A DNA stretch of 58,372 nucleotides from Lachnospiraceae bacterium (GTDB taxonomy: Bacteria; Bacillota; Clostridia; Lachnospirales; Lachnospiraceae), in the NCBI GenBank assembly GCA_017428265.1, contig JAFRRD010000013.1:1-58372 (forward strand), written 5' to 3'. Shown one piece after another: positions 1 to 58,372 of this stretch. The notes beneath the pieces are model-generated. The model was not told the DNA's origin, did not search any database, and saw only the letters and a list, made by a program, of their open reading frames with translations. The position numbers and the translations under genes are program-made. Within the stretch, counting starts at the first letter, position 1. Every line of letters begins with the position of its first letter.

Positions 1-700
1 AGATGACGGACATGAACGGCACGAGTTTTTCAGTGACGCGCGCGATGCGTTTGATGCCGCCGATGATGACGAGAGATGCCAGGATGAGCAGGACCGCTCC
101 GGTCACCCAGCGCGGGACGCTGAAAGCCGCCTGCATGTTGCCGGCGATCGTGTTCGCCTGCGCGAGGTTGCCGATGCCGAAGGAGGCGAGCACCGCGAAG
201 CACGAGAACAGGACGGCCAGCACGCGGCCGACCGTTTTCATGCCCTTCTTCGAGCCGAGGCCGTCATGCAGGTAGTACATCGCGCCGCCGGCCCATTCGC
301 CGTTCTTGTCGCGGCGGCGGTAGAAGATGCCGAGCACGTTCTCGGAATAGTTCGTCATCATGCCGAAGAACGCGGACAGCCACATCCAGAAGACCGCGCC
401 GGGACCGCCGACCGCGATCGCGCCCGCGACACCGGCGATGTTTCCCGTGCCGACCGTTGCGGCCAGCGCCGTGCACAGCGCCTGGAACTGGGAGATCGTT
501 CCCTTGTCCTTCGTGTGCGTCGTGACGTTCTTGTCGAAGATCCGTCCGATCGTCTCCTTCATCCAGTGTCCGAAGTGCCCGATCTGGAAGAACTTCGTCA
601 GGACGGTCATCAGAACGCCCGTGCCCAGAAGGATCGCAATGCCGAACCAGCCCCATATGAAGTCGTTCAGATCGCCCGCAATGAAATTCAGTACTGCCAT
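1..700 (-). CDS. Sodium:alanine/glycine symporter (AGCS family), partial
   Basis: Integral membrane carrier that imports a small neutral amino acid with Na+. The window holds the N-terminal 233 residues and the rest lies beyond base 1, so no stop codon is present. The start MAVLNFIAGDLNDF is preceded by AAGGAG. Reading inward I see the AGCS hallmarks: a TVGTGNIAGVAGAIAVGGPG stretch, an FWMW motif, and YSENVLGIFYRRR followed by GGAMYY, with several hydrophobic segments. A glycine riboswitch in its leader suggests that glycine is a substrate or signal; AGCS proteins generally carry alanine and/or glycine. The family call is firm. The exact substrate is inferred from the riboswitch. Confidence 0.9.
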   Translation of the reverse strand, partial: MAVLNFIAGDLNDFIWGWFGIAILLGTGVLMTVLTKFFQIGHFGHWMKETIGRIFDKNVTTHTKDKGTISQFQALCTALAATVGTGNIAGVAGAIAVGGPGAVFWMWLSAFFGMMTNYSENVLGIFYRRRDKNGEWAGGAMYYLHDGLGSKKGMKTVGRVLAVLFSCFAVLASFGIGNLAQANTIAGNMQAAFSVPRWVTGAVLLILASLVIIGGIKRIARVTEKLVPFMSVI

Positions 701-725
701 GTCCGCTCCTTTCGACCGCTCAAGG

Positions 726-794
726 CAGGGCGCCGTTCCGGTGCCCTGCATAAGAGAAGACGGATGAGGCCGCAAGGCTTCATCCGTCTTCTCT
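726..794 (-). terminator. Expression-platform hairpins between glycine riboswitch and symporter gene
   Basis: Read on the minus strand, the leader downstream of the aptamer holds a perfect 15-bp stem (arms 753-767 and 780-794). It is followed by a weak U-rich tail (CUCUUAU) and a second stem with CAGGGC/GCCCTG arms (726-731 and 743-748), just before the ribosome binding site. The long stem is the probable terminator or attenuator of the riboswitch. The short U-tract makes the mechanism uncertain. Confidence 0.55.
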
Positions 795-807
795 GACATA
801 TGACTTC

Positions 808-912
808 ATACCGGTCTGTAGTCCAAACCGTCTTTCTGTCCGTTTGCCTGAGAGATTCGTCTTCCGACTTGCACCTTCGGCACTCCACTTAAGGAGTTCT
901 CCAGAAATCCGT
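808..912 (-). promoter_or_regulatory. Glycine riboswitch aptamer (single aptamer)
   Basis: On the minus strand the RNA shows conserved glycine aptamer elements in order: GGAGA, GCCGAAGGUGCAAGUC, CUCUCAGGCAAA and GGACAGA. Only one aptamer is evident. A small hairpin lies on each side: UGCCGG/CCGGCA on the 5' side near 911-948, and CGGUUUG/CAGACCG on the 3' side near 812-830. This resembles singlet glycine riboswitches, where a vestigial helix replaces the second aptamer. It lies in the leader of the AGCS symporter gene, a well-known association. Confidence 0.88.
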
Positions 913-970
913 CCGCTGCCGGTTTCTCAAGATCCCGGCAGTTTCATACGGTCTTTATTGATTTTTCGCC

Positions 971-999
971 ATTATAGCGCACAGGATACGCCATTGCAA
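971..999 (-). promoter_or_regulatory. Promoter of the riboswitch-symporter transcript
   Basis: Minus-strand TTGCAA (994-999), a 17-nt spacer and TATAAT (971-976), close to the housekeeping consensus. It places the start near 964, so the leader is about 260 nt and contains the whole riboswitch. Confidence 0.75.
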
Positions 1000-1089
1000 G
1001 AGGCATTTTATCAATATTTTGCGGGTTTTTTCTCCGATCGCGAAATATTTGTTCAATACGGTCGATTCGCGGGAAACCCCGATTTTGTC

Positions 1090-1118
1090 TTGCGCATCCG
1101 GCGTTTTAATGCTATAAT
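1090..1118 (+). promoter_or_regulatory. Promoter of the 1179 gene
   Basis: TTGCGC (1090-1095), 17 nt, TATAAT (1113-1118), with a TG one base upstream of the -10 (extended -10). It lies 60 bases upstream of the start codon. Confidence 0.7.
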
Positions 1119-1178
1119 CCACCTTGCATCCGGAAAGCGGGCTGCGTCCCGGCTTTCCCCCGAGAAGGAGTATCATTC

Positions 1179-1688
1179 ATGACAGCAGTATTTTTGATCG
1201 CAGCAAATACATGGACCGTTTTCGCCATCGTCATGGGCGTCGTCGCCGTCATTCTTGCCGTCCTCTATTTCATGGGCAAGAAAATGCAGAAGAAGCAGGC
1301 CGAGGCGCAGGACCAGATCGACGCCAGCAAGCAGGTCGCTTCGATCCTTGTCATTGACAAGAAGAAACTGAAACCCAAGGAATCCGGCCTGCCCGAAGTG
1401 GCGCTCAGCCAGCTGCCCTGGTATGCCAAGGCCCAGAAGCTGCCCATCGTCAAAGCCAAGATCGGCCCGCAGATCATGTCCCTGATGTGCGACGCGGAAG
1501 TCTTCGAGATCCTTCCGGTCAAGAAGGAATGCAAGGTCGCCCTGAGCGGCATCTACATCGCCGAACTGAAGGCCGTCCGCGGCGGCAAGATCCCGGAAAA
1601 GCCTGCCAAGGTCGGTTTCGTCAAGCGCATCCGGAACAACCTGATGGCAAAGATCAAAAAAGACGAACCGAAGAAGGGAAAAAAGTAA
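1179..1688 (+). CDS. Conserved membrane-anchored protein of unknown function
   Basis: 169 residues. One N-terminal membrane segment (about residues 13-32, VFAIVMGVVAVILAVLYFMG) is followed by a Lys/Gln-rich cytoplasmic-looking stretch, so it is probably a single-pass anchored protein. The rest is a basic soluble region (residues 55-150) ending in a Lys-rich tail (KKDEPKKGKK), which may suggest nucleic acid, ribosome or acidic-lipid contact. GAAGGAG eight bases upstream fixes the start, and its own promoter and terminator make it a single-gene unit. I do not recognise a named domain. Similar short proteins occur in clostridia as hypothetical proteins. Confidence 0.75.
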   Translation: MTAVFLIAANTWTVFAIVMGVVAVILAVLYFMGKKMQKKQAEAQDQIDASKQVASILVIDKKKLKPKESGLPEVALSQLPWYAKAQKLPIVKAKIGPQIMSLMCDAEVFEILPVKKECKVALSGIYIAELKAVRGGKIPEKPAKVGFVKRIRNNLMAKIKKDEPKKGKK

Positions 1689-1702
1689 AGATCCCGCACA
1701 TG

Positions 1703-1734
1703 AAAAAACAGGCAGCCGCGGCTGCCTGTTTTTT
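1703..1734. terminator. Bidirectional intrinsic terminator
   Basis: AAACAGGCAGCC, a GC loop and GGCTGCCTGTTT, flanked by A-runs on the left and T-runs on the right. It can stop both the 1179 gene (+) and ddl (-), which converge here. Confidence 0.88.
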
Positions 1735-1751
1735 CATGCTTTGCCCTACCG

Positions 1752-2813
1752 TCAGCGGTAGAAGGCGGAGTCGACCAGTCTGTCGAGCAGTTCGCCGAGC
1801 GGCATGCCGGCGGCGCGCCAGAGCATCGGATACATGCTGATGGAAGTGAAGCCGGGAATGGTATTCACTTCATTGAACACCACACGTTCCGTGTCTTTCT
1901 CCAGGAAGAAATCGACGCGGGCCATCCCGTAGCCGCCGACCGCATTGAAGATCTTCAGCGCATCGCGGCGGATCTCCTCTTCCTTGCCCTCCGGGAGAAC
2001 AGGCTGCGTGTCGGTCTCGGACGCCGGGTTCTCGTACTTGGCTTCGAAATCATAGAATTCCGCTGCCGCCCTGATCTCGCCGACGCCGGAAGCCTTTGTC
2101 CCCTCGGGGGTGGACAGGACCGCGCATTCGAGTTCGCGGCCGACGATGGCTTCCTCGACCATCACGCGGGTGCCCTCCGAGGCCGCTTCCAGCAGTGCGG
2201 CAAAGAGGTCTTCGCGCCTGTCGACACGGGAAACACCGTAGCTGGAGCCGCCGTCGGTCGGCTTGACGAAGACCGGATAGCCGAACGCCGCTTCGACCTT
2301 TGCCTGCGCATACGCTTCGCCGTTTCTCAGTTCCTTCAGGGTGAAAGCCACGTGGCGCGCCTGCGCGATGCCGAGTTCATTGACCAGCGCTTTCGCATAC
2401 AGTTTGTCCATGCAGACGGCCGATGCTGCGACGCCGCAGCCCACATACGGGATCTTCGCCAGTTCGAACAGGCCCTGGATGGTCCCGTCTTCGCCGAAAC
2501 GGCCGTGCAGGACGGGGAAAGCCACGTCCACGCGGATCTTCCGCGTAGTTCCGTTTTCTTCCGTAACCAGAAGGCTCCTTTCCCCTGCGTCGGGAAGCAG
2601 CACCGCCGATGCCAGGCTCTGCCGCCAGCTGCCGTCCCTTATGGAGGACACGTCGCGGACCGGCAGCCAGCAGCCGGTCCTGGTGATGCCCACCAGCACG
2701 ATATCGTATTTGCTGCGGTCCAGGCCGTCCACGACGGTCGCCGCGGACAGGCAGGAAATATCATGTTCGGAAGACATGCCGCCGAAAAAGACGGCCAAAC
2801 TTTTTTTATTCAT
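1752..2813 (-). CDS. ddl: D-alanine--D-alanine ligase
   Basis: ATP-grasp enzyme that joins two D-alanines for peptidoglycan precursor synthesis in the cytoplasm. It has 353 residues, normal for the family. Visible motifs are the N-terminal FFGGMSSEHDIS, the ATP-grasp loop KPTDGGSSYGVS, EEAIVGRELECAVL, and the metal-ligand region FNEVNTIPGFTSISMYP. The substrate loop reads YDFEAKYE. The Tyr of EAKY is the position where D-Ala-D-Lac ligases carry Phe or His, so D-Ala-D-Ala specificity is expected. It lies 57 bases downstream of the lipoprotein gene on the same strand and is probably cotranscribed with it. It ends at the shared terminator. Confidence 0.95.
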   Translation of the reverse strand: MNKKSLAVFFGGMSSEHDISCLSAATVVDGLDRSKYDIVLVGITRTGCWLPVRDVSSIRDGSWRQSLASAVLLPDAGERSLLVTEENGTTRKIRVDVAFPVLHGRFGEDGTIQGLFELAKIPYVGCGVAASAVCMDKLYAKALVNELGIAQARHVAFTLKELRNGEAYAQAKVEAAFGYPVFVKPTDGGSSYGVSRVDRREDLFAALLEAASEGTRVMVEEAIVGRELECAVLSTPEGTKASGVGEIRAAAEFYDFEAKYENPASETDTQPVLPEGKEEEIRRDALKIFNAVGGYGMARVDFFLEKDTERVVFNEVNTIPGFTSISMYPMLWRAAGMPLGELLDRLVDSAFYR

Positions 2814-2870
2814 AACAGCACCTCTTGTTCTTTACGGAAGCCGGGTCAGCCCTGCTTCCGGTCTGCGGCA

Positions 2871-4064
2871 TCAATACTGAATGGAGATGCCTTCTTCCGT
2901 CTCGTCCTCTTCGCCGGAAATGAACGGGATATCCCCCTCGAATTCCACGGCATTTTTGACGATCTCAGCAGGAACGGCGAAGGATTCCGGTGTGTCATAT
3001 TCGATCGCAGCTTTTAACGAGAATTGATCCAGTTTGAAGCTGAAACCCTGGATCATTTCAGACAGATCCATCCCGAACGGCTCTGTCACAAGCTCGACGC
3101 CCACCAGTTTCTGTTCGTCATTGAAGACCATGGTCAGCCGCATCTCGGCCTCTTCAGGCAGCTGATCCGCTGCTCCCGAATTGCCGGACATCCCCTCTGC
3201 ATTCACTTTGCCGCTCAGGATATATTGATCATCCGTGACCGTCCACTCATACTCCTCAAACAGCTGATCCAGATCGATCTCTTCGGGGACCGCAGGCTCT
3301 GCCGGCTCTGCCGTTTCCGTTTCCGTTTCCGTTTCCGGATCATCATTCAGTTTCGTATAGTTCCACGCCCCGGAGACCGGATTCAGGAAATAGACGATCT
3401 TTTTCGTGAGATCCGCATACAGGGAAGTTTTAATTACATCCTTGATCCAGGCAACGGAAGGATCATTGGCTGATTCGGCGCCCGCCATCAAGGTCATCAG
3501 AGCCCTGATCTTGTCCGCCAGGTTGTTTCTGAACTCGATCTCGGCTGCGACGCCTTTCCCGGCTTCATATAAGCCGTACGATTTCAGTTCCAGTCTGATG
3601 TTCAGTTTTCCGCTGTCATCAAACAGCATGGCCGCGACCGACTCAATGATCATCTGCATCATATTGGTCCCGGCTTCAGTTTCGCCCTCGCCCGTTTCCT
3701 GCTCCGGCGCTTCATAGAACAGCGACAGATCCAGGACGGGATCGGCGGAAAAGGCAAAGAGGGCATCTTCCGCCATCAGAGCTTCCGCTGCTGCCTTCAG
3801 CACATCCTCAGGCTTCGCGTTCCGATCGGTCGTGGCCGCAGCAGTCGTTGTCTCCGGCTCAGTCGTCTCCGGTTCGGTCGTTTCCGGCACAGTTGTCTCC
3901 GGAACAGTCGTTTCCGGGGGCGCGGGTTCAGTGTCCGCCGCGACGGCACTTTCGGTCGCGGCAGCCGTTTCAGGCGGAAGCGTCGTTTCTTCCTGCTCCT
4001 TGCCGCAGGCGGCCGTCGACAGGATCATTACCGCGCACATCAACAGGCAAAACAGTTTTTTCAT
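2871..4064 (-). CDS. Secreted lipoprotein of unknown function
   Basis: 397 residues. A type II signal peptide (MKKLFCLLMCAVMILSTAAC) puts the lipid-bearing Cys at residue 20. A low-complexity linker rich in ETTVPETT/EPETT units (about residues 25-80) follows, then a soluble domain of about 310 residues. The linker looks like a spacer crossing the cell wall. The soluble part has repeated acidic stretches (ETETETETAEPAEPAVPEE) and no motif I recognise. Such proteins, of unknown role, are common in clostridia, often beside cell envelope genes; ddl follows here. The start has a GGGAGAAAA site. Lipoprotein status is clear and the function is not. Confidence 0.8.
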   Translation of the reverse strand: MKKLFCLLMCAVMILSTAACGKEQEETTLPPETAAATESAVAADTEPAPPETTVPETTVPETTEPETTEPETTTAAATTDRNAKPEDVLKAAAEALMAEDALFAFSADPVLDLSLFYEAPEQETGEGETEAGTNMMQMIIESVAAMLFDDSGKLNIRLELKSYGLYEAGKGVAAEIEFRNNLADKIRALMTLMAGAESANDPSVAWIKDVIKTSLYADLTKKIVYFLNPVSGAWNYTKLNDDPETETETETAEPAEPAVPEEIDLDQLFEEYEWTVTDDQYILSGKVNAEGMSGNSGAADQLPEEAEMRLTMVFNDEQKLVGVELVTEPFGMDLSEMIQGFSFKLDQFSLKAAIEYDTPESFAVPAEIVKNAVEFEGDIPFISGEEDETEEGISIQY

Positions 4065-4137
4065 CGTTTTTCTCCCTCATCGTATGTCCGGGCAGCAGGG
4101 CCGGTCAGTCCGAACCCTGCCGGATCGGATCATGAAT

Positions 4138-4167
4138 GTTATACCATATCCGACCGCTCTTCTTCAA
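4138..4167 (-). promoter_or_regulatory. Promoter of the lipoprotein-ddl unit
   Basis: Minus-strand TTGAAG (4162-4167), 18 nt, TATAAC (4138-4143), about 75 bases upstream of the lipoprotein start. It diverges from the ABC operon promoter. Confidence 0.55.
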
Positions 4168-4226
4168 GAACAAATCGCAGTATTCGGCGCCTGAAGCGAA
4201 GGATATCCCCTGAGCCAAGCGAAAAC

Positions 4227-4255
4227 TTGCATTTTTAAATCGTTTCGTTTATAAT
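4227..4255 (+). promoter_or_regulatory. Promoter of the ABC exporter operon
   Basis: TTGCAT (4227-4232), an exact 17-nt spacer and TATAAT (4250-4255), set in AT-rich DNA 27 bases before the first gene. This is a near-consensus housekeeping promoter. Confidence 0.82.
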
Positions 4256-4281
4256 TAGGAAAACTATACTCAGGAGGCACC

Positions 4282-4962
4282 ATGCTAACCGCCGACGGCC
4301 TGACTTTTTCCTACAACCGCAAACCGCTCCTGGAGGCCCTGAGTTTTCAGGCGGCGCCTGGAGAATGCGTAGTACTGGCAGGCCCGAACGGCAGCGGCAA
4401 ATCGACCGCCTTAAGCCTTCTTGCCGGCGTGCTGAAGCCGGATGCGGGAAATGTGCGCGCCGAAGGCCGCATCGGCTACGTCCCCCAGGGAACTGCCCTT
4501 TTCGAGGATATGAGCGTCGCCGACAATCTCGCCTTCTTTGCGGACCTCGTCGGCGTGAAAGTGCCGAAGGAACCTGCTTTCGGCGTCGGCCGCTTCCTGA
4601 AGAAGAAGGTCGCGTCTCTTTCCGGCGGCACGAAAAAGCGCGTCAGCATCGTCTGCGCGCTGCTCGGCGATCCGGCGAATCTCCTCTTCGATGAGCCCTG
4701 CGCCGGCCTTGACGTCCAGTACCGCGACGAACTGACCGCCCTGATCCTGCGCCTGAAGCAGGAAGGCCGTTCGATCTGCTACGTCGGCCACGAGGTCTCC
4801 GAATTTGCCTCATTTTACGACCGCATGGTCTTTCTCGGGAACGGGAAGCCGCAGGTCTTTGAAAAAGCCGATCTTTCCGGTACGTCCGGAAATATCATAG
4901 AAGAAACCATGAATCTGGACAGCGCCTACCGCGCTCTGTGCGCCGCCTGTCCGAAGTTATGA
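4282..4962 (+). CDS. ABC transporter ATP-binding protein
   Basis: 226-residue nucleotide-binding subunit that should power the membrane proteins encoded downstream. Motifs in order: Walker A GPNGSGKST, Q-loop region YVPQGTALFEDM, ABC signature LSGGTKKR, Walker B LLFDEPCAGLD and switch His in YVGHE. The length is typical of small ABC-2-type exporter ATPases (CcmA/NatA-like). CAGGAGG upstream supports the ATG. First gene of a four-gene operon that ends at the terminator near 8802. The exported substrate cannot be read from the sequence. Confidence 0.9.
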   Translation: MLTADGLTFSYNRKPLLEALSFQAAPGECVVLAGPNGSGKSTALSLLAGVLKPDAGNVRAEGRIGYVPQGTALFEDMSVADNLAFFADLVGVKVPKEPAFGVGRFLKKKVASLSGGTKKRVSIVCALLGDPANLLFDEPCAGLDVQYRDELTALILRLKQEGRSICYVGHEVSEFASFYDRMVFLGNGKPQVFEKADLSGTSGNIIEETMNLDSAYRALCAACPKL

Positions 4963-4976
4963 AAAAGGAGAGAAAA

Positions 4977-6557
4977 ATGAACGAGAACGAAACCCCTAAC
5001 GTGAACGTGGATCCTGTCACTCCCGATCCCGTGCCGCAGGACGCCCCCTACGTTCAGCCGGCCATTGAACCGGCCTCCAAAAAAGGCTTCCCGAAGCTGA
5101 TCCTTATCGCAGTCCTTGCCGTTGCCGTCGTTGCGGCCGGCTTCTTCGGCGTCAAGGCTCTTCTCGGCGGTACCCCGCTCGCCAGAGCCATGACCGGTGT
5201 GAAAAAGTCTTTCGAAGCGCTGGAGAAGAACGAATATGCGGCCACGATGAAGAATGTCAGCGAAGCCGGCAGCATGAACATCAGCGTTGATCTGTCCAAG
5301 CTTTCCGACATGATCGGTACCGAAGTCCCGGCCAAGGTCGAACTGACCACCTACGCCAGCCTGAAGAATTACAAGGCCGCGCTTGAAATCGATGCCCAGC
5401 TGAAGAACAAATCCATCCTGCACGGTACGCTTACCGCTTCCGATGAAGAACTGGCCGTCGCCTGCGAGCAGATCCTCGGCAAGAAGAATTACAGCCTGAG
5501 CTTCAAGGATCTGGCGAAGAACCTGCCGAAGTCGGTCTTCGATCCGGATTCCGACACCGATTATGCCCTTCCCGAAGAAATCTACAATTGGCTGGTCGGT
5601 CTGAAGAACGGCCCGATCGCCCCGATGAAGGAGATCGTCAAGGATGCGAAGCCGGTCCTCGAAGAAGCCGCCAAGGTCCTGAAGGAAAGCACTGAGAAGA
5701 ACGGTGAGATCAGCAAGGGCAGCGAGACCATTTCCATCGGTGAGGCCGACGTCAAGACGAACACGGTCACCGTGAAACTGAACGGCAAGCAGGCCGCCGC
5801 GATCGCGACCGACCTTCTCAAATGGGCCAAGTCTGATAAGGATCTGAAGGACCTGCTGACCAAGGTCACCACCACCTACGGCCCGGTCCTGGACGAGGAA
5901 TTCGATGTCGATGATTTCCTGGATGATTTCTATGACGGCATCGACGAAGCGCTGGAGGAAATGGAAGACGTTGAGAAGGATGACGTCAACCTGACCGCCG
6001 TGTTCTATACCAACAAGTCCAACGGCCAGCTGGTCAAGGCTGAGATCACCACCAAGGATGAGTACGGCAAGACCGTTTACACCCTGGAGGGCGGCCCCGA
6101 CTGGAAGGATCTTGCCTACTATTCCTTAAGCGTGAATGAGCCGTACGGCAAGTCCTCCGTGACCTACAATGTCGAAGAGAATACCAAGAGCCAGTTCACT
6201 GCAAAGATCAAGGTCAAGGAAGACGGCAACACCACCATGAGCGCGACCTACAGCTGGGACAAGTCGACCGGCGATCTGCGCATCAGCAGCAACGAAGCCG
6301 ATTTCAAGCTGACCGGAACCATGACCCAGAAGGGCAAGGTCACCACGATCGAGCTGAAGAAGTTTGAATACGGCCGTTATATCACCATCAAGGATCTGGG
6401 CACCACGATCACGCTGAATGAAAGCGCGAAGCTGCCGAGCATCTCCAAGACCACCGAGGTCGTGAAGCTGAGCGAAGACGATATCGAGGCTCTGTTCGAG
6501 GACGTTAAGGATGCTGTCCAGGAACTGATGGAAAAAGTTCAGGACGAAATGGACTGA
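4977..6557 (+). CDS. Large membrane-anchored extracytoplasmic protein, unknown
   Basis: 526 residues. A Pro/Val/Asp-rich N-terminal tail (about 35 residues) precedes one membrane helix (FPKLILIAVLAVAVVAAGFF), and about 460 residues then appear to lie outside the cell. The outer part alternates beta-like segments with Lys/Asp/Glu-rich helices and ends in an acidic helix. I recognise no family. I chose ATG 4977 because AAAAAGGAG sits seven bases upstream. An in-frame ATG at 4959 overlaps the ATPase stop but has no ribosome site. Its place between an ABC ATPase and two permease-like genes suggests an accessory or substrate-binding subunit of that exporter. Confidence 0.72.
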   Translation: MNENETPNVNVDPVTPDPVPQDAPYVQPAIEPASKKGFPKLILIAVLAVAVVAAGFFGVKALLGGTPLARAMTGVKKSFEALEKNEYAATMKNVSEAGSMNISVDLSKLSDMIGTEVPAKVELTTYASLKNYKAALEIDAQLKNKSILHGTLTASDEELAVACEQILGKKNYSLSFKDLAKNLPKSVFDPDSDTDYALPEEIYNWLVGLKNGPIAPMKEIVKDAKPVLEEAAKVLKESTEKNGEISKGSETISIGEADVKTNTVTVKLNGKQAAAIATDLLKWAKSDKDLKDLLTKVTTTYGPVLDEEFDVDDFLDDFYDGIDEALEEMEDVEKDDVNLTAVFYTNKSNGQLVKAEITTKDEYGKTVYTLEGGPDWKDLAYYSLSVNEPYGKSSVTYNVEENTKSQFTAKIKVKEDGNTTMSATYSWDKSTGDLRISSNEADFKLTGTMTQKGKVTTIELKKFEYGRYITIKDLGTTITLNESAKLPSISKTTEVVKLSEDDIEALFEDVKDAVQELMEKVQDEMD

Positions 6558-6591
6558 TCTGTAATTTACCGCTTTCGGAAGGATCATCACT

Positions 6592-7794
6592 ATGCTCCGT
6601 AGAGACGGAATACTATTCAGGCGCGGGGTGATCCCCGCGCTTGTTTTATCCGTACTGCTGGCTGCCGCTGCGGCGGGGGCCGGCTTTTCCGTGCTTAAAA
6701 GCGCCGGCGAAGGCGCTGCGCGGGCGGCGATCGTGGTGGTCGATGAAGAAAATTCTCTCTTCAGCCGGGTCGCGATCAGCACCGTGGAGGCGCAGCCCTA
6801 CATTCAGAGCGTCCTCACCGTGGACACCGAACGGAGCGAGGAAAAGGCGCTGGCCAGGCTGGAGGCGGGGGACTGCGCCGCGGTCATCATCCTGCCCGAG
6901 GGCTATGTGAACGATATCTCGGTGGGGCGCGAGGGCAAGGGGCGGATCATCCTGTCCGAAGCCGCGGCGGCCTCTGCCGACATCGTTGCCTCGGTCGCCC
7001 TCTTCGGCGAGCGGCTCCTGGCCGCCGGCCAATACGGTGTCTTTGTGGGGCAGGAACTGATCTGGAGCCGCGGCCTGGATGCCGAATTTGAAAAGAATTA
7101 CCTTCTGAAGAGCAACTCGGGGCTGATCGACGCGGCGCTCTCACTCTACGATGAGGCTTTCACCGTGGAGGTCACGCCCTACGACGGCACGTCTCTCCCG
7201 CTTGCGGGATATTATGCCGCCGCCTGGCTGGTGCTCTTCTTCCTGCTCTGCGGCCTCTTCTTCACGGGCCTGTATCTGACCGACAACAAGCCGGCGATGC
7301 TGACGAGGCTCTACGCACTCGGTGTCAGGCCTTCCGGCTTTTTCCGGGGCAAATGGCTGTGGCCGCTTGCTTTCCGCGCGGTACTCAGTGCAGGGATCCT
7401 GTTCGGGCTGTCGCGCTTCCTGCAACTGACGCTCAGCGTGTATTCGCTGCTGATGTTCCTGCTGGGCCTTGGCTTCATCAGCCATTTCGTTTCCGTGGTC
7501 TGCGTCCTTACGGCTGACCGGAGCGCAGGCTTCGGGATCGTTACGGCGCTGGCCGCCGCGGGGCTCTTCCTGGCGGGCGGGCTCGTGCCGCGCAGCATGC
7601 TGAGCCGGACGCTCGTCGGGATCGGGCGCTTTACGCCTTCCGGCCTTGCGGCCTCGTTCTTCGCGCCGCTCTTCGGCGGAAAAGCCGACTGGCTCTGCGT
7701 GGGGCTTGCGCTGCTGCTGGCTGCCGCGCTGCACTTCTGGACTCTCCGTGTGCTCGCGATGCGGCCGGTCCGGGAAGGAGGTGACGAAGAATGA
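6592..7794 (+). CDS. ABC-2 type permease
   Basis: 400 residues. An N-terminal helix (about residues 12-33) is followed by a 160-residue outer domain (AAIVVVDEENSLFSRVAIST..). Five or six C-terminal helices then span about residues 200-390. This is the usual ABC-2 (ABC2_membrane_3/YhgE-like) layout, in which the long loop between the first and second helix is external. It pairs with the ATPase at 4282. The next gene starts on this gene's last codon (ATGA overlap), showing translational coupling. The family call rests on topology and context. Confidence 0.78.
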   Translation: MLRRDGILFRRGVIPALVLSVLLAAAAAGAGFSVLKSAGEGAARAAIVVVDEENSLFSRVAISTVEAQPYIQSVLTVDTERSEEKALARLEAGDCAAVIILPEGYVNDISVGREGKGRIILSEAAAASADIVASVALFGERLLAAGQYGVFVGQELIWSRGLDAEFEKNYLLKSNSGLIDAALSLYDEAFTVEVTPYDGTSLPLAGYYAAAWLVLFFLLCGLFFTGLYLTDNKPAMLTRLYALGVRPSGFFRGKWLWPLAFRAVLSAGILFGLSRFLQLTLSVYSLLMFLLGLGFISHFVSVVCVLTADRSAGFGIVTALAAAGLFLAGGLVPRSMLSRTLVGIGRFTPSGLAASFFAPLFGGKADWLCVGLALLLAAALHFWTLRVLAMRPVREGGDEE

Positions 7795-8777
7795 CTTCCT
7801 TCCGCTTTGCCGTCAAACGGCTTTTCGTCACGCCCTGGTTCGCGCTTTTCTGGATCCTGATCCTGCTCGTTCCCGTCATGGCGCAGCGCGCCGCAGCCGA
7901 AGTGGCCGTGCCCGCGCCGGGCTATGCGGTCGAGGGGCAGGCGGATGAAGACGCTGCGCGGATGGCGGCCTATCTGGAAGAAGCCGGCTTTGTGCGTTAT
8001 GGCTCGCAGGAAGATCTCCGGCAGGCCGTCGATGAAGGCAAAGCCGACGCCGGCGTGGTGATTCCGGGAAATATTTCCTCAATAGTGCAGAAAGGCGCCA
8101 TAGAGAGTTGCCTGATCCTGATAAAATCCCCCAACTCTTTCCTGCCCGACCTGTGGCAGGAGCATGCATCCGCGGCGCTCTTCGGTGTGTACTCACCTTA
8201 CGTCATGGCGGATGCGCTGGACGGTTCGGGTCTTTCCGAAGAGGAGATCTTCGCCGCCTTCTACGAGCGCTTCGACGCCGGCAAGCTGTTCAGTTTCGAG
8301 ATTGGCAGCGCAAAAGGCCATGTGGAACCGCTGACCGAACGGCAGGACCGTTTCTTCCTCGGCGCGCTCTCGCTGCTTCTCTTTGCCGCCGCCTTCTATG
8401 CGGCTGCCGAGCCGCTTACCGACGAGACCCGCGCCCTTGCCGCCCGCAGCGGAAAAAAAGCAGCGTTTTCGCACTTCTTCCTGCCCGGTGCCGCGGTACG
8501 TTACCTTTTGCTGTGGCTTGCGGGAGCCGGCGCGGCGCTGCTCTGCGGACGGCCGGGTATGGTGCCTGCGCTTGCCCTGTTCGTGCTGCTCCTGGCCGTG
8601 TTCGGCCTCGTGCTGAAATCGATCCCCGGAAAAGCCTGGCAGGGGATGCTCTGCCTGTTCATTCTGCTTCTGTCACTGGCTCTCTGCCCGATCTACAGCG
8701 ATCTTTCATTGGTCTTCCCGGCCGTCGCCGTGATCCGCCGCTTCCTCCCGCCTTACTGGCTGTGGATGATGGCGTGA
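7791..8777 (+). CDS. Second ABC-2-type permease-like protein
   Basis: 328 residues with the same plan as the previous gene: first helix around residues 12-30, an outer domain of about 150 residues, then five or so helices ending in LPPYWLWMMA. It is shorter than its neighbour, so the pair could form a heterodimeric channel. The start overlaps the upstream stop by ATGA and carries a strong GGAGGTGA site. Similarity between the two permeases is visible in their layouts (for example AAVIILPEG in the first and AGVVIPGN in the second, both before the next helix). Last gene before the terminator at 8802. Confidence 0.75.
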   Translation: MTSFRFAVKRLFVTPWFALFWILILLVPVMAQRAAAEVAVPAPGYAVEGQADEDAARMAAYLEEAGFVRYGSQEDLRQAVDEGKADAGVVIPGNISSIVQKGAIESCLILIKSPNSFLPDLWQEHASAALFGVYSPYVMADALDGSGLSEEEIFAAFYERFDAGKLFSFEIGSAKGHVEPLTERQDRFFLGALSLLLFAAAFYAAAEPLTDETRALAARSGKKAAFSHFFLPGAAVRYLLLWLAGAGAALLCGRPGMVPALALFVLLLAVFGLVLKSIPGKAWQGMLCLFILLLSLALCPIYSDLSLVFPAVAVIRRFLPPYWLWMMA

Positions 8778-8801
8778 TCAGAACTTTTTGAGGCATAAAT
8801 A

Positions 8802-8834
8802 AGGACGCCGCTGCGGAATGCGGCGCCGTTTTTA
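8802..8834 (+). terminator. Terminator of the ABC exporter operon
   Basis: CGCCGC/GCGGCG stem with an extra G-C pair beyond an A-C mismatch and loop TGCGGAAT, followed by TTTTT. It begins 24 bases after the last stop codon. Confidence 0.75.
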
Positions 8835-9148
8835 TGTCCATTCATATTTTGTTCATATATTTCGCAAAAAACAATTACATTCTCCACACATAAACAACAC
8901 AAGGTTCCTGTATCCTATGAAGCAGATAAGAGTTTTTTCATAATCTGAGCTGAGAATCAGCTCCCTCCTTCTTCATTAATACTTTAAGGGCGGCATGCTG
9001 CTGGGACATGCCGCCCTACCTTTTTATTTGCGGATAATATCCCGAACCGTCAGTCTTCATCCCGCTCTGCCAGGCAGCAGCCTGCACAGACACGGCATTC
9101 GGACGCCCGGCATGACGGCACATGCGCCGGCAAACGCAGGCTCCGGAT
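8835..9148. other. Intergenic region with two hairpins, no gene recognised
   Basis: The left part (8838-8945) is AT-rich, unlike its surroundings. It is followed by a tight perfect hairpin, GAGCTGA-GAA-TCAGCTC (8947-8963), and a strong terminator at 8987-9025. I find no convincing ORF. The layout (AT-rich start, hairpin, terminator) would suit a small RNA of about 100-150 nt on the plus strand, but I cannot identify a promoter or a known family. The part from 9026 to 9148 shows nothing. Confidence 0.35.
8987..9025 (+). terminator. Strong intrinsic terminator in intergenic DNA
   Basis: AGGGCGGCATG and CATGCCGCCCT form a perfect 11-bp stem followed by ACCTTTTTATTT. No coding gene on the plus strand ends nearby after the operon terminator at 8802, so it either backs that one up or ends an unannotated small transcript. 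Confidence 0.75.
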
Positions 9149-9179
9149 AAAAACCGCGCATTCCTCTGCGCGGTTTTTA
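9149..9179. terminator. Bidirectional terminator downstream of TSUP gene
   Basis: AAAAACCGCGCA, loop TTCCTC, TGCGCGGTTTTT: a perfect 12-bp arm pair with A and T runs. It would end the minus-strand TSUP transcript after a 3' region of about 165 nt. That region also holds a GCGAAAATGC/GCATTTTCGC hairpin at 9190-9214. Confidence 0.85.
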
Positions 9180-9344
9180 CCGAGGTTCAGCGAAAATGCA
9201 TCCGGCATTTTCGCGGTTCACGAGGTTTCCGGAAAGCCTGCGCAAAGCCGCCGCATATCCGTGCCGTCCCGGGCGGACGTCCGCCGTGGATGGGAAGGAC
9301 TGCTGCCGGGCGGAACTGGACCGCAGACGGTGCGCCGGAACGGT

Positions 9345-10070
9345 TCAGATATTATTAAGTATCGTGATCACGCCCGAAACCAGGACCATGAGATAGACCA
9401 TTTTGCGCAGCAGGTCAGGCTTCATTTTCCCGGCCAGGATCAGGCCGACCCTCTCACCGGCCAAAATGGCTGCGACCGCTGCCGCGATCGACGGCAGCAG
9501 CGGAAGTGTAATGATTCCCTTGGACGCCCGGATGACGTTATTGATCACCGCAGCGATAAAAAACAGCAGCTGCAGATTCGTATTGTATTCTTCCCGTGTT
9601 TCATATTTTTCCAGAAACATCAGGGACATGAGCGGGCCGCCGATCCCGAACATCGCCGAAGAGATCCCGGAGACCACAGGGCAGGCAACCATGGTCACAC
9701 CGTTGATGCGCATGTGCGCGCGGTCGGACCAGACCAGATAATACAGTGACAGGACGGTCAGAAACGCGCCGAAGATGATTGCCAGAACGCGCGTCTCGAT
9801 CTTCTGCACGAACTGCAGCGTCACCACGCTGGCGATCATGTACGGGATCATGACCAGGAACACGAAGCGGGGCTTCAGTTTGTCCCGAAACTTCCAGATC
9901 AGCGTTGCCGAAAGAAAGCCGCCCGCAATGGAATTCACCGCGGCCGCCTGTACGATCGGCATCAGATGCGGCAGCACCAGCATCATCACGAGCGCGCTGC
10001 CGAAGCCGGCCATCGTCTGCGTGACGCCGCCGGCAAAAGTGATCAGTATCAACGGAACCCAATAAGACAT
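9345..10070 (-). CDS. TSUP (TauE/SafE) family membrane permease
   Basis: 241 residues with about seven or eight hydrophobic segments. The family-typical N-terminal FAGGVTQTMAGFGSALV and the second-half repeat GISSAMFGIGGPLMSLMFL show the internal duplication of TauE/SafE proteins. Members move sulfite, sulfonates or other organosulfur anions across the inner membrane, usually as exporters. No sulfur enzyme lies beside it, so the substrate is open. It diverges from the ClC gene, and its promoter overlaps that gene's start. GGGGAAGAG precedes the ATG. Confidence 0.88.
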   Translation of the reverse strand: MSYWVPLILITFAGGVTQTMAGFGSALVMMLVLPHLMPIVQAAAVNSIAGGFLSATLIWKFRDKLKPRFVFLVMIPYMIASVVTLQFVQKIETRVLAIIFGAFLTVLSLYYLVWSDRAHMRINGVTMVACPVVSGISSAMFGIGGPLMSLMFLEKYETREEYNTNLQLLFFIAAVINNVIRASKGIITLPLLPSIAAAVAAILAGERVGLILAGKMKPDLLRKMVYLMVLVSGVITILNNI

Positions 10071-10094
10071 TCTCTTCCCCTTGCGGCCGAAGCA

Positions 10095-10143
10095 TTGACA
10101 CCGCCCGCCAATTCATTATATATTTATATTATGAAATATTCAA
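10095..10143. promoter_or_regulatory. Interlocked divergent promoters (TSUP and ClC)
   Basis: Plus strand: TTGACA (10095-10100), 18 nt, TATATT (10119-10124) for the ClC gene. Minus strand: TTGAAT (10138-10143), 17 nt, TATAAT (10115-10120) for the TSUP gene. The two -10 elements overlap, so RNA polymerase should not occupy both at once. The plus promoter would start transcription at or next to the ClC start codon at 10131. Confidence 0.6.
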
Positions 10144-11420
10144 TGAAAACCAAGCCAATTGTCCACAGTATCCGTTATCTCTTCAAATGGACGCTTTTTT
10201 CGCTGGCGGCCGGCGCCGCCGGCGGGCTCACCGGCGCCCTCTTTGCCAAGGCGATCCGGGCAGTCACCGGACTGCGGACGGATCATCCCTGGATCATTTA
10301 TCTGCTGCCTGTCATCGGCGCTGCGATCGCGCTGCTCTATAAACTCACCCACGAAGAAAAAAACCGCGGCACCAACATGGTCCTGACCGCGATCTCGGAA
10401 GGCAATGATGTCACCGTTCCGACCGGGCCGCTGATCTTCGTCTCGACCATCCTCTCCCACCTCGGCGGCGCGTCCGTCGGCCGCGAAGGCGCTGCCCTGC
10501 AGCTTGGCGGCTGGATGGGACGACGTTTCGGCGAACTGCTGCATTTTTCCGATGACGATCGGCGCATCGCCGTCATGAGCGGCATGAGTGCCGTCTTCGC
10601 CGCCCTCTTCGGCACCCCCGTCGCCGCAGCCATTTTCTGCATTGAAGTGGTCCGTATCGGCGTTTTCCACTACGTCGCGCTCATCCCCTGTGTTTTCTCC
10701 GCCTTCATCGGCTCGGAAATTGCGAAGCGTCTGGGCGTTCAGCCGGAGCTCTGGCCGATCGGTACTGTTCCGTGGACCGGCGCGGTCAATCTGCTCAAGG
10801 CTGCCGGGCTCGGCCTTTGCTGCGCGCTTTTATCGATCCTGCTCGTCATCAGCTTTCATCGGGCTGCAGAACTCGCCCGGAAACTCATCCCGAACGCAGT
10901 CCTGCGCGCAGCCGCCTGCGGCGCGCTGATTGCCGGCCTGACGCTCCTGCTCGGCACGACCGTCTACAGCGGCGCCGGGACGGAGCTGATCAGCCTCGCT
11001 ATGGCCGGAAATACGAACATCTTTGCCTTCCTTCTGAAGCTTCTCTTTACCGCTCTCGCCATTGCCGGCGGTTTCAAGGGCGGAGAGATCGTTCCGACCT
11101 TAAGCATCGGCGCCTGCTTCGGCGCACTGTTTGGCACAGTTGTCGGCCTGCCTGTTCCCTTTGCTGCCGCGCTCGGCATGATCGCGGTCTTCGCCGGCGC
11201 CACGAACTGCCCCATCGCCTCGCTCATGATCGCCATGGAAATGTTCCAGGGCGCAGCCCTTCCCTTCTTTGCCATCACAGTGACCCTGTCCTTCGTCCTT
11301 TCCGGCTACTACAGCCTGTACGGCAGCCAGCGATTCGCTTTCTCCAAGACCGGGATCAAGGTGGAGGAAATGAAAAAGGAAGAAGCTGATCCCGTTTCCG
11401 GGAAGACCTCTTCCGAATAA
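10131..11420 (+). CDS. ClC family chloride channel/transporter
   Basis: 429 residues, multi-pass. Family signatures are visible: GREGAALQLGGWMGRR (the gating Glu of GREGP is kept), GTPVAAAIFCIEVV, and GGEIVPTLSIGACFGALFG near the second anion-binding region. The GSGIP motif is not obvious in its usual place, where KNRGTNMVLTAISEG occurs. It is expected to pass Cl- or another halide, perhaps with proton exchange. I chose ATG 10131 because the upstream in-frame extension overlaps the TSUP gene and looks non-coding. No Shine-Dalgarno is seen at 10131 or at the next ATG (10143). With the promoter placement this suggests a leaderless or very short-leader mRNA. Confidence 0.88.
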   Translation: MKYSMKTKPIVHSIRYLFKWTLFSLAAGAAGGLTGALFAKAIRAVTGLRTDHPWIIYLLPVIGAAIALLYKLTHEEKNRGTNMVLTAISEGNDVTVPTGPLIFVSTILSHLGGASVGREGAALQLGGWMGRRFGELLHFSDDDRRIAVMSGMSAVFAALFGTPVAAAIFCIEVVRIGVFHYVALIPCVFSAFIGSEIAKRLGVQPELWPIGTVPWTGAVNLLKAAGLGLCCALLSILLVISFHRAAELARKLIPNAVLRAAACGALIAGLTLLLGTTVYSGAGTELISLAMAGNTNIFAFLLKLLFTALAIAGGFKGGEIVPTLSIGACFGALFGTVVGLPVPFAAALGMIAVFAGATNCPIASLMIAMEMFQGAALPFFAITVTLSFVLSGYYSLYGSQRFAFSKTGIKVEEMKKEEADPVSGKTSSE

Positions 11421-11455
11421 AGCGGCGGGCCGGCACGCGATTGCCGGTATGGTCA

Positions 11456-11562
11456 TTTACAAAAAGATCGTCTTGGATATAATATAGATTCGCCTCGCGG
11501 ACGATAAGGAGAGAAAAGAACGAGGTGCAGCCGCCGGCCGTTTTCACGGCCGGCGGCTGCTT
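11456..11562 (+). other. Promoter, Shine-Dalgarno and terminator with no clear ORF
   Basis: TTTACA (11456-11461), 16 nt and TATAAT (11478-11483) look like a promoter. AAGGAG follows near 11506 but no ATG comes after it. A perfect GCAGCCGCCGGCCG/CGGCCGGCGGCTGC stem (11527-11560) followed by TTCATTTC ends the unit. The product would be an RNA of about 70 nt. The hairpin may simply terminate ClC transcripts, or flavoprotein transcripts from the other side. Confidence 0.45.
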
Positions 11563-11576
11563 CATTTCACAGGCTG

Positions 11577-13193
11577 TCAGGCATGGGCAAACCCTAAGCC
11601 GATCTCCCCTGCCTGATCCAATGAACAGATAAAGCTTCCGGTGAACGCTTCATCCTTTTCCGGAAAGTCTTTCCGGTAATGGGCACCGCGGCTTTCTTTT
11701 CTTGCTTTTGCCGACAGGGCCAGCATCCGTGCCGTCATATGGTATGACAGATATTCGTACGCCCGCCTGTCCTCCTCTTTTCCGGCCTTTGCGCCTTCGA
11801 TGATCTCTTGCCGTTCGTCCAAAAAATGCTCAAACCTGTCTATCGATGTTTCGTCTCTGATGATGGAAACCTCTTTCCATGCCATGGATCGCAGCATGCG
11901 GATCTCCTGTTTCCAGTCGATCCCCGAGGCCACAGTCTTTGTATCCGGGATCACAAGCCTGTTTTCCTGATGCGTTTCCTTTGCATACTCAGCTGCCTTT
12001 CTGCCGGCGATTCGTCCGGATACAACTGCCTCTGTCAGCGCAACGCCGGGCAGTCGGTTTGCTCCATGCAAGCCGCCGACTGCTTCACCGCAGGCAAAGA
12101 GTCCGGAAACATCGGATGAATAATCCTCGTTCACGCAGATTCCTCCCATATAGAAATGCGCTGCCGGAGCAGCCATCAGCAGGTCCTTCCGCACATCAAT
12201 GTGATGATTTCGCAGCGTTGTCGTAAATTCTCTGTATTTAATTTTCCACACCTCTTCATTGATACCAGAACAGTCAACGAAGATGCAATTATTTGCGCCT
12301 CTGCCAGCATTGATCTCGGACTGGACCGCAATGGCCATCTCATCTCTTGTCGCCAGATCTCCCTTAGCACTGTAACGCTGCATAAAGGCTTCTCCACTCG
12401 AGTTCCTCAGCACCGCTCCGTCTGCAAACAGCGAGCCTTCGATCTGCATACGAATTGGAACCCGCAAAACGCAGGGATAAAACTGAACATACTCCATATC
12501 CCTCAGACGGGCTCCTGCTTCCAGGGCAAGGCGATACGAATCGCAGGTCACATCCGTCGTATTATTCGTCCACTCAAATAAGGACGCACCGCCACCCGCA
12601 GCCAACACCACGCTTTTTGCGAGCACAGAAAAACGCTCTCCGCTGTAATGATCGATGCAGATGCATCCGCAGATCCTGCCGTTCGTCCTGAGCAGCCTGA
12701 TCACCGAAGCCCGGTTCAGGATGCTGATCTGTTCTCTTTCCACGACGGTGCTCACCGGTTCCGTTATGGAAAGCCCTCTTGTCTGAAAGCACTTATCGCT
12801 GTAATCCGTATAATAGAAACGCGCCGTCGAATGGCCGCCGACCCGTCTTACCATCAGATCATCACCGAAATGACGAAGCCTGACACCGTTTTCCTTCAGG
12901 AAAGACAGGACTTCATTCGATGAATTCAGCACCCGGTCAACCATTCGGGGATCGTTGATCCCGTTTCCTGAGCGGAAGAGATCGTCCCTGAACAGTTCCA
13001 ACGTATCATTCTGCGCATTTTCGGGATAATAGACTGATACGCCGGCTCCTGCTACGATCGAATTGCCCGAATGCCCCGCCAGGCTTTTGCAGATCAGTGT
13101 GACACTGCTGCCCTTTGCCTTTGCTGAAAGCGCAGCCGCCATACCGGCCAAGCCGCCTCCGATAATAATAACGTCTGTTTCGATCTGTTTCAT
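11577..13193 (-). CDS. Soluble FAD-dependent fumarate reductase/succinate dehydrogenase-type flavoprotein
   Basis: 538 residues. The Rossmann FAD motif IIIGGGLAGMAAALSA lies at residues 9-24. A second nucleotide-contact region is AKSVVLAAGGGA. The fumarate-reductase-type capping domain follows, then GLFACGEAVGGLHGANRLPG and the C-terminal helical domain with ESRGAHYRKDFP, typical of the FrdA/SdhA/NadB/AprA superfamily. I started at 13193 because AAGGAGTG lies just upstream and the motif follows at once. No iron-sulfur or membrane subunit is adjacent, so it probably works as a soluble oxidoreductase on an unsaturated acid or related substrate. It faces the acoA-type operon and may be co-regulated with it. 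Exact substrate unknown. Confidence 0.85.
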   Translation of the reverse strand: MKQIETDVIIIGGGLAGMAAALSAKAKGSSVTLICKSLAGHSGNSIVAGAGVSVYYPENAQNDTLELFRDDLFRSGNGINDPRMVDRVLNSSNEVLSFLKENGVRLRHFGDDLMVRRVGGHSTARFYYTDYSDKCFQTRGLSITEPVSTVVEREQISILNRASVIRLLRTNGRICGCICIDHYSGERFSVLAKSVVLAAGGGASLFEWTNNTTDVTCDSYRLALEAGARLRDMEYVQFYPCVLRVPIRMQIEGSLFADGAVLRNSSGEAFMQRYSAKGDLATRDEMAIAVQSEINAGRGANNCIFVDCSGINEEVWKIKYREFTTTLRNHHIDVRKDLLMAAPAAHFYMGGICVNEDYSSDVSGLFACGEAVGGLHGANRLPGVALTEAVVSGRIAGRKAAEYAKETHQENRLVIPDTKTVASGIDWKQEIRMLRSMAWKEVSIIRDETSIDRFEHFLDERQEIIEGAKAGKEEDRRAYEYLSYHMTARMLALSAKARKESRGAHYRKDFPEKDEAFTGSFICSLDQAGEIGLGFAHA

Positions 13194-13513
13194 AACACTC
13201 CTTGCTGCCAGGCTGATAACACGGAAATCAGCGTTATATATTTTTTCTGTTAATATTAATATAACATAAGCATTTTCAGATTGCACGCAGTTCATTTCCA
13301 GCAAACAGCGTTTGTTTTCCCTTCTCCTGCATAGCTGAAATTCGACGGAAGCTACAAGCTTTTTCTTTTTCGTCTCTTTTTTGCACAGCTTTTTCCTTGT
13401 GAGTCAATAGTGTTTTTCTGTTTTACTTTTACAGATCACATTTTTATAATGAAAATGATGTATTAGGCAGAATACGCCGTTTTTGGAAACACGTGAAGAA
13501 AAGAGGTAGGTAT
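13194..13513. promoter_or_regulatory. Divergent control region of flavoprotein gene and dehydrogenase operon
   Basis: An AT-rich 320-base gap. On the plus strand TTTACT (13422-13427), 17 nt and TATAAT (13445-13450) form a good promoter for the dehydrogenase operon, leaving a leader of about 55 nt. I looked for a -24/-12 sigma-54 promoter of the kind used by Bacillus acetoin operons and saw none. No clear minus-strand promoter or operator stood out. Confidence 0.6.
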
Positions 13514-14494
13514 ATGAGCAATTTTCCCTCCAACGAGAAGGCGCTCGGGATGTATCGCAAGATGTATACGATCCGAAAATACGAAGAGTGCCTTTACTAT
13601 TTATTCCTGGAAGGCATGATGCCCGGTTCTCTGCACCAGAGCACCGGTGAAGAAGCTTGTGCCGTCGGGATGCTGTATGATCTCCGTACGGAAGACTGGA
13701 TGGCGACGACGCACCGGCCTGCAGGACACGATATTGCCAAAGGCGTCGACATCAAAGCAATGATGTGTGAAATGTTCGGCTCGGAGGAGGGCTGCTGCGG
13801 CGGCCACGGCGGCGCTATGCATACTGGTGACATCCGTGTTGGAGCCATGCCTGCCAATGCGATCGTAGGCGGTGACCTCCCCATCGCAGCCGGTGTTGCC
13901 CTGAGCAACAAAATGAAACATAACGACAATGTCGTGGTCTGCTTCCTCGGCGACGGTGCTACGAATGAAGGCTCCTACCACGAAACCATGAATGTTGTCG
14001 GGCTGTGGAAGCTGCCTGTCATTTTCGCCTGCGAGAACAATCTTTACGGTGCCAATACCTCCGTTCTGCTCTCCTATTATGCGGAAAATCCTGCAGCCGA
14101 CCGTGCAGAATGCTATGGGATTCCCAGTGAAGTGGTCGATGGCAACGATGTTCTGGCTGTCAACGAAGCTGCGACCCGTGCCATTGCCCGTGCACGTGCC
14201 GGTGAAGGTGCCACGATCCTGGAACTCAAGACCTACCGCCACGGCGGCCACAGCCGTAATGATGCCTGCGGATACCGTCCCGACGCCGAGGAGGATTTCT
14301 GGATCAATCAGCACGATCCAGTCAAGTCGTTCCGTAAAGTTATCCTGGAGCACGGTGTGATCAGCGAAACCGAGTTGGAAGCCATTGAGGCTGAGATTGA
14401 GAAAGAGATCGACGAAGCCGCCGAATACGCCAAAACCGCGAAGCAGCCGGACTACGATTCTGCGACGAAAAACATTTTCTGGGAGGGCAAATGA
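13514..14494 (+). CDS. acoA: 2-oxoacid/acetoin dehydrogenase E1 alpha subunit
   Basis: 326 residues. Thiamine diphosphate-dependent E1 alpha, which with E1 beta cleaves acetoin or decarboxylates a 2-oxoacid and passes the acyl group to E2 lipoate. Motifs: the TPP motif GDGATNEGSYHETMN ending in ACENN, the HQSTGEEA region that contacts cofactor, and the loop YRHGGHSRND. AcoA and PDH alpha subunits are hard to tell apart by eye. The acoA symbol is my best reading given the short E1 alpha, the alpha-beta-E2-E3 order and the clostridial setting. ATG 13514 has AGAGG upstream; an in-frame GTG seven codons earlier has none. Confidence 0.85.
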   Translation: MSNFPSNEKALGMYRKMYTIRKYEECLYYLFLEGMMPGSLHQSTGEEACAVGMLYDLRTEDWMATTHRPAGHDIAKGVDIKAMMCEMFGSEEGCCGGHGGAMHTGDIRVGAMPANAIVGGDLPIAAGVALSNKMKHNDNVVVCFLGDGATNEGSYHETMNVVGLWKLPVIFACENNLYGANTSVLLSYYAENPAADRAECYGIPSEVVDGNDVLAVNEAATRAIARARAGEGATILELKTYRHGGHSRNDACGYRPDAEEDFWINQHDPVKSFRKVILEHGVISETELEAIEAEIEKEIDEAAEYAKTAKQPDYDSATKNIFWEGK

Positions 14495-15561
14495 TCATGG
14501 CGAAAATGACGATTGCTGAAGCCTATAAGCAAGCCATCCGCAACGAGATGCTGAAAGACGATACCGTTTTCTGCATCGGTGAAGATGAAGATATTCCCGG
14601 TGGTATGGGCGGTTCCTTTACCGTGACCAAAGGTCTCGGAGAAGAATTCGGCGCGAACGTTGCCATTGAAGGGGAGGACGGAAAACTCCATTTGAAGGGC
14701 TGTGACGATGTCGGCTATAACCGCGTGTTCAATACGCCGATCTCCGAGATTGTGACCGCAGGTCTGTGCGTCGGCGCTGCCATGCACGGCATGAAGCCGG
14801 TTGCAGATGTGCATTACGGCGATTTTCTCTTCTGTATGATGGACCAGTTAGTCAACCAGGCTGCAAAGATGTGCTATATGTCCAACGGTCAGGTACACGT
14901 GCCGATGGTTATGCGTGCCCCTGTCGGTGCAACGAGCCGCGGCGCACAGCACGCACAATCGCTGGAAAGCTTTTTCTGCCATGTACCGGGACTTAAAGTC
15001 ATCTGCCCCTCCACCCCTTATGACGCCAAAGGGATGATGACCGAAGCGATCCGGGATCCTGACCCGGTCATGGTGTTCGAGCACAAGCTTCTGTACAGCG
15101 GCAAGACCATGGCAAATGCCGTCGGTGAAGTCCCTGAAGAGGATTATACCGTTCCCTTCGGCAAGGCAGCCATCCGCCGCGAAGGCAAGGATCTGACGAT
15201 CGTTGCCAATATGCTGATGTGGTATCGGGCAATGGAAGCCGCTGAGGAGTTGGAAAAGGAAGGCATCAGCGTCGAAGTCATCGATCCACGCAGCCTTGTC
15301 CCGTTCGACTATGAGACCATCCTCGCCTCCATCTGCAAGACCCACAAACTGATGATCGTTCACGAAGACCATTACACCGGAGGCTGGGGTGCAACACTTG
15401 GCAGTTATGTCGCTGAGAACGCCATCATGGATCTGGATGCTCCAATCGTTCGTCTGGCAGCGTTGGATACGCCGATTCCCTTCTCTCCGAAGCTGGAAAA
15501 CTATGTCGTTCCGTCCACGGCCGGCATTCTCGAAGCTGCGCGCAAGCTCGCAAAAATGTGA
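14491..15561 (+). CDS. acoB: 2-oxoacid/acetoin dehydrogenase E1 beta subunit
   Basis: 356 residues. Transketolase-type pyrimidine-binding and C-terminal domains of E1 beta. Recognisable stretches are CIGEDEDIPGGMGGSF (family: GEDVxxxGGxF), NTPISE, MRAPVGATSRGAQHAQSLE, and VIDPRSLVPFDYETI, followed by VHEDHYTGGWG. It forms the heterotetramer active site with the alpha subunit. Its ATG overlaps the alpha stop codon (ATGA), with GGGAGGG just upstream, so translation is coupled. An insertion (about residues 55-80, EGEDGKLHLKGCDDVGYNRV) between the GGMGG loop and NTPISE is longer than I expect for PDH beta. Confidence 0.87.
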   Translation: MIMAKMTIAEAYKQAIRNEMLKDDTVFCIGEDEDIPGGMGGSFTVTKGLGEEFGANVAIEGEDGKLHLKGCDDVGYNRVFNTPISEIVTAGLCVGAAMHGMKPVADVHYGDFLFCMMDQLVNQAAKMCYMSNGQVHVPMVMRAPVGATSRGAQHAQSLESFFCHVPGLKVICPSTPYDAKGMMTEAIRDPDPVMVFEHKLLYSGKTMANAVGEVPEEDYTVPFGKAAIRREGKDLTIVANMLMWYRAMEAAEELEKEGISVEVIDPRSLVPFDYETILASICKTHKLMIVHEDHYTGGWGATLGSYVAENAIMDLDAPIVRLAALDTPIPFSPKLENYVVPSTAGILEAARKLAKM

Positions 15562-15576
15562 GAAACGGAGGCGCAT

Positions 15577-16863
15577 ATGACTGAAATCAAGATGCCGTCT
15601 GCCGGTCAGACCACTGACGAGGCGAGGATCGTAAGCGTTAATGTCAAGGTCGGCGACACCGTAAAGCGTGGCGACGTACTCGTGGAAGCCGAAACAGATA
15701 AGGCTGTTCTTCCAGTCGAAAGTTTTGCTTCCGGAACAGTCCTGGCTGTTCTTGTACAGGAGGATTCTCCCGTGACCAAAGGCACTGTTCTGGTGGTTTT
15801 GGGTAAGGAAGGCGAAACCTTTGTGCCTGCCGCCATAACGGAAATCTCCGCAAAAAAAACACCGGTGGCAGCAACAACTTCCGAACAGCCAAAGGCTAAA
15901 GCGGGCGCTGTCCCTCAAAATACACTGCCGGCCATGCCGAACGCAAAAAAGGAAGCCCGGGAGCGCGGACTCTCTCTGGCGGATATTCCGGCTGCCAACG
16001 GTATATATATAAAGCAGTCAGATGTCACAGCTTTCGCCGAAGCCGCCACAGCCGAAAAGATCCGCAGTCTGCCCGAGCAGGAGGAATATCTTCCGATTGT
16101 CAGGGGCAGTGCACCTGTCCGTACGGAAAAAGCTGTTGAAGCTGACGATGATGAAGCACCGTACCGGATCATGCCCATGAGCCGGATGAGGAAAATCATC
16201 GGGCAGCGCATGCTGGAGTCTTCTCAAACCATACCTTCCTGGCAGTGTACCGTTTCCGTCGATATGACAAATGCCATAGCACTCCGCGATGCTTACAAGG
16301 CACAGGACGTCAGGCTTTCGTTCAATGATATTCTGATCAAAGCAGTCGCCGTGGCATCGCGCAGGTTCCCGCTCGTCAACGCCCGCTGGGAAGACGGCGA
16401 GATCCGCATTTACAGTCACACGAATGTCGGTCTGGCTGTTGTGACGGATGACGGCAACCTGGTCGTCCCGGTTGCCCGGTCAATCGACACCAAAAATCTG
16501 TCCTCCATCGCCGCCGAATACCGGGAACTCATCAAAAAAGCCCGCATCGGCAAGCTGGTGCCGGATGAAATGGGCTGCGGGAGCATTACGATCTCCAATC
16601 TCGGCATGTTTGACGTGGATCAGTTCGTCGCCATAGTCAATCCGCCGGAAAGCAGCATCCTGGCTGTTGGCCGCATCCGGAAGCAGCCCGTCTGGAACGG
16701 CGAAACCTTCATACCGAAGGATGTCATGACGGTCACCGGTTCCTTCGATCACCGCATGATCGACGGTGCCTACGGTGCGCAGTTCCTCAAAGAACTGAAA
16801 GCGCTTATGGAGAATCCCGTCTTATTCTGGGTCAACACGGAGGTGGCTCATGGAACAGTTTGA
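15577..16863 (+). CDS. acoC: Dihydrolipoamide acyltransferase (E2) of the same complex
   Basis: 428 residues. One N-terminal lipoyl domain has the lipoylated Lys in ETDKAVLPVE (Lys42). A peripheral-subunit-binding domain spans about residues 115-148 (PNAKKEARERGLSL..YIKQSDV). The catalytic acyltransferase domain runs from about 200 and ends with FDHRMIDGAYGAQFL, containing the active-site His and Asp. The acyl group moves from E1 to CoA here. Single-lipoyl E2 proteins fit AcoC or Gram-positive PDH. GGAGG is six bases upstream. The gene overlaps the E3 gene by 14 bases. Confidence 0.88.
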   Translation: MTEIKMPSAGQTTDEARIVSVNVKVGDTVKRGDVLVEAETDKAVLPVESFASGTVLAVLVQEDSPVTKGTVLVVLGKEGETFVPAAITEISAKKTPVAATTSEQPKAKAGAVPQNTLPAMPNAKKEARERGLSLADIPAANGIYIKQSDVTAFAEAATAEKIRSLPEQEEYLPIVRGSAPVRTEKAVEADDDEAPYRIMPMSRMRKIIGQRMLESSQTIPSWQCTVSVDMTNAIALRDAYKAQDVRLSFNDILIKAVAVASRRFPLVNARWEDGEIRIYSHTNVGLAVVTDDGNLVVPVARSIDTKNLSSIAAEYRELIKKARIGKLVPDEMGCGSITISNLGMFDVDQFVAIVNPPESSILAVGRIRKQPVWNGETFIPKDVMTVTGSFDHRMIDGAYGAQFLKELKALMENPVLFWVNTEVAHGTV

Positions 16864-18217
16864 TATTCTGGTGATCGGCGCCGGTCCCGGAGGGTACTCT
16901 CTGGCCATCGCCGCAGCGAAGAAGGGGCTGAAGGTCGCCGTTTTTGAAAAAGAACATATCGGCGGCACCTGCCTGAATGTCGGCTGCATTCCGACCAAAT
17001 ACCTCGTTGACAAAGCTGCTACCATGGAGAAGGTCCGTGCCCTATGTTCGAAGGAGATCTTTCGGGATGCCGGCAGTTTCAGTTTCAAGAAGATCATCGC
17101 CGGCAAGGATGAAGTCGTTGGCAAACTGACCGGCGGCATCAGCTTCCTGCTGAAAAAGACCGGCTGTGAGGTCGTAAGCGGCGAAGCTGTCCTTAAGCCG
17201 GACCGCGTCGTGGAATGCGCCGGCAGAACATTTCAGGGAAAAAATATCGTGATCGCGACAGGTGCTGAGACTATGATCATCCCGATTCCCGGCCACGAAC
17301 TCTGCATCGATTCCACACAAGCACTTAAGCTCACTTCTCTTCCCCGCAGTATGGTCGTCATGGGCGGCGGTGTGATCGGTCTGGAACTGGCCTGTGCCTT
17401 TGCTGCTTACGGTACAGAGGTCACAATCGTAGAAATGCTGCCGGAAATCATGGGACGCGAAGAAAAAGCTGCCGTCCGTATCGTTCTCCGGAGCATGGAA
17501 GCGCTCGGAATCACAGTGAAGACCAGTGCGAAAATGCTTCGCGTAGAAAAGGACGGAGTACTTCTTAAGGCCGTTTACAAAACGGAAAGCGGCGAGGAGT
17601 CCTCTGTCTGTGAGCAGGTCCTCATGGCAGTCGGCCGCAAAGCCCATCTGCCCGGTATCGACGCACAGGCGCTCGGTCTGGAGCTGGATGCAAAAAAATG
17701 CGTCAGAGTCGACAGCAGGCAGCGCACGAACCTTGAAGGCGTCTATGCCATCGGCGACGCTGCCGGCGGCCTGCAGCTTGCCCACGCAGCCTATGCCGAG
17801 GGAGAAAAGGCACTCGCCGACATCCTTGATGAAGAGCACACAGACAAAGTACCGGTTCCTGTCTGTACCTATACGATCCCCTGCTTTGCCCGCGTTGGCC
17901 TGACCTCTAAAGAAGCTCGCGAAGCCGGTTATGTGCCGGCTTTGGGCACCTTCGATTATGGGGCCAACGGCATGGCTCTTGCCGAAGGTGCCACTGGCTG
18001 CGTATTCGTTGTTGCCGATAAGGCCACCACACGGACCCTCGGGGTGACGATCGTTGGCGAAAATGCTTCTGAACTGATTGCCTTCGCCTCGCTAGCCGTT
18101 GCCGAGGGCCTGACAGCGAAGCAGTGGGAAGCCATGATCGTCGCTCACCCTTCGCTCAGCGAAGCCATACGCGAAGCCGCGCTCGACTGTTTCCGCAGAT
18201 CCGTGCACAAAGGTTGA
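16850..18217 (+). CDS. acoL: Dihydrolipoamide dehydrogenase (E3)
   Basis: 455 residues. FAD and NAD-dependent flavoprotein that reoxidises E2 dihydrolipoamide. Features are the FAD motif VIGAGPGGYSLAIAAAK, the redox disulfide GGTCLNVGCIPTK (Cys41/Cys46), the NAD motif VVMGGGVIGLELACAFAAYG, the second FAD motif GVYAIGDAAGG, and the catalytic His-Glu pair in VAHPSLSEAI near the C terminus. The start lies within the end of the E2 gene with GGAGGTGG upstream. It closes the four-gene operon, which has no regulator gene beside it. Confidence 0.93.
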   Translation: MEQFDILVIGAGPGGYSLAIAAAKKGLKVAVFEKEHIGGTCLNVGCIPTKYLVDKAATMEKVRALCSKEIFRDAGSFSFKKIIAGKDEVVGKLTGGISFLLKKTGCEVVSGEAVLKPDRVVECAGRTFQGKNIVIATGAETMIIPIPGHELCIDSTQALKLTSLPRSMVVMGGGVIGLELACAFAAYGTEVTIVEMLPEIMGREEKAAVRIVLRSMEALGITVKTSAKMLRVEKDGVLLKAVYKTESGEESSVCEQVLMAVGRKAHLPGIDAQALGLELDAKKCVRVDSRQRTNLEGVYAIGDAAGGLQLAHAAYAEGEKALADILDEEHTDKVPVPVCTYTIPCFARVGLTSKEAREAGYVPALGTFDYGANGMALAEGATGCVFVVADKATTRTLGVTIVGENASELIAFASLAVAEGLTAKQWEAMIVAHPSLSEAIREAALDCFRRSVHKG

Positions 18218-18242
18218 ACCATCTGTCTCTCCTTACAATATA

Positions 18243-18275
18243 ACCGCCCGCAGCTTGCTGCGGGCGGCCTTTTTC
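18243..18275 (+). terminator. Terminator of the dehydrogenase operon
   Basis: CCGCCCGCAG, loop CTTG, CTGCGGGCGG, then CCTTTTT. It stands between converging genes and ends the acoABCL-type transcript. Confidence 0.88.
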
Positions 18276-18309
18276 AGTCTGTTTTTTCCGTCCGGTGCCT
18301 TATCTCCCT

Positions 18310-19215
18310 TCAGAAAAGGACCGCGCACATAAACGACATGGCAATCACGCTGATGATCAGGTTCGCGGAAACACCGAAAGCCACACGGCTCCCTTCATAG
18401 CCCATATTCATAGCCATAGCCGGGGATCCCCCGGGGATCGGAGCAAGCAGGGCAATGATCATGGCGCTCCTGATCGTTCCAAAGGGAAGAACATTGAACC
18501 AGGCAAGCAGCAGAGCGCTTCCCGTTATGGCCAACCTGACCAGCAGGGCGGTGATATTGTCCTTCGGCAGCTTCTCAGGGAATTCAAAGAGCAGCCCCAA
18601 TGCCAGAAGAGCAACAGCCGTATTGGCATTTGCCAGAGGCTTCACCGCCATGATCACGGCTTCCGGCAAAGTGATGTGCAGCAGGCAGAGCGCCAGCATC
18701 CCGAAACTCGCGAGAGCAGGAATGTTATGAAGCAGTCCCCTGACCACAGTCTTCAATTCGGTTTTTTTCTCTCCGGCCGTCAGGATCTGCACCAGGACCG
18801 GAGTCACGATGTAGAAGAAGAAAGTGATCGAGATATTGAACATGATCACGGCCGCCACTTCATATTCTGAAGCGAAGCTTTGGATGACCGGCAGTGCAAA
18901 GCCGGAGATGTTGAAGCTGGGAATACAGTACATCATGATATACCTGGTCTCCAGCCCTTTTTTCCGGCACAGAAAGACAGCAGCAGCTACGAGTACCAGA
19001 TCGACTGCAAAGCCCCAGAGCAGAGCGATCCAGAGGTCCCGCGAAATGCTGAGACCATTCAGGTTGCAGATGACGACGAAGGGAAGCAGAACGTTGATGG
19101 AAAGCCTGGACAGCGTCTTTGCTGCCGACTGCGGAAAACTCCCTGTCTTTTTCAGGCCGTAACCGATAACGATCGCCAATATGATCCCGGCTGTTTTTAT
19201 CCAGACATTCAGCAT
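18310..19215 (-). CDS. AEC (auxin efflux carrier) family permease
   Basis: 301 residues, about ten hydrophobic segments in two similar halves. The family-like GYGLKKTG region in helix 1 is followed by NVLLPFVVICNL. The second half has IPALASFGMLALCLL and the C-terminal LLAPIPGGSPAMAMNMGYEG. Members transport organic anions such as malate, malonate or auxin-like acids. It is the last gene of the operon starting with the transketolase, 38 bases after the SDR gene, so it may export or import an intermediate of that pathway. Direction and substrate cannot be told. Confidence 0.85.
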   Translation of the reverse strand: MLNVWIKTAGIILAIVIGYGLKKTGSFPQSAAKTLSRLSINVLLPFVVICNLNGLSISRDLWIALLWGFAVDLVLVAAAVFLCRKKGLETRYIMMYCIPSFNISGFALPVIQSFASEYEVAAVIMFNISITFFFYIVTPVLVQILTAGEKKTELKTVVRGLLHNIPALASFGMLALCLLHITLPEAVIMAVKPLANANTAVALLALGLLFEFPEKLPKDNITALLVRLAITGSALLLAWFNVLPFGTIRSAMIIALLAPIPGGSPAMAMNMGYEGSRVAFGVSANLIISVIAMSFMCAVLF

Positions 19216-19252
19216 GGGTCTTCTTTCCTTCCGCTTCCCCTCGAATGTTCAC

Positions 19253-20011
19253 TCAGCAGAAATATGCTCCGCCGTTGACGTGCACCACCTGGCCTGTGAC
19301 AAAACCTGCTCCGTCGGAAAGGAGCATGATGACCGGGCGGATCAGATCCTGCGGTGTGCCACGGCGTCCCAGTGGGATCTTTTTGATACTGGCCGCATAG
19401 CTCTCTGGATCACGTCCCACCAGTGTCATCGGGGTGTCGATGCTGGCCGGCGCGATCACGTTCACGCGGACACCGAAAGGCGCCATTTCTCTGGCCATGC
19501 CGCGGCTTAAGGAGACGACACCGCCCTTGGCTGCCGCATATAAAGAAGTGCCCATAAGACCACCGCCGCTGAATGCCGCAATCGATGCAAAGTTCACGAT
19601 GGAGCCATACCCCTGTTCCTTCATTGCCTTTGCTGCAGCAAACCCCAGATAGTATGTCGAGTATAAGTCGATGTGCATCAGTTTGTCAAACCATTCGGCT
19701 GTGGAGTCCAGAAACAGTGTTTTGTCGGATATGCCCGCACAGTGAACAAGACCGTCCAGATGGCCGTATTTGTCCACCGCCATCTGCACACCGGCATTTA
19801 CCATCTCCTGCTTCGTGATATCCATCACGCAGGCTTCGCAGGGATAGCCAAGGGTCCTGAGCTCCGCCACCGCTTCTTCCAGCTTGGGCGCATTGATATC
19901 CGCCATAATCAGCGTCGCGCCTTCTTCTGCGCAGCCCCGGCACACGGCATTGGCGATACCTTGTGCCGCACCGGTGATCAGGATCACTTTTCCTTTCAGT
20001 TCGTTTTCCAT
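19253..20011 (-). CDS. Short-chain dehydrogenase/reductase
   Basis: 252 residues, classical SDR. NAD(P)-binding ITGAAQGIANAV lies near residue 12, followed by MDI, then HCAGISD (variant of NNAG), the catalytic Ser region SIAAFSGG and the YAAAK active site. PGR..TPQDL, common in bacterial SDRs, is near the C terminus. The Asp of VIMADINAPKL after beta-2 favours NAD over NADP. I chose ATG 20011 because AAGGAG lies six bases upstream of it, while the ATG at 20017 abuts that site. It lies between a TRAP-linked M20 hydrolase and an AEC permease, so it probably oxidises a hydroxyl of the imported substrate. Confidence 0.88.
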   Translation of the reverse strand: MENELKGKVILITGAAQGIANAVCRGCAEEGATLIMADINAPKLEEAVAELRTLGYPCEACVMDITKQEMVNAGVQMAVDKYGHLDGLVHCAGISDKTLFLDSTAEWFDKLMHIDLYSTYYLGFAAAKAMKEQGYGSIVNFASIAAFSGGGLMGTSLYAAAKGGVVSLSRGMAREMAPFGVRVNVIAPASIDTPMTLVGRDPESYAASIKKIPLGRRGTPQDLIRPVIMLLSDGAGFVTGQVVHVNGGAYFC

Positions 20012-20022
20012 GGTCATCTCCT

Positions 20023-21360
20023 TTATTGCTTCGCCATGATCCGCATGATCCGGGCGATATGTTCGATATTTTGATAATAATTTTCCACGACAATGCTCTC
20101 ATTTGCGGCATGATCGTTTGACAGACTGTCCCCGACGCCCGCATCAGATACAGTCGGCACGCCGAGAAGCTCGGTAAAAACATATTTCGGGCCGGTTCCC
20201 GAAGAGATCGGAACCACAAGCGGTTGTACCCCGTATGTCTCCCGTGCAGACTCTTCCACTGCTTTCACAAAAGGGTCCTCGATATCGGTATAGGACGGCC
20301 GGATCCGGTCCTGGTCCGCGATGACTTCACAGTCGCTGAAGCCGTTCTCCCGGAGGTGGTCTCGTAGCGCCTGCAGCAGGGTCTCCGCATCCTGATCCGG
20401 TACGATGTAGAAACGCAGGTGCGCCGTCGCTTCGCAGGGCAGGACGTCCCTCGCTACGGACGAGCTTTCAACAGCGTAGCACGAGACCACCGGCGTCAGC
20501 GTGCTGCGCAGCATAGCCTGATCCGGGCCGATTCCGCCGGCAAGGCGCCGGCATCCCGTCATGGCACGGAAGCTTTCCGCATCAAAAGGGATCCCCGCAG
20601 CTGCTTTCTCCAATGCCGGCGATCTTCTGACCGCATCATAAAAGCCTTTGATCATTACATTCTGATCAGCATCAAACAGGCTGGCCACCGCCTGCATAAC
20701 TCTCGTCAACGCATTGGGCACCAGTGCCGCATTCAATTCATGCAGATCCTTATCTGCTGTACGGCAAATAAGATGTACGATAAAGTTGCCCCTCGATCCG
20801 CAATTGATCCGGGGCATACCCTTTTCATTCCGCCGCCATCCGGGATAGAGACACCCGTTGGCACGGAGAAGCTCTCTGTGCGCATTTACAAAGCCGTACA
20901 GGTCGGGACTGTTTGCCTCCTCGTCGCCTTCCAGCAGAAATTTGACCGTAACCGGGTGTTCTCCGAGCTTATCCAGGCATTTTACGGCAAATAAGCGCGC
21001 CAGAAAGCTGCTTTTATGGTCCGACGTTCCTCTGCCGTACAGACGTCCTTCACGCAGGCACGGTTCAAAGGGATCCGATTCCCAATCTGCACGGTTTACC
21101 GGTACGACGTCATAATGATTATAGAAAAGGATAGTCTTGTCTCCGGAGCCCTTCTTTTCCGCATAGATGACCGGCCGGTGCCCGGTCGGATGCACCTTCA
21201 CGGAAAACCCGGTCTCCTGCAGTTCGTGCACGATCCAGTCTACACATTTTGCCACGTTTTCTTCCGGACCGCCCACATAAACCGGGAGACGGCACAGTTC
21301 AAGCAGCTTTGCCAGATATTCCTGTTTGTTTTCTTGTATATATTCTCTGATCATGACCAT
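20023..21360 (-). CDS. M20 family metallohydrolase (peptidase/amidase)
   Basis: About 445 residues. All di-zinc ligand motifs are present: FYNHYDVVPVNRADWESDPF (His), GRGTSDHKSS (bridging Asp), LLEGDEEANS (Glu-Glu), and a C-terminal SLSNDHAANE His. A lid domain sits between them. M20 enzymes cleave peptide, amide, carbamoyl or acyl-amino bonds, so the imported TRAP substrate may be an N-acyl or dipeptide-like compound. The start is uncertain: ATG 21360 or 21354 has no clear Shine-Dalgarno, and an upstream in-frame extension to 21420 looks non-coding. A long inverted repeat lies directly upstream. Confidence 0.86.
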   Translation of the reverse strand: MVMIREYIQENKQEYLAKLLELCRLPVYVGGPEENVAKCVDWIVHELQETGFSVKVHPTGHRPVIYAEKKGSGDKTILFYNHYDVVPVNRADWESDPFEPCLREGRLYGRGTSDHKSSFLARLFAVKCLDKLGEHPVTVKFLLEGDEEANSPDLYGFVNAHRELLRANGCLYPGWRRNEKGMPRINCGSRGNFIVHLICRTADKDLHELNAALVPNALTRVMQAVASLFDADQNVMIKGFYDAVRRSPALEKAAAGIPFDAESFRAMTGCRRLAGGIGPDQAMLRSTLTPVVSCYAVESSSVARDVLPCEATAHLRFYIVPDQDAETLLQALRDHLRENGFSDCEVIADQDRIRPSYTDIEDPFVKAVEESARETYGVQPLVVPISSGTGPKYVFTELLGVPTVSDAGVGDSLSNDHAANESIVVENYYQNIEHIARIMRIMAKQ

Positions 21361-21367
21361 ATAAATG

Positions 21368-21440
21368 GGGCTGCTGCAAAACAGTCCCTCACGGCAGTCA
21401 TCTCCCCGTTTCGGATTCACATACGTGTTTGCAGCAGCCC
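21368..21440 (-). repeat. Inverted repeat in the M20 gene leader
   Basis: GGGCTGCTGCAAA (21368-21380) and TTTGCAGCAGCCC (21428-21440) are a perfect 13-bp inverted repeat 47 bases apart, between the TAXI and M20 genes. In the minus-strand mRNA it would form a long stem-loop ending eight bases before the M20 start. There is no U-tract, so it is more likely a processing, stability or translation-control element than a terminator. Confidence 0.65.
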
Positions 21441-21455
21441 GTCCTGTCTGTCGGC

Positions 21456-22496
21456 TTATTTCAGGATGCCGGCTTCCTTGTAGTATTCTTCAGCACCGGG
21501 ATGAAGCGGGATGCCACAGTTGGCAGCATTCGCCGGATCAAAGGCGCCAAGTGCGGCATAGCCCTCTCCCCAGGCCTGTTTGTTCTCCGCAAGGCACTTG
21601 GCCAGGTTGTAAGCCAAATCATTGGAGACCTGACCGGAGATGATCAGAACGACCGTATCCGCGATGGTCGGGATATCTTCCGTATTGGTGTAGGTACCGG
21701 CCGGGATGCTCTCCTGGGTATAGCCATACTTTTCGCACGCTGCTTTTGCCTTGTCATCCGGGATCTTCAGGAAGGTGATCTTCTTGGCAGAGGACATTTC
21801 AGTAATAACACCAAGCGGGATGGCCGCAAGGTTGGCGTTGCCGTTGACCTGTCCGTCCTTCACGGCATCGCAGCCTTCCTGTGCGGAAATGTACTGGATG
21901 CTGCCGCCCCAGGATTCAATGTCGGCATAGCTGACACCGTACTGTTCCAGAACGCGACTGAAAGCAACTTCATTGCCGCCGGCACGAGGACCGACTGCCA
22001 TCTTGATACCTTCTTTGTTGTTGATGATGTCATCCAGGGTCTGATACTTGTAATCCGCCGGTACGCACAGATGCAGGAACTGTTTCACGCTCAGATTGCA
22101 GAGAGCATACATATTGTCGCTCTTCTCATAATCACCTGAGCCCGCCTTCGCAGCAACTGCGTTCGTGATGTAAGTGAAGCCGATCTGCGCGTCCGTGCCG
22201 CCGTTAACGACAGTCGGATTGGATGCACCGCCACCGGGCAGAAGGGTCATCTTCAAACCAGGGATGTTGCTTTCGAACTTGTCATTAAACAGTGCGCCCA
22301 TGATATACCAGCCGCCGCCGGACGAACCGGTGATCAGGGACAGGTATTCATCCTTTGCCAGTTTGCGGTAGCCGCCGGCAGTCGTTTCCTGCTGTGCCTT
22401 TTCAGTCGCCGCAGGAGTGGATTCATTTTTGCTGCCGCAAGCCGCAAGGGACAGAACCATGCACACGCACAGCAGCAGAGCCAGTAACTTTTTCAT
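21456..22496 (-). CDS. TAXI-type TRAP transporter solute-binding lipoprotein
   Basis: 346 residues. Lipoprotein signal with Cys at residue 20 (LSLAAC), a short Thr/Gln linker, then a TAXI receptor domain. Typical pieces are LITGSSGGGWYIMGA near the start, NGGTDAQIGFTYITNAVAAKAG, and GPRAGGNEVAFSRVLEQYG. TAXI receptors bind small organic anions or amino acids outside the cell and deliver them to a fused TRAP permease, which is encoded 29 bases upstream. Family members are known for 2-oxoglutarate and glutamate, but many have unknown ligands. Binding residues cannot be assigned by eye. Confidence 0.92.
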   Translation of the reverse strand: MKKLLALLLCVCMVLSLAACGSKNESTPAATEKAQQETTAGGYRKLAKDEYLSLITGSSGGGWYIMGALFNDKFESNIPGLKMTLLPGGGASNPTVVNGGTDAQIGFTYITNAVAAKAGSGDYEKSDNMYALCNLSVKQFLHLCVPADYKYQTLDDIINNKEGIKMAVGPRAGGNEVAFSRVLEQYGVSYADIESWGGSIQYISAQEGCDAVKDGQVNGNANLAAIPLGVITEMSSAKKITFLKIPDDKAKAACEKYGYTQESIPAGTYTNTEDIPTIADTVVLIISGQVSNDLAYNLAKCLAENKQAWGEGYAALGAFDPANAANCGIPLHPGAEEYYKEAGILK

Positions 22497-22525
22497 ATTC
22501 GTTCCTCCTTTTTTCAGAACATTTT

Positions 22526-24448
22526 TTATGCTTTCGCTTCAACCGAACCCTTCTTCCAGGGTTGGGCAAAAACCGCAACAACAGCAAACAGACCGATACC
22601 GATAAGGTCAGTCGTCGTGCCGCTGACGATCATACAGACAGCCGATGCCAGAAGCAGGAGCCGGAACGGCCAGTTCAGTTTTTTGGACATGAAGAGTCCC
22701 TGAACACCGCCAGCCAGAGCATAGATACCCACTAGTGCCGTGGCGATCGCCTGAATGATCGTAATTGCGCTCCCTTCCAGGAAAAGCGCATTGGAAAGTG
22801 TAAAGATCCACGGGATTATGTACGCCGCTATGCCCAGTTTCATCGCTTGGAACCCTGTCTTATTGACATTGGCGCCGGCCAGGTTGCCGCCGGCGTAAGC
22901 TGCCATGGCGACAGGCGGTGTAATGGTTGAGAACGCTACATAGTAGAAGCAGAACATATGAGAGGTCAGCGCCGGCACGCCGAATTGCGACAGTGCAGAC
23001 GGTGCAAAGATCGCGACCAACAGATATGCTGCCGGAGTCGGCAGCCCCATTCCCAGAATGATCGTAATGATCATCGTCAGCAGCATGGCGATCCAGAGCT
23101 GTCCGTTTGCCATATGAACGATAAGAGAGGTCAGTTTCAGTCCGAGGCCGGTCAGCTGAATGGAACCGACAACGATAGAAGCACAGGCAAGCGGCGCCGC
23201 GATACTGACCGACATACGTCCCGTCTGGTCCAGCATTTTCAGGATATTCTTCGGAGCAATGCTCTTTCTGTCATGGATAAAACCCACGATCAACGTGGTT
23301 AGAATGGCCAGGAATGCTGCCCTGAACACGCTGTAGCCCATCAGAATAACCACGATAATGACCACGATGGGCAGCATCATATAGCTATTCTTCAGGGTAT
23401 GCTTCCAGTCCACTTTGACCTTTTCGGCCTTTTGCATCCCCATTTTCTGCGCTTCCATGTCGACAAACAGCCACAGAGACAGATAATACAGAATCGCCGG
23501 AATGATTGCGGATTTGGCGATCGTAAGGTAACTCACCCCGATAAAGTCAGCGATCAGGAAGGCTGTGGACCCCATGACCGGCGGCATGATCGCACCGCCG
23601 GACGAAGCAACCGCTTCAGTCGCACCGGCAAATTTCGGTTCAAAGCCGGCTTTCTTCATCAGCGGGATCGTAAAGGTACCGGTCGCGTAGACATTGGCGA
23701 CTGCAGAACCTGAGATCGAGCCAAACAGACCGGACGCCAGGACCGAACATTTTGCCGCGCCGCCACGCAGTCCGCTCGTCAGCGTCGTCGCAAATTCGAT
23801 AAAGAAATGCCCGACACCGGTCGCTTCCATAAAGACGCCGAACATGACAAAGAGAAAGACGTAGCTGGCCGATACGTTGACTGTCGAGCCGAACAAACCA
23901 TCTGAGGTCAGAAACATATAGCTCAGGTAGCTCTTCCAGTTCACACCGGGGCCGTTCAGAAAGCCCGGCAGATATTTGGCAAACAGCGTCTGTCCCACGA
24001 ACAACGCTGCCACGATGATCAATGCCCAGCCGGTCGTTCGCCGCGTTAGTTCGATGATAAAGATGAACGTCAGAATGATGAAGACATAGTCCAAGCTGTT
24101 CAGCTTTGTGATCGGGAACATATACAGGGAGAAGCGTTCGAAATTCAGTACGATGTACAGGTAGATCGAAGCGGCCAGCAGCGAGAACAGGATGTCTCGT
24201 ATCACGGAAAATGTGTTGTCCGCCTTTTTGCTGCTCTTGTAAGTAAGGAAACCAATCACCATGGCAAAGCACACGTGAAGCGGACGGTGACGGAGCCATT
24301 CAGGGGTCCCGAAAACCGCAGTATACACGTGATACAAGGACATTGCGATCGCTACGACCGATACAAATTTGTCCAGGATCCCGGACAACGGTCTTTGCGC
24401 CTTCCCATTTGGTTCCAGGGAAACCCCCAATTTTCCAGCTAAGCTCAT
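22526..24448 (-). CDS. TRAP transporter fused 4TM/12TM permease
   Basis: 640 residues with many hydrophobic helices. The N-terminal quarter (about residues 25-190) corresponds to the small DctQ-like subunit and the rest to the large DctM-like subunit. The DctM part shows GLFGSISGSAVANVYATGTF, AVASSGGAIMPPVMGSTAFL, and GMGLPTPAAYLLVAIFAP, with its second-half partner ITPPVAMAAYAGGNLAG. Such fusions work with TAXI receptors and use the sodium gradient. It follows the transketolase genes by 12 bases and precedes the receptor, so uptake and catabolism are in one operon. Confidence 0.93.
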   Translation of the reverse strand: MSLAGKLGVSLEPNGKAQRPLSGILDKFVSVVAIAMSLYHVYTAVFGTPEWLRHRPLHVCFAMVIGFLTYKSSKKADNTFSVIRDILFSLLAASIYLYIVLNFERFSLYMFPITKLNSLDYVFIILTFIFIIELTRRTTGWALIIVAALFVGQTLFAKYLPGFLNGPGVNWKSYLSYMFLTSDGLFGSTVNVSASYVFLFVMFGVFMEATGVGHFFIEFATTLTSGLRGGAAKCSVLASGLFGSISGSAVANVYATGTFTIPLMKKAGFEPKFAGATEAVASSGGAIMPPVMGSTAFLIADFIGVSYLTIAKSAIIPAILYYLSLWLFVDMEAQKMGMQKAEKVKVDWKHTLKNSYMMLPIVVIIVVILMGYSVFRAAFLAILTTLIVGFIHDRKSIAPKNILKMLDQTGRMSVSIAAPLACASIVVGSIQLTGLGLKLTSLIVHMANGQLWIAMLLTMIITIILGMGLPTPAAYLLVAIFAPSALSQFGVPALTSHMFCFYYVAFSTITPPVAMAAYAGGNLAGANVNKTGFQAMKLGIAAYIIPWIFTLSNALFLEGSAITIIQAIATALVGIYALAGGVQGLFMSKKLNWPFRLLLLASAVCMIVSGTTTDLIGIGLFAVVAVFAQPWKKGSVEAKA

Positions 24449-24460
24449 ACAGATCTCCTT

Positions 24461-25390
24461 TTATTTCACTCGCACGAAAGCTTCTATGTCCTCTGCGACC
24501 TGTGCCGGCATCATCCGGTGCATGGCATACAAATCATCCGGGTCTCCGGATTCTCCGAACCTGTCCCGGATACCCAGAATCAGCATGCGGGTCGGCAGGT
24601 TCTGAGACAGCACCTCCGCCACTGCGGAGCCCAGACCGCCATAAATGTTATGGTCTTCCAGTGTGACGACCCTGCCGGTCTCTGCAGCCACACGGATCAG
24701 CGTTTCGGCATCGATCGGCTTGAGCGTCGTGACGTCCACGACCTTTGCCCCGATCCCCTTCTTTTTCAGCAGTTCCGCAGTCTCCAGTGCCTTATAGGTC
24801 ATCGCGCCGGTCGTCACGATCGCGACGTCGCTCCCAAGATCTGCTAGGACATCCGCATGATTGAAGCGGAATTCATAATCGCTGCGGTGGATCTCCGGCA
24901 GCGGGCTGCGGTGTAACCTTACATAAAGCGGTGTATGGAAATCCAGCGAAAAGCGGGCCATGGAACGCGCCACTATCCCGTCGGAAGGCTGGATGATGCT
25001 CATATTCGGCAGAGAACGCATAATGCCGACATCTTCCACCGCTGTGTGGGTACCGCCGTCTTTGCCGATCTGCAGGCCGGTATGACAGCCAAGCAGCGTG
25101 ACGTCCAGATTGGGATAACAGATGAACTGCCTGATCTGTTCGCAGGAACGCATGGTCAAAAATACCGCGAAGGTTGAAACATAGACTTTCGTATCACAGC
25201 TGGCAATACCTGCCGCTGCATCCACGAGATTCTGCTCGGCGATTCCAAACATAAAAGCATGATTCGGGTTGATCCGGTCAAAAAATTCCAGGCCGCAAGA
25301 CTGCGTGTCGGGATTGCAGACAACAAAATCCTTTCGGGTCGCTGACTGTAGGATCAGCTCGTCACCAAATTCAAATCGGTCCGCTTTCAT
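24461..25390 (-). CDS. Transketolase, C-terminal subunit
   Basis: 309 residues, matching the pyrimidine-binding and C-terminal domains of transketolase. Seen are NHAFMFGIAEQNLVDAAAG (with the Glu that activates TPP), LGCHTGLQIGKDGGTHTAVEDVGIMR, and the C-terminal VVTLEDHNIYGGLGSAVAEV. It works with the N-terminal subunit encoded just upstream and overlaps it by ATGA. Split transketolases are common in Firmicutes. Because the pair leads a transporter operon rather than a pentose-phosphate cluster, it may transfer a two-carbon unit in a specialised catabolic route. Confidence 0.92.
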   Translation of the reverse strand: MKADRFEFGDELILQSATRKDFVVCNPDTQSCGLEFFDRINPNHAFMFGIAEQNLVDAAAGIASCDTKVYVSTFAVFLTMRSCEQIRQFICYPNLDVTLLGCHTGLQIGKDGGTHTAVEDVGIMRSLPNMSIIQPSDGIVARSMARFSLDFHTPLYVRLHRSPLPEIHRSDYEFRFNHADVLADLGSDVAIVTTGAMTYKALETAELLKKKGIGAKVVDVTTLKPIDAETLIRVAAETGRVVTLEDHNIYGGLGSAVAEVLSQNLPTRMLILGIRDRFGESGDPDDLYAMHRMMPAQVAEDIEAFVRVK

Positions 25391-26226
25391 GCCTTTTCTC
25401 CTTCCATGATCTCTTTGATCGCGCGGGCAGCCTCTTCTTCATTGGGGGCTTTCGAGTGCCATTGGACCTGATCCTCCATAAAGGAAACGCCCTTTCCCTT
25501 AACCGTATCCGCGAGAATGACGCTCGGTTTTCCCTTGACCTTACGGACCTTGTCCAATGCATCCAGCACGGCTTCCATATCGTTGCCGTCGATCTGCACG
25601 ACATTCCAACCGAAAGCCCGCCATTTATCGGCAAGCGGAGCAATATCAATAATCTCCGCCACGCGGCCGATCAGCTGCAGCTTGTTGCAGTCAACGAAAC
25701 CGACCAGATTGTCGACCTTCATATGGGAAGCTGCCATGGCGGCTTCCCAGACGGCACCTTCCTCCTGTTCGCCATCGCCCATCAGCACGTAGACCCGATA
25801 ATTCTTCTCATTGGCCCGGGCGGCAAGCGCCATGCCAAGACCGATTGAAAGGCCATTTCCGAGGGAACCGCTGGACATGTCCAGACCGGGCGTCTTGCGC
25901 ATATCCGGATGTCCCTGCAGAGGCGAATGGACTTTTCTGAGCGTATCCAGCACTTCGCGGCTGAAATAACCTTTTCGGCAGAGTGCAGCATACAGGATCG
26001 GGCAGCAGTGCCCTTTGGACAGGATGAATCGGTCACGGTCCGGCCATTTAGGCTGGGCAGGATCCAGTTTCATCTCACTGAAATACAACGCTGTCACGAT
26101 CTCGGCGGCGGAAAGTGAGCCGCCCACGTGTCCCGACTTTGCTCTGCTCACCATGTAAATGACGTCACGACGCAGCTCCTTTGCGATCTGCTGCAGTTCT
26201 TCCACCTTTTCAACAGATTGGCTCAT
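25387..26226 (-). CDS. Transketolase, N-terminal subunit
   Basis: 279 residues, the TPP diphosphate-binding half. SKAKSGHVGGSLS-like start (SRAKSGHVGGSLSAAEI), ILSKGHCCPILYAAL, LGNGLSIGLGMALAA, and the TPP motif GDGEQEEGAVWEA ending near VGFVDCNKLQ are visible. It is first in the operon: transketolase pair, TRAP permease, TAXI receptor, M20 hydrolase, SDR, AEC permease. AGGAG precedes the ATG. The donor and acceptor sugars cannot be read from the sequence. Catabolic split transketolases are known for apulose phosphate and for sulfosugars, which are precedents and not assignments. Confidence 0.92.
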   Translation of the reverse strand: MSQSVEKVEELQQIAKELRRDVIYMVSRAKSGHVGGSLSAAEIVTALYFSEMKLDPAQPKWPDRDRFILSKGHCCPILYAALCRKGYFSREVLDTLRKVHSPLQGHPDMRKTPGLDMSSGSLGNGLSIGLGMALAARANEKNYRVYVLMGDGEQEEGAVWEAAMAASHMKVDNLVGFVDCNKLQLIGRVAEIIDIAPLADKWRAFGWNVVQIDGNDMEAVLDALDKVRKVKGKPSVILADTVKGKGVSFMEDQVQWHSKAPNEEEAARAIKEIMEGEKA

Positions 26227-26414
26227 ATCAATACACTCCTATACGATAGCTGCAGACGGTTCTGCCTATGGTAACTCACTGTCTTATCTTTATATATTAT
26301 GGTAAGCGATAGCTCTCCTTTTGTGAAACACGTTTTGAATAGTGCGCAACAAGCAAATAATTGTTTCCCCTAAATAAAAACGTTTTTCTTGACAATAATT
26401 TGCTTACATAAGAA
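26227..26414 (-). promoter_or_regulatory. Control region of the transketolase-TRAP operon
   Basis: An AT-rich gap. A plausible minus-strand promoter is TTCACA (26322-26327), 17 nt, TACCAT (26299-26304), giving a leader of about 70 nt. A perfect 12-bp palindrome, AAAAACGTTTTT (26376-26387), lies upstream. It resembles a catabolite-response site but lacks the outer TG/CA, so I do not call it one. Confidence 0.4.
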
Positions 26415-26444
26415 CAGCGCCGGAGAAACTGTCCTCCGGCGCTG
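26415..26444 (-). terminator. Terminator after ferredoxin module A
   Basis: CAGCGCCGGAG and CTCCGGCGCTG form an 11-bp stem with an eight-base loop, 20 bases past the module A stop. On the minus strand it is followed by TTCTTATG, a modest U-tract. Confidence 0.68.
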
Positions 26445-26464
26445 ATATTGCGGTATAAATGTTT

Positions 26465-27106
26465 TTAATCGGCCTCATTCTGCTGCGGGCAGAACTTCTT
26501 CAAAAGCTTCTCCGCACGGTCCACATTGAAAATGCCGCATACGCAGGGCTGTGCGATCGCCACCGCGGCATCGTGGATTTTTTTGCGGCCGGCCCTGACG
26601 GCTTCGATGTTCTCCTTCACCAGATTCCGGGAAATCATACCGTGTCCGCACATCGTGATGAATTCCAGAACTTCTTCCGGCGGTAACTTTTCCGTGCGAC
26701 CGTGAATACCCAAAGAATAGTTCACGGAGTGAGGCCTGAGATCCAGATCCTTCGCCATCTCCAACACGTCCTCGTTAAGGCCGCTGATGACGACCGACAG
26801 GCCGGCGTCAAGTTCTTTAATGCGTTTGATGACTTCAAACATCTTCTCGCGGCTGTCAAAGCAGCAGCGCACACGGGGCGTGTCCCCCATCGCAGTTCGG
26901 ATTTCTTCCACCGTCGCTCCGGTGAAGATCGTTCCGGTCTCATAAGAGCCGAGATTGTCCGGTCCAACCTCCTGCACGATGTCCAGGATCTTCCAAAGCG
27001 CGTCTGCCGAGCCTTTGTTGTTGATGCCGACGGAAGGCGTTACAAGCAGAACAAAATCGTCTTTCAGGCTCTCGCATGAGCCTCTTCTGTGCAGTGAATG
27101 TGACAT
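26465..27106 (-). CDS. Module A partner: MSHxLHR/MCGH/PCxCG protein, unknown family
   Basis: 213 residues, soluble, no signal. I do not recognise a named family. Two paralogues are in this window (29071 and 33770). Features shared by all three are the N-terminal MSHxLHR, a PHSxxxSL segment (His126), TMCGHxM (Cys153-His155), and PCxCGxxN near the C terminus (Cys188, Cys190). The Cys and His positions could bind metal or a cluster, or carry a reactive thiol. This copy also has a Cys pair in RVRCCFDS (81-82). It starts three bases after the ferredoxin gene stop, with GGAGGAAT inside that gene's end, so the two are made together. This copy is closest to module C. Confidence 0.8.
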   Translation of the reverse strand: MSHSLHRRGSCESLKDDFVLLVTPSVGINNKGSADALWKILDIVQEVGPDNLGSYETGTIFTGATVEEIRTAMGDTPRVRCCFDSREKMFEVIKRIKELDAGLSVVISGLNEDVLEMAKDLDLRPHSVNYSLGIHGRTEKLPPEEVLEFITMCGHGMISRNLVKENIEAVRAGRKKIHDAAVAIAQPCVCGIFNVDRAEKLLKKFCPQQNEAD

Positions 27107-27109
27107 CGC

Positions 27110-27844
27110 TTATTCCTCCACCAGCGGTCTGCCCATGCCAAGATTGATCTTGCTATTGGGGCGGGGCTCAAGTCCAAACTTCGCCAGTTCCGGTACCTTG
27201 GGCATTTCATAAGGGTGCTCATCGTCAAAACGGCAGATCAGGTCCAGCGAGAAAACCGTATCGATCGTCTTTGCCGTCTCCATGACCGTCGCCAGCACGT
27301 CGTCAAGTTCCTCTGCCGGAATCGTGAATTCGATGATGCCGGAGATAACTCTCTGCTGCTTGGCTTCTTCCTTCAGCGTACCTTTCGCTTCGTCAAGGAA
27401 CAGAGACTTGACCGGGTTCTTCGCTTCGTATTCGATGTTGAATTTAGCGAGAGCCATCGTCATCTTTTCGACGTCAACATAGCTCGCACCGACCGACGGA
27501 CGTCCCATCTCGATTGCAATGCCGTATTCGCCTCTTTTCACACGGCCGGTCACGTCATTGGTCTTGACTTCCTCAGTGCCGCGGCCAGGAACCTTTGTTT
27601 CCGGATGATAAGCCATCGGATCACTGAAGAATTTCCGGATCGAACGCGGATACGTATAGACTCCGGGGTTCTCATATAATGCGCCGCGCGGGCACTTAAC
27701 GACGCGTTTCCTGCCGCAGGTGCCGCATTCCAGACATTTGTCCTGATCGATCACGGCCTTGCGGTCCACAATGCTGATCGCGCCTACCGGGCAATACTTG
27801 ACGCACAGTCCGCAGCCGACGCACAGTTCTTCATGAACTAACAT
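27110..27844 (-). CDS. Module A ferredoxin: double [4Fe-4S] protein with unknown C-terminal domain
   Basis: 244 residues. N-terminal 8Fe ferredoxin: first cluster Cys8, 11, 14, 18 (CVGCGLCVKYCP). The second is Cys37, 40, 43 and 51, with seven residues rather than three before the last Cys. A linker then leads to GRGTEEVKTNDVTGR (87-101), identical in all three copies. After EMGRP (112-116) comes a segment around IIEFTIPAEELDDVLATVME (170-189) that looks like an ACT/NIL-type ferredoxin fold, and the protein ends in NLGMGRP. It should pass low-potential electrons to its partner. The nearest analogy I know is the NIL-ferredoxin that works with COG1900 proteins in archaeal homocysteine synthesis; homology is not claimed. 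GGAGG precedes the ATG. Confidence 0.85.
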   Translation of the reverse strand: MLVHEELCVGCGLCVKYCPVGAISIVDRKAVIDQDKCLECGTCGRKRVVKCPRGALYENPGVYTYPRSIRKFFSDPMAYHPETKVPGRGTEEVKTNDVTGRVKRGEYGIAIEMGRPSVGASYVDVEKMTMALAKFNIEYEAKNPVKSLFLDEAKGTLKEEAKQQRVISGIIEFTIPAEELDDVLATVMETAKTIDTVFSLDLICRFDDEHPYEMPKVPELAKFGLEPRPNSKINLGMGRPLVEE

Positions 27845-27890
27845 GATCTGCCTCCATTCAAATTAGTTATCGTTTTGTACTTCAATCTTA

Positions 27891-27904
27891 TTCAGTGTAC
27901 TGAA
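27891..27904. promoter_or_regulatory. Operator-like palindrome upstream of module A
   Basis: TTCAGT-GT-ACTGAA, a perfect 6-2-6 inverted repeat. It sits between a weak minus-strand -35 (TTGTAC, 27909-27914) and -10 (TAAGAT, 27885-27890, spacer 18) that could serve module A. A second GTGTAC follows seven bases on. It may be a site for the divergently encoded LysR protein or another regulator. Confidence 0.4.
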
Positions 27905-27978
27905 ACGTGTACAACATTTTTTCGGGTGTAGTATACAAACTATTACTTGTGGCAAAGTCTTTCTTGTCAAAAAAACGC

Positions 27979-28007
27979 TTGTCAGCAATATTCTTTTGCG
28001 TTATCAT
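27979..28007 (+). promoter_or_regulatory. Promoter of LysR gene 1
   Basis: TTGTCA (27979-27984), 17 nt, TATCAT (28002-28007), 35 bases before the start codon. The same -10 and spacing occur at LysR gene 2 (39199-39227). Confidence 0.62.
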
Positions 28008-28041
28008 TGATTATAGAAACAATACCCGGTGAGGTAGCGCA

Positions 28042-28989
28042 ATGAACCTGAACAACCTGTATTACTTCGTAATCGTTGCTGAAGAAATGAATTTCACGAA
28101 AGCCGCTGAGCGGCTGTTCATTTCCCAGCAAGCTGTCAGCCTCCACATCAAAAATCTGGAAAAGGAACTGAACGTCCAGCTTTTTCAGCGCAAACCTTAT
28201 CTCATGCTGACCAAGGAAGGGAAAAATTTCTACAACATCGCGCTGAACATCCTGAAACTCCAACAGAGTTTCTACTCCGACACGGCCAGCCATCCGGTGG
28301 AAACGATTGTCGACATCACGCTGGGTATCAGCTACGGACGATCCTATATCTACGCACCGGTCCTTCTGCGGGAATTGGAAACTCATCTGCCCTGGGTAAA
28401 GCTGAACATCTCCGAGGCACCGTCCACACAATTTCTGGAGCAGAAAGTGCTGGCAGACGAAATTGACTTTTTCCTTGGCATCAGTCCCATCCACAGTACC
28501 AAGATCGAGACCATCAACCTGGACGACGAACCGCTTTTCCTGGTCGTACCAAAAAAAATGCTGACAGACGAACTGTGCCGGTACATTGCCGGAACAACCC
28601 ACCCCATCATCTCCGAAGAGTCGGGCGTCTCACTTTCCGCCTTTCCCGATGTGCCATTCGTACTTCCTTCCGTTGACAACAGATTCCGCATTGCATTCAG
28701 TCAGTATGCCTCGAACGTCGGCTTCCGTCCCAACATCCTGATGGAAAGTTCACAGCTCAATAACGGCTTCAGCATGGCACTCGACGGCGTTACAGTCACC
28801 GTGATTCCGGGAACGACTTACCGTTTTCAGCAAAAGCATACAGCCCGGGAACTCCTTGACGAAATCGTTTTCTTCGAGCTTGTCGACGTCGTCCGCAGCA
28901 AGGTCGTGCTTGCTTATAACAAAACACGTCAGCTGAATGACGTCGACAATGCATTTATCGATATCTGTCGAAAAGTAAAATTCATCTAA
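28042..28989 (+). CDS. LysR-family transcriptional regulator 1
   Basis: 315 residues. The winged helix-turn-helix spans residues 1-60 (NFTKAAERLFISQQAVSLHIKNLEKELNVQLFQR), followed by the linker helix and a substrate-binding-like effector domain (from about residue 90). LysR proteins usually activate a divergent catabolic operon when an effector is bound. Here the divergent gene pair is module A, and module B ends convergently just downstream. The effector may be the carboxylate moved by the nearby Tct or TRAP systems. GAGGTAGC precedes the ATG. Confidence 0.93.
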   Translation: MNLNNLYYFVIVAEEMNFTKAAERLFISQQAVSLHIKNLEKELNVQLFQRKPYLMLTKEGKNFYNIALNILKLQQSFYSDTASHPVETIVDITLGISYGRSYIYAPVLLRELETHLPWVKLNISEAPSTQFLEQKVLADEIDFFLGISPIHSTKIETINLDDEPLFLVVPKKMLTDELCRYIAGTTHPIISEESGVSLSAFPDVPFVLPSVDNRFRIAFSQYASNVGFRPNILMESSQLNNGFSMALDGVTVTVIPGTTYRFQQKHTARELLDEIVFFELVDVVRSKVVLAYNKTRQLNDVDNAFIDICRKVKFI

Positions 28990-29020
28990 ACTTCTTCCCG
29001 GCAGCACCGTTCACGCTGAA

Positions 29021-29060
29021 ACAGGCCCAAGGCACGGTTCGTGTCCCGGGTCTGTTTTTC
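29021..29060 (+). terminator. Terminator of LysR gene 1
   Basis: ACAGGCCC/GGGTCTGT outer stem with a GGCACG/CGTGTC inner stem and loop GTT, followed by TTTTTC. It begins 32 bases after the stop codon. Confidence 0.7.
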
Positions 29061-29070
29061 TGACGGAGCG

Positions 29071-29706
29071 TCAGTTCTGCTGTTCCTTCTCCTGCTCGAG
29101 CAGCATGGCTGCGCGGGTCTGGTTGAAGACCCCGCAGTAGCAGGGCTTCGCCAGGATCTTTGCTCCTTCTTCCGGCGTAAGCCTGCCCTCGCGAACGGCT
29201 TTACGGATGTTCCGGACCAGGCCGGCCGACAGCATGGCATGGCCGCACATGGTGGTGAAGCAGAGCGTCTCATCTTCGGGCAGCAGTTCGGTCGCACCGA
29301 AAATGCCGAGGGACAGATCGGCTGAGTGCGGTGTCAGGCCGGCTTCACGGCAGATGTCTTCCACCTTATCGCGCAGGCCGGTGACGACGACGGACATGCC
29401 GAGGTCTTCTTCCTTCAGCTGCTTAAGCACGGCAACGACTTTCTCACGGTCGTCAAAGCAGCCCATGCCGGGTGAATTGTCTTCCGTCTTGTTCAGCAGA
29501 TCTTCACGGTCAAAGCCGATGGTCAGGTTCTGCTTGGTGGTCAGCGAGCCCCAATTGACGGGCTCGTGATCCAGTGCGATCTCGATGACGCGGCGCATCT
29601 TCGGCGCGGCGCCGTCGGAATTGATCTTCATGGCCGGACGTGAAATGAAGGGGAAATCATTCTGAAAGGTCTCTTCCGGACCGAAACGGTGCAGTGTATG
29701 CGACAT
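29071..29706 (-). CDS. Module B partner: MSHxLHR/MCGH/PCxCG protein (divergent copy)
   Basis: 211 residues, paralogue of 26465 and 33770. It keeps MSHTLHR, CFDDREK, PHSADLSLGIFG, TMCGHAM and PCYCGVFN, but its N-terminal half (residues 15-80) differs strongly: INSDGAAP and EPVNWGS replace the GIN..GS and GPxNxGS of the other two. It has GCFD where A has RCCFD and C has RCVFD. It probably has a different substrate or subpathway and is not a recent duplicate. It lies 11 bases after its ferredoxin gene with AGGAGG in between, and closes the TctBAC-module B transcript. Confidence 0.8.
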   Translation of the reverse strand: MSHTLHRFGPEETFQNDFPFISRPAMKINSDGAAPKMRRVIEIALDHEPVNWGSLTTKQNLTIGFDREDLLNKTEDNSPGMGCFDDREKVVAVLKQLKEEDLGMSVVVTGLRDKVEDICREAGLTPHSADLSLGIFGATELLPEDETLCFTTMCGHAMLSAGLVRNIRKAVREGRLTPEEGAKILAKPCYCGVFNQTRAAMLLEQEKEQQN

Positions 29707-29717
29707 GTCAGTTCCTC

Positions 29718-30437
29718 CTATTCATTGCAGAACGGCTTGCCCAGGCCCACGTTGACCTTGGCGTTCTTCGGGATGTGGATGCCGAGCTTCTCCAGGACCG
29801 GAACGGCAGCAATGGTGCCGTCTTCTTCGTAGCGGACCACGAGGCCCCAGGAAAAGACTGTGTTTTTGCAGTGTTTCGCTGCATCATAGACTAACGCCGC
29901 AATTTCTTCGAAACGTTCGAACGGCACGGCAAATTCAACGATCGCCGAGAGGATCTTCTCCTCGCGGACGTCATCGCGCACACGGCCGGTCTCATCGAGC
30001 AGGGAAGTCAGCGGGTTGCAGGGTTCAAGCACGACCCCCTTCTCCACGAGCGGGATCGTCACGACCTCAACTTCCTTGACCTTGGTGCCGATGGACGGAC
30101 GGCCGAACTCGAGGGCGAAACCGATCTCCCCGCGTTTCACGCGGCCGGTCACGTCGTTGGTCTTGACTTCCTCGGTACCTCTGCCGCGTACGCCGGTGCT
30201 CTGATGCTTCTCGGTAGGATCGCCGAAGACCTTGCGCACACTGCGCGGCCATTCGTTTACTTCCGGCGGTTCATAGAACGCCTTGCGGGGGCATTCGATC
30301 TGACGGACACAGATGCCGCACTCGACACAGGCATCCTGATCGATGAAGGCTTTCCTGTTTTCGACATGAATGGCGCCCTGCGGGCAGAACGGAAGGCACT
30401 TTCCGCAGCCGACGCACAATTCCTGATTAACTTTCAT
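29718..30437 (-). CDS. Module B ferredoxin: double [4Fe-4S] protein with unknown C-terminal domain
   Basis: 239 residues. The first cluster motif CVGCGKCLPFCP is regular. In the second (CVECGICVRQIECP) five residues precede the last Cys, compared with seven in copies A and C. GRGTEEVKTNDVTGR is intact, followed by EFGRPSIG, a CNPLTSLLDE segment, the AIVEFAVPFERFEEI region and NVGLGKP at the end. I started at MKVNQELC (30437), which has GGGAGAAT upstream and aligns with the other copies. A ten-residue in-frame extension lacks a ribosome site. It follows the TctC gene by about 110 bases and a perfect hairpin. Confidence 0.85.
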   Translation of the reverse strand: MKVNQELCVGCGKCLPFCPQGAIHVENRKAFIDQDACVECGICVRQIECPRKAFYEPPEVNEWPRSVRKVFGDPTEKHQSTGVRGRGTEEVKTNDVTGRVKRGEIGFALEFGRPSIGTKVKEVEVVTIPLVEKGVVLEPCNPLTSLLDETGRVRDDVREEKILSAIVEFAVPFERFEEIAALVYDAAKHCKNTVFSWGLVVRYEEDGTIAAVPVLEKLGIHIPKNAKVNVGLGKPFCNE

Positions 30438-30473
30438 ACTTTCATTCTCCCAAATGGATTCAGGCAAAATGTT

Positions 30474-30500
30474 GGGATCCGAGTTATCCGCTCGGATCCC
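30474..30500 (-). repeat. Perfect hairpin between tctC and module B
   Basis: GGGATCCGAG, loop TTATCCG, CTCGGATCCC: a 10-bp perfect stem. No U-tract follows on the minus strand. A smaller GCCCG/CGGGC hairpin lies at 30514-30528. It may stabilise the upstream receptor mRNA or limit read-through into module B. Confidence 0.6.
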
Positions 30501-30550
30501 GTTTGGTTTCAGGGCCCGTTATGCGGGCTGTCATTATCTCAGAAGAATGA

Positions 30551-31618
30551 TCAATCCTTCGGAACCATGGCCAGGTAGGTCGTGTAGTCAGCCTTCACGT
30601 CCGCGGCATAGGCAGTCCATTCCTGGTAGCCCATGAAAGCGTCAGCCATAGCGTTTTCCTTCACGAAAACCTTCCAGTCTTCGGTCTCGGTGACCTTCTG
30701 GAACAGGCCGGAGTAGTACGCAAGGACTTCATCCTTCACACCGGGGTTCATGACGATACCGCGGTTCTGCTGGTGGTCAAGCTTGTAGCCCTGTTCCACG
30801 GCGGTAGGCAGATCCGGGAAATCGGCAAGGCGGTTGTCGGCGATGGCAGCGATGGTGCTCATGGTGCCGTTCTTCATGTGTTCGATGGACTCCGCAAGGG
30901 AGGAGGAGCACAGGTCGATGTGTCCGCCAAGCACGGCAGCGGTCAGCAGGCCCTGATCGTCGTAAGGGACGTAGGTCAGGTCGATGCCGGCAAGGGTATT
31001 CAGGGTGTACATCAGGATAGCATCGTCGGAAGCATTGCCGACGCCGCCCCACTTCAGTTCGCCGGGATGTTCTTTCGCATATTTCACGATGTCATCCAGG
31101 TTCTTGAAATCCCATTTCTTGGAGCAGCAGATAACGCTGGGGTCCTTCACCAGGTGAGCAACGAAGGAGAAGTCGCTGGTGTCGGGGTTAAACGGGGAGT
31201 TGCCGGTAATGGGCTGAGTGAAGAACGAAGCGGAGGTGGAGGCCAGCGCGTACTCATAACCGGCCTTGTAATCCTTCAGGTAGGTATAGCCGACCACACC
31301 GGAGCCGCCCTTCTTGTTGACCGGAACCACGTTCACAGGGCAGAGTTTGTACTTCTCGATGATCTCGACCATCTTACGGACCATGATGTCGTTGCCGCCG
31401 CCGGCACCGAAAGGAATGACGAATTCGACGTCCTTGGTGGGGACCCAGCCGGCAGCTTCCGTGGTCTGGGCTTCACTCTGAGCCTGGGTCTGACCCTGAG
31501 CCTCAGTGGTCTTGGGAGCATCGGTAGCCGCCGGAGTGGTTTTGGCCGGTTCGCTGCCGCAGGCCGCCATGGACAGCACCATAAGCGCAGTGAGCAGTAA
31601 TGCGATGAGTTTCTTCAT
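30551..31618 (-). CDS. tctC: Tripartite tricarboxylate transporter receptor (TctC/Bug family)
   Basis: 355 residues. Lipoprotein signal with Cys at residue 20 (LSMAAC), a Thr/Gln/Ala-rich linker to about residue 58, then a Bug-type binding domain. Family stretches are VEFVIPFGAGGGNDIMVRKM, VNKKGGSGVVGYTYLKD, GGVGNASDDAILMYTL, and VPYDDQGLLTAAVLGGHIDL. It captures a carboxylate outside the cell for TctA/TctB. The gene order is tctB-tctA-tctC, then module B. The ligand cannot be read. The CoA-transferase and carboxyltransferase next door suggest a mono- or dicarboxylate. Confidence 0.93.
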   Translation of the reverse strand: MKKLIALLLTALMVLSMAACGSEPAKTTPAATDAPKTTEAQGQTQAQSEAQTTEAAGWVPTKDVEFVIPFGAGGGNDIMVRKMVEIIEKYKLCPVNVVPVNKKGGSGVVGYTYLKDYKAGYEYALASTSASFFTQPITGNSPFNPDTSDFSFVAHLVKDPSVICCSKKWDFKNLDDIVKYAKEHPGELKWGGVGNASDDAILMYTLNTLAGIDLTYVPYDDQGLLTAAVLGGHIDLCSSSLAESIEHMKNGTMSTIAAIADNRLADFPDLPTAVEQGYKLDHQQNRGIVMNPGVKDEVLAYYSGLFQKVTETEDWKVFVKENAMADAFMGYQEWTAYAADVKADYTTYLAMVPKD

Positions 31619-31703
31619 TGTTCTTTTCCTTCCTTTTTTGTTTTTTGCATTGTTTTGTTATCTCAGCCGGCTTGCTGCCGGACTTATTCATTTTTCCGAG
31701 TCT

Positions 31704-33212
31704 TTATTCTGCTTTTGCTTTGTTCTTCTTCAGCTTTGCGAAGAGGTTCTTGATAGGCGTGCCGAAAGCCAGCAGGATTGCGATCACGAGAATCACTGCG
31801 GAGATCGGATGCGTCAGGACCTTGAAGAAGTTGTTGTTGTCAATGATGAGTGCCTGACGGAGGTTAGTCTCGGTAATGGCACCCAGAACGAGAGCCAGGA
31901 CCATGGGAGCCGCAGGTACTTTCAGCTTCTTCAGGAAGTAACCGAGGATGCCGAAGAACAGCGTGACACCGACGGTGAACATCGAGTTCTCAAGGGCATA
32001 GGCGCCGATCAGGATGAAGGCAAAGATCAGGGCATTCATCGTGGTCGTCTTGACGTTCAGGATCTTGACGAACATCCGCAGCGCACCGAGGCCGAGCAGG
32101 ACCAGAAGGACGTTGCCCAGATACATGGAAGCGACAAGGCCCCAGGCCACTTCGGCATTCTTGATGAAGAAGGACGGACCGGGGGAAATGCCGAGCATCA
32201 TCAGTGCGCCCATCATGATGGCCGTCGCGCCGGAACCGGGCACACCCAGCGTCAGCATAGGCACCATGGCCCCCATGGAAGCAGCGTTGTTCGCACATTC
32301 GGGAGCGGCAACGCCTTCCACGGCACCCTGACCGAATTCTTCCTTGTTTTTGGAGGTCCGCTTCGCCATGTCATAGGATAGGAACGAGGCGATCGTGGCG
32401 CCCGCGCCGGGCAGCATGCCGACGATGAAACCGAGGATCGTACCGCGGCCGATGTGCGGAATCGTCCGCTTCCATTCCTCCTTGTTCGGCAGGAGTTTCT
32501 TGAGCTTCAGCGAATCCTTGTCGACCTGGATGTTGTTATCTTCGAAGTTGCAGATGATCTCCGCAATACCGAAGAGGCCCATGGCCACCGGCACGAAGTC
32601 GATGCCGGAATACAGGTTGACGTTGCCGAATACGAACTTCGGCGTACCGAAGACCAGGTCGATGCCGATGCCGGCAACGAACAGCCCCAGGAAAGCCGCC
32701 AGGAAGCCCTTGGCCGGAGACTTGCCGGTCATGCCGGCGACGGAGGTCAGTCCCAGGATCATCAGGGCAAAATATTCGGACGGGCCAAAGGAAGTGGCAA
32801 AGTTGGAGATGACCGGAGCTAAGGTCATGAACAGCACGACAGAAATGGTACCGCCGATAACGGAAGCGAGACATGCCATGCCGAGCGCCTTGCCGGCTTT
32901 ACCTTTCCGGGCCAGAGGATAACCGTCCAGCGTAGTCATGATCGCAGCCGAGTCACCGGGCGTATTGATCAGGATGGCGGTAATGGAACCGCCGTACATG
33001 GCGCCGTAGTAGATGCCGCAGAGCATGCACAGCGCACAGGCGGGAGACAGGCCGTAGCACAGGGGCAGCAGCACCGCAATGCCAACGGAGGGGCCGAGGC
33101 CGGGCAGCGCACCGATGATGACGCCGGAAACGACACCGACGAGGGAGTAGACGATGACCATGGGGTCAGCCAGGATCGAGAATCCGAGGCCTAAATTCTG
33201 AAACAGATTCAT
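31704..33212 (-). CDS. tctA: Tripartite tricarboxylate transporter large permease TctA
   Basis: 502 residues, the usual size. About twelve hydrophobic segments. TctA hallmarks include the glycine-rich GALPGLGPSVGIAVLLPL in the first half and its repeat GFIVGMLPGAGATIASFLSY in the second, plus YGGSITAILINTPGDSAA and GVPGSGATAIMMGAL. It is the ion-coupled channel of the system. AGGAGGTAC precedes the start. It lies 12 bases after tctB. The 85-base gap to tctC holds a small CCGGC hairpin. Confidence 0.95.
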   Translation of the reverse strand: MNLFQNLGLGFSILADPMVIVYSLVGVVSGVIIGALPGLGPSVGIAVLLPLCYGLSPACALCMLCGIYYGAMYGGSITAILINTPGDSAAIMTTLDGYPLARKGKAGKALGMACLASVIGGTISVVLFMTLAPVISNFATSFGPSEYFALMILGLTSVAGMTGKSPAKGFLAAFLGLFVAGIGIDLVFGTPKFVFGNVNLYSGIDFVPVAMGLFGIAEIICNFEDNNIQVDKDSLKLKKLLPNKEEWKRTIPHIGRGTILGFIVGMLPGAGATIASFLSYDMAKRTSKNKEEFGQGAVEGVAAPECANNAASMGAMVPMLTLGVPGSGATAIMMGALMMLGISPGPSFFIKNAEVAWGLVASMYLGNVLLVLLGLGALRMFVKILNVKTTTMNALIFAFILIGAYALENSMFTVGVTLFFGILGYFLKKLKVPAAPMVLALVLGAITETNLRQALIIDNNNFFKVLTHPISAVILVIAILLAFGTPIKNLFAKLKKNKAKAE

Positions 33213-33224
33213 CGCGTACCTCCT

Positions 33225-33725
33225 TTAAAACCCGAGCGGTCCCTTGGGGATCGGAACCTTCAGGAATACGACAAAGATCAGGTAGAGGATACCGGTCATC
33301 GCGATGCCGACGATGATTGCTTTCCACCATTTTTCCTTCCCTTGGAAGATCAGGTAAACGATTACGGAAAGGCACAGGCAGATCAGCATGCCCAGATACT
33401 TGGACACCATCAGGACGAACACGCCGAGCAGCAGGAAACACAGCAGGTTCTTCAGTTCTCTCGGATTCAGGATCTTCGTTTCCTGCTCCGCCTTGACGGT
33501 CTCATCGGTTTTTGCTTTTTTGCTCGCCGCAAAAGTTTCGACAAACAGCAGCGCCCCGAAGAAGATGATCGCGATCCCGCAGATGGTCGGGAAGAAGCCG
33601 GGGCCCATCATGCTCCTCTTGATCATCGGCAGATCCTGAACTTTGACCAGGACCAGGATGACGATGCCGACGATCACTGACACAGCTGCCAGGATCAGGT
33701 CACCGGTTTTTGCTTTCAGTTTCAT
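33225..33725 (-). CDS. tctB: Tripartite tricarboxylate transporter small permease TctB
   Basis: 166 residues with four hydrophobic segments (about residues 10-25, 42-60, 92-110, 118-160). The GPGFFPTICGIAIIFFGALLF stretch is typical of TctB (DUF1468) proteins. A charged loop (AASKKAKTDETVKAEQETK) separates the halves. It complements TctA. It is transcribed after module C, which ends 45 bases upstream, so module C, the transporter and module B probably share one transcript. Confidence 0.9.
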   Translation of the reverse strand: MKLKAKTGDLILAAVSVIVGIVILVLVKVQDLPMIKRSMMGPGFFPTICGIAIIFFGALLFVETFAASKKAKTDETVKAEQETKILNPRELKNLLCFLLLGVFVLMVSKYLGMLICLCLSVIVYLIFQGKEKWWKAIIVGIAMTGILYLIFVVFLKVPIPKGPLGF

Positions 33726-33769
33726 AAGCTTTTTCCTTCCTTCTTATTCGTTTATGCACTGTTAGCCTT

Positions 33770-34405
33770 TTAGTGTTTTTCCGCGGGCACGTATTTCTGC
33801 AGCATGGGGATCGCCCGGGTCGGATTGTAGAAACCGCAGACGCAGGGGCTTCCCATACGGACGGCCGCCTGTTCCGGCGTGAGCCTTCCGGCTTTCACCT
33901 TCTCGATGCAGTCGACTACCAGAGAACGGGAGATCATGCCGTGTCCGCACATGGTGATGAATTCCAGGATCTCTTCCTCGGGGAGTTCGTTCTTTTTGCC
34001 CCAGATGTCCAGAGACAGGTTGACCGAATGCGGCTTGATGCCGAACTCCGCGCAGATCTTTTCGATCTCGAGACGCGGACCGGACACAGTTACGGAAATG
34101 CCCAGGTCCATCTCCAGCAGGCGGCGGATCACCTCCCGCATCTTGTCAGCGCTGTCAAAGACGCAGCGCACGCGGGGGATCTCGGTGAACCCGGCTTTGA
34201 TCTCTTCGATACTCACGCCCGAAAGGATCGTGCCGACTTCGTTCGAACCGGTATTGACCGGGCCGACTTCCCAGACGACGTCCAGGACCCTGCGGAGCTT
34301 GTCCTTGCTGCCGGCGGCGTTGATGCCCGCAGCAGCGGTCACGAGTAAAATATAGTCATGGCTTAAGGATTCGGCAGTGCCTCTCCTGTGCAGTGAATGA
34401 GACAT
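33770..34405 (-). CDS. Module C partner: MSHxLHR/MCGH/PCxCG protein
   Basis: 211 residues, paralogue of 26465 (close) and 29071 (distant). MSHSLHRRG, GIN..GS, VGPVNTGSNEVGTIL, RVRCVFDS, KPHSVNLSLDIWG, FITMCGHGMISRSLV and SPCVCGFYN are all present. The C-terminal domain also keeps the GRLTPEQAA helix seen in module B as GRLTPEEGA. It is soluble with no signal peptide. The strict pairing with a ferredoxin suggests a two-subunit oxidoreductase or a cluster- or thiol-dependent enzyme; function unknown. It starts three bases after its ferredoxin gene and is the link to the tct genes downstream. Confidence 0.8.
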   Translation of the reverse strand: MSHSLHRRGTAESLSHDYILLVTAAAGINAAGSKDKLRRVLDVVWEVGPVNTGSNEVGTILSGVSIEEIKAGFTEIPRVRCVFDSADKMREVIRRLLEMDLGISVTVSGPRLEIEKICAEFGIKPHSVNLSLDIWGKKNELPEEEILEFITMCGHGMISRSLVVDCIEKVKAGRLTPEQAAVRMGSPCVCGFYNPTRAIPMLQKYVPAEKH

Positions 34406-34408
34406 GTC

Positions 34409-35161
34409 TTAGTCCTGCCTTTCGATCTTGTACGGGCGGCCGACGCCGAGATTGACCTTGCAGTTGTCGCGGACCGAAATCCCCAGGCTCCTGCAGAGCT
34501 CCAGACCGGGCAGTGTGCCGTCTTCGTCATAGCAGGTGATCATATCCAGGGAGAAAACCGTGTCGATCTCAGCCGCAATGTCACGGATGACGTTCAGAAT
34601 CTCCTCGCCGCGTTCGAAGGGGATACGGAATTCGATGATGGCGCTCACGAAACGCTCATCCAGATATTCCTCCCTGAACTTGCCGGTCGTGATGTCCTCG
34701 ATCAGGTCCGTCAGCGGATTGCAGTCTTCCAGCACGATGCCGCACCTGGCGAGGTGCATGGTCGCCTTCTCGATTTCACGGACCGAAGTTCCCAAAGCCG
34801 GGCGGCCCATTTCCAGACAGAGCCCCAGCTCACCGCGGCACACGCGGCCGGTCACGTCGTTCGTCTTGACCTCTTCCGTTCCGCGTCCCGGAACACCCGT
34901 ACGCGGATGTGCCGTCGAGGGATCGGAGAAGAAGCGCCGCATCTGGCGGCCCATGGACCGCTCTTCCTTCGGCAGTTCATAGATCGCACCGCGCGGGCAT
35001 TTCACCACGCGTGAGCGGATGCAGGTCCCGCATTCCAGACAGGCATCCTGATCGATCTCAGCCTTGCGTTTTCCGTCAACTGTTACCAGACGGATCGCGT
35101 CAGCAGGGCAATAAACGGTACAGATCCCGCAGCCGATGCATTTTTCCTGATCAACAACCAT
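34409..35161 (-). CDS. Module C ferredoxin: double [4Fe-4S] protein with unknown C-terminal domain
   Basis: 250 residues. First cluster CIGCGICTVYCP; second CLECGTCIRSRVVKCP with the widened seven-residue gap, as in module A. A four-residue insertion (VTVDGKRK region) lies between the clusters. GRGTEEVKTNDVTGR, EMGRPALG, CNPLTDLIED, AIIEFRIPFERGEEIL and NLGVGRP are shared with the other copies. It is the first gene behind the best regulated-looking promoter of this block (35214-35262). A GAGGAAAAGGAAA purine run precedes the ATG. Confidence 0.86.
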   Translation of the reverse strand: MVVDQEKCIGCGICTVYCPADAIRLVTVDGKRKAEIDQDACLECGTCIRSRVVKCPRGAIYELPKEERSMGRQMRRFFSDPSTAHPRTGVPGRGTEEVKTNDVTGRVCRGELGLCLEMGRPALGTSVREIEKATMHLARCGIVLEDCNPLTDLIEDITTGKFREEYLDERFVSAIIEFRIPFERGEEILNVIRDIAAEIDTVFSLDMITCYDEDGTLPGLELCRSLGISVRDNCKVNLGVGRPYKIERQD

Positions 35162-35213
35162 AGTATTTTCCTTTTCCTCATCTTCCGATTACCATCGTAT
35201 TAGGCGGAAAGCA

Positions 35214-35262
35214 ATAATACAATTCTTAAAAATTTATACAATCATAATATTCAGCTTATGAT
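35214..35262 (-). promoter_or_regulatory. Promoter and LysR-type operator of module C-tct operon
   Basis: Minus-strand TTGTAT (35236-35241), 16 nt, TATTAT (35214-35219). Directly upstream, touching the -35, is a perfect inverted repeat ATCATAA-N8-TTATGAT (35241-35262). A T-rich dyad of this size ending at the -35 is where LysR activators usually bind. The region is much more AT-rich than its surroundings. Either nearby LysR protein could use it. Confidence 0.6.
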
Positions 35263-35301
35263 AATTGTTAAATATATAATTAGCGTTTTTTTGAACGGAG
35301 T

Positions 35302-36309
35302 TCAGGCTTCACCCATCTTCCGTGCGAGGCTGAAGGCATGTTCCCAGGCGCCGCTGTTTACTTTTCCTGTCCCGGCAATCTCATATGCTGTTCCGTGCGC
35401 ACACGTGGTTGCCGGTTTCGGCAGACCGCCGTACGCCGAGACCGCTGCATCAAAGCCGTGCAGCTTCATGGCGATCTGTCCCTGGTCGTGATACATGGTC
35501 ACGGCACCGTCGAACTCCCCGCCAAAAACCCGGAAAAACAGCGTATCCGCGGAAAAAGGACCAAACAGATCCAGGCCTTCCTCCTTTCCCCGCTCCACTG
35601 CCGGTGCAATGGTCTCGATTTCCTCTCTTCCGCAGGTGCCGCCTTCGCCGTTGTGCGGATTGAGTCCTGCGACTGCAATACGAGGCTTCTCATATCCGGC
35701 CTGACGCATGGTTTCATCGAGCATCCGCGCTGCGCGCAGGATCCCATCGACAGTCAGCGACGCTCCCACATCCCGCAGCGGGATATGTCCGGTCACCCGT
35801 GCCGTCCAGACTCTGTCCAGCACGTTCATTTCCATATGGAAGCCGCTGCTGCCGTAAAAATGCGCCAGCAGGTCTACCGCGCCGCTTAAGTGAAAACCGG
35901 CAAGCTTCATCGCCGCTTTATTATTCGGTGCAAAGCAGATGGCGTCAAAATAACCGTCCTTGCAAGCTTCCACACAGGCTTTCATATTCAATGCCGCATC
36001 GCGTCCCAGCGCCGGATCAACCGCGGCATAGGCAAAACTGTCGGCGTCCAGGGCGCCGGTATCCACGAGGACCAGGCCGCGGTGTTTCATCGCCTCCTGT
36101 ACGGAGGAAACGCAGATATACGGAATATCTTCCCCGACAGCCCGCATGCCCCGCCTGAGTTGCCTTTCGTCACCGATCAGGACCGCGCGGACATCGTCAT
36201 CGAAGCCGCCGTGGAGGGCGGCTTTGACAATGAGCTCCGCACCGACGCCGGACGCGTCGCCCATGGTGATTCCGACTGTGCAGATTCGGGGACCATACGG
36301 CTGCTGCAT
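35302..36309 (-). CDS. pdxA: PdxA-family dehydrogenase (4-hydroxythreonine-4-phosphate dehydrogenase-like)
   Basis: 335 residues. NAD-dependent, metal-dependent oxidative decarboxylase family. Motifs: GITMGDASGVGAEL (GDPAGIGPE in classical PdxA), APNNKAAMK, TGHIPLRDV with a metal His, AGLNPHNGEGGTCGREE, GPFSADTLF, MYHDQGQIAMK and AHGTAYEIAGTG. The vitamin B6 enzyme and the catabolic PdxA2 group (D-threonate or D-erythronate 4-phosphate) share these. The absence of other pdx genes, and the CoA-transferase and carboxyltransferase neighbours, favour a catabolic role. No DUF1537-type sugar-acid kinase is seen, so the phosphorylated substrate of PdxA2 systems is not assured. GGAGGGC precedes the ATG. 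Confidence 0.88.
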   Translation of the reverse strand: MQQPYGPRICTVGITMGDASGVGAELIVKAALHGGFDDDVRAVLIGDERQLRRGMRAVGEDIPYICVSSVQEAMKHRGLVLVDTGALDADSFAYAAVDPALGRDAALNMKACVEACKDGYFDAICFAPNNKAAMKLAGFHLSGAVDLLAHFYGSSGFHMEMNVLDRVWTARVTGHIPLRDVGASLTVDGILRAARMLDETMRQAGYEKPRIAVAGLNPHNGEGGTCGREEIETIAPAVERGKEEGLDLFGPFSADTLFFRVFGGEFDGAVTMYHDQGQIAMKLHGFDAAVSAYGGLPKPATTCAHGTAYEIAGTGKVNSGAWEHAFSLARKMGEA

Positions 36310-36333
36310 ATTCCGCCCTCCTTTCCGCGTTTA

Positions 36334-37557
36334 TTATTTCGCTTTCTTCGCTTCCTTCAGTGCCTTCAGGAAATCCGCCTGCTCCTGCAGCAGAGCATCG
36401 ATCTCCTCGTCAGTCATATGTGCGTAATCCCGGAAGATCTCGCGGTTGTTCTCACCCAGCATAGGGGCCGGTTCATAGGTCGTATCCGGATAAGAAGCCA
36501 TCTTGATGGGGCTGCCGGGCATTTTGTACTTGCCGGCGACCTTGTGATCGACTTCCACCAGCATCTGGCGGGCAGCGATCTGCGGATCGGCGCAGATCAT
36601 TTTCATGGTATTGATGCGGCCGTAGGGCACACCGCCTGCCGCCAGGATCTCTTCATTCTCGTCGATCGTATGCTCACGGGTAAACTTCGAAAGCTCCTCC
36701 GTCAGCTCATCGCGGTGCAGTCGGCGGGCATCCGGATCGTTGAAACGCGGATCCTGCATCATATCTTCGCGGTGGATCGTACGGCAGAGGTTTTCAAAAG
36801 CTGCATTTCTCGAGCAGGTGATGATGATCTCGCCGTCCTTGGCGGGGAAGGTGCCAAAAGGCGCATTGACCGGATGCGTATTGCCCACGCGCTGCGGATT
36901 CTCACCGGTCACGCAGGTATTGATGACGGCATTTTCCAGGCAGGAAAACGCGGAATCCAGCATCGCGATATCGATGAACTGTCCCTTGCCCGTCTTCTCG
37001 CGGTCATAAAGCGCCGCGGAAACTGCACCGAAGCTGTAGATCCCGGTGAAAATATCGCTGACGGAAGTCCCGCAGCGGGTCGCACCGCCCTTGGGATCGC
37101 CGGTCAGGCTCATGAGGCCGCTCATCCCCTGGATCACCATGTCCAGCGCGCCGCGGTCCCTGTACGGACCGGTATAGCCAAAGCCCGAAATCGCCATGAA
37201 AATGATGCGGGGATTGACTTCCTTGATCACGTCATAGCCAAGACCCATGCGTTCCATGGTGCCGGGCTTGAAATTTTCCACGAGAACGTCAGCATTCCGC
37301 ACCATTTCCAGCAGAACTTTTTTATCCCGCTCTTCTTTCAGATTCAGAGTGCAGCTCTTCTTGCTGCGCATGATGGAAAGGTCATAGGTGCGTTCACCGC
37401 CCAGGTAGGGGCCGCTGGCCTTCGGACGGTCGGGACGCTCCACCTTGATGACGTCAGCTCCCATATCTGCCATGATCATCGTGGCGAACGGGCCGGATAA
37501 AAACTGCGTTAAGTCAATTACTGTTACACCGCTGAGCGGACCATATCCTTTTGCCAT
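36334..37557 (-). CDS. Class III CoA-transferase (CaiB/Frc family)
   Basis: 407 residues. Moves CoA from an acyl-CoA donor to a carboxylate. Recognisable are the N-terminal GVTVIDLTQFLSGPFATMIMA, ADVIKVERP, VLVENFKPGTMERMGLGYD, YGRINTMKMICADPQ, and the catalytic Asp in TSVSDIFTGIYSF (equivalent to Asp169 of formyl-CoA transferase). It should activate the imported acid as a CoA thioester. It lies 14 bases after the carboxyltransferase gene and 24 before pdxA. A Lys-rich C terminus is unremarkable. The substrate is unknown. Confidence 0.93.
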   Translation of the reverse strand: MAKGYGPLSGVTVIDLTQFLSGPFATMIMADMGADVIKVERPDRPKASGPYLGGERTYDLSIMRSKKSCTLNLKEERDKKVLLEMVRNADVLVENFKPGTMERMGLGYDVIKEVNPRIIFMAISGFGYTGPYRDRGALDMVIQGMSGLMSLTGDPKGGATRCGTSVSDIFTGIYSFGAVSAALYDREKTGKGQFIDIAMLDSAFSCLENAVINTCVTGENPQRVGNTHPVNAPFGTFPAKDGEIIITCSRNAAFENLCRTIHREDMMQDPRFNDPDARRLHRDELTEELSKFTREHTIDENEEILAAGGVPYGRINTMKMICADPQIAARQMLVEVDHKVAGKYKMPGSPIKMASYPDTTYEPAPMLGENNREIFRDYAHMTDEEIDALLQEQADFLKALKEAKKAK

Positions 37558-37571
37558 AGCTGCATTCTCCC

Positions 37572-39128
<1,557 letters not shown>

Positions 39129-39198
39129 TGTTTTCGAATCCTCGCTCTGCGACTGATATAGTCTTTTCTATTGAAAGCATAAATACGAAAAGATCGAC

Positions 39199-39227
39199 TT
39201 GCAATTATCAGTTTTTTATATTATCAT
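39199..39227 (+). promoter_or_regulatory. Promoter of LysR gene 2
   Basis: TTGCAA (39199-39204), 17 nt, TATCAT (39222-39227), 52 bases before the start codon. The surrounding AT-rich 150 bases also separate it from the divergent carboxyltransferase operon. The direct repeats ATTATCA (39219-39225 and 39237-39243) are possible regulator half-sites. Confidence 0.58.
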
Positions 39228-39279
39228 AAGTTCAACATTATCAATGTGACGCCGAAAACAGAATAAAGAGAGGACAATT

Positions 39280-40212
39280 ATGGAAATCACTCAGCTCCGC
39301 TACTTTCAGATCGTAGCGGAATACCAGCATATTTCCCGGGCTGCCGAAGAGCTCAACATCAGCCAGCCAGCCCTGAGTACCATGATCTCCAGATTGGAAA
39401 ATGAGCTGGGTGTCCAGCTGTTTGACCGGCAGGGCCGATCCATCGTGCTGAATAAGAACGGGGAGTTCTTTTTGCAGCGCGTCAACGAGATCCTTCTGGC
39501 GCTGGATGACTGCAAGCGGGAATTAAAGGATCTCGCCAAGCAGATCGACAACTCCATTTCCATCGCCGTGACCAGTTCCCAGTTCCTTCAAGGAATGCAT
39601 AGCTTCATGGACACGCACAAAGATTACAAATGGAACCAGAGAGTAGCCGAAGTTGCGGAAGTCAAGCGCCTTCTCAATACGGGTCAGTGCGATTTCGCCG
39701 TCACCTCGCCGGGTCTTTACGGCAGCGAATACGAATCCACCCTGCTCCTCAGGGATACATTTAAACTTGCCGTCCACAAAGACCATCCTCTGGCGAAAAA
39801 AAAGAGCATCCGTCTGGAGGATGCTTTGGACGAACGTTTTATCATGCTGCTGCAAGGTCTGCCTTTCCGTTTGCAGACCGATGCAGTTTTTGCCGAGCTG
39901 GGTGTTCAGCCGCACTATGTCATCGAATGCGACCATCTGCTGCGCAAGGAACTGATCAATGCCAACGCCGGTGTCACGATCGCGTCTGAGTCGGCCTCGT
40001 TCCGTCATCTTTACAGCGACGATATCGTATTCCTGGATATCGAAGGCCTCCAGCAGACCCGTGAGATCGTACTCAGTTACCGAAAAGGACATTATTTAAG
40101 CCGTGCTGACCGGGAGTTCAAGGATTACCTGATCAACCGCTTCAAAAAAGCAATTCCGCTCGGCCAGTCGGATCAGCAAAGCTCTTCTTACGTTCCGGAG
40201 CGCAATCGATAA
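39280..40212 (+). CDS. LysR-family transcriptional regulator 2
   Basis: 310 residues. Helix-turn-helix in residues 1-60 (HISRAAEELNISQPALSTMISRLENELGVQLFDR), a linker helix, then the effector-binding domain. It diverges from the carboxyltransferase-CoA-transferase-PdxA operon, the usual layout for a LysR activator and its target. GAGAGGAC precedes the ATG. Its DNA-recognition helix differs from that of LysR 1, so the two probably bind different sites. No terminator was seen directly after it. Confidence 0.94.
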   Translation: MEITQLRYFQIVAEYQHISRAAEELNISQPALSTMISRLENELGVQLFDRQGRSIVLNKNGEFFLQRVNEILLALDDCKRELKDLAKQIDNSISIAVTSSQFLQGMHSFMDTHKDYKWNQRVAEVAEVKRLLNTGQCDFAVTSPGLYGSEYESTLLLRDTFKLAVHKDHPLAKKKSIRLEDALDERFIMLLQGLPFRLQTDAVFAELGVQPHYVIECDHLLRKELINANAGVTIASESASFRHLYSDDIVFLDIEGLQQTREIVLSYRKGHYLSRADREFKDYLINRFKKAIPLGQSDQQSSSYVPERNR

Positions 40213-40295
40213 CCCGCATCTTATGAATTGTTAAAAAACCGGGAATAGAAAATTATGGATCATCGGGTATACTGAATGGCAGGAGGATACATTCC

Positions 40296-40541
40296 ATGGC
40301 GGTCATACAGGAATATTCGTTAGCAGTAAACGGCGAGGTCTGCGGCGTGAGCATCGAAGTGTTCAGCACAGCCCTAGCTCTTCAGACTGCCGGAACGATG
40401 GCGCAGCCCGCCGCATCCGGCACGCCTGCCGCAAGGAATGCCGAGGTACCGCGTCCGGCAGCATACCGCATCACATATGCTCAGCCCACTCAGGCCACCT
40501 GGGTCACCGCAAGGCGCGTTGCCCACCTTCCCTTCCACTGA
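40296..40541 (+). CDS. Possible small protein, unknown
   Basis: 81 codons. Support for translation: AGGAGG nine bases before the ATG and TATACT (40268-40273) as a possible -10, though no -35 is seen. The product begins MAVIQEYSLAVNGEVCGVSI and continues Ala/Thr-rich to a basic C terminus. No domain is recognised. It does not look like a clear signal peptide or a shadow of a gene on the other strand, since that strand is empty here. With no plus-strand terminator and unusual composition it could still be spurious. Confidence 0.4.
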   Translation: MAVIQEYSLAVNGEVCGVSIEVFSTALALQTAGTMAQPAASGTPAARNAEVPRPAAYRITYAQPTQATWVTARRVAHLPFH

Positions 40542-40616
40542 GAAATCCGATTATCTTCATATTTTTCTCTCCTTTCACGGCACAGTGTCGGCAACATGGC
40601 CCTGTGTCTTTTTTGT

Positions 40617-40662
40617 GCAAAAAAACCGACCGGCGCATTTTTATGCACCGACCGGCTTTTTC
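40617..40662 (-). terminator. Terminator of ridA
   Basis: On the minus strand CCGGTCGGTGCAT and ATGCGCCGGTCGG pair along all 13 positions (three as G-U), followed by TTTTTTT. On the plus strand the same three positions become A-C mismatches, so this element is built for the minus-strand ridA transcript. ridA ends 48 bases upstream. Confidence 0.8.
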
Positions 40663-40709
40663 TGTCAAAAGCGGCAGACAGTCCGCTCATTTATTCGCAA
40701 TCGCTTTTA

Positions 40710-41138
40710 TTATTCCTTTCCTACTCCTGCGATGAACTGGATCTCGAGCGGTGCGTCGCCGGGGAGGGAGGCAACGCCGACGGCGGCTCTCGCGCCGATG
40801 CCGGCCGCAGGGCCGAAACGTTCAGCCAGATACGCCGACGCATGGTCTGCGATCTTCGGCTGTTTCGTAAATCCCGGATCCGCCGCGACAAATACCGTCA
40901 TCGACAGGATCTGCACGATCTTCTCGCCCTCTTTCAGGCAGTTTTCCGCCGCCGTCAGCGCATTTTTCACCGCCTGTACAGCCGCTTCGCGGAAGTCTTC
41001 CGGATCGCTGAGCGCGCCTACCTTTCCCGTTGCGATCGGCACACCGTCCCTTCTCGGCGTCATGCCCGCCGTGAAGATCACGTCGCCGAAGCGCACTGCC
41101 GGTTTATACATTCCCTGAGGGATCGGATCTTTTGCCAT
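40710..41138 (-). CDS. RidA/YjgF/TdcF family protein
   Basis: 142 residues. Family members hydrolyse reactive enamine/imine intermediates made by PLP enzymes. Features are the N-terminal YKPAVRFGDVIFTAGMTPR, the middle TVFVAADPGFTKQPKIADH and the C-terminal GARAAVGVASLPGDAPLEIQ. The last holds the conserved Arg (family Arg105) and the LEI position of the archetypal IEI. It belongs to the longer RidA subgroup rather than the archetype. AGGAGGTAC precedes the ATG. Single-gene unit with its own promoter and terminator. Confidence 0.88.
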   Translation of the reverse strand: MAKDPIPQGMYKPAVRFGDVIFTAGMTPRRDGVPIATGKVGALSDPEDFREAAVQAVKNALTAAENCLKEGEKIVQILSMTVFVAADPGFTKQPKIADHASAYLAERFGPAAGIGARAAVGVASLPGDAPLEIQFIAGVGKE

Positions 41139-41203
41139 ATTGTACCTCCTGCTTTGATCCCGCCCCCGCTTCCCACAGCGCAGGCCGGCTCTTTTCTGTT
41201 TTC

Positions 41204-41232
41204 AATTTATCATCTGTCGTACGGTTTGTAAA
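41204..41232 (-). promoter_or_regulatory. Promoter of ridA
   Basis: Minus-strand TTTACA (41227-41232), 17 nt, TAAATT (41204-41209), with TG one base upstream of the -10 (extended type). Confidence 0.5.
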
Positions 41233-41250
41233 GAAAAACGCCTCCGGCAG

Positions 41251-41279
41251 TTGAAATCGCGCTGTTTTTCCTGTACGAT
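41251..41279 (+). promoter_or_regulatory. Promoter of the four-repeat lipoprotein gene
   Basis: TTGAAA (41251-41256), 17 nt, TACGAT (41274-41279). It diverges from the ridA promoter with an 18-base gap between the two -35 elements. Confidence 0.55.
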
Positions 41280-41347
41280 GAGTCGTAGGCGGTCCCGCCC
41301 ATATTTCGGTCCCTGCGGGCTGTTATGCCCTTTTCGAGGAGGAGATC

Positions 41348-43093
41348 ATGCATCATATCCGATATTATCGATATTTCCGTGCTGTCGCGCTGTGCCTTGT
41401 GCTTTTGCTCCTGCTCGGCGCCTGCGGATCCGCGGATCCGTCCACAGCCGCAAGCCCCGTCATAACCCTTCCGGAGATCACCCCGCCGCCGGTCGCTGCG
41501 GAATCATCCGCTTCAGAGGAACTTACCACGGAAGAGCCGGTGAGAGAAGAGTCGACCGCCGAGCCGGAACCCGTCACCATTGAAGAACATACGCTGCTTG
41601 ACAAAGACGGTATCCGGGTCGTGTTCCGCAGTTTTTCCGAAGACGAGACCGGTTCCAAAGTCGAGATCTATGTGCAAAACGGTACGGAAAAGAATATCGC
41701 CCTGAGCTGCATTTCCCTCTGCGTCAACGCCTATATGATGCCCGAGCCCGCAGCGATCTGTCTGGGCCCGGACAGCGAGCTGAATGACGCCCTGTTTTTC
41801 GACCGCGCGGCACTGGACGAACGCGGCATTCGGGAGATCGGTTCCGTGTACTGCCGCATGAGAGTCATCGATACCGATACCGGTGAGACCCTCGCCGACC
41901 CGGATGCTTACGAGATCAGGACCTCTGCCTACGGCCGCATGGCTGACACCAAGATCTGGGAAGGCAGGGAACTGTACGATGACAACGGCGTACGGATCCT
42001 ACTTACGGATGTGACGAGGACCCGGACCGGCGGCACCTGCTTCAAACTGTATGTGGAAAATAACAGCAAAAAGGATCTTTCCCTGGTCGGCCTGCAGGCC
42101 GTGGTAAACGGCCGCCTGGCTGATGCACCCTATCTCGGCGTTGTCAATGCCGACAGGAAGGCGCTGACCGATCTGGTCGTGTCGAAGAGCTTCAGGGAAA
42201 AGTACGGAATCAGTGATGCGATCGACTCGCTGGAACTGTCTCTCGAAGCGCGCGACGGTGACAACTGGGATCTGCTGTTCAGGACCGGCGCCATCTTCTG
42301 CGATCTGAGCGGCAGGACGCCTTCTCTGTCTTCCAAGGAAGAAGCCGATACCGAGTTCGTTCCCCAAAAAACGATTCTGGGAGGCGAAGCGGTCATCATT
42401 TCCACCCTCGGCTGGATCTCCGCCGCCGGGCACGGTCCCGGCCTGAAGCTACAGATCGTCAACAGTTCCGACATCGACGTCCGCTTCTGCGTGGATAAAG
42501 TCATTGCCGACGATTACCTGCTGAGCAGCTGCGGGATGATCGTTCCGGTCGCTGCCGGCAAAATATCCGAAGCCATCCTGTACCTCGATCAGGATATCCT
42601 GTCCCTGACCGGCAATTCCGAGTTCGGTACCGTCGAGCTTTGCTGCTCCCTGCAGGACGGCGCAACACACGAAGTCCTGAGAACCTATGACCCGATCACG
42701 GTGGAGACCGCCGCCAAGGAACGCGTCGAGGTCGTTTCCCTGAAAGGGAGAACGATCTTCAATGAAGAGGACCTGCAGATCGTGGCCATTGCCTACACCG
42801 GCCTCAGTGAGACGGTCGGCGAACGCCTCTATCTGTGGGTAAAGAACAGTTCCGACAGGACCCTGATACTGGAGCCTTTATACACGAAAGTCAACGGCTC
42901 TTATGTGCTCGGGATCGGAAAACTGACCATCCCGCCCGGAAAGATGACGATCGGCACCTACACGGTCCCCGCACGCGAGACCAAACGGCTCGGCGTCAGG
43001 GAATTCCGCAGCATGGTCATGCAGACGCTGGTCTATGATGAGGCCGGCGAGCTGCAGTTCACGGTGCCGGAAGGCGGGATCACAGTAAAATAA
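41348..43093 (+). CDS. Lipoprotein with four tandem beta-sandwich-like repeats
   Basis: 581 residues. Signal peptide with lipobox LLLGAC (Cys26), then a Pro/Thr/Glu-rich spacer to about residue 75. Four repeats of about 127 residues start near residues 81, 207, 341 and 468. Each opens with an R/K/H-T/E-[LI]-[LYF] turn and ends its first half in a pattern like IYVQNGTEKNIALS, LYVENNSKKDLSLV, LQIVNSSDIDVRFC, LWVKNSSDRTLILE. The N-x-S/T plus beta pattern resembles DUF4352-like immunoglobulin-type domains, though I cannot confirm the family. Probably surface-exposed, perhaps binding or structural. GAGGAGGAG precedes the ATG. Single-gene unit. Confidence 0.8.
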   Translation: MHHIRYYRYFRAVALCLVLLLLLGACGSADPSTAASPVITLPEITPPPVAAESSASEELTTEEPVREESTAEPEPVTIEEHTLLDKDGIRVVFRSFSEDETGSKVEIYVQNGTEKNIALSCISLCVNAYMMPEPAAICLGPDSELNDALFFDRAALDERGIREIGSVYCRMRVIDTDTGETLADPDAYEIRTSAYGRMADTKIWEGRELYDDNGVRILLTDVTRTRTGGTCFKLYVENNSKKDLSLVGLQAVVNGRLADAPYLGVVNADRKALTDLVVSKSFREKYGISDAIDSLELSLEARDGDNWDLLFRTGAIFCDLSGRTPSLSSKEEADTEFVPQKTILGGEAVIISTLGWISAAGHGPGLKLQIVNSSDIDVRFCVDKVIADDYLLSSCGMIVPVAAGKISEAILYLDQDILSLTGNSEFGTVELCCSLQDGATHEVLRTYDPITVETAAKERVEVVSLKGRTIFNEEDLQIVAIAYTGLSETVGERLYLWVKNSSDRTLILEPLYTKVNGSYVLGIGKLTIPPGKMTIGTYTVPARETKRLGVREFRSMVMQTLVYDEAGELQFTVPEGGITVK

Positions 43094-43132
43094 AAAAAGC
43101 GCCTTCTCCTTTGCCGGCTCAGTTCATACGGC

Positions 43133-43163
43133 AAAAAAGCTGCCCATACGGGCAGCTTTTGTA
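43133..43163. terminator. Bidirectional terminator
   Basis: AAAAGCTGCCC, loop ATAC, GGGCAGCTTTT. It separates the lipoprotein gene (+) from the SorC gene (-), which converge. Confidence 0.86.
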
Positions 43164-43182
43164 TTTCCGGCAGTCCGCCGTT

Positions 43183-44148
43183 TTATTTCATGATTTCGCC
43201 GCGTACCAGTTCGTACAGCCTGCGTGCCGTCTGGCTATCGGTGACCAGCACCGTAAAATAACCGGCGCGGGCCGCTGCCAGGATCGATTCAGCCTTGTTG
43301 CCGCCCCCGGCCAGGCAGATCCGCTTTGCCACTTTCTTCATGCTGTCCAGCGGAAAGGCATTGGTCTCGTAGCTTTCGTCATAGGTCAGCTGACTTCCGT
43401 CGGCATAGTAATATTGCGAAAGGATCTCGCCGGCTGCACCGGATCCCAGGAGCCGTTCCCGGCTGGCATCCGAGACCTCCTCGTCGAAGGCCTTGCAACT
43501 GGCATCGATGGTGCCCAAGCCGAAGACTGCGGCGTCCATTTTATTCCAGTAATCACGCAGGTCCCCCAGACGTTTCTGCTCGTAGACCGTCAGCGGGACG
43601 CTCTTTTCGCGATAGATCGCCAGGTTGGTGAAAAAGGGCTCCGCATGCAGGTTGTCGGCCACGCGGTCGACGATCGCGTTGACCTGCAGGTAGGGATTCG
43701 CGCTGGCGCTGACCCCCATAAGCGGCACGACGGTCGCGCCGGACAGCCCCGGCCGGCTGCGCAGCACCGAGGCAAAGCGGTAGACTGTCTCGCCCCAGCC
43801 CACACCGATTACGGACGAACCTTTCAGCATGCGCGGCAGATTGTAGGCGGCCGAACGGGAAATGGAGTCATAGATACGGTTCTGCTTCCAGCCCGGTTCG
43901 GACGGTGCCAGCACGATCTCCTCCAGGTTCAGGTTCTGTACCAGGAAATCTTCGAGCACCTCATCGTCCAGTTCATTGGGCAGCGAGACTTCAATGCGGA
44001 CGATGCCCTGCGTCTTCGCCCGGTCCAGCATGCGGGAGACCTGGGAGCGGGAGATATTCTCCGCCCGGCTGATCTCCTCCTGCGTTTTGCCTTCTTTGTA
44101 ATACTGTTCCGCTATCCGGTACAGCACCCACAGATCGCTGTCCGCCAT
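43183..44148 (-). CDS. SorC-family sugar-binding transcriptional regulator
   Basis: 321 residues. The N-terminal helix-turn-helix (residues 1-55: YYKEGKTQEEISRAENISRSQVSRMLDRAKTQGIV) is followed by the SorC/DeoR-type effector domain, with GVGWGETVYRFASVL, VVPLMGVSA, NAIVDRVADNL, FGLGTIDASC and LAGGGNKAESILAA. These proteins bind a phosphorylated sugar or polyol. I started at 44148, where GGAGGGATC is upstream; a longer in-frame extension reaches back into the terminator of the neighbouring gene. It is the likely regulator of the sugar operon at 45852-57264. Confidence 0.9.
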   Translation of the reverse strand: MADSDLWVLYRIAEQYYKEGKTQEEISRAENISRSQVSRMLDRAKTQGIVRIEVSLPNELDDEVLEDFLVQNLNLEEIVLAPSEPGWKQNRIYDSISRSAAYNLPRMLKGSSVIGVGWGETVYRFASVLRSRPGLSGATVVPLMGVSASANPYLQVNAIVDRVADNLHAEPFFTNLAIYREKSVPLTVYEQKRLGDLRDYWNKMDAAVFGLGTIDASCKAFDEEVSDASRERLLGSGAAGEILSQYYYADGSQLTYDESYETNAFPLDSMKKVAKRICLAGGGNKAESILAAARAGYFTVLVTDSQTARRLYELVRGEIMK

Positions 44149-44170
44149 GATGATCCCTCCTGCATCCTTT

Positions 44171-44223
44171 GCACAAATGTGCCTGTCGGAAAAGAGAATA
44201 GCATCATTTGTCCGAAAATGCAA
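44171..44223 (-). promoter_or_regulatory. Promoter and possible operator of sorC-type gene
   Basis: Minus-strand TTGCAT (44218-44223), 17 nt, TATTCT (44195-44200), with an extended TGC. Between the -10 and the start codon lies the palindrome GCACA-N2-TGTGC (44171-44182), which could allow autorepression. Confidence 0.55.
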
Positions 44224-44235
44224 GCCGGCCGGAAT

Positions 44236-44268
44236 AAAAAGGCGCCGCCCCCGTGGAGGGGCGGCGCC
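44236..44268 (-). terminator. Terminator of the 44293 lipoprotein gene
   Basis: GGCGCCGCCCC/GGGGCGGCGCC stem of 11 bp with a six-base loop, followed on the minus strand by TTTTTATT. Confidence 0.85.
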
Positions 44269-44292
44269 GTGCGCATCCACAGACCTTATTCC

Positions 44293-45744
44293 TTATTTCA
44301 GGATCTCGATCTTGACAGCGCCTTCCAGCGTGTACTTCGGATCCGGCAGGTAGGTGGCATCGATACGGCCGTCCTTGTGGAACAGGAAGATCTTATCCAG
44401 ATCCGCCGCGTCGGTCTGATTGCTGTAGCCGTCCGAGCAGACCACGTTGATGGCCTTGACGCCGGTCGCGCCCATCTTCTCCAGCAGGTCGGCAACGGAA
44501 AGGCCGGCTTCCTCGGTGGCATCATCCTGGACATAGACGATACCGTCGCTGTCAAGCACGAAAACTTCCACGTTCGTCGTGAATTCGCCTCTCTTCTGCG
44601 TTCTGCCGACGGTGTACGGGCCGCGATACTTGGCATCCTGTTCGACGATGTACTTCGCCAGGAAATCGTCAAAGCTGCAGGTCCAGGTCTGGCCGTCAAG
44701 CAGCGAGACGGTGGTCACTTCCTTATAACCCTTGAGTTCAAGAGCATCCAGGACCTCGGTGACCTTGTAACCGACCTGAGCGGAACCCTTGACCGGGATG
44801 ACGATCTCGTCGTCGGTATCGAGCTTGGCCGTCAGGTAGCTGTCTGATTTCTTCTCAGTGACTTCCAGGATCGCGGTGTTAAGGACCGTGATCTTGTAGA
44901 CGATACCGTCTTCGGTCTCGGGAAGGTTATCCTTATCCACGCCGTGAGGAACGATGTACTGGATATCCGTGATGGTGTAGCCGGGCCACGCGACCGAGTC
45001 GGCATCGACACGGCCTTCGTTGAAGTAAATGTTGACGTCCTTCAGATCCTCCTTGAAGATCTCCTCGGAATAACCGTCGATACCGATGAAGTCATAGGAA
45101 TCCGCTTCGACCAGCTTGGCCACGTTGCCCGTACCGCCGATCAGGGAGCCGTGCAGGATGTCCTCGGCATTGTAGCCTTTTTCATCATCATTGCCCAGCA
45201 GGAACGCTTCCGGGCCGACAACGACAAAGCCGACGCCCCAAACCAGTTCATCGACGCGCATGTCCGGTCCGTAAATGAAGCCGTTGTAGTGGTTTTCCTG
45301 CATGTCTTCCGGAACGTCGAGGCAGAGCAGCTGGTCGCGGAGGACCTTGTAGGTCAGTTCCGTGCCGAATTTGGGCGCATAGGTGTAACCGTCATCGTAG
45401 GAAACGATGTAGGCCTTCTGATCGTCCGCAACATTGAACCAGAAATGCCTGTCGGCGATGTTGCCGAGGTTCCAGCCTTTGATGGTCATGTAGTTGGCGT
45501 TGTAGCGCACCTCGTCCGGATCGTTGTAGGTCTGCAGGTCAGCCAGGACGCTGTTCAGCACGTAGACGGTGCCGGCGACTTCCAGCGGGGCTTCGGTCGG
45601 CGCTTCCGTGGTCGGGGCCGCGGTGGTGGGCGCTTCCGTGGTCGGGGCTTCCGTAGGCGCAGCCGTGGTTTCCTTCGGCGAGCCGCAGGCTGTCAGCGAA
45701 AGCACCATGGCCAGCGTCAGAATGAGTGCAAGAGTTTTTTTCAT
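44293..45744 (-). CDS. Secreted lipoprotein of unknown function
   Basis: 483 residues. Lipobox LSLTAC (Cys20), then a spacer made of TEAPTT/AAPTTEAP units (residues 22-52), then about 430 soluble residues. The mature part has short beta-like segments with Tyr/Asp-rich turns. It includes two similar-looking places, FWFNVADDQKAYIVSYDDGYTY and INVVCSDGYSNQTDAAD, which may reflect duplicated domains. I recognise no family. GAAAGGAGAAG precedes the start. It lies 107 bases after the iron-type dehydrogenase gene with no clear terminator between, so it may be the tail of the sugar operon. Confidence 0.75.
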   Translation of the reverse strand: MKKTLALILTLAMVLSLTACGSPKETTAAPTEAPTTEAPTTAAPTTEAPTEAPLEVAGTVYVLNSVLADLQTYNDPDEVRYNANYMTIKGWNLGNIADRHFWFNVADDQKAYIVSYDDGYTYAPKFGTELTYKVLRDQLLCLDVPEDMQENHYNGFIYGPDMRVDELVWGVGFVVVGPEAFLLGNDDEKGYNAEDILHGSLIGGTGNVAKLVEADSYDFIGIDGYSEEIFKEDLKDVNIYFNEGRVDADSVAWPGYTITDIQYIVPHGVDKDNLPETEDGIVYKITVLNTAILEVTEKKSDSYLTAKLDTDDEIVIPVKGSAQVGYKVTEVLDALELKGYKEVTTVSLLDGQTWTCSFDDFLAKYIVEQDAKYRGPYTVGRTQKRGEFTTNVEVFVLDSDGIVYVQDDATEEAGLSVADLLEKMGATGVKAINVVCSDGYSNQTDAADLDKIFLFHKDGRIDATYLPDPKYTLEGAVKIEILK

Positions 45745-45851
45745 GTTCTTCTCCTTTCACGTATTCATGAAATTCTATAGTGTTTTATATTTACCGCGGC
45801 GGCTGCGGCCATGGGGCCTTCGCCCGTCCGCGGATCGTGCTTGTGAAAATG

Positions 45852-47018
45852 TCATTCCCCGAAGCAGCGCCTGAAAATGGCTTCGGCATCTTCCTTCGTG
45901 AACTCGCCGAGGCACGCGGCTTCAGTCGGTCCCCAGGGCAGCGAATGCTCCGCCATCTCGGCGATCTCCTCCTCCGATGCACCGTGGCCGAGGGCTTCGG
46001 CAAGGTCGGTCGGCAGGTTCAGCTCGCGCTGGAACTTCTTCAGGCCTTCGCTCGCGGTCTCCGCACCGAGAAGTTCGGCGAGCCTTCCCAGCTTTCCGGG
46101 GATCTGCCCCTTCGCTTCGATGAATTCGAGGTAGGCCGGCATGATGGCGGCCATGCCTGCCGCATGCGCGAGGTTGAACTTCGCCGACACCGCATGCTCC
46201 AGCATATGGCCGAGCCAGTTCTCCTCATGGCCCACGCCGAGCACCCGACTCATCGCCAGGATCGCGCACCACAGCAGGTTGCTGCGCGCGTCCATGTTGT
46301 CCGGCTCCGCGACCGCAACAGGCGCCCACTTATGCACGGTCTTCAGCAGGCCGAAGCTCATCTCGTCGCTCGCATCCGCTGCCGGATCGTCGTGCAGATA
46401 CTGCTCCAGCACGTGCGAGAAGACGTCGATCGCGCCGAGCGCCGTCTGGCGCGGCGGCAGGGTCTTCGCGAGTTCCGGATCGCAGACCGACAGGACAGGC
46501 TTCACGAAAGGATGGTTGAAGATCAGTTTGTCCTTGCCCGCGCGGTCCGTGATGACGAAGCTTTCGTTGCCCTCCGATCCGGTCGAAGCGATGGTCACGA
46601 CAAGCATGACCGTAAGCGGCCGGTTCTGCGGCTCCTTCACATAGCTCACATAGTCCCAGATGCCGCCTTCCGACGGATTGGTGACGAGAAGCGCCGTGGA
46701 TTTGGCCGAGTCGATGACGCTTCCGCCGCCGACGCCGAGGACGAGATCGCAGCCTTCCCGGCTGCAGACTGCCGCAGCCGTATCGATCTGCTCCGCCGTC
46801 GGATTCGCCGTGCATTTGTCATAGAGGATGTAGGGGATGCCCTTTTCCGTGAGGTCAGCCATCAGCTTTTTCACGACCGGGAGCAGCACGTCCGCGTAGG
46901 TCATCAGGAAGATCTTTTTCGGATCGAACTGCGCGGCATGCTCCGCCGCCCGGCCGCTTTCCCCGGGTCCGAAGACGATCCTCGTGGGGAAGGTGAATTC
47001 AAAGGATTTATAAGACAT
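45852..47018 (-). CDS. Iron-containing alcohol dehydrogenase
   Basis: 388 residues, group III (Fe-ADH) family. NAD(P)-binding GVGGGSVIDSAKSTALL, then STGSEGNESFVI. The metal ligands lie in GAIDVFSHVLEQY (Asp and His) and in GHMLEHAVSAKFNLAHAAGMA (two His). It resembles the butanol-dehydrogenase-like subgroup. I chose ATG 47018: the ORF could start five codons earlier, but family N-termini begin near MSYKSFEFTFPTRIVFG and GAGGCGG is upstream. Its start overlaps the MFS stop. It probably oxidises or reduces an intermediate of the sugar operon. Confidence 0.9.
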   Translation of the reverse strand: MSYKSFEFTFPTRIVFGPGESGRAAEHAAQFDPKKIFLMTYADVLLPVVKKLMADLTEKGIPYILYDKCTANPTAEQIDTAAAVCSREGCDLVLGVGGGSVIDSAKSTALLVTNPSEGGIWDYVSYVKEPQNRPLTVMLVVTIASTGSEGNESFVITDRAGKDKLIFNHPFVKPVLSVCDPELAKTLPPRQTALGAIDVFSHVLEQYLHDDPAADASDEMSFGLLKTVHKWAPVAVAEPDNMDARSNLLWCAILAMSRVLGVGHEENWLGHMLEHAVSAKFNLAHAAGMAAIMPAYLEFIEAKGQIPGKLGRLAELLGAETASEGLKKFQRELNLPTDLAEALGHGASEEEIAEMAEHSLPWGPTEAACLGEFTKEDAEAIFRRCFGE

Positions 47019-48303
47019 TGTCCGCCTCTTCATTTCCGCCGATCTTCGTCAGATCGTGCTTTCTCGAAACATGGAACACGGTGATCAGCACCGCCAGGAC
47101 CATGAAGCCGTTCAGGATATAGAGCCAGCTCGCGTTTTTGCCGTACAGCACGGAGCAGACAGCCGTCACGATGACGCCGAGCCCCGAGGACAGGAGGTTC
47201 GCCGCCGAATAAATGCCGCTGCGGTATTCGCTTTCGGAATAGACCGCAAGCGCGCCTTCCAGCGAGCTCTTGAGCATGCCGTAGCCAAGTGCGAGAACGA
47301 GGGTAGCCGCGATCGCTGTCACGTAGACGCCCGCGGGCACACCGATCATCAGGGCAAAGCCGGCCAGGGTCACGCCGCATGAGACCAGGATCCCCTTCAC
47401 CAGGTTTTTGCTCGAAAAACGCGGGTTGATGAAGACCATGGCCGCCAGCATGCCGCCGTAGTACACGCTCCCGAGGACCGAGCTCTGCATCGTATCCATC
47501 CCCATGCGGTCGGAGAAATAGGGTACGAAATACAGGCTGTAGTTGGTCCCGAGGTTCATGTACACGCAGAAGAATACGTTCGCGAGGGCAAAGGCACGGG
47601 CGACGGGGTTCTTCGCGAGGAACTTCAGGGCGTCGCGGTAGGGCGTCCACAGCTGCTTTACCGTCGTTCCAAAGCCTGCCGGTTCCGCTTTCACCTTCTC
47701 GCGCACCGCCTCGCCGACCTTCGTTTCCTTAAGAAGGATGTGCCGCACGACGATCATCGCCGTGATCACGATGAAGCTCGCGAGCAGGAAGGTCTGTTCG
47801 CCCTTGACGAGGCCCTTGCTTTCCACATAAACGCCGGCGAGCGGCAGGAGCAGGCCCGCCACCACCGTGATGATGTTGAACATGTTGAAGGCCACGATCC
47901 GGCCGTCATCATCCGCGTCTTCGATCATCACGAGGTAATAGCCGACGCTCATCAGACGGTTGGCGTTGAAAAGCACCATCGCGATGAGGGCGAGGCCGAA
48001 GTCCTTCGTGAAGAAATACAGCAGCGGCGGGAGCGCCGAGCTCAGGAAGTCAAAGATCGAAGTCGCGTTCCGCCGGCCCAGCCGGTCGATGACGGGCGCC
48101 GCCAGGAAGGAGAAAAAGGTCGCGGAGACCGTGCCCGCTACCATCAGCGTGCCCAGCTGGACGTCGGTGATCCCCTTCTCCTGCAGGTACAGGCTGATAT
48201 AGTAGGTGTAGAACATGTACGGGATGGCCCAGAAAGGATGCGCGCCGATGCAGACCGCCGCGTTGCCCTTCAGCTTTCCCAGATATTCCTTCACCTTCTT
48301 CAT
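47008..48303 (-). CDS. MFS transporter
   Basis: 431 residues, twelve hydrophobic segments in two halves joined by a charged central loop (about residues 200-225). DRLGRRNATSIFDF after helix 2 is the MFS loop motif. It starts four bases inside the upstream gene (ATGA overlap) and overlaps the dehydrogenase gene downstream. An MFS carrier inside an ABC sugar operon may export a by-product or import a second substrate. The sequence gives no substrate. Confidence 0.85.
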   Translation of the reverse strand: MKKVKEYLGKLKGNAAVCIGAHPFWAIPYMFYTYYISLYLQEKGITDVQLGTLMVAGTVSATFFSFLAAPVIDRLGRRNATSIFDFLSSALPPLLYFFTKDFGLALIAMVLFNANRLMSVGYYLVMIEDADDDGRIVAFNMFNIITVVAGLLLPLAGVYVESKGLVKGEQTFLLASFIVITAMIVVRHILLKETKVGEAVREKVKAEPAGFGTTVKQLWTPYRDALKFLAKNPVARAFALANVFFCVYMNLGTNYSLYFVPYFSDRMGMDTMQSSVLGSVYYGGMLAAMVFINPRFSSKNLVKGILVSCGVTLAGFALMIGVPAGVYVTAIAATLVLALGYGMLKSSLEGALAVYSESEYRSGIYSAANLLSSGLGVIVTAVCSVLYGKNASWLYILNGFMVLAVLITVFHVSRKHDLTKIGGNEEADNVL

Positions 48304-49313
48304 GCGCCGAGCGCCTCCGGATATTTTGATGCAAAGAGTTCGCGGTTCCGTTCCAGGATCCTGTCAAGGACCGCCTGCGGGATATTGTGGCCTCCCGCAA
48401 AGGCCGCCGACAGCGCGCCGGCGAGGGCTGCGATCGTATCGGTATCGCCGCCGATCACGGTGGCGAGCTGAATGGCTTTCCAGACGTCCTTCCCGGCCGC
48501 GGCAAAGAGGGCAAATACCGCTCCCGCAACGTCCGCGGAGGGAAGCCCGGTGCCCCAGAGGCTGTAAACGTGATCGAGCAGTTCTTCCTCGGAAAGCTCG
48601 CGTGCCAGTTTCCGGGCCTCGCGGATCCGCCGCACGGAGCCTGCCGCGCAGCCCGTCCAGGCCGCGTGCGCGATGAGGCGCTTTCCGCCCCGCTCAGCCG
48701 CATCGAAGATCTCCTCCATGCTGCCGCCCAGGAAGGCCGCCCGCAGGGCAAAGCCGTAGGCGCCGGCCGCCTCCAGAGCTTCTGAGGTGTTGTGCGTCGG
48801 CAGAAGGCTCGTCAGGATATTCTCCTCAAGTTCCTCTTCGCTCTGCGCCGTGTTCCACAGGAAAGCCGAGGGCGTGCGCATGATGCCGCCGCAGGTGGTC
48901 CCGCCGATGCCGGCTTCAGCCGCCGGCGTGCCCTTCCGGATCGCTTCCAGCGCCTTCAGGCTGCTCGGGCCGATGTAAAGCTTCTCCACCGCACCGGTCT
49001 CCGCGATCCAGGCTTCCAGTGCCGACAGAACGCCTTCGAGCGTCACGCCGCCGCGTTTTTCGGCCTCCGCGAGGAGGTACAGATTCTGCTCCGTATCGTC
49101 CGTGACCGAGCCGGCAGGCAGGATGTTGTGGGTGACCGACTTTTCCGCCGGGAGCAGCCCTGCCGGAAGGCCGCCGGGCATGTCATCCCCGAAGACCGCC
49201 CGGATGTCCGCCGGGCACATGAATTCGGTGGGCATTCCCATCGCATCGCCGGCGGCAAAGGCCAGCCAGATATCACGGACGCGCTCTGCATCCGTTTTTC
49301 CGCTTTTCTTCAT
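48300..49313 (-). CDS. ADP-ribosylglycohydrolase family protein
   Basis: 337 residues. The DraG-type di-Mg motifs are visible: DIWLAFAAGDAMGMPTE at the N terminus, SVTDDTEQ (metal-binding TDDT), and the C-terminal GGDTDTIAALAGAL. The family removes ADP-ribose from proteins or acts on related N-glycosides. Position in a sugar transport operon favours a small-molecule glycoside substrate over a protein. GGAGGCGG precedes the ATG; it overlaps the MFS start. Confidence 0.9.
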   Translation of the reverse strand: MKKSGKTDAERVRDIWLAFAAGDAMGMPTEFMCPADIRAVFGDDMPGGLPAGLLPAEKSVTHNILPAGSVTDDTEQNLYLLAEAEKRGGVTLEGVLSALEAWIAETGAVEKLYIGPSSLKALEAIRKGTPAAEAGIGGTTCGGIMRTPSAFLWNTAQSEEELEENILTSLLPTHNTSEALEAAGAYGFALRAAFLGGSMEEIFDAAERGGKRLIAHAAWTGCAAGSVRRIREARKLARELSEEELLDHVYSLWGTGLPSADVAGAVFALFAAAGKDVWKAIQLATVIGGDTDTIAALAGALSAAFAGGHNIPQAVLDRILERNRELFASKYPEALGA

Positions 49314-49322
49314 ACCGCCTCC

Positions 49323-50120
49323 TTAAAAGGACGGAAAGTCTCCAAAATTATCTTCCAGGAATTTATACGCGCGCCTCAGTTCCTTCAGCGGCTCGTCGAT
49401 GTACCAGCGGTAGGCCGGTTCCAGCGTGAAATAGCCCTTGTACTGCTTTTCCTCCAGCGCCGCGCGGATGTCCTTCCAGTCAAAGATGCCGTCGCCCGCC
49501 GGCACATGCTTGAACGTGCCGAAATCGCTCATGTGCAGGTGGCAGGGAACGAGCTGGCGCAGGAATTCCGTGGGCTCGCCGTCCGCCTCCTTCACCTCGG
49601 TGGTATCGACCATCGGTTTGATCGAAGGGCGGTCCAGCATCGCGATATAGTCCAGCAGGTCCTTCGCCGTCGGGGCAGAGCGCGGATGGTTTTCCATGGC
49701 CATCGTATAGCCGTAGTCCGCGCAGGTATCCGCAAGCCAGCGCAGATTGTCGATCATCGGCTGGTTCAGGAGCGCGTCATGGCCTTTCAGCGAGGGCACG
49801 TCGTGCGGATGCACCACGAGGATATGGCAGTCCAGGCGTTTGCCCATGCCGAGCAGCTTTTTCGCATAAATGCGGCTGTCCGCAATCATGGACGGGGTGC
49901 AGTTGTACTGCATGCCGAAGAACACCAGCGGATAGTGGATCGAGCCGAGCAGGATCCCCGTCTTTTCAAAGGCAAGGGCACTCTCCTCGGACACGTCCGA
50001 AAGCGCCTGCGGCATCAGTTCCGCGCGCGGAAAGCCCGCGTCGTGGATCAGCTGCAGCGCGGTCACGCTGTCATAAGGATACAGCGCGCCGGTCGAAAAT
50101 GAAAATCTTTCTTTACCCAT
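49323..50120 (-). CDS. Sugar phosphate isomerase/epimerase (xylose isomerase-like TIM barrel)
   Basis: 265 residues, AP endonuclease 2/IolE-type fold. Metal-ligand candidates are ILVVHPHDVP (His), AMENHPRSAPT (Glu), MVDTTEV (Asp), HLHMSDF (His) and FTLEPAY (Glu), in the order expected for the family. It probably isomerises or epimerises a ketose or sugar acid from the operon. GGAGGAGAA precedes the start. It lies downstream of the binding-protein gene, separated by a strong hairpin. Confidence 0.9.
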   Translation of the reverse strand: MGKERFSFSTGALYPYDSVTALQLIHDAGFPRAELMPQALSDVSEESALAFEKTGILLGSIHYPLVFFGMQYNCTPSMIADSRIYAKKLLGMGKRLDCHILVVHPHDVPSLKGHDALLNQPMIDNLRWLADTCADYGYTMAMENHPRSAPTAKDLLDYIAMLDRPSIKPMVDTTEVKEADGEPTEFLRQLVPCHLHMSDFGTFKHVPAGDGIFDWKDIRAALEEKQYKGYFTLEPAYRWYIDEPLKELRRAYKFLEDNFGDFPSF

Positions 50121-50134
50121 CGGTTCTCCTCCCC

Positions 50135-50169
50135 GTGCGGCAGCGGTCCTCGCGGACCGCCCGCCGCAC
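50135..50169 (-). repeat. Stable stem-loop after the binding-protein gene
   Basis: Minus-strand GTGCGGC .. GCCGCAC outer arms enclosing GCGGTCC/GGACCGC, with no U-tract. It lies 11 bases after the binding-protein stop. Such hairpins often protect the mRNA of the receptor so that it is made in excess over the permeases. Confidence 0.7.
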
Positions 50170-50180
50170 GCGTTAAATCA

Positions 50181-51545
50181 TCAGTTGTCGTCGATCTCTT
50201 CCTGCAGCTTCTTCACGGCTGTGTCCAGCACTTCCTGTGCCGTGCCGCGGTTCTTCTCCAGTTTCTGGAGAGCATTCTTGATCTGGCTATCCATCGTACC
50301 CATCTCCTGGAAACTCGTGTAAGCCCAGGTGTACTCCAGCTGGCTGAAAGCGACCGAATACATCTCATTCGTCGCAATCGCATCCTTCACTTCCTGGCGT
50401 TCCAGTGCAGACTTGTGCGTCGGCAGATAGCCAGTGTTGAGTGCAAAGGTCGTGCTGTTTTCCACGTTTGCCATATACGTCATATACTTCCAGGCTGCCG
50501 TGACCTTAGACTCATCTTGGGTCAGCAGCACGAGCACGTTGCCGCCGAGTGCCATGGAGGGCGCAGAACCGAAGCTCGGCATTATGATCGCACCAAGTTC
50601 GAAGGTAGTCGTACCGGTCCAGCGGGCGATGCGGTTGGAAGAAGAGGCGACAAAAGCCAGGGTACCGCCGAGAAATGCATTCTCAGCAGCTGTCCCGTGC
50701 TTGCCTGAAGCCATGTAACCGGCGTCCACCAGGGATTTCCAGTAATCGGCGACCTCTATTGCCTTCTCGTTGTTGAAGATCGGCGTGATCTTGCCGTCAT
50801 TGTTTTTAATGATCTCGCAACCGTTTTGCATCAGCATGGATTTGAACAGCCAGGCTTCATCGTAGGTGTCGAAAGCCTTGAGTTTTGTATTGTCTCCGGC
50901 GCTTTCCATGACCTTGCCGCACACCTCATAAAATTCCGCCCAGGTCTTCGGCGGGTTTGTCATGTCGACGCCGGCCGCTTTCAGGATGTCCTTGTTGTAA
51001 TACATGACCTGAGTGGAAATGCCGTACGGCAGCGCACAGATACCCTGGCCCATGTAGTCGCAGTAATCCAGCATACCTTCGAAGATGTCGTTCGTATCGA
51101 AATCGTTCGTGGTCTTCAGCAGTTCACCGATCCGGAAATCGCCCTCGCCGCCGGAATACAGCTGGCCCGAACCCGTGACGACCACGTCAGGCTGCAGGCC
51201 TTTAAGCATCGCCGCGCTGACCTTGCTCGCCGTATCGGCATAGCTGCCGGAATAGGACAGCTCCACCTCCACGCCATATTCCTCAGAGAATTTCTTTGAC
51301 AGTTCTTCGAACAGTACGCCGCTGGCGCCACTGAGCGAATACCAGATTTCCAGTTTCTGGCCTCTGATATCGGCTTCGGTGCTCGGAGCCGGAGCTTCGG
51401 TCGAGCCCGGCTCGGGTGCTTTTGTCGTCGGGGCCGCCGTCTCCTCCTCGGTCGTTATGTTCACGTACTGGGATACGCAGCCGCCCGTCAGCGCCATGAC
51501 CAGCAGCGCTGCCAGGAATACCTTAAGCGTTTTTTTCAGCTTCAT
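50181..51545 (-). CDS. ABC sugar transporter solute-binding lipoprotein
   Basis: 454 residues, CUT1-type (family 1) receptor. Lipobox ALTGGC (Cys23), a Thr/Glu/Pro-rich spacer to about residue 62, then LEIWYSLSGASGVLFEELSKKF, GLQPDVVVTGSGQLYSG, CALPYGISTQVMYYNKDIL, PKTWAEFYEVCGKVM and ALGGNVLVLL. It captures an oligosaccharide, polyol or sugar phosphate outside the cell. ATG 51545 is used; a GTG one codon earlier is also possible. It works with the two permeases upstream and the ATPase at 56083. Confidence 0.94.
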   Translation of the reverse strand: MKLKKTLKVFLAALLVMALTGGCVSQYVNITTEEETAAPTTKAPEPGSTEAPAPSTEADIRGQKLEIWYSLSGASGVLFEELSKKFSEEYGVEVELSYSGSYADTASKVSAAMLKGLQPDVVVTGSGQLYSGGEGDFRIGELLKTTNDFDTNDIFEGMLDYCDYMGQGICALPYGISTQVMYYNKDILKAAGVDMTNPPKTWAEFYEVCGKVMESAGDNTKLKAFDTYDEAWLFKSMLMQNGCEIIKNNDGKITPIFNNEKAIEVADYWKSLVDAGYMASGKHGTAAENAFLGGTLAFVASSSNRIARWTGTTTFELGAIIMPSFGSAPSMALGGNVLVLLTQDESKVTAAWKYMTYMANVENSTTFALNTGYLPTHKSALERQEVKDAIATNEMYSVAFSQLEYTWAYTSFQEMGTMDSQIKNALQKLEKNRGTAQEVLDTAVKKLQEEIDDN

Positions 51546-51563
51546 CACTAATACCTCGTTTCC

Positions 51564-52406
51564 TTAAGATTTCATGCCGGTCAGCGTAATGGAACGCACC
51601 AGCTGCTTTTCAAAGAAGATAAAGACGATCAGGACCGGGAGGATGGTCATGACCGCAGCGGCCATCATCACCTGATATTCCGAGGAGGATTCCTGCGTCA
51701 GGTATTTCAGCCCGATCGGCAGGGTCCGGTAGGCGGTCTTGGAGGTGATGATCAGCGGCCAGGTGTAGCTCTTCCAGTTGCCCAGGAAGGAGAACAGCGT
51801 TGCCGTTGCAATGGCACCTTTGGTATTCGGGACCACGACCCGCATCATGATGCCGGTCGGCCCGCAGCCGTCCAGTTTGGCCGCATCAATCATATCCTGC
51901 GGGATCGAGGCAAAATAACTCATCAGCAGGAATGTCGTGAAGGCCGTCGTGATCTGCGGCAGGATGATACCGGCATAGGTATCGACGAGCCCCAGAGACG
52001 CGCAGAGCAGGTACATCGGGATCATCGTCACGACCATCGGCACAAACATCGTGGAGCGCATCAGCGCCGTGATGAACGCCTGGCCGGGCCATCTCAGGTG
52101 GACCAGTGAATAGGCCGCCAGGATGGAAATGATGATCTGCAGCGCCGTTTCCACGACCGTCGTGTAGATGCTGTTCCAATAGTAGCGCAGGAAGGGGATC
52201 ATCGAGAAAACCCGGCTGTAGTTCTTCCAGTTCCAGACGGACGGGATCCAGCGCGGCGGATACTGATAAACGTCCGCAGCGGTCTTGAACGACGACAGGA
52301 TCATCCACACAAAGGGGAAGATCATGGCCAGAGACAGGATCAGCAGAAGGATGAAGGTCGCCGGGTGACGGTTGTATGCGTATTTTGTTTTTGTTGCCTT
52401 GCTCAT
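51564..52406 (-). CDS. ABC sugar transporter permease 2 (MalG/UgpE type)
   Basis: 280 residues, six helices. The ATPase-docking EAA motif is recognisable as MIDAAKLDGCGPTGIMMRVVVPNTK. It starts MSKATKTKYAYN after AGGAGGTGC. An ATG six codons earlier lies before that ribosome site and is not used. It forms the channel with the permease encoded directly upstream, whose gene overlaps the upstream extension. Confidence 0.93.
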   Translation of the reverse strand: MSKATKTKYAYNRHPATFILLLILSLAMIFPFVWMILSSFKTAADVYQYPPRWIPSVWNWKNYSRVFSMIPFLRYYWNSIYTTVVETALQIIISILAAYSLVHLRWPGQAFITALMRSTMFVPMVVTMIPMYLLCASLGLVDTYAGIILPQITTAFTTFLLMSYFASIPQDMIDAAKLDGCGPTGIMMRVVVPNTKGAIATATLFSFLGNWKSYTWPLIITSKTAYRTLPIGLKYLTQESSSEYQVMMAAAVMTILPVLIVFIFFEKQLVRSITLTGMKS

Positions 52407-52416
52407 CACGCACCTC

Positions 52417-53367
52417 CTAGTCAATGTCCACGGTCTTGTGGGCGCCGACCAGGCTCTGGAACTGCGTCAGCACGAAGATCAGGGCAAAGAGCATCAGGGC
52501 ACAGGCGCAGGCCCTGCCCATACGGCCGTTCGTGAAGGCCAGTTCGTAAATGTAGGACACGATCAGCTTGGTCGAACCGAGCGGGCCGCCGTCCGGGGTC
52601 ATCACGTTGAATTCCGCGAAGACTTTGAAGCTGTTGATGATGCCCATCATGATGACGAAAGAGGTGATCGGCCGGAGGAGCGGGAATTTTACCTTCCAGA
52701 ACAGCTTCCATTCGCTGGCACCGTCAAGCTTCGCCGCTTCCGTATAGGAATCCGGGATATTCTGCAGGCCCGACAGGAAAAGGATGACGTTGTAGCCGAC
52801 ACCCTTCCAGAGGGAGAACAAAAGGATCGACCACAGTGCTGAGCTTTCGTGGTACAGCCACTGGCTGCCGGGAAGCCCCAACCAGCCAAGGATCTGGTTG
52901 AAGGGTCCTACGTTCGGATCGTAGAACCAGATCCAGATGAGGGACGACGCAACCATCGGGACGACGACCGGCGCAAAGAAGGACGAACGGAAGAATTTCT
53001 TCCCCTTGATGTTCTTATCCAGCAGCACCGCAAGGAAGAGGGCGAGCGCCGTATCCAGCGTCAGCTTCATCGCGGAGTACTTTACCGTATTCAAAAGGCT
53101 CTTCCAGAAGTCCTCTTCCCCCAGCAGGTACTTATAGTTGTCCAGTTTGATGTAGTTCAGCGTCCTGGTCTTCAGATTAAAGTTCGTGAAGCTCAGTTCC
53201 ACGACGTCGATGACCGGCAGGATGAAGGTAAAGACCATGAAGGCGAGCGTCGGCACGATAAAGAGGATGCTGACGAGGACTTCATTCGTCTGATACTCCC
53301 TGCCGAACAATCTGATCTTGTTCTTTTTGGCAGGCGCAGCTTTCTGCGCGCTTGGTACACTGCTCAT
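52417..53367 (-). CDS. ABC sugar transporter permease 1 (MalF/UgpA type)
   Basis: 316 residues, six helices plus a charged N terminus (PSAQKAAPAKKNKIRLFGR). The EAA motif is YTEAAKLDGASEWKLFWKVKFPLL. Other typical stretches are IPTLAFMVFTFILPV in helix 1 and APVVVPMVASSLIWIWFYDP. AAGGAG precedes the ATG, which overlaps the stop of the GGDG kinase-like gene. Confidence 0.94.
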   Translation of the reverse strand: MSSVPSAQKAAPAKKNKIRLFGREYQTNEVLVSILFIVPTLAFMVFTFILPVIDVVELSFTNFNLKTRTLNYIKLDNYKYLLGEEDFWKSLLNTVKYSAMKLTLDTALALFLAVLLDKNIKGKKFFRSSFFAPVVVPMVASSLIWIWFYDPNVGPFNQILGWLGLPGSQWLYHESSALWSILLFSLWKGVGYNVILFLSGLQNIPDSYTEAAKLDGASEWKLFWKVKFPLLRPITSFVIMMGIINSFKVFAEFNVMTPDGGPLGSTKLIVSYIYELAFTNGRMGRACACALMLFALIFVLTQFQSLVGAHKTVDID

Positions 53368-54323
53368 AGGGTACTCCTTTTCAGGACCCGGATCACATCC
53401 GGTACATAGTGCAGGGTCACGCTGCCCTCCGGCAGCAAATACGGATTACCGTCTGCAACGGCGCAGACGTCATCGTTTAAGTTATCTAGGCGGAGCCTGC
53501 TCTCTTCGGTGAAAAGCAGCTGTGCGCCGGGGCGCCAGGAGGAAATGCCACTGTCATCGTCTTCCATGCTCACGACGGGATGCGGGCTGACATAGGCCGC
53601 GGCCGTAAACGACGAGTCCTTGGTATAGCACAGGATCCCGGTATACGTTCTGCCGTAGAAATTATCCGGTGCGATCGGGCACGCCGCCAGCTGTGCCGCC
53701 GTGAAGGGAAGCTCCAGGGACTTTCCGTCCAGGCTCACGGAAGGCGCTCCCCGGAAGAGGTCCTTCACCGGTACTTCTTCCACGGTCTCGCCGCGCTCTG
53801 CCAGAGCCCGCGCCGCATAAGTCTTCATGGAACCGTCGGCTGCGGTGCCGAGGAAGGTATTCCCGATCACAAGGTCGTTGAAGGCGTAAGCGATGTGTCT
53901 GCCTTCCGCGTCCAGCGCTTCGACCGCGCCGAGCCGCACCCTCTTCAGCGATTCGGGATCCGGCAGATCATTTGCCGTAAAGCTCACGATCGGTCCGACG
54001 TTCGCGGTCCCGGCGCCGATCCCGAGGATCGGGACCGTACTGCCCTCCCGGATCAGGCACTCCGCCGCATAGGCTGCGGCGCCGTCGCCGCCGACCGCAA
54101 CGAGAAGTTTCGGGCGGACGCTCAGCAGGGCTCTGATCGCTGCATTCAGGCGGGGCACATAGCCTGCCGGTTTTTCCGGGACGAGGCAGCGGGGAAGCTT
54201 TTCTCCGCCGAAGCCGGCCGCGCCGTAGAGTTCATGGCTGCTCCAGGCTTTGCAAATCTTTGTAAGCGCCGCCGCGGCTTTCCCGCCGCCGGCGTTCATA
54301 TTGGCAAAAACAGCGATCTTCAT
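53364..54323 (-). CDS. ATP-NAD kinase/AcoX-like protein
   Basis: 319 residues. The N terminus KIAVFANMNAGGGKAA and LLVAVGGDGAAAYAAECL carry the GGDG motif of the NAD kinase/diacylglycerol kinase superfamily. GIGAGTANVGPI, AFNDLVIGNTFLG and ADGN follow in the expected order. It resembles the COG3199/AcoX group, whose function is not well settled. It overlaps the MDR dehydrogenase stop and the permease start by four bases each, so all are translationally linked. Whether it phosphorylates NAD, a sugar or something else cannot be told. Confidence 0.78.
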   Translation of the reverse strand: MKIAVFANMNAGGGKAAAALTKICKAWSSHELYGAAGFGGEKLPRCLVPEKPAGYVPRLNAAIRALLSVRPKLLVAVGGDGAAAYAAECLIREGSTVPILGIGAGTANVGPIVSFTANDLPDPESLKRVRLGAVEALDAEGRHIAYAFNDLVIGNTFLGTAADGSMKTYAARALAERGETVEEVPVKDLFRGAPSVSLDGKSLELPFTAAQLAACPIAPDNFYGRTYTGILCYTKDSSFTAAAYVSPHPVVSMEDDDSGISSWRPGAQLLFTEESRLRLDNLNDDVCAVADGNPYLLPEGSVTLHYVPDVIRVLKRSTL

Positions 54324-55291
54324 GGCTCGATCATGATCTTGAAGGCCTCACCCTTTGCCAGGGTCTCCATGGCCTCCTGCCCCTTTTCCAGCGGGAAGCG
54401 GTGGGTGATCAGGGCCTGATAACGGGCCGGATTCTTTTTGATCATGGCAAAGGCGCGGCGGAAGGCCGGCATGGCGAAGCCGCTGCAGCCCATGATCTGA
54501 ACGAAGCGGTAATGCAGGGCCTTGGCCGGGATCGGCAGGACCGTGTCGGAGGGCAGGCCGGCGAAGACGTGGACCTTGCCGCCGCTCCTGACCTTGTTCA
54601 CCGCCTCCAGGATCAGCGCCGGAATGTTGACCGCAACGATGATCTTATCGAATTTCTCCTTCGCATACCAGGCGTCGGTCGTGTCGCAGGGGATGCCCCA
54701 TTCCCGGAGTTTCGCCTGCCGGTCGGGATTGATCTCGCCGACACAGACCGCTATGCCCTGCTCTAGCAGTGTCATGGCGGCCAGCGTGCCCATGGGGCCG
54801 CCGCCGACGATAAGGACATGATCGGAAGGTCTGATCTCCAGCTGATCGAGCGCGGTCAGCACGCAGGCGAGCGGTTCGGTCAGCGCGTAGACGTAGTCGG
54901 GACCTTCCAGTCTGATGACGCCGCGTTCCACGAAGGAAAGCGGGACTTCGACCGTCTCGCAGAAGGCGCCGGTCGTCACGTAGTCTTTATTTTCACACAG
55001 TTCCGGCACGCCCGAGCGGCACATTTCACACTCGCCGCATTCGCCGTAGGGGGCGACCACAACGTAGTCGCCGGGCCTGTAGCCGGTCTCTTCGGGGGTT
55101 CTCTCCACCTGCCCATAGAATTCGTGGCCGAGGATCGTCGGGGGCTTGAAGTAGGGGTGTCCCTGCTTCCAGGTCTTCAGGTCGGTGCCGCAGATGGTGC
55201 AGCCGAGCACCTTTACGAGGAAGGGGCCGTCCGGCTTCGGGATCTCCCGGACTTCCATCTGCTGGTCGCCGATGTACATGAGTGCTTTCAT
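54320..55291 (-). CDS. Zinc-dependent MDR alcohol/polyol dehydrogenase
   Basis: 323 residues. Catalytic zinc ligands in GCTICGTDLKTW (Cys) and TILGHEFYG (His-Glu). Structural zinc Cys in GECGECEMCRSGVPELC. NAD-binding VLIVGGGPMGTLAAMTLL, with Glu in VGEINPDRQ favouring NAD. It is like sorbitol/threonine dehydrogenases (GatD/Tdh type) but shorter than most. It probably oxidises a polyol or sugar of the operon. The 48-base gap upstream holds the CTTGTATAGA motif shared with the operon promoter. Confidence 0.92.
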   Translation of the reverse strand: MKALMYIGDQQMEVREIPKPDGPFLVKVLGCTICGTDLKTWKQGHPYFKPPTILGHEFYGQVERTPEETGYRPGDYVVVAPYGECGECEMCRSGVPELCENKDYVTTGAFCETVEVPLSFVERGVIRLEGPDYVYALTEPLACVLTALDQLEIRPSDHVLIVGGGPMGTLAAMTLLEQGIAVCVGEINPDRQAKLREWGIPCDTTDAWYAKEKFDKIIVAVNIPALILEAVNKVRSGGKVHVFAGLPSDTVLPIPAKALHYRFVQIMGCSGFAMPAFRRAFAMIKKNPARYQALITHRFPLEKGQEAMETLAKGEAFKIMIEP

Positions 55292-55302
55292 AAAATGCCT
55301 TT

Positions 55303-55319
55303 CTTGTATAGATTTCGAT
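55303..55319. promoter_or_regulatory. Copy of an operon-promoter motif before the MDR gene
   Basis: CTTGTATAGATTTCGAT matches CTTGTATAGAATTTGAT at the operon promoter (57450-57466) in 15 of 17 positions. A repeated regulator site or an internal promoter is possible. Confidence 0.4.
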
Positions 55320-55338
55320 CAGTGCGGAAACTGTTTTT

Positions 55339-56067
55339 TCATTCTCCCCGGAGGATCCTGTTCAGGCGGGCGATGCGTTCCAGCCTGTCTTCGCTCTGGA
55401 AGAGGTTCCGGCCGAAGCAAAGGCCCTTCACGCCGGCACTCACGGCTGCCTTCGCCGTGTCGAAAATGTCGCTTCCCTTGGGGCCGCCGGCCAGGATGAT
55501 CGGCGCGGGGCAGTTCTCCACGACGGTCTCGAAATTCTCGGTGTAGAAGGCCTTCACGACGTCCGCGCCCAGCTCGGCCGCGACGCGCGCGCCGTTCGCC
55601 TGGATGTCGAAGGTCTGGGTCTTCTCATAGTCGGCCGCGAGGATCTCCACGATGACGGGGATGCTCAGGCGGTGGTAGGCGTCGATAGCGGTCGCCGCGT
55701 CCTGAATGGAGGCGTAGTCCACGCCGCCGAGGACCATCATCATGACCACCGCGTCCGCACCCATTGCAAGCGCCGTCTCGGGGCTCACGTGATTCTTCTG
55801 CACGCCGGTGAATTCGGTCGCCATCGCGGTACCGCCGGAGGAGGTCCGGAGGATAAGTTTCTTGTGCAGGATCTCCTCTTCCGCCAGATGCGCGATCCCG
55901 ACGTTCACGAGGAAGGCGTCCAGTTCGCTGTCCGCGCACTTGGCGAGAAGGGCTTTCGTGTCCTTAAGGCCTTCCACGAGGCCGATCTGCGGCAGGTCGG
56001 TCGCCATCGCAAAGAGCTTGCCGCCGTTCGAGAACAGTTTTTCGGTATTTCTTCTCAGTCCGTTCAT
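55339..56067 (-). CDS. Class I aldolase of the DhnA/LsrF/DeoC group
   Basis: 242 residues, TIM barrel. The N terminus LFAMATDLPQIGLVEGLKD, then MGADAVVMMMVLGGVDY, VIVEILA, GADVVKAFYTE with a Lys in the Schiff-base position, and ILAGGPKG with the phosphate-binding glycine loop. It looks related to COG1830 aldolases (LsrF, fructose-bisphosphate class I), which cleave or thiolyse phosphorylated keto sugars. It is second in the operon, 15 bases after the ATPase gene. Confidence 0.86.
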   Translation of the reverse strand: MNGLRRNTEKLFSNGGKLFAMATDLPQIGLVEGLKDTKALLAKCADSELDAFLVNVGIAHLAEEEILHKKLILRTSSGGTAMATEFTGVQKNHVSPETALAMGADAVVMMMVLGGVDYASIQDAATAIDAYHRLSIPVIVEILAADYEKTQTFDIQANGARVAAELGADVVKAFYTENFETVVENCPAPIILAGGPKGSDIFDTAKAAVSAGVKGLCFGRNLFQSEDRLERIARLNRILRGE

Positions 56068-56082
56068 TTATCGCAGCCCCCT

Positions 56083-57264
56083 TCAGTCAAACTCGAGGTT
56101 CCTGTCGGTCTCTTTGGAGAAAATGTGCGCCACCCGGCCGCCGAAGGTGAAATGCACCCTGTCGCCGATCCGGTAGTCGACACTGGCATCGGCCGTCGGG
56201 ACGATGATGATCACGTCCCTGCCCGCTGCCGTCACATGCAGGTGGACCGAGGAGCCCATCATTTCCGCAACGTCGATCACGGCCTCGATGCCTTTGTCGG
56301 CGATGGCCGTGTGCTCCGGACGGACGCCCAGGGTCACGGTCTGGCTCTGCACGTTCCTCTTCGCCAGGCGCTCTTCCTTGTCGGGCGCCAGTTCGACCTT
56401 CTCGCCGTCCAGTTCCACGAAAAACTTATCGCCCTCGCGGATGAGTTCAGCGTCGAAGAAGTTCATCACCGGCATGCCGATAAAGCCCGCCACGAAAAGG
56501 TTTGCCGGATGGTTGAAAACATCCTGCGGCGTGCCGATCTGCTGGATGAAGCCGTCCTTCATGATGACGATGCGGTCGCCGAGGGTCATGGCTTCGGTCT
56601 GGTCGTGGGTGACGTAAATGAAGGTGGTATTGATGCGCTGGCGCAGCTTGATGATCTCCGCGCGCATCTCATTTCTCAGCTTCGCATCAAGGTTCGACAG
56701 CGGTTCGTCCATCAGCATGACCTTCGGGTCGCGGACGATGGCGCGGCCGATGGCGACTCGCTGGCGCTGGCCGCCGGACAGGGCTTTCGGCTTTCTTTCC
56801 AGGTAATCGGTGATGTCGAGGATCTCCGCCGCCTCACGCACGCGCCTCTCGATCTCCTTTTTGTCCACCTTCTGGAGCTTCAGCGAGAAGGCCATGTTCT
56901 CGAACACGGTCATGTGCGGGTACAGGGCGTAGTTCTGGAAGACCATGGCAATATCGCGGTCCTTCGGGGCCACGTCGTTCATGAATTTTCCGTCGATATA
57001 GAGTTCGCCGGCGGTGATCTCCTCAAGACCGGCAACCATGCGCAGGGTGGTGGATTTGCCGCAGCCGGAAGGACCGACCAGCACGATGAATTCCTTGTCG
57101 GCGATGTCCAGGCTGAATTCCTGCACCGCAACGACGCCTTCATCGGTGATCTGAAGATTCACCTTCTTCTCCGGTGCGGCGTCCTTGTTTTTCTTTTTGG
57201 ACTTTTTGTCCTCTCCGCTGAAAGGATAGATTTTTTTGATGTTTTTCAGCTCGACGCTTGCCAT
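56083..57264 (-). CDS. ugpC: ABC sugar transporter ATP-binding protein (UgpC/MsmK type)
   Basis: 393 residues. Walker A GPSGCGKST, Q-loop MVFQNYALYPHM, signature ALSGGQRQRVAIGRAI, Walker B VMLMDEPLSNLDAKLR, switch THDQTEAMTLG, then the C-terminal MalK-like regulatory domain (residues 245-390). A 27-residue Lys-rich insertion (GEDKKSKKKNK..) splits the first beta sheet near residue 17, which is longer than usual. The start MASVELKNIKKIYP matches the family, although its ribosome site is weak. It energises the permeases encoded downstream and is the first gene of the operon. Confidence 0.93.
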   Translation of the reverse strand: MASVELKNIKKIYPFSGEDKKSKKKNKDAAPEKKVNLQITDEGVVAVQEFSLDIADKEFIVLVGPSGCGKSTTLRMVAGLEEITAGELYIDGKFMNDVAPKDRDIAMVFQNYALYPHMTVFENMAFSLKLQKVDKKEIERRVREAAEILDITDYLERKPKALSGGQRQRVAIGRAIVRDPKVMLMDEPLSNLDAKLRNEMRAEIIKLRQRINTTFIYVTHDQTEAMTLGDRIVIMKDGFIQQIGTPQDVFNHPANLFVAGFIGMPVMNFFDAELIREGDKFFVELDGEKVELAPDKEERLAKRNVQSQTVTLGVRPEHTAIADKGIEAVIDVAEMMGSSVHLHVTAAGRDVIIIVPTADASVDYRIGDRVHFTFGGRVAHIFSKETDRNLEFD

Positions 57265-57440
57265 TTTTACGGCTCTGCCTGCTCTGCCTCCGCAAAAAGC
57301 AGGCTCGCGGCATCTTTTTGGATGCACCGCATTACGGCAGGTCTCCACACTGCCGCACCCTGAGCCCGGGATCACGTTCCTCCCCTGTGATGAGCGGCTG
57401 CCAGAAAGTGGAGTGGCCGCCGCCACTGGTTTATGGCTAT

Positions 57441-57469
57441 ATTTTATCACTTGTATAGAATTTGATAAA
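57441..57469 (-). promoter_or_regulatory. Sugar operon promoter with overlapping dyad
   Basis: Minus-strand TTTATC (57464-57469), 17 nt, TAAAAT (57441-57446), with TG one base upstream of the -10 (extended). The inverted repeat TTTATCA-N13-TGATAAA (57443-57469) covers both elements, as expected for a repressor site. The leader to the ATPase start is about 170 nt, GC-rich and able to form hairpins. The SorC protein is the obvious candidate regulator. Confidence 0.6.
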
Positions 57470-57662
57470 GTAATATTTCTTTAGAATAAAAGGACATTTT
57501 CCCAGATTTCGGGTTTCCGCGTGCACGGAAAATCTGTTTTGACGGATGCGCCGCTTTGTGGTAGGATAAAGAAACAGCCTCCGGAGAGGCTGGAACAAAC
57601 GGCGCCGCAGGAACTTCATCTCCGGGCCGGACGCCGCAGATCAAGCATACGAGGTCAATTCC
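57470..57662 (+). promoter_or_regulatory. Promoter and leader of the csoR-type gene
   Basis: TTGACG (57539-57544), 17 nt, TAGGAT (57562-57567), followed by a small hairpin CAGCCTC/GAGGCTG (57576-57592) in the leader. A CsoR-type operator may lie here but I could not pick out a clean dyad. Nothing else is seen between 57470 and 57538. Confidence 0.55.
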
Positions 57663-58022
57663 ATGGCGCTTTCCACCCATACCCATACCGATGCCGAAGG
57701 GCACGTTATCACGCATACGCACGAAGTCCACGAAGAGGGGCATCACGCTCACGGCCACTACCATTCTCCCGAGGAAAAAAAAAAACAGCTCAACCGCCTG
57801 TCCAAGGCGATCGGGCACCTGCAGCACGTCAAAGTCATGATGGAAAATGACGAGGACTGTGCGGACGTTCTGATGCAGCTTTCCGCGGTCAATTCCGCCC
57901 TGCGGAGCCTCGGCAAGGCCATCATCAACGAGCACATGACGCACTGCATCACCCACGCCCTTGAGGACGGCGATACCAAGGCCGTCGAAGACTTCCAGAA
58001 GGCCGTGGAAAAGTTCATCTAA
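57663..58022 (+). CDS. CsoR/RcnR-family metal-sensing repressor with His-rich N terminus
   Basis: 119 residues. The C-terminal 80 form the four-helix CsoR fold (RLSKAIGHLQHVKVMMENDEDC..). The metal ligands Cys66, His91 and Cys95 match the Cys-His-Cys set of copper-type CsoR. The first 34 residues carry 11 His in THTH/HHAHGHYH patterns and could bind Ni, Zn, Cu or Co. Apo-protein binds DNA and metal releases it. No efflux pump or chaperone gene is in view, so its target is elsewhere or beyond the IS element. GAGG precedes the ATG. Confidence 0.92.
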   Translation: MALSTHTHTDAEGHVITHTHEVHEEGHHAHGHYHSPEEKKKQLNRLSKAIGHLQHVKVMMENDEDCADVLMQLSAVNSALRSLGKAIINEHMTHCITHALEDGDTKAVEDFQKAVEKFI

Positions 58023-58051
58023 GCCTTCTCTTTTGAAACATCCGGAAAATC

Positions 58052-58085
58052 AAAAAAGCCTTCCCGAATCAGGGAAGGCTTTTTT
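58052..58085 (+). terminator. Terminator of the csoR-type gene
   Basis: AAAAAAGCCTTCCC, loop GAATCA, GGGAAGGCTTTTTT. The symmetry suits both directions. Confidence 0.9.
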
Positions 58086-58136
58086 ATGTATAGTGGTGAA
58101 TTATACTATCAAGTGCAACAGATAAAAAAATGAAAA

Positions 58137-58203
58137 GTTCATACGAATCTCATGTAGAATGAAGCTACCACACACCAATCCACAAAGGAGAATTCGTATG
58201 AAC
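58137..58203 (+). promoter_or_regulatory. Hairpin sequestering the transposase start
   Basis: GTTCATACGAATCTC (58137-58151) pairs with GAGAATTCGTATGAAC (58188-58203) apart from one bulged base. The right arm covers part of the AAAGGAG site and the ATG. Such structures keep read-through mRNA from making transposase. Confidence 0.65.
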
Positions 58204-58372
58204 TACAAACATCTTAGCATAGAAGAACGGAGTTGTATACGTAAATATTACGTGGATGGGCTGAGTTATAGAGAAATAGCCCGGTTGATTGGAAGAAATG
58301 TAAGCACCGTGTCCCGTGAAATACGAAGGAATTGTACACATATGTACGATATTCCAACGTATTATCCTCATA
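58198..58372 (+). CDS. IS30-family transposase, N-terminal fragment cut by window end
   Basis: 58 codons are visible. MNYKHLSIEERSCIRKYY followed by GLSYREIARLIGRNVSTVSR is the helix-turn-helix start of IS30 transposases, which bind the inverted repeats. The DDE catalytic domain lies outside the window. AAAGGAG is seven bases upstream of the ATG. Codon use is AT-rich, unlike all neighbours, which agrees with recent acquisition. Confidence 0.9.
   Translation, partial: MNYKHLSIEERSCIRKYYVDGLSYREIARLIGRNVSTVSREIRRNCTHMYDIPTYYPH

Follow-up and report, generated by a model that had tools for sequence, protein, structure and literature searches.

The window, that is, the whole stretch of 58,372 nucleotides of a Lachnospiraceae bacterium analysed here, carried three copies of a two-gene module, A and B, and this pair points to an unknown type of enzyme in the food breakdown of many oxygen-avoiding bacteria. 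We put at even odds a reading in which A and B together make up an uncharacterised oxidoreductase of anaerobes that helps to break down imported (hydroxy)carboxylic acids, with electrons exchanged through A and the active site located in B. Both A and B are unnamed in the libraries that were searched, and a narrow literature search returned no published description of the pair. The initial annotation of the locus had read the pair as a two-subunit redox enzyme, and this reading was partly supported by the data below.

All three pairs were found on the minus strand, with A followed by B after gaps of 3, 11 and 3 bases. Pair 1 consisted of A (27110..27844, 244 aa) and B (26465..27106, 213 aa), and pair 2 of A (29718..30437, 239 aa from the ATG, or 249 aa if translation begins further upstream, at the TTG at 30467) and B (29071..29706, 211 aa). 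In pair 3, A (34409..35161, 250 aa) combined a 2[4Fe-4S] ferredoxin with an unrecognised C-terminal domain, and B (33770..34405, 211 aa) belonged to no known family. The motifs MSHxLHR, PHS, TMCGH and PCxCG were present in all three B proteins; coordinates, order, near-overlap and motifs of the initial annotation were thus reproduced. With reference to copy 3, B copy 1 and B copy 2 showed 53% and 40% identity, and A copy 1 and A copy 2 showed 52% and 52-53%. A fourth pair was located on another contig of the same genome (C42).

The surroundings also agreed with the initial description. A LysR-type regulator (28042..28989, plus strand; PF00126 and PF03466) lay between pairs 1 and 2, and genes of a Tct-type importer sat between pairs 2 and 3 on the minus strand, namely TctC, the substrate-binding protein (30551..31618; PF03401, E 4e-27), TctA (31704..33212; PF01970 match at C5:31896-33152) and TctB (33225..33725; PF07331, E 3.7e-21). 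Beyond pair 3, again on the minus strand, followed a PdxA-family dehydrogenase (35302..36309; PF04166, E 1.1e-81, under the NCBIfam equivalog cut-offs), a family III CoA-transferase (36334..37557; PF02515, E 2.9e-118) and a biotin-type, MmdA-like carboxyltransferase (37572..39128; PF01039; TIGR01117 at 743.6 bits, under the cut-off of 998.8), and beyond pair 1 there were TAXI/TRAP-like genes, whose names were given by eye.

The N-terminus of A was a 2[4Fe-4S] ferredoxin with two CxxCxxC...C motifs in each window copy: the PF00037 scores of 49.2, 41.1 and 45.5 bits all exceeded the cut-off of 21.1, and two stretches were matched per protein. Its eight ferredoxin cysteines were invariant in an alignment of 49 rows, although in the second motif the final gap was of variable length. 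HdrA, NfnB and oxalate oxidoreductase were the closest known systems for this domain, from which A differs in its last ~180 residues; this C-terminal part, with the motifs GRGTEExKTN and GRP, gave no convincing match in Pfam, NCBIfam or PDB sequences. No NIL domain appeared in the match lists of the three A proteins of the window, nor was it among the 16 families obtained when 49 A C-terminal domains were compared with profiles at E values up to 1. Matches of A to the mercury methylation ferredoxin and similar NCBIfam entries spanned the ferredoxin motif only, and homology between the C-terminal domain of A and B is not claimed (hhalign probability 9.6%, E 0.0033, 74 columns). An AlphaFold2 model of A copy 3 reached a mean pLDDT of 88.8; the fold search on A covered residues 1-90 and barely probed the remainder. 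In two Syntrophales genomes (L011 and L013) A was fused to a GltD/Fer4_20-type, that is NAD(P)H-type, flavoprotein, the fusion domains being confirmed by profile for L011.

Conservation in B was centred on a small set of residues. Among 120 B sequences, near-copies included, C153, G154, H155, C188, C190 and N194 were present in every one, H3 in 116, and H6 and H126 in 118 each, the cysteines being spaced as C-x34-C-x-C. The AlphaFold2 model of B copy 3 had a mean pLDDT of 91.6. Nothing credible was found for B in Pfam, NCBIfam or PDB sequences, and the best E value in the PDB sequence searches with B and the A C-terminal domain was 0.019. For the three window B proteins the numbers of Pfam families matched were 0, 3 and 0, and COG1900-type families were not among them; with 48 B proteins weak Pfam families alone were obtained, and none was of COG1900 type in the 25 of 32 listed. 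Methanogenesis marker 8 was matched in one of the 48 B proteins (TIGR03275, E 0.0099) and, as PF09872, in one (E 0.054). We took this match as chance, since it did not reappear in a repeat with a set of 10 proteins, of which 8 came from A3, and unrelated families scored alike. SHOCT-like matches in 8 of the 48 (best E 0.00039) were likewise discarded; in the one protein whose matched range was inspected, the match was confined to a short stretch, residues 167-187. Matches of B to PHROGs were weak (best E 0.00075 in one member), viral structures gave a best E of 0.047, and a plasmid search with B copy 3 returned no match. In the profile searches neither B nor the A C-terminal domain, the latter described initially as unrecognised, gave a credible match to a characterised family.

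To describe the linkage of the two genes, two sets of loci were used. In the first, 79 B matches minus six partial ones (those of L038, L043 and L089, the second match of L028, and one each from L090 and L091) left 73 full-length B genes, and A lay directly upstream of B on the same strand within 400 bases in 71 of them, the commonest spacing being a 4-base overlap (18/71). In a separate draw of genomes the same arrangement was seen in 46 of 47; these were the full-length B genes retrieved from a total of 51 outside the own genome, with the partial B of L137 dropped. Overall, the order was reversed at two of the exceptions, a contig edge accounted for another, and one B stood alone; those of the first set were L031, with 288 bases of contig before B, and L094, with reversed order. 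Conversely, every one of 76 A matches in the first set had a nearby B; in the second set B was missing beside two of 49, and each of these two was a fragment. The strict pairing proposed initially was thus near-strict, and the two genes are not usually apart. Neither of the outcomes named in the initial annotation as refuting its reading, a profile match to a characterised family or genes usually apart, came about. Relatives of A/B with the same pairing were found in 39 loci, with several phyla represented in the record titles, and this together with the separate genome draw indicates that the pairing is beyond chance. Of 398 genomes sampled from the phylum of the window, the own genome included, 26 contained B; a single genome had as many as 8 matches, of which one was partial.

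The two proteins also evolved together. Distance matrices of A and B correlated at r 0.81; swapping partners within genomes gave lower correlations, averaging 0.40 (sd 0.06), and none of 2000 swaps reached the observed value. In a tree built by a fast search, which omitted L024 and L091 as near-copies and had several joins flagged for long branches, paralogous pairs fell in separate supported clades common to other genera. Partner-specific co-evolution, the separate clades and a linkage to Tct and redox genes spoke for the initial interpretation, in which a putative two-subunit enzyme would have copies acting on different acids or steps.

As for the importers, 33 of 52 B genes in the separate draw had a TctA gene no more than 6 kb away, where 0.99 would be expected, and in 18 of 47 cases B was followed directly downstream by TctC. 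In the same genomes 62 of 90 TctA genes had no nearby A/B pair, so the pair is not required for Tct-fed catabolism generally, and nine of 47 pairs had no named importer or electron module within 7 kb on the same strand. A Pfam scan of 134 of 230 neighbour proteins, which omitted the importer and CooF/CooS/FNOR clusters, very long or short proteins and two more by size, had PdxA, Ldh_2, DUF1932/NAD_binding_2, DHDPS, Oxidored_FMN and Carboxyl_trans among the matches listed. A malate-racemase-like LarA and AOR occurred at one locus each. Many neighbour names came from BLAST to clusters named by eye, with Pfam/NCBIfam confirmation for part. The enzymes around the pair were highly variable, and hence no single substrate or reaction could be deduced.

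A further neighbour was a short CO-dehydrogenase-like (CooS-like) protein, whose co-occurrence with A/B is a new observation made here. Its gene was present in 20 pair-bearing loci, which occupied two separate positions in the tree, and 16 of these also had genes for a CooF-like protein and an NAD(P)H oxidoreductase (FNOR); the one FNOR scanned was PadH/NirB-like. These loci resemble CO dehydrogenase/CooF/FNOR operons in having the three genes together and differ from them by the extra genes A and B. The CooS-like proteins themselves differ from CO dehydrogenase in their low scores, three of them giving 84.2, 61.8 and 145.3 bits with TIGR01702 against a cut-off of 478 that none reached, and in their missing C-cluster ligands. 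We take the ligands of this cluster in Ni-CO dehydrogenase to be H261, C295, C333, C446, C476 and C526. Among the 20 proteins aligned, which included L014 and left out the CooS-like protein of L086, all six were found in three (L010, L012 and L015) and four or five ligand cysteines in five (L032, L039, L040, L134 and L136). The other 12, one of which (L016) was cut by a contig end, showed at most one of the six at the aligned columns and had neither H261 nor C333, C446, C476 and C526; four of them kept a cysteine within 3 columns of C295. Degenerate members had other cysteines close to C446 and C476 in the sequence, and their site may have been rearranged. Ligand-poor proteins of this kind that keep cluster B could be mistaken for CO metabolism in genome surveys.

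In the oxidoreductase that we favour, A would carry electrons through its two [4Fe-4S] clusters. Its exchange partner would be soluble ferredoxin or, for some operons, NAD(P)H, reached via the CooF-like protein, the flavoprotein and the CO-dehydrogenase-like scaffold acting as a wire. B, in a putative physical complex with A, would be the site of catalysis, at a putative metal or Fe-S centre formed from C153, C188 and C190 and assisted by the conserved H3, H6, H126 and H155, and paralogous pairs would serve different acids or steps. Against this reading stands the solo B-like gene of L089, which has no A and is located inside a CooF/CooS-like/FNOR operon, so B may sometimes act by itself. The likeliest single chemistry, though in itself a long shot, would be reductive removal of a hydroxyl group or saturation of a C=C bond at an open-iron Fe-S centre. 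IspH and IspG are three-Cys Fe-S reductases fed by ferredoxin, and they serve as a working analogy by virtue of the three invariant cysteines of B, its ferredoxin partner and a possible reductive dehydroxylation; the matches listed for the window B proteins included no such family, and the cysteine spacing of B is its own. A wider proposal, which we consider possible with the balance against it, is that A/B forms a new enzyme class of two proteins from no described family, performing ferredoxin- or NAD(P)H-driven carboxylic acid chemistry at a Cys/His metal centre. This class would have captured CO-dehydrogenase/CooF/FNOR as an electron line, and the CO dehydrogenase would then have lost most nickel-site ligands in many lineages and survived as a wire via cluster B. 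Should A/B prove to be an enzyme, a function could be assigned to many carboxylate operons of anaerobes.

The direction of electron flow is where the nearest rival departs, as A/B may instead be a dehydrogenase that passes electrons from the imported acid to ferredoxin or, by way of CooF, FNOR and the CooS-like wire, reduces NAD(P)+. Passages of one paper tie an FNOR beside CO dehydrogenase to CO oxidation and NAD(P)+ reduction (PMC11338639), those of another describe it as possibly involved in CO oxidation (PMC6344411), and genes of catabolic operons would normally be expected to yield electrons. However, a reductive direction fits equally and the anatomy is otherwise that of the favoured oxidoreductase; we regard the oxidative version as rather unlikely. 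Sulfur transfer, the loose precedent offered in the initial annotation, was not borne out. The NIL-ferredoxin/COG1900 pair of methanogens resembles A/B in its general plan of a ferredoxin with an extra domain beside a second protein, but the matches listed for the window proteins and for the 49 A C-terminal domains included none of NIL or COG1900 type and the titles of the 39 loci named no archaeon, which makes this reading very improbable indeed.

Two non-catalytic roles were also weighed, and each appears improbable to a similar degree. A/B might be a redox sensor or regulator of the adjacent importer or operon, with A reporting the redox state and the N-terminal half of B, whose modelled beta-alpha-beta-beta-alpha-beta layout may resemble the PII-like SbtB, forming a PII/ACT-like ferredoxin fold. 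Alternatively, the pair might mature or reactivate nearby oxygen-sensitive dehydratases or other Fe-S enzymes by giving them electrons or metal, and IlvD-, LeuCD- and UxaA/galactarate-dehydratase-type proteins, several of them named by eye or cluster, did occur in some loci. Yet these dehydratases were not among the 25 of 111 Pfam families listed for the 134 neighbours, two loci (L009 and L035) held little besides importer and pair, and same-genome paralogues kept their own partners, unlike a general helper.

The three gene pairs that the initial annotation had placed at 27110/26465, 29718/29071 and 34409/33770 (copies 1, 2 and 3) were confirmed by gene coordinates. All six genes are carried on the minus strand, and in each pair A (a 2[4Fe-4S] ferredoxin with an additional C-terminal domain) precedes B, the intervening gaps being 3, 11 and 3 bases; the A proteins have 244, 239 (249 if a TTG start is used) and 250 residues and the B proteins 213, 211 and 211. 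Read along the minus strand, the order is MmdA-like carboxyltransferase, CoA-transferase III, PdxA, A3-B3, TctB, TctA, TctC and A2-B2, followed by a LysR gene on the opposite strand, A1-B1, two transketolase halves and TRAP-like and TAXI-like genes (the N-terminal transketolase half, TRAP and TAXI being named by eye). The split transketolase (24461-26226) lies directly after pair 1 as two genes for its N- and C-terminal halves, the latter checked. The genome carries a fourth A/B pair on a different contig.

One scan of genome contigs gave 39 distinct loci with relatives, belonging by record title to Bacillota, Syntrophales and other Deltaproteobacteria, Synergistaceae, Nitrospiraceae, Chloroflexi and Aminicenantes; no archaeal locus was among the 39, judged likewise by title. 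The claim of strict pairing held almost without exception: when more regions of the same genomes were included (first set), A was just upstream of B in 71 of 73 full-length B genes. Their spacing ranged between an overlap of 20 bases and a gap of 322 bases, and was most often a 4-base overlap (18/71). One exception, L031, has 288 bases of contig ahead of B; in the other, L094, B precedes A. For the second sample (the phylum draw), genomes were taken evenly across the window's phylum; a B match was obtained in 26 of 398 genomes (own genome included), and 47 full-length B genes were fetched of 51 in the other genomes; A was just upstream in 46, and L135 showed the reverse order. The two samples may partly overlap, as one genome of the phylum draw (G683) repeats the hit coordinates of that of L029. 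A hits without a nearby B numbered 0/76 in the first set and 2/49 in the second, both fragments. The A/B pair is real and spread over several phyla. In the window's class, 5 of 391 genomes (the window's own among them) had a B match; closer to the window the pair is therefore patchily distributed. L094:2751-4084 and L135:6896-7732 were the sole two loci seen with B before A, and the tree places their B proteins as sisters with 99% support.

A and B coevolve: the correlation between their distance matrices was r 0.81 (first set), and when partners were swapped within multi-pair genomes or loci the mean r fell to 0.40 (sd 0.06), the observed value being reached in 0 of 2000 swaps, which indicates that a given B tends to stay with its own A partner. 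In a quick tree the three window B copies fell into separate supported clades, each with B from other genera. The proposed triplication therefore stands as to the number of copies and not as to recent copying, since these are old, distinct paralogues.

Of 52 B genes in the phylum draw, 33 had a TctA within 6 kb, where TctA density would predict 0.99. Conversely, only 28 of the 90 TctA genes in that draw had a pair close by, so that A/B serves some Tct systems and not all. With neighbours named by BLAST to earlier clusters, 38 of 47 pairs had either an importer gene of the Tct, TRAP or Opp type or a CooS-like/FNOR module within 7 kb on the same strand, nine had none of these, and TctC directly followed B in 18. 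In a scan of 134 other neighbours, the more frequent Pfam families included ABC transporter ATPases, GntR/FCD regulators, DUF1932, Carboxyl_trans, Ldh_2, DctM, DHDPS, Oxidored_FMN, M20 peptidases, CoA_transf_3 and PdxA. A malate-racemase-like LarA (L026) and a galactarate-dehydratase-like protein (L037) were each seen at a single locus, with scores below the equivalog cut-off. The common theme of these neighbourhoods is hydroxy- and polycarboxylic acids, and it points to no single substrate. The pairs at L145, L146 and L153 adjoin a gene resembling aldehyde ferredoxin oxidoreductase, its domain being confirmed at L145 only, along with genes for a small CooF-like protein and for a protein like 3-hydroxyisobutyrate dehydrogenase.

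At L011 and L013, A makes up the C-terminal region of a larger protein (708-709 residues), and the front part of the L011 fusion matched NADPH-dependent GltD-like flavoproteins and a Fer4_20 domain. A CooS-like (CO-dehydrogenase-like) gene stood beside the pair in 20 loci. In 16 of them a CooF-like polyferredoxin was also present, together with an FNOR-type oxidoreductase; of the remaining four loci, three are truncated at a contig end. One 20-row clade of the tree held 14 of the 18 rows that carry this module label, and L086, L134 and L136 made a second group. No CooS match was found in the window genome, so this proposed electron wire is optional.

Complete CooS-like proteins have about 404-521 residues, and three that were scanned scored 62-145 bits against a cut-off of 478. 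Twenty sequences (the solo-B locus L089 in, L086 out) were mapped by alignment on solved CO dehydrogenases, using residues which we take to be the cluster B and C-cluster ligands. Among 19 of these sequences, the four cluster-B Cys were kept in all 18 covering them. All six C-cluster ligands were present in 3 of 20 and four or five of the Cys in 5. In the other 12, one of which (L016) is cut by a contig end, the aligned columns showed neither the His nor any of C333, C446, C476 and C526; a Cys close to C295 was retained in four of them, and several had other Cys a few residues off. L022:7677-9221, L030:1214-2701, L140, L141 and others keep the four cluster-B Cys with no C-cluster ligand at the aligned columns, and name-based annotation would label them CO dehydrogenases. 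The degenerate proteins of L022, L024, L030, L089, L104, L140 and L141 share a Cys of their own a few residues ahead of the lost C446 position, and most of them another ahead of the lost C476, which could form a rearranged site. We infer that the CO dehydrogenase was co-opted to relay electrons.

The best-supported account is that A/B is a putative paired oxidoreductase, in which electrons would pass through A and the reaction would take place in B. NAD(P)H or ferredoxin might donate electrons to the substrate or receive them from it, and the oxidative direction is one main rival. As the most likely chemistry, with low confidence, we suggest reductive dehydroxylation, or reduction of a C=C bond, at a putative three-Cys Fe-S centre of B (C153, C188 and C190), on the analogy of IspH and IspG, to which there is no family match. 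The other main rivals are a regulator, with B as a possible PII-like protein, and an Fe-S helper. The pair had no family in the libraries searched; we view the paired oxidoreductase as a kind of ferredoxin-linked oxidoreductase by its supposed working, with no known home by protein family. Literature searches, narrow in scope, found no published description of the pair. CODH/CooF/FNOR contexts with a presumed CO role are treated in passages of PMC6344411 and PMC11338639, and those passages do not describe A/B.

Unpaired or shortened B genes were also seen. A solo B-like gene of 180 residues (L089:8785-9327) lies without A between the CooS-like and FNOR genes of a CooF/CooS-like/FNOR operon, and hits with about the same match limits were obtained in two other genomes of its family. 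In two related genomes the B genes (L090:230-649 and L091:2663-3082) share an end point that precedes the TMCGH motif, and each adjoins a full-length A gene.
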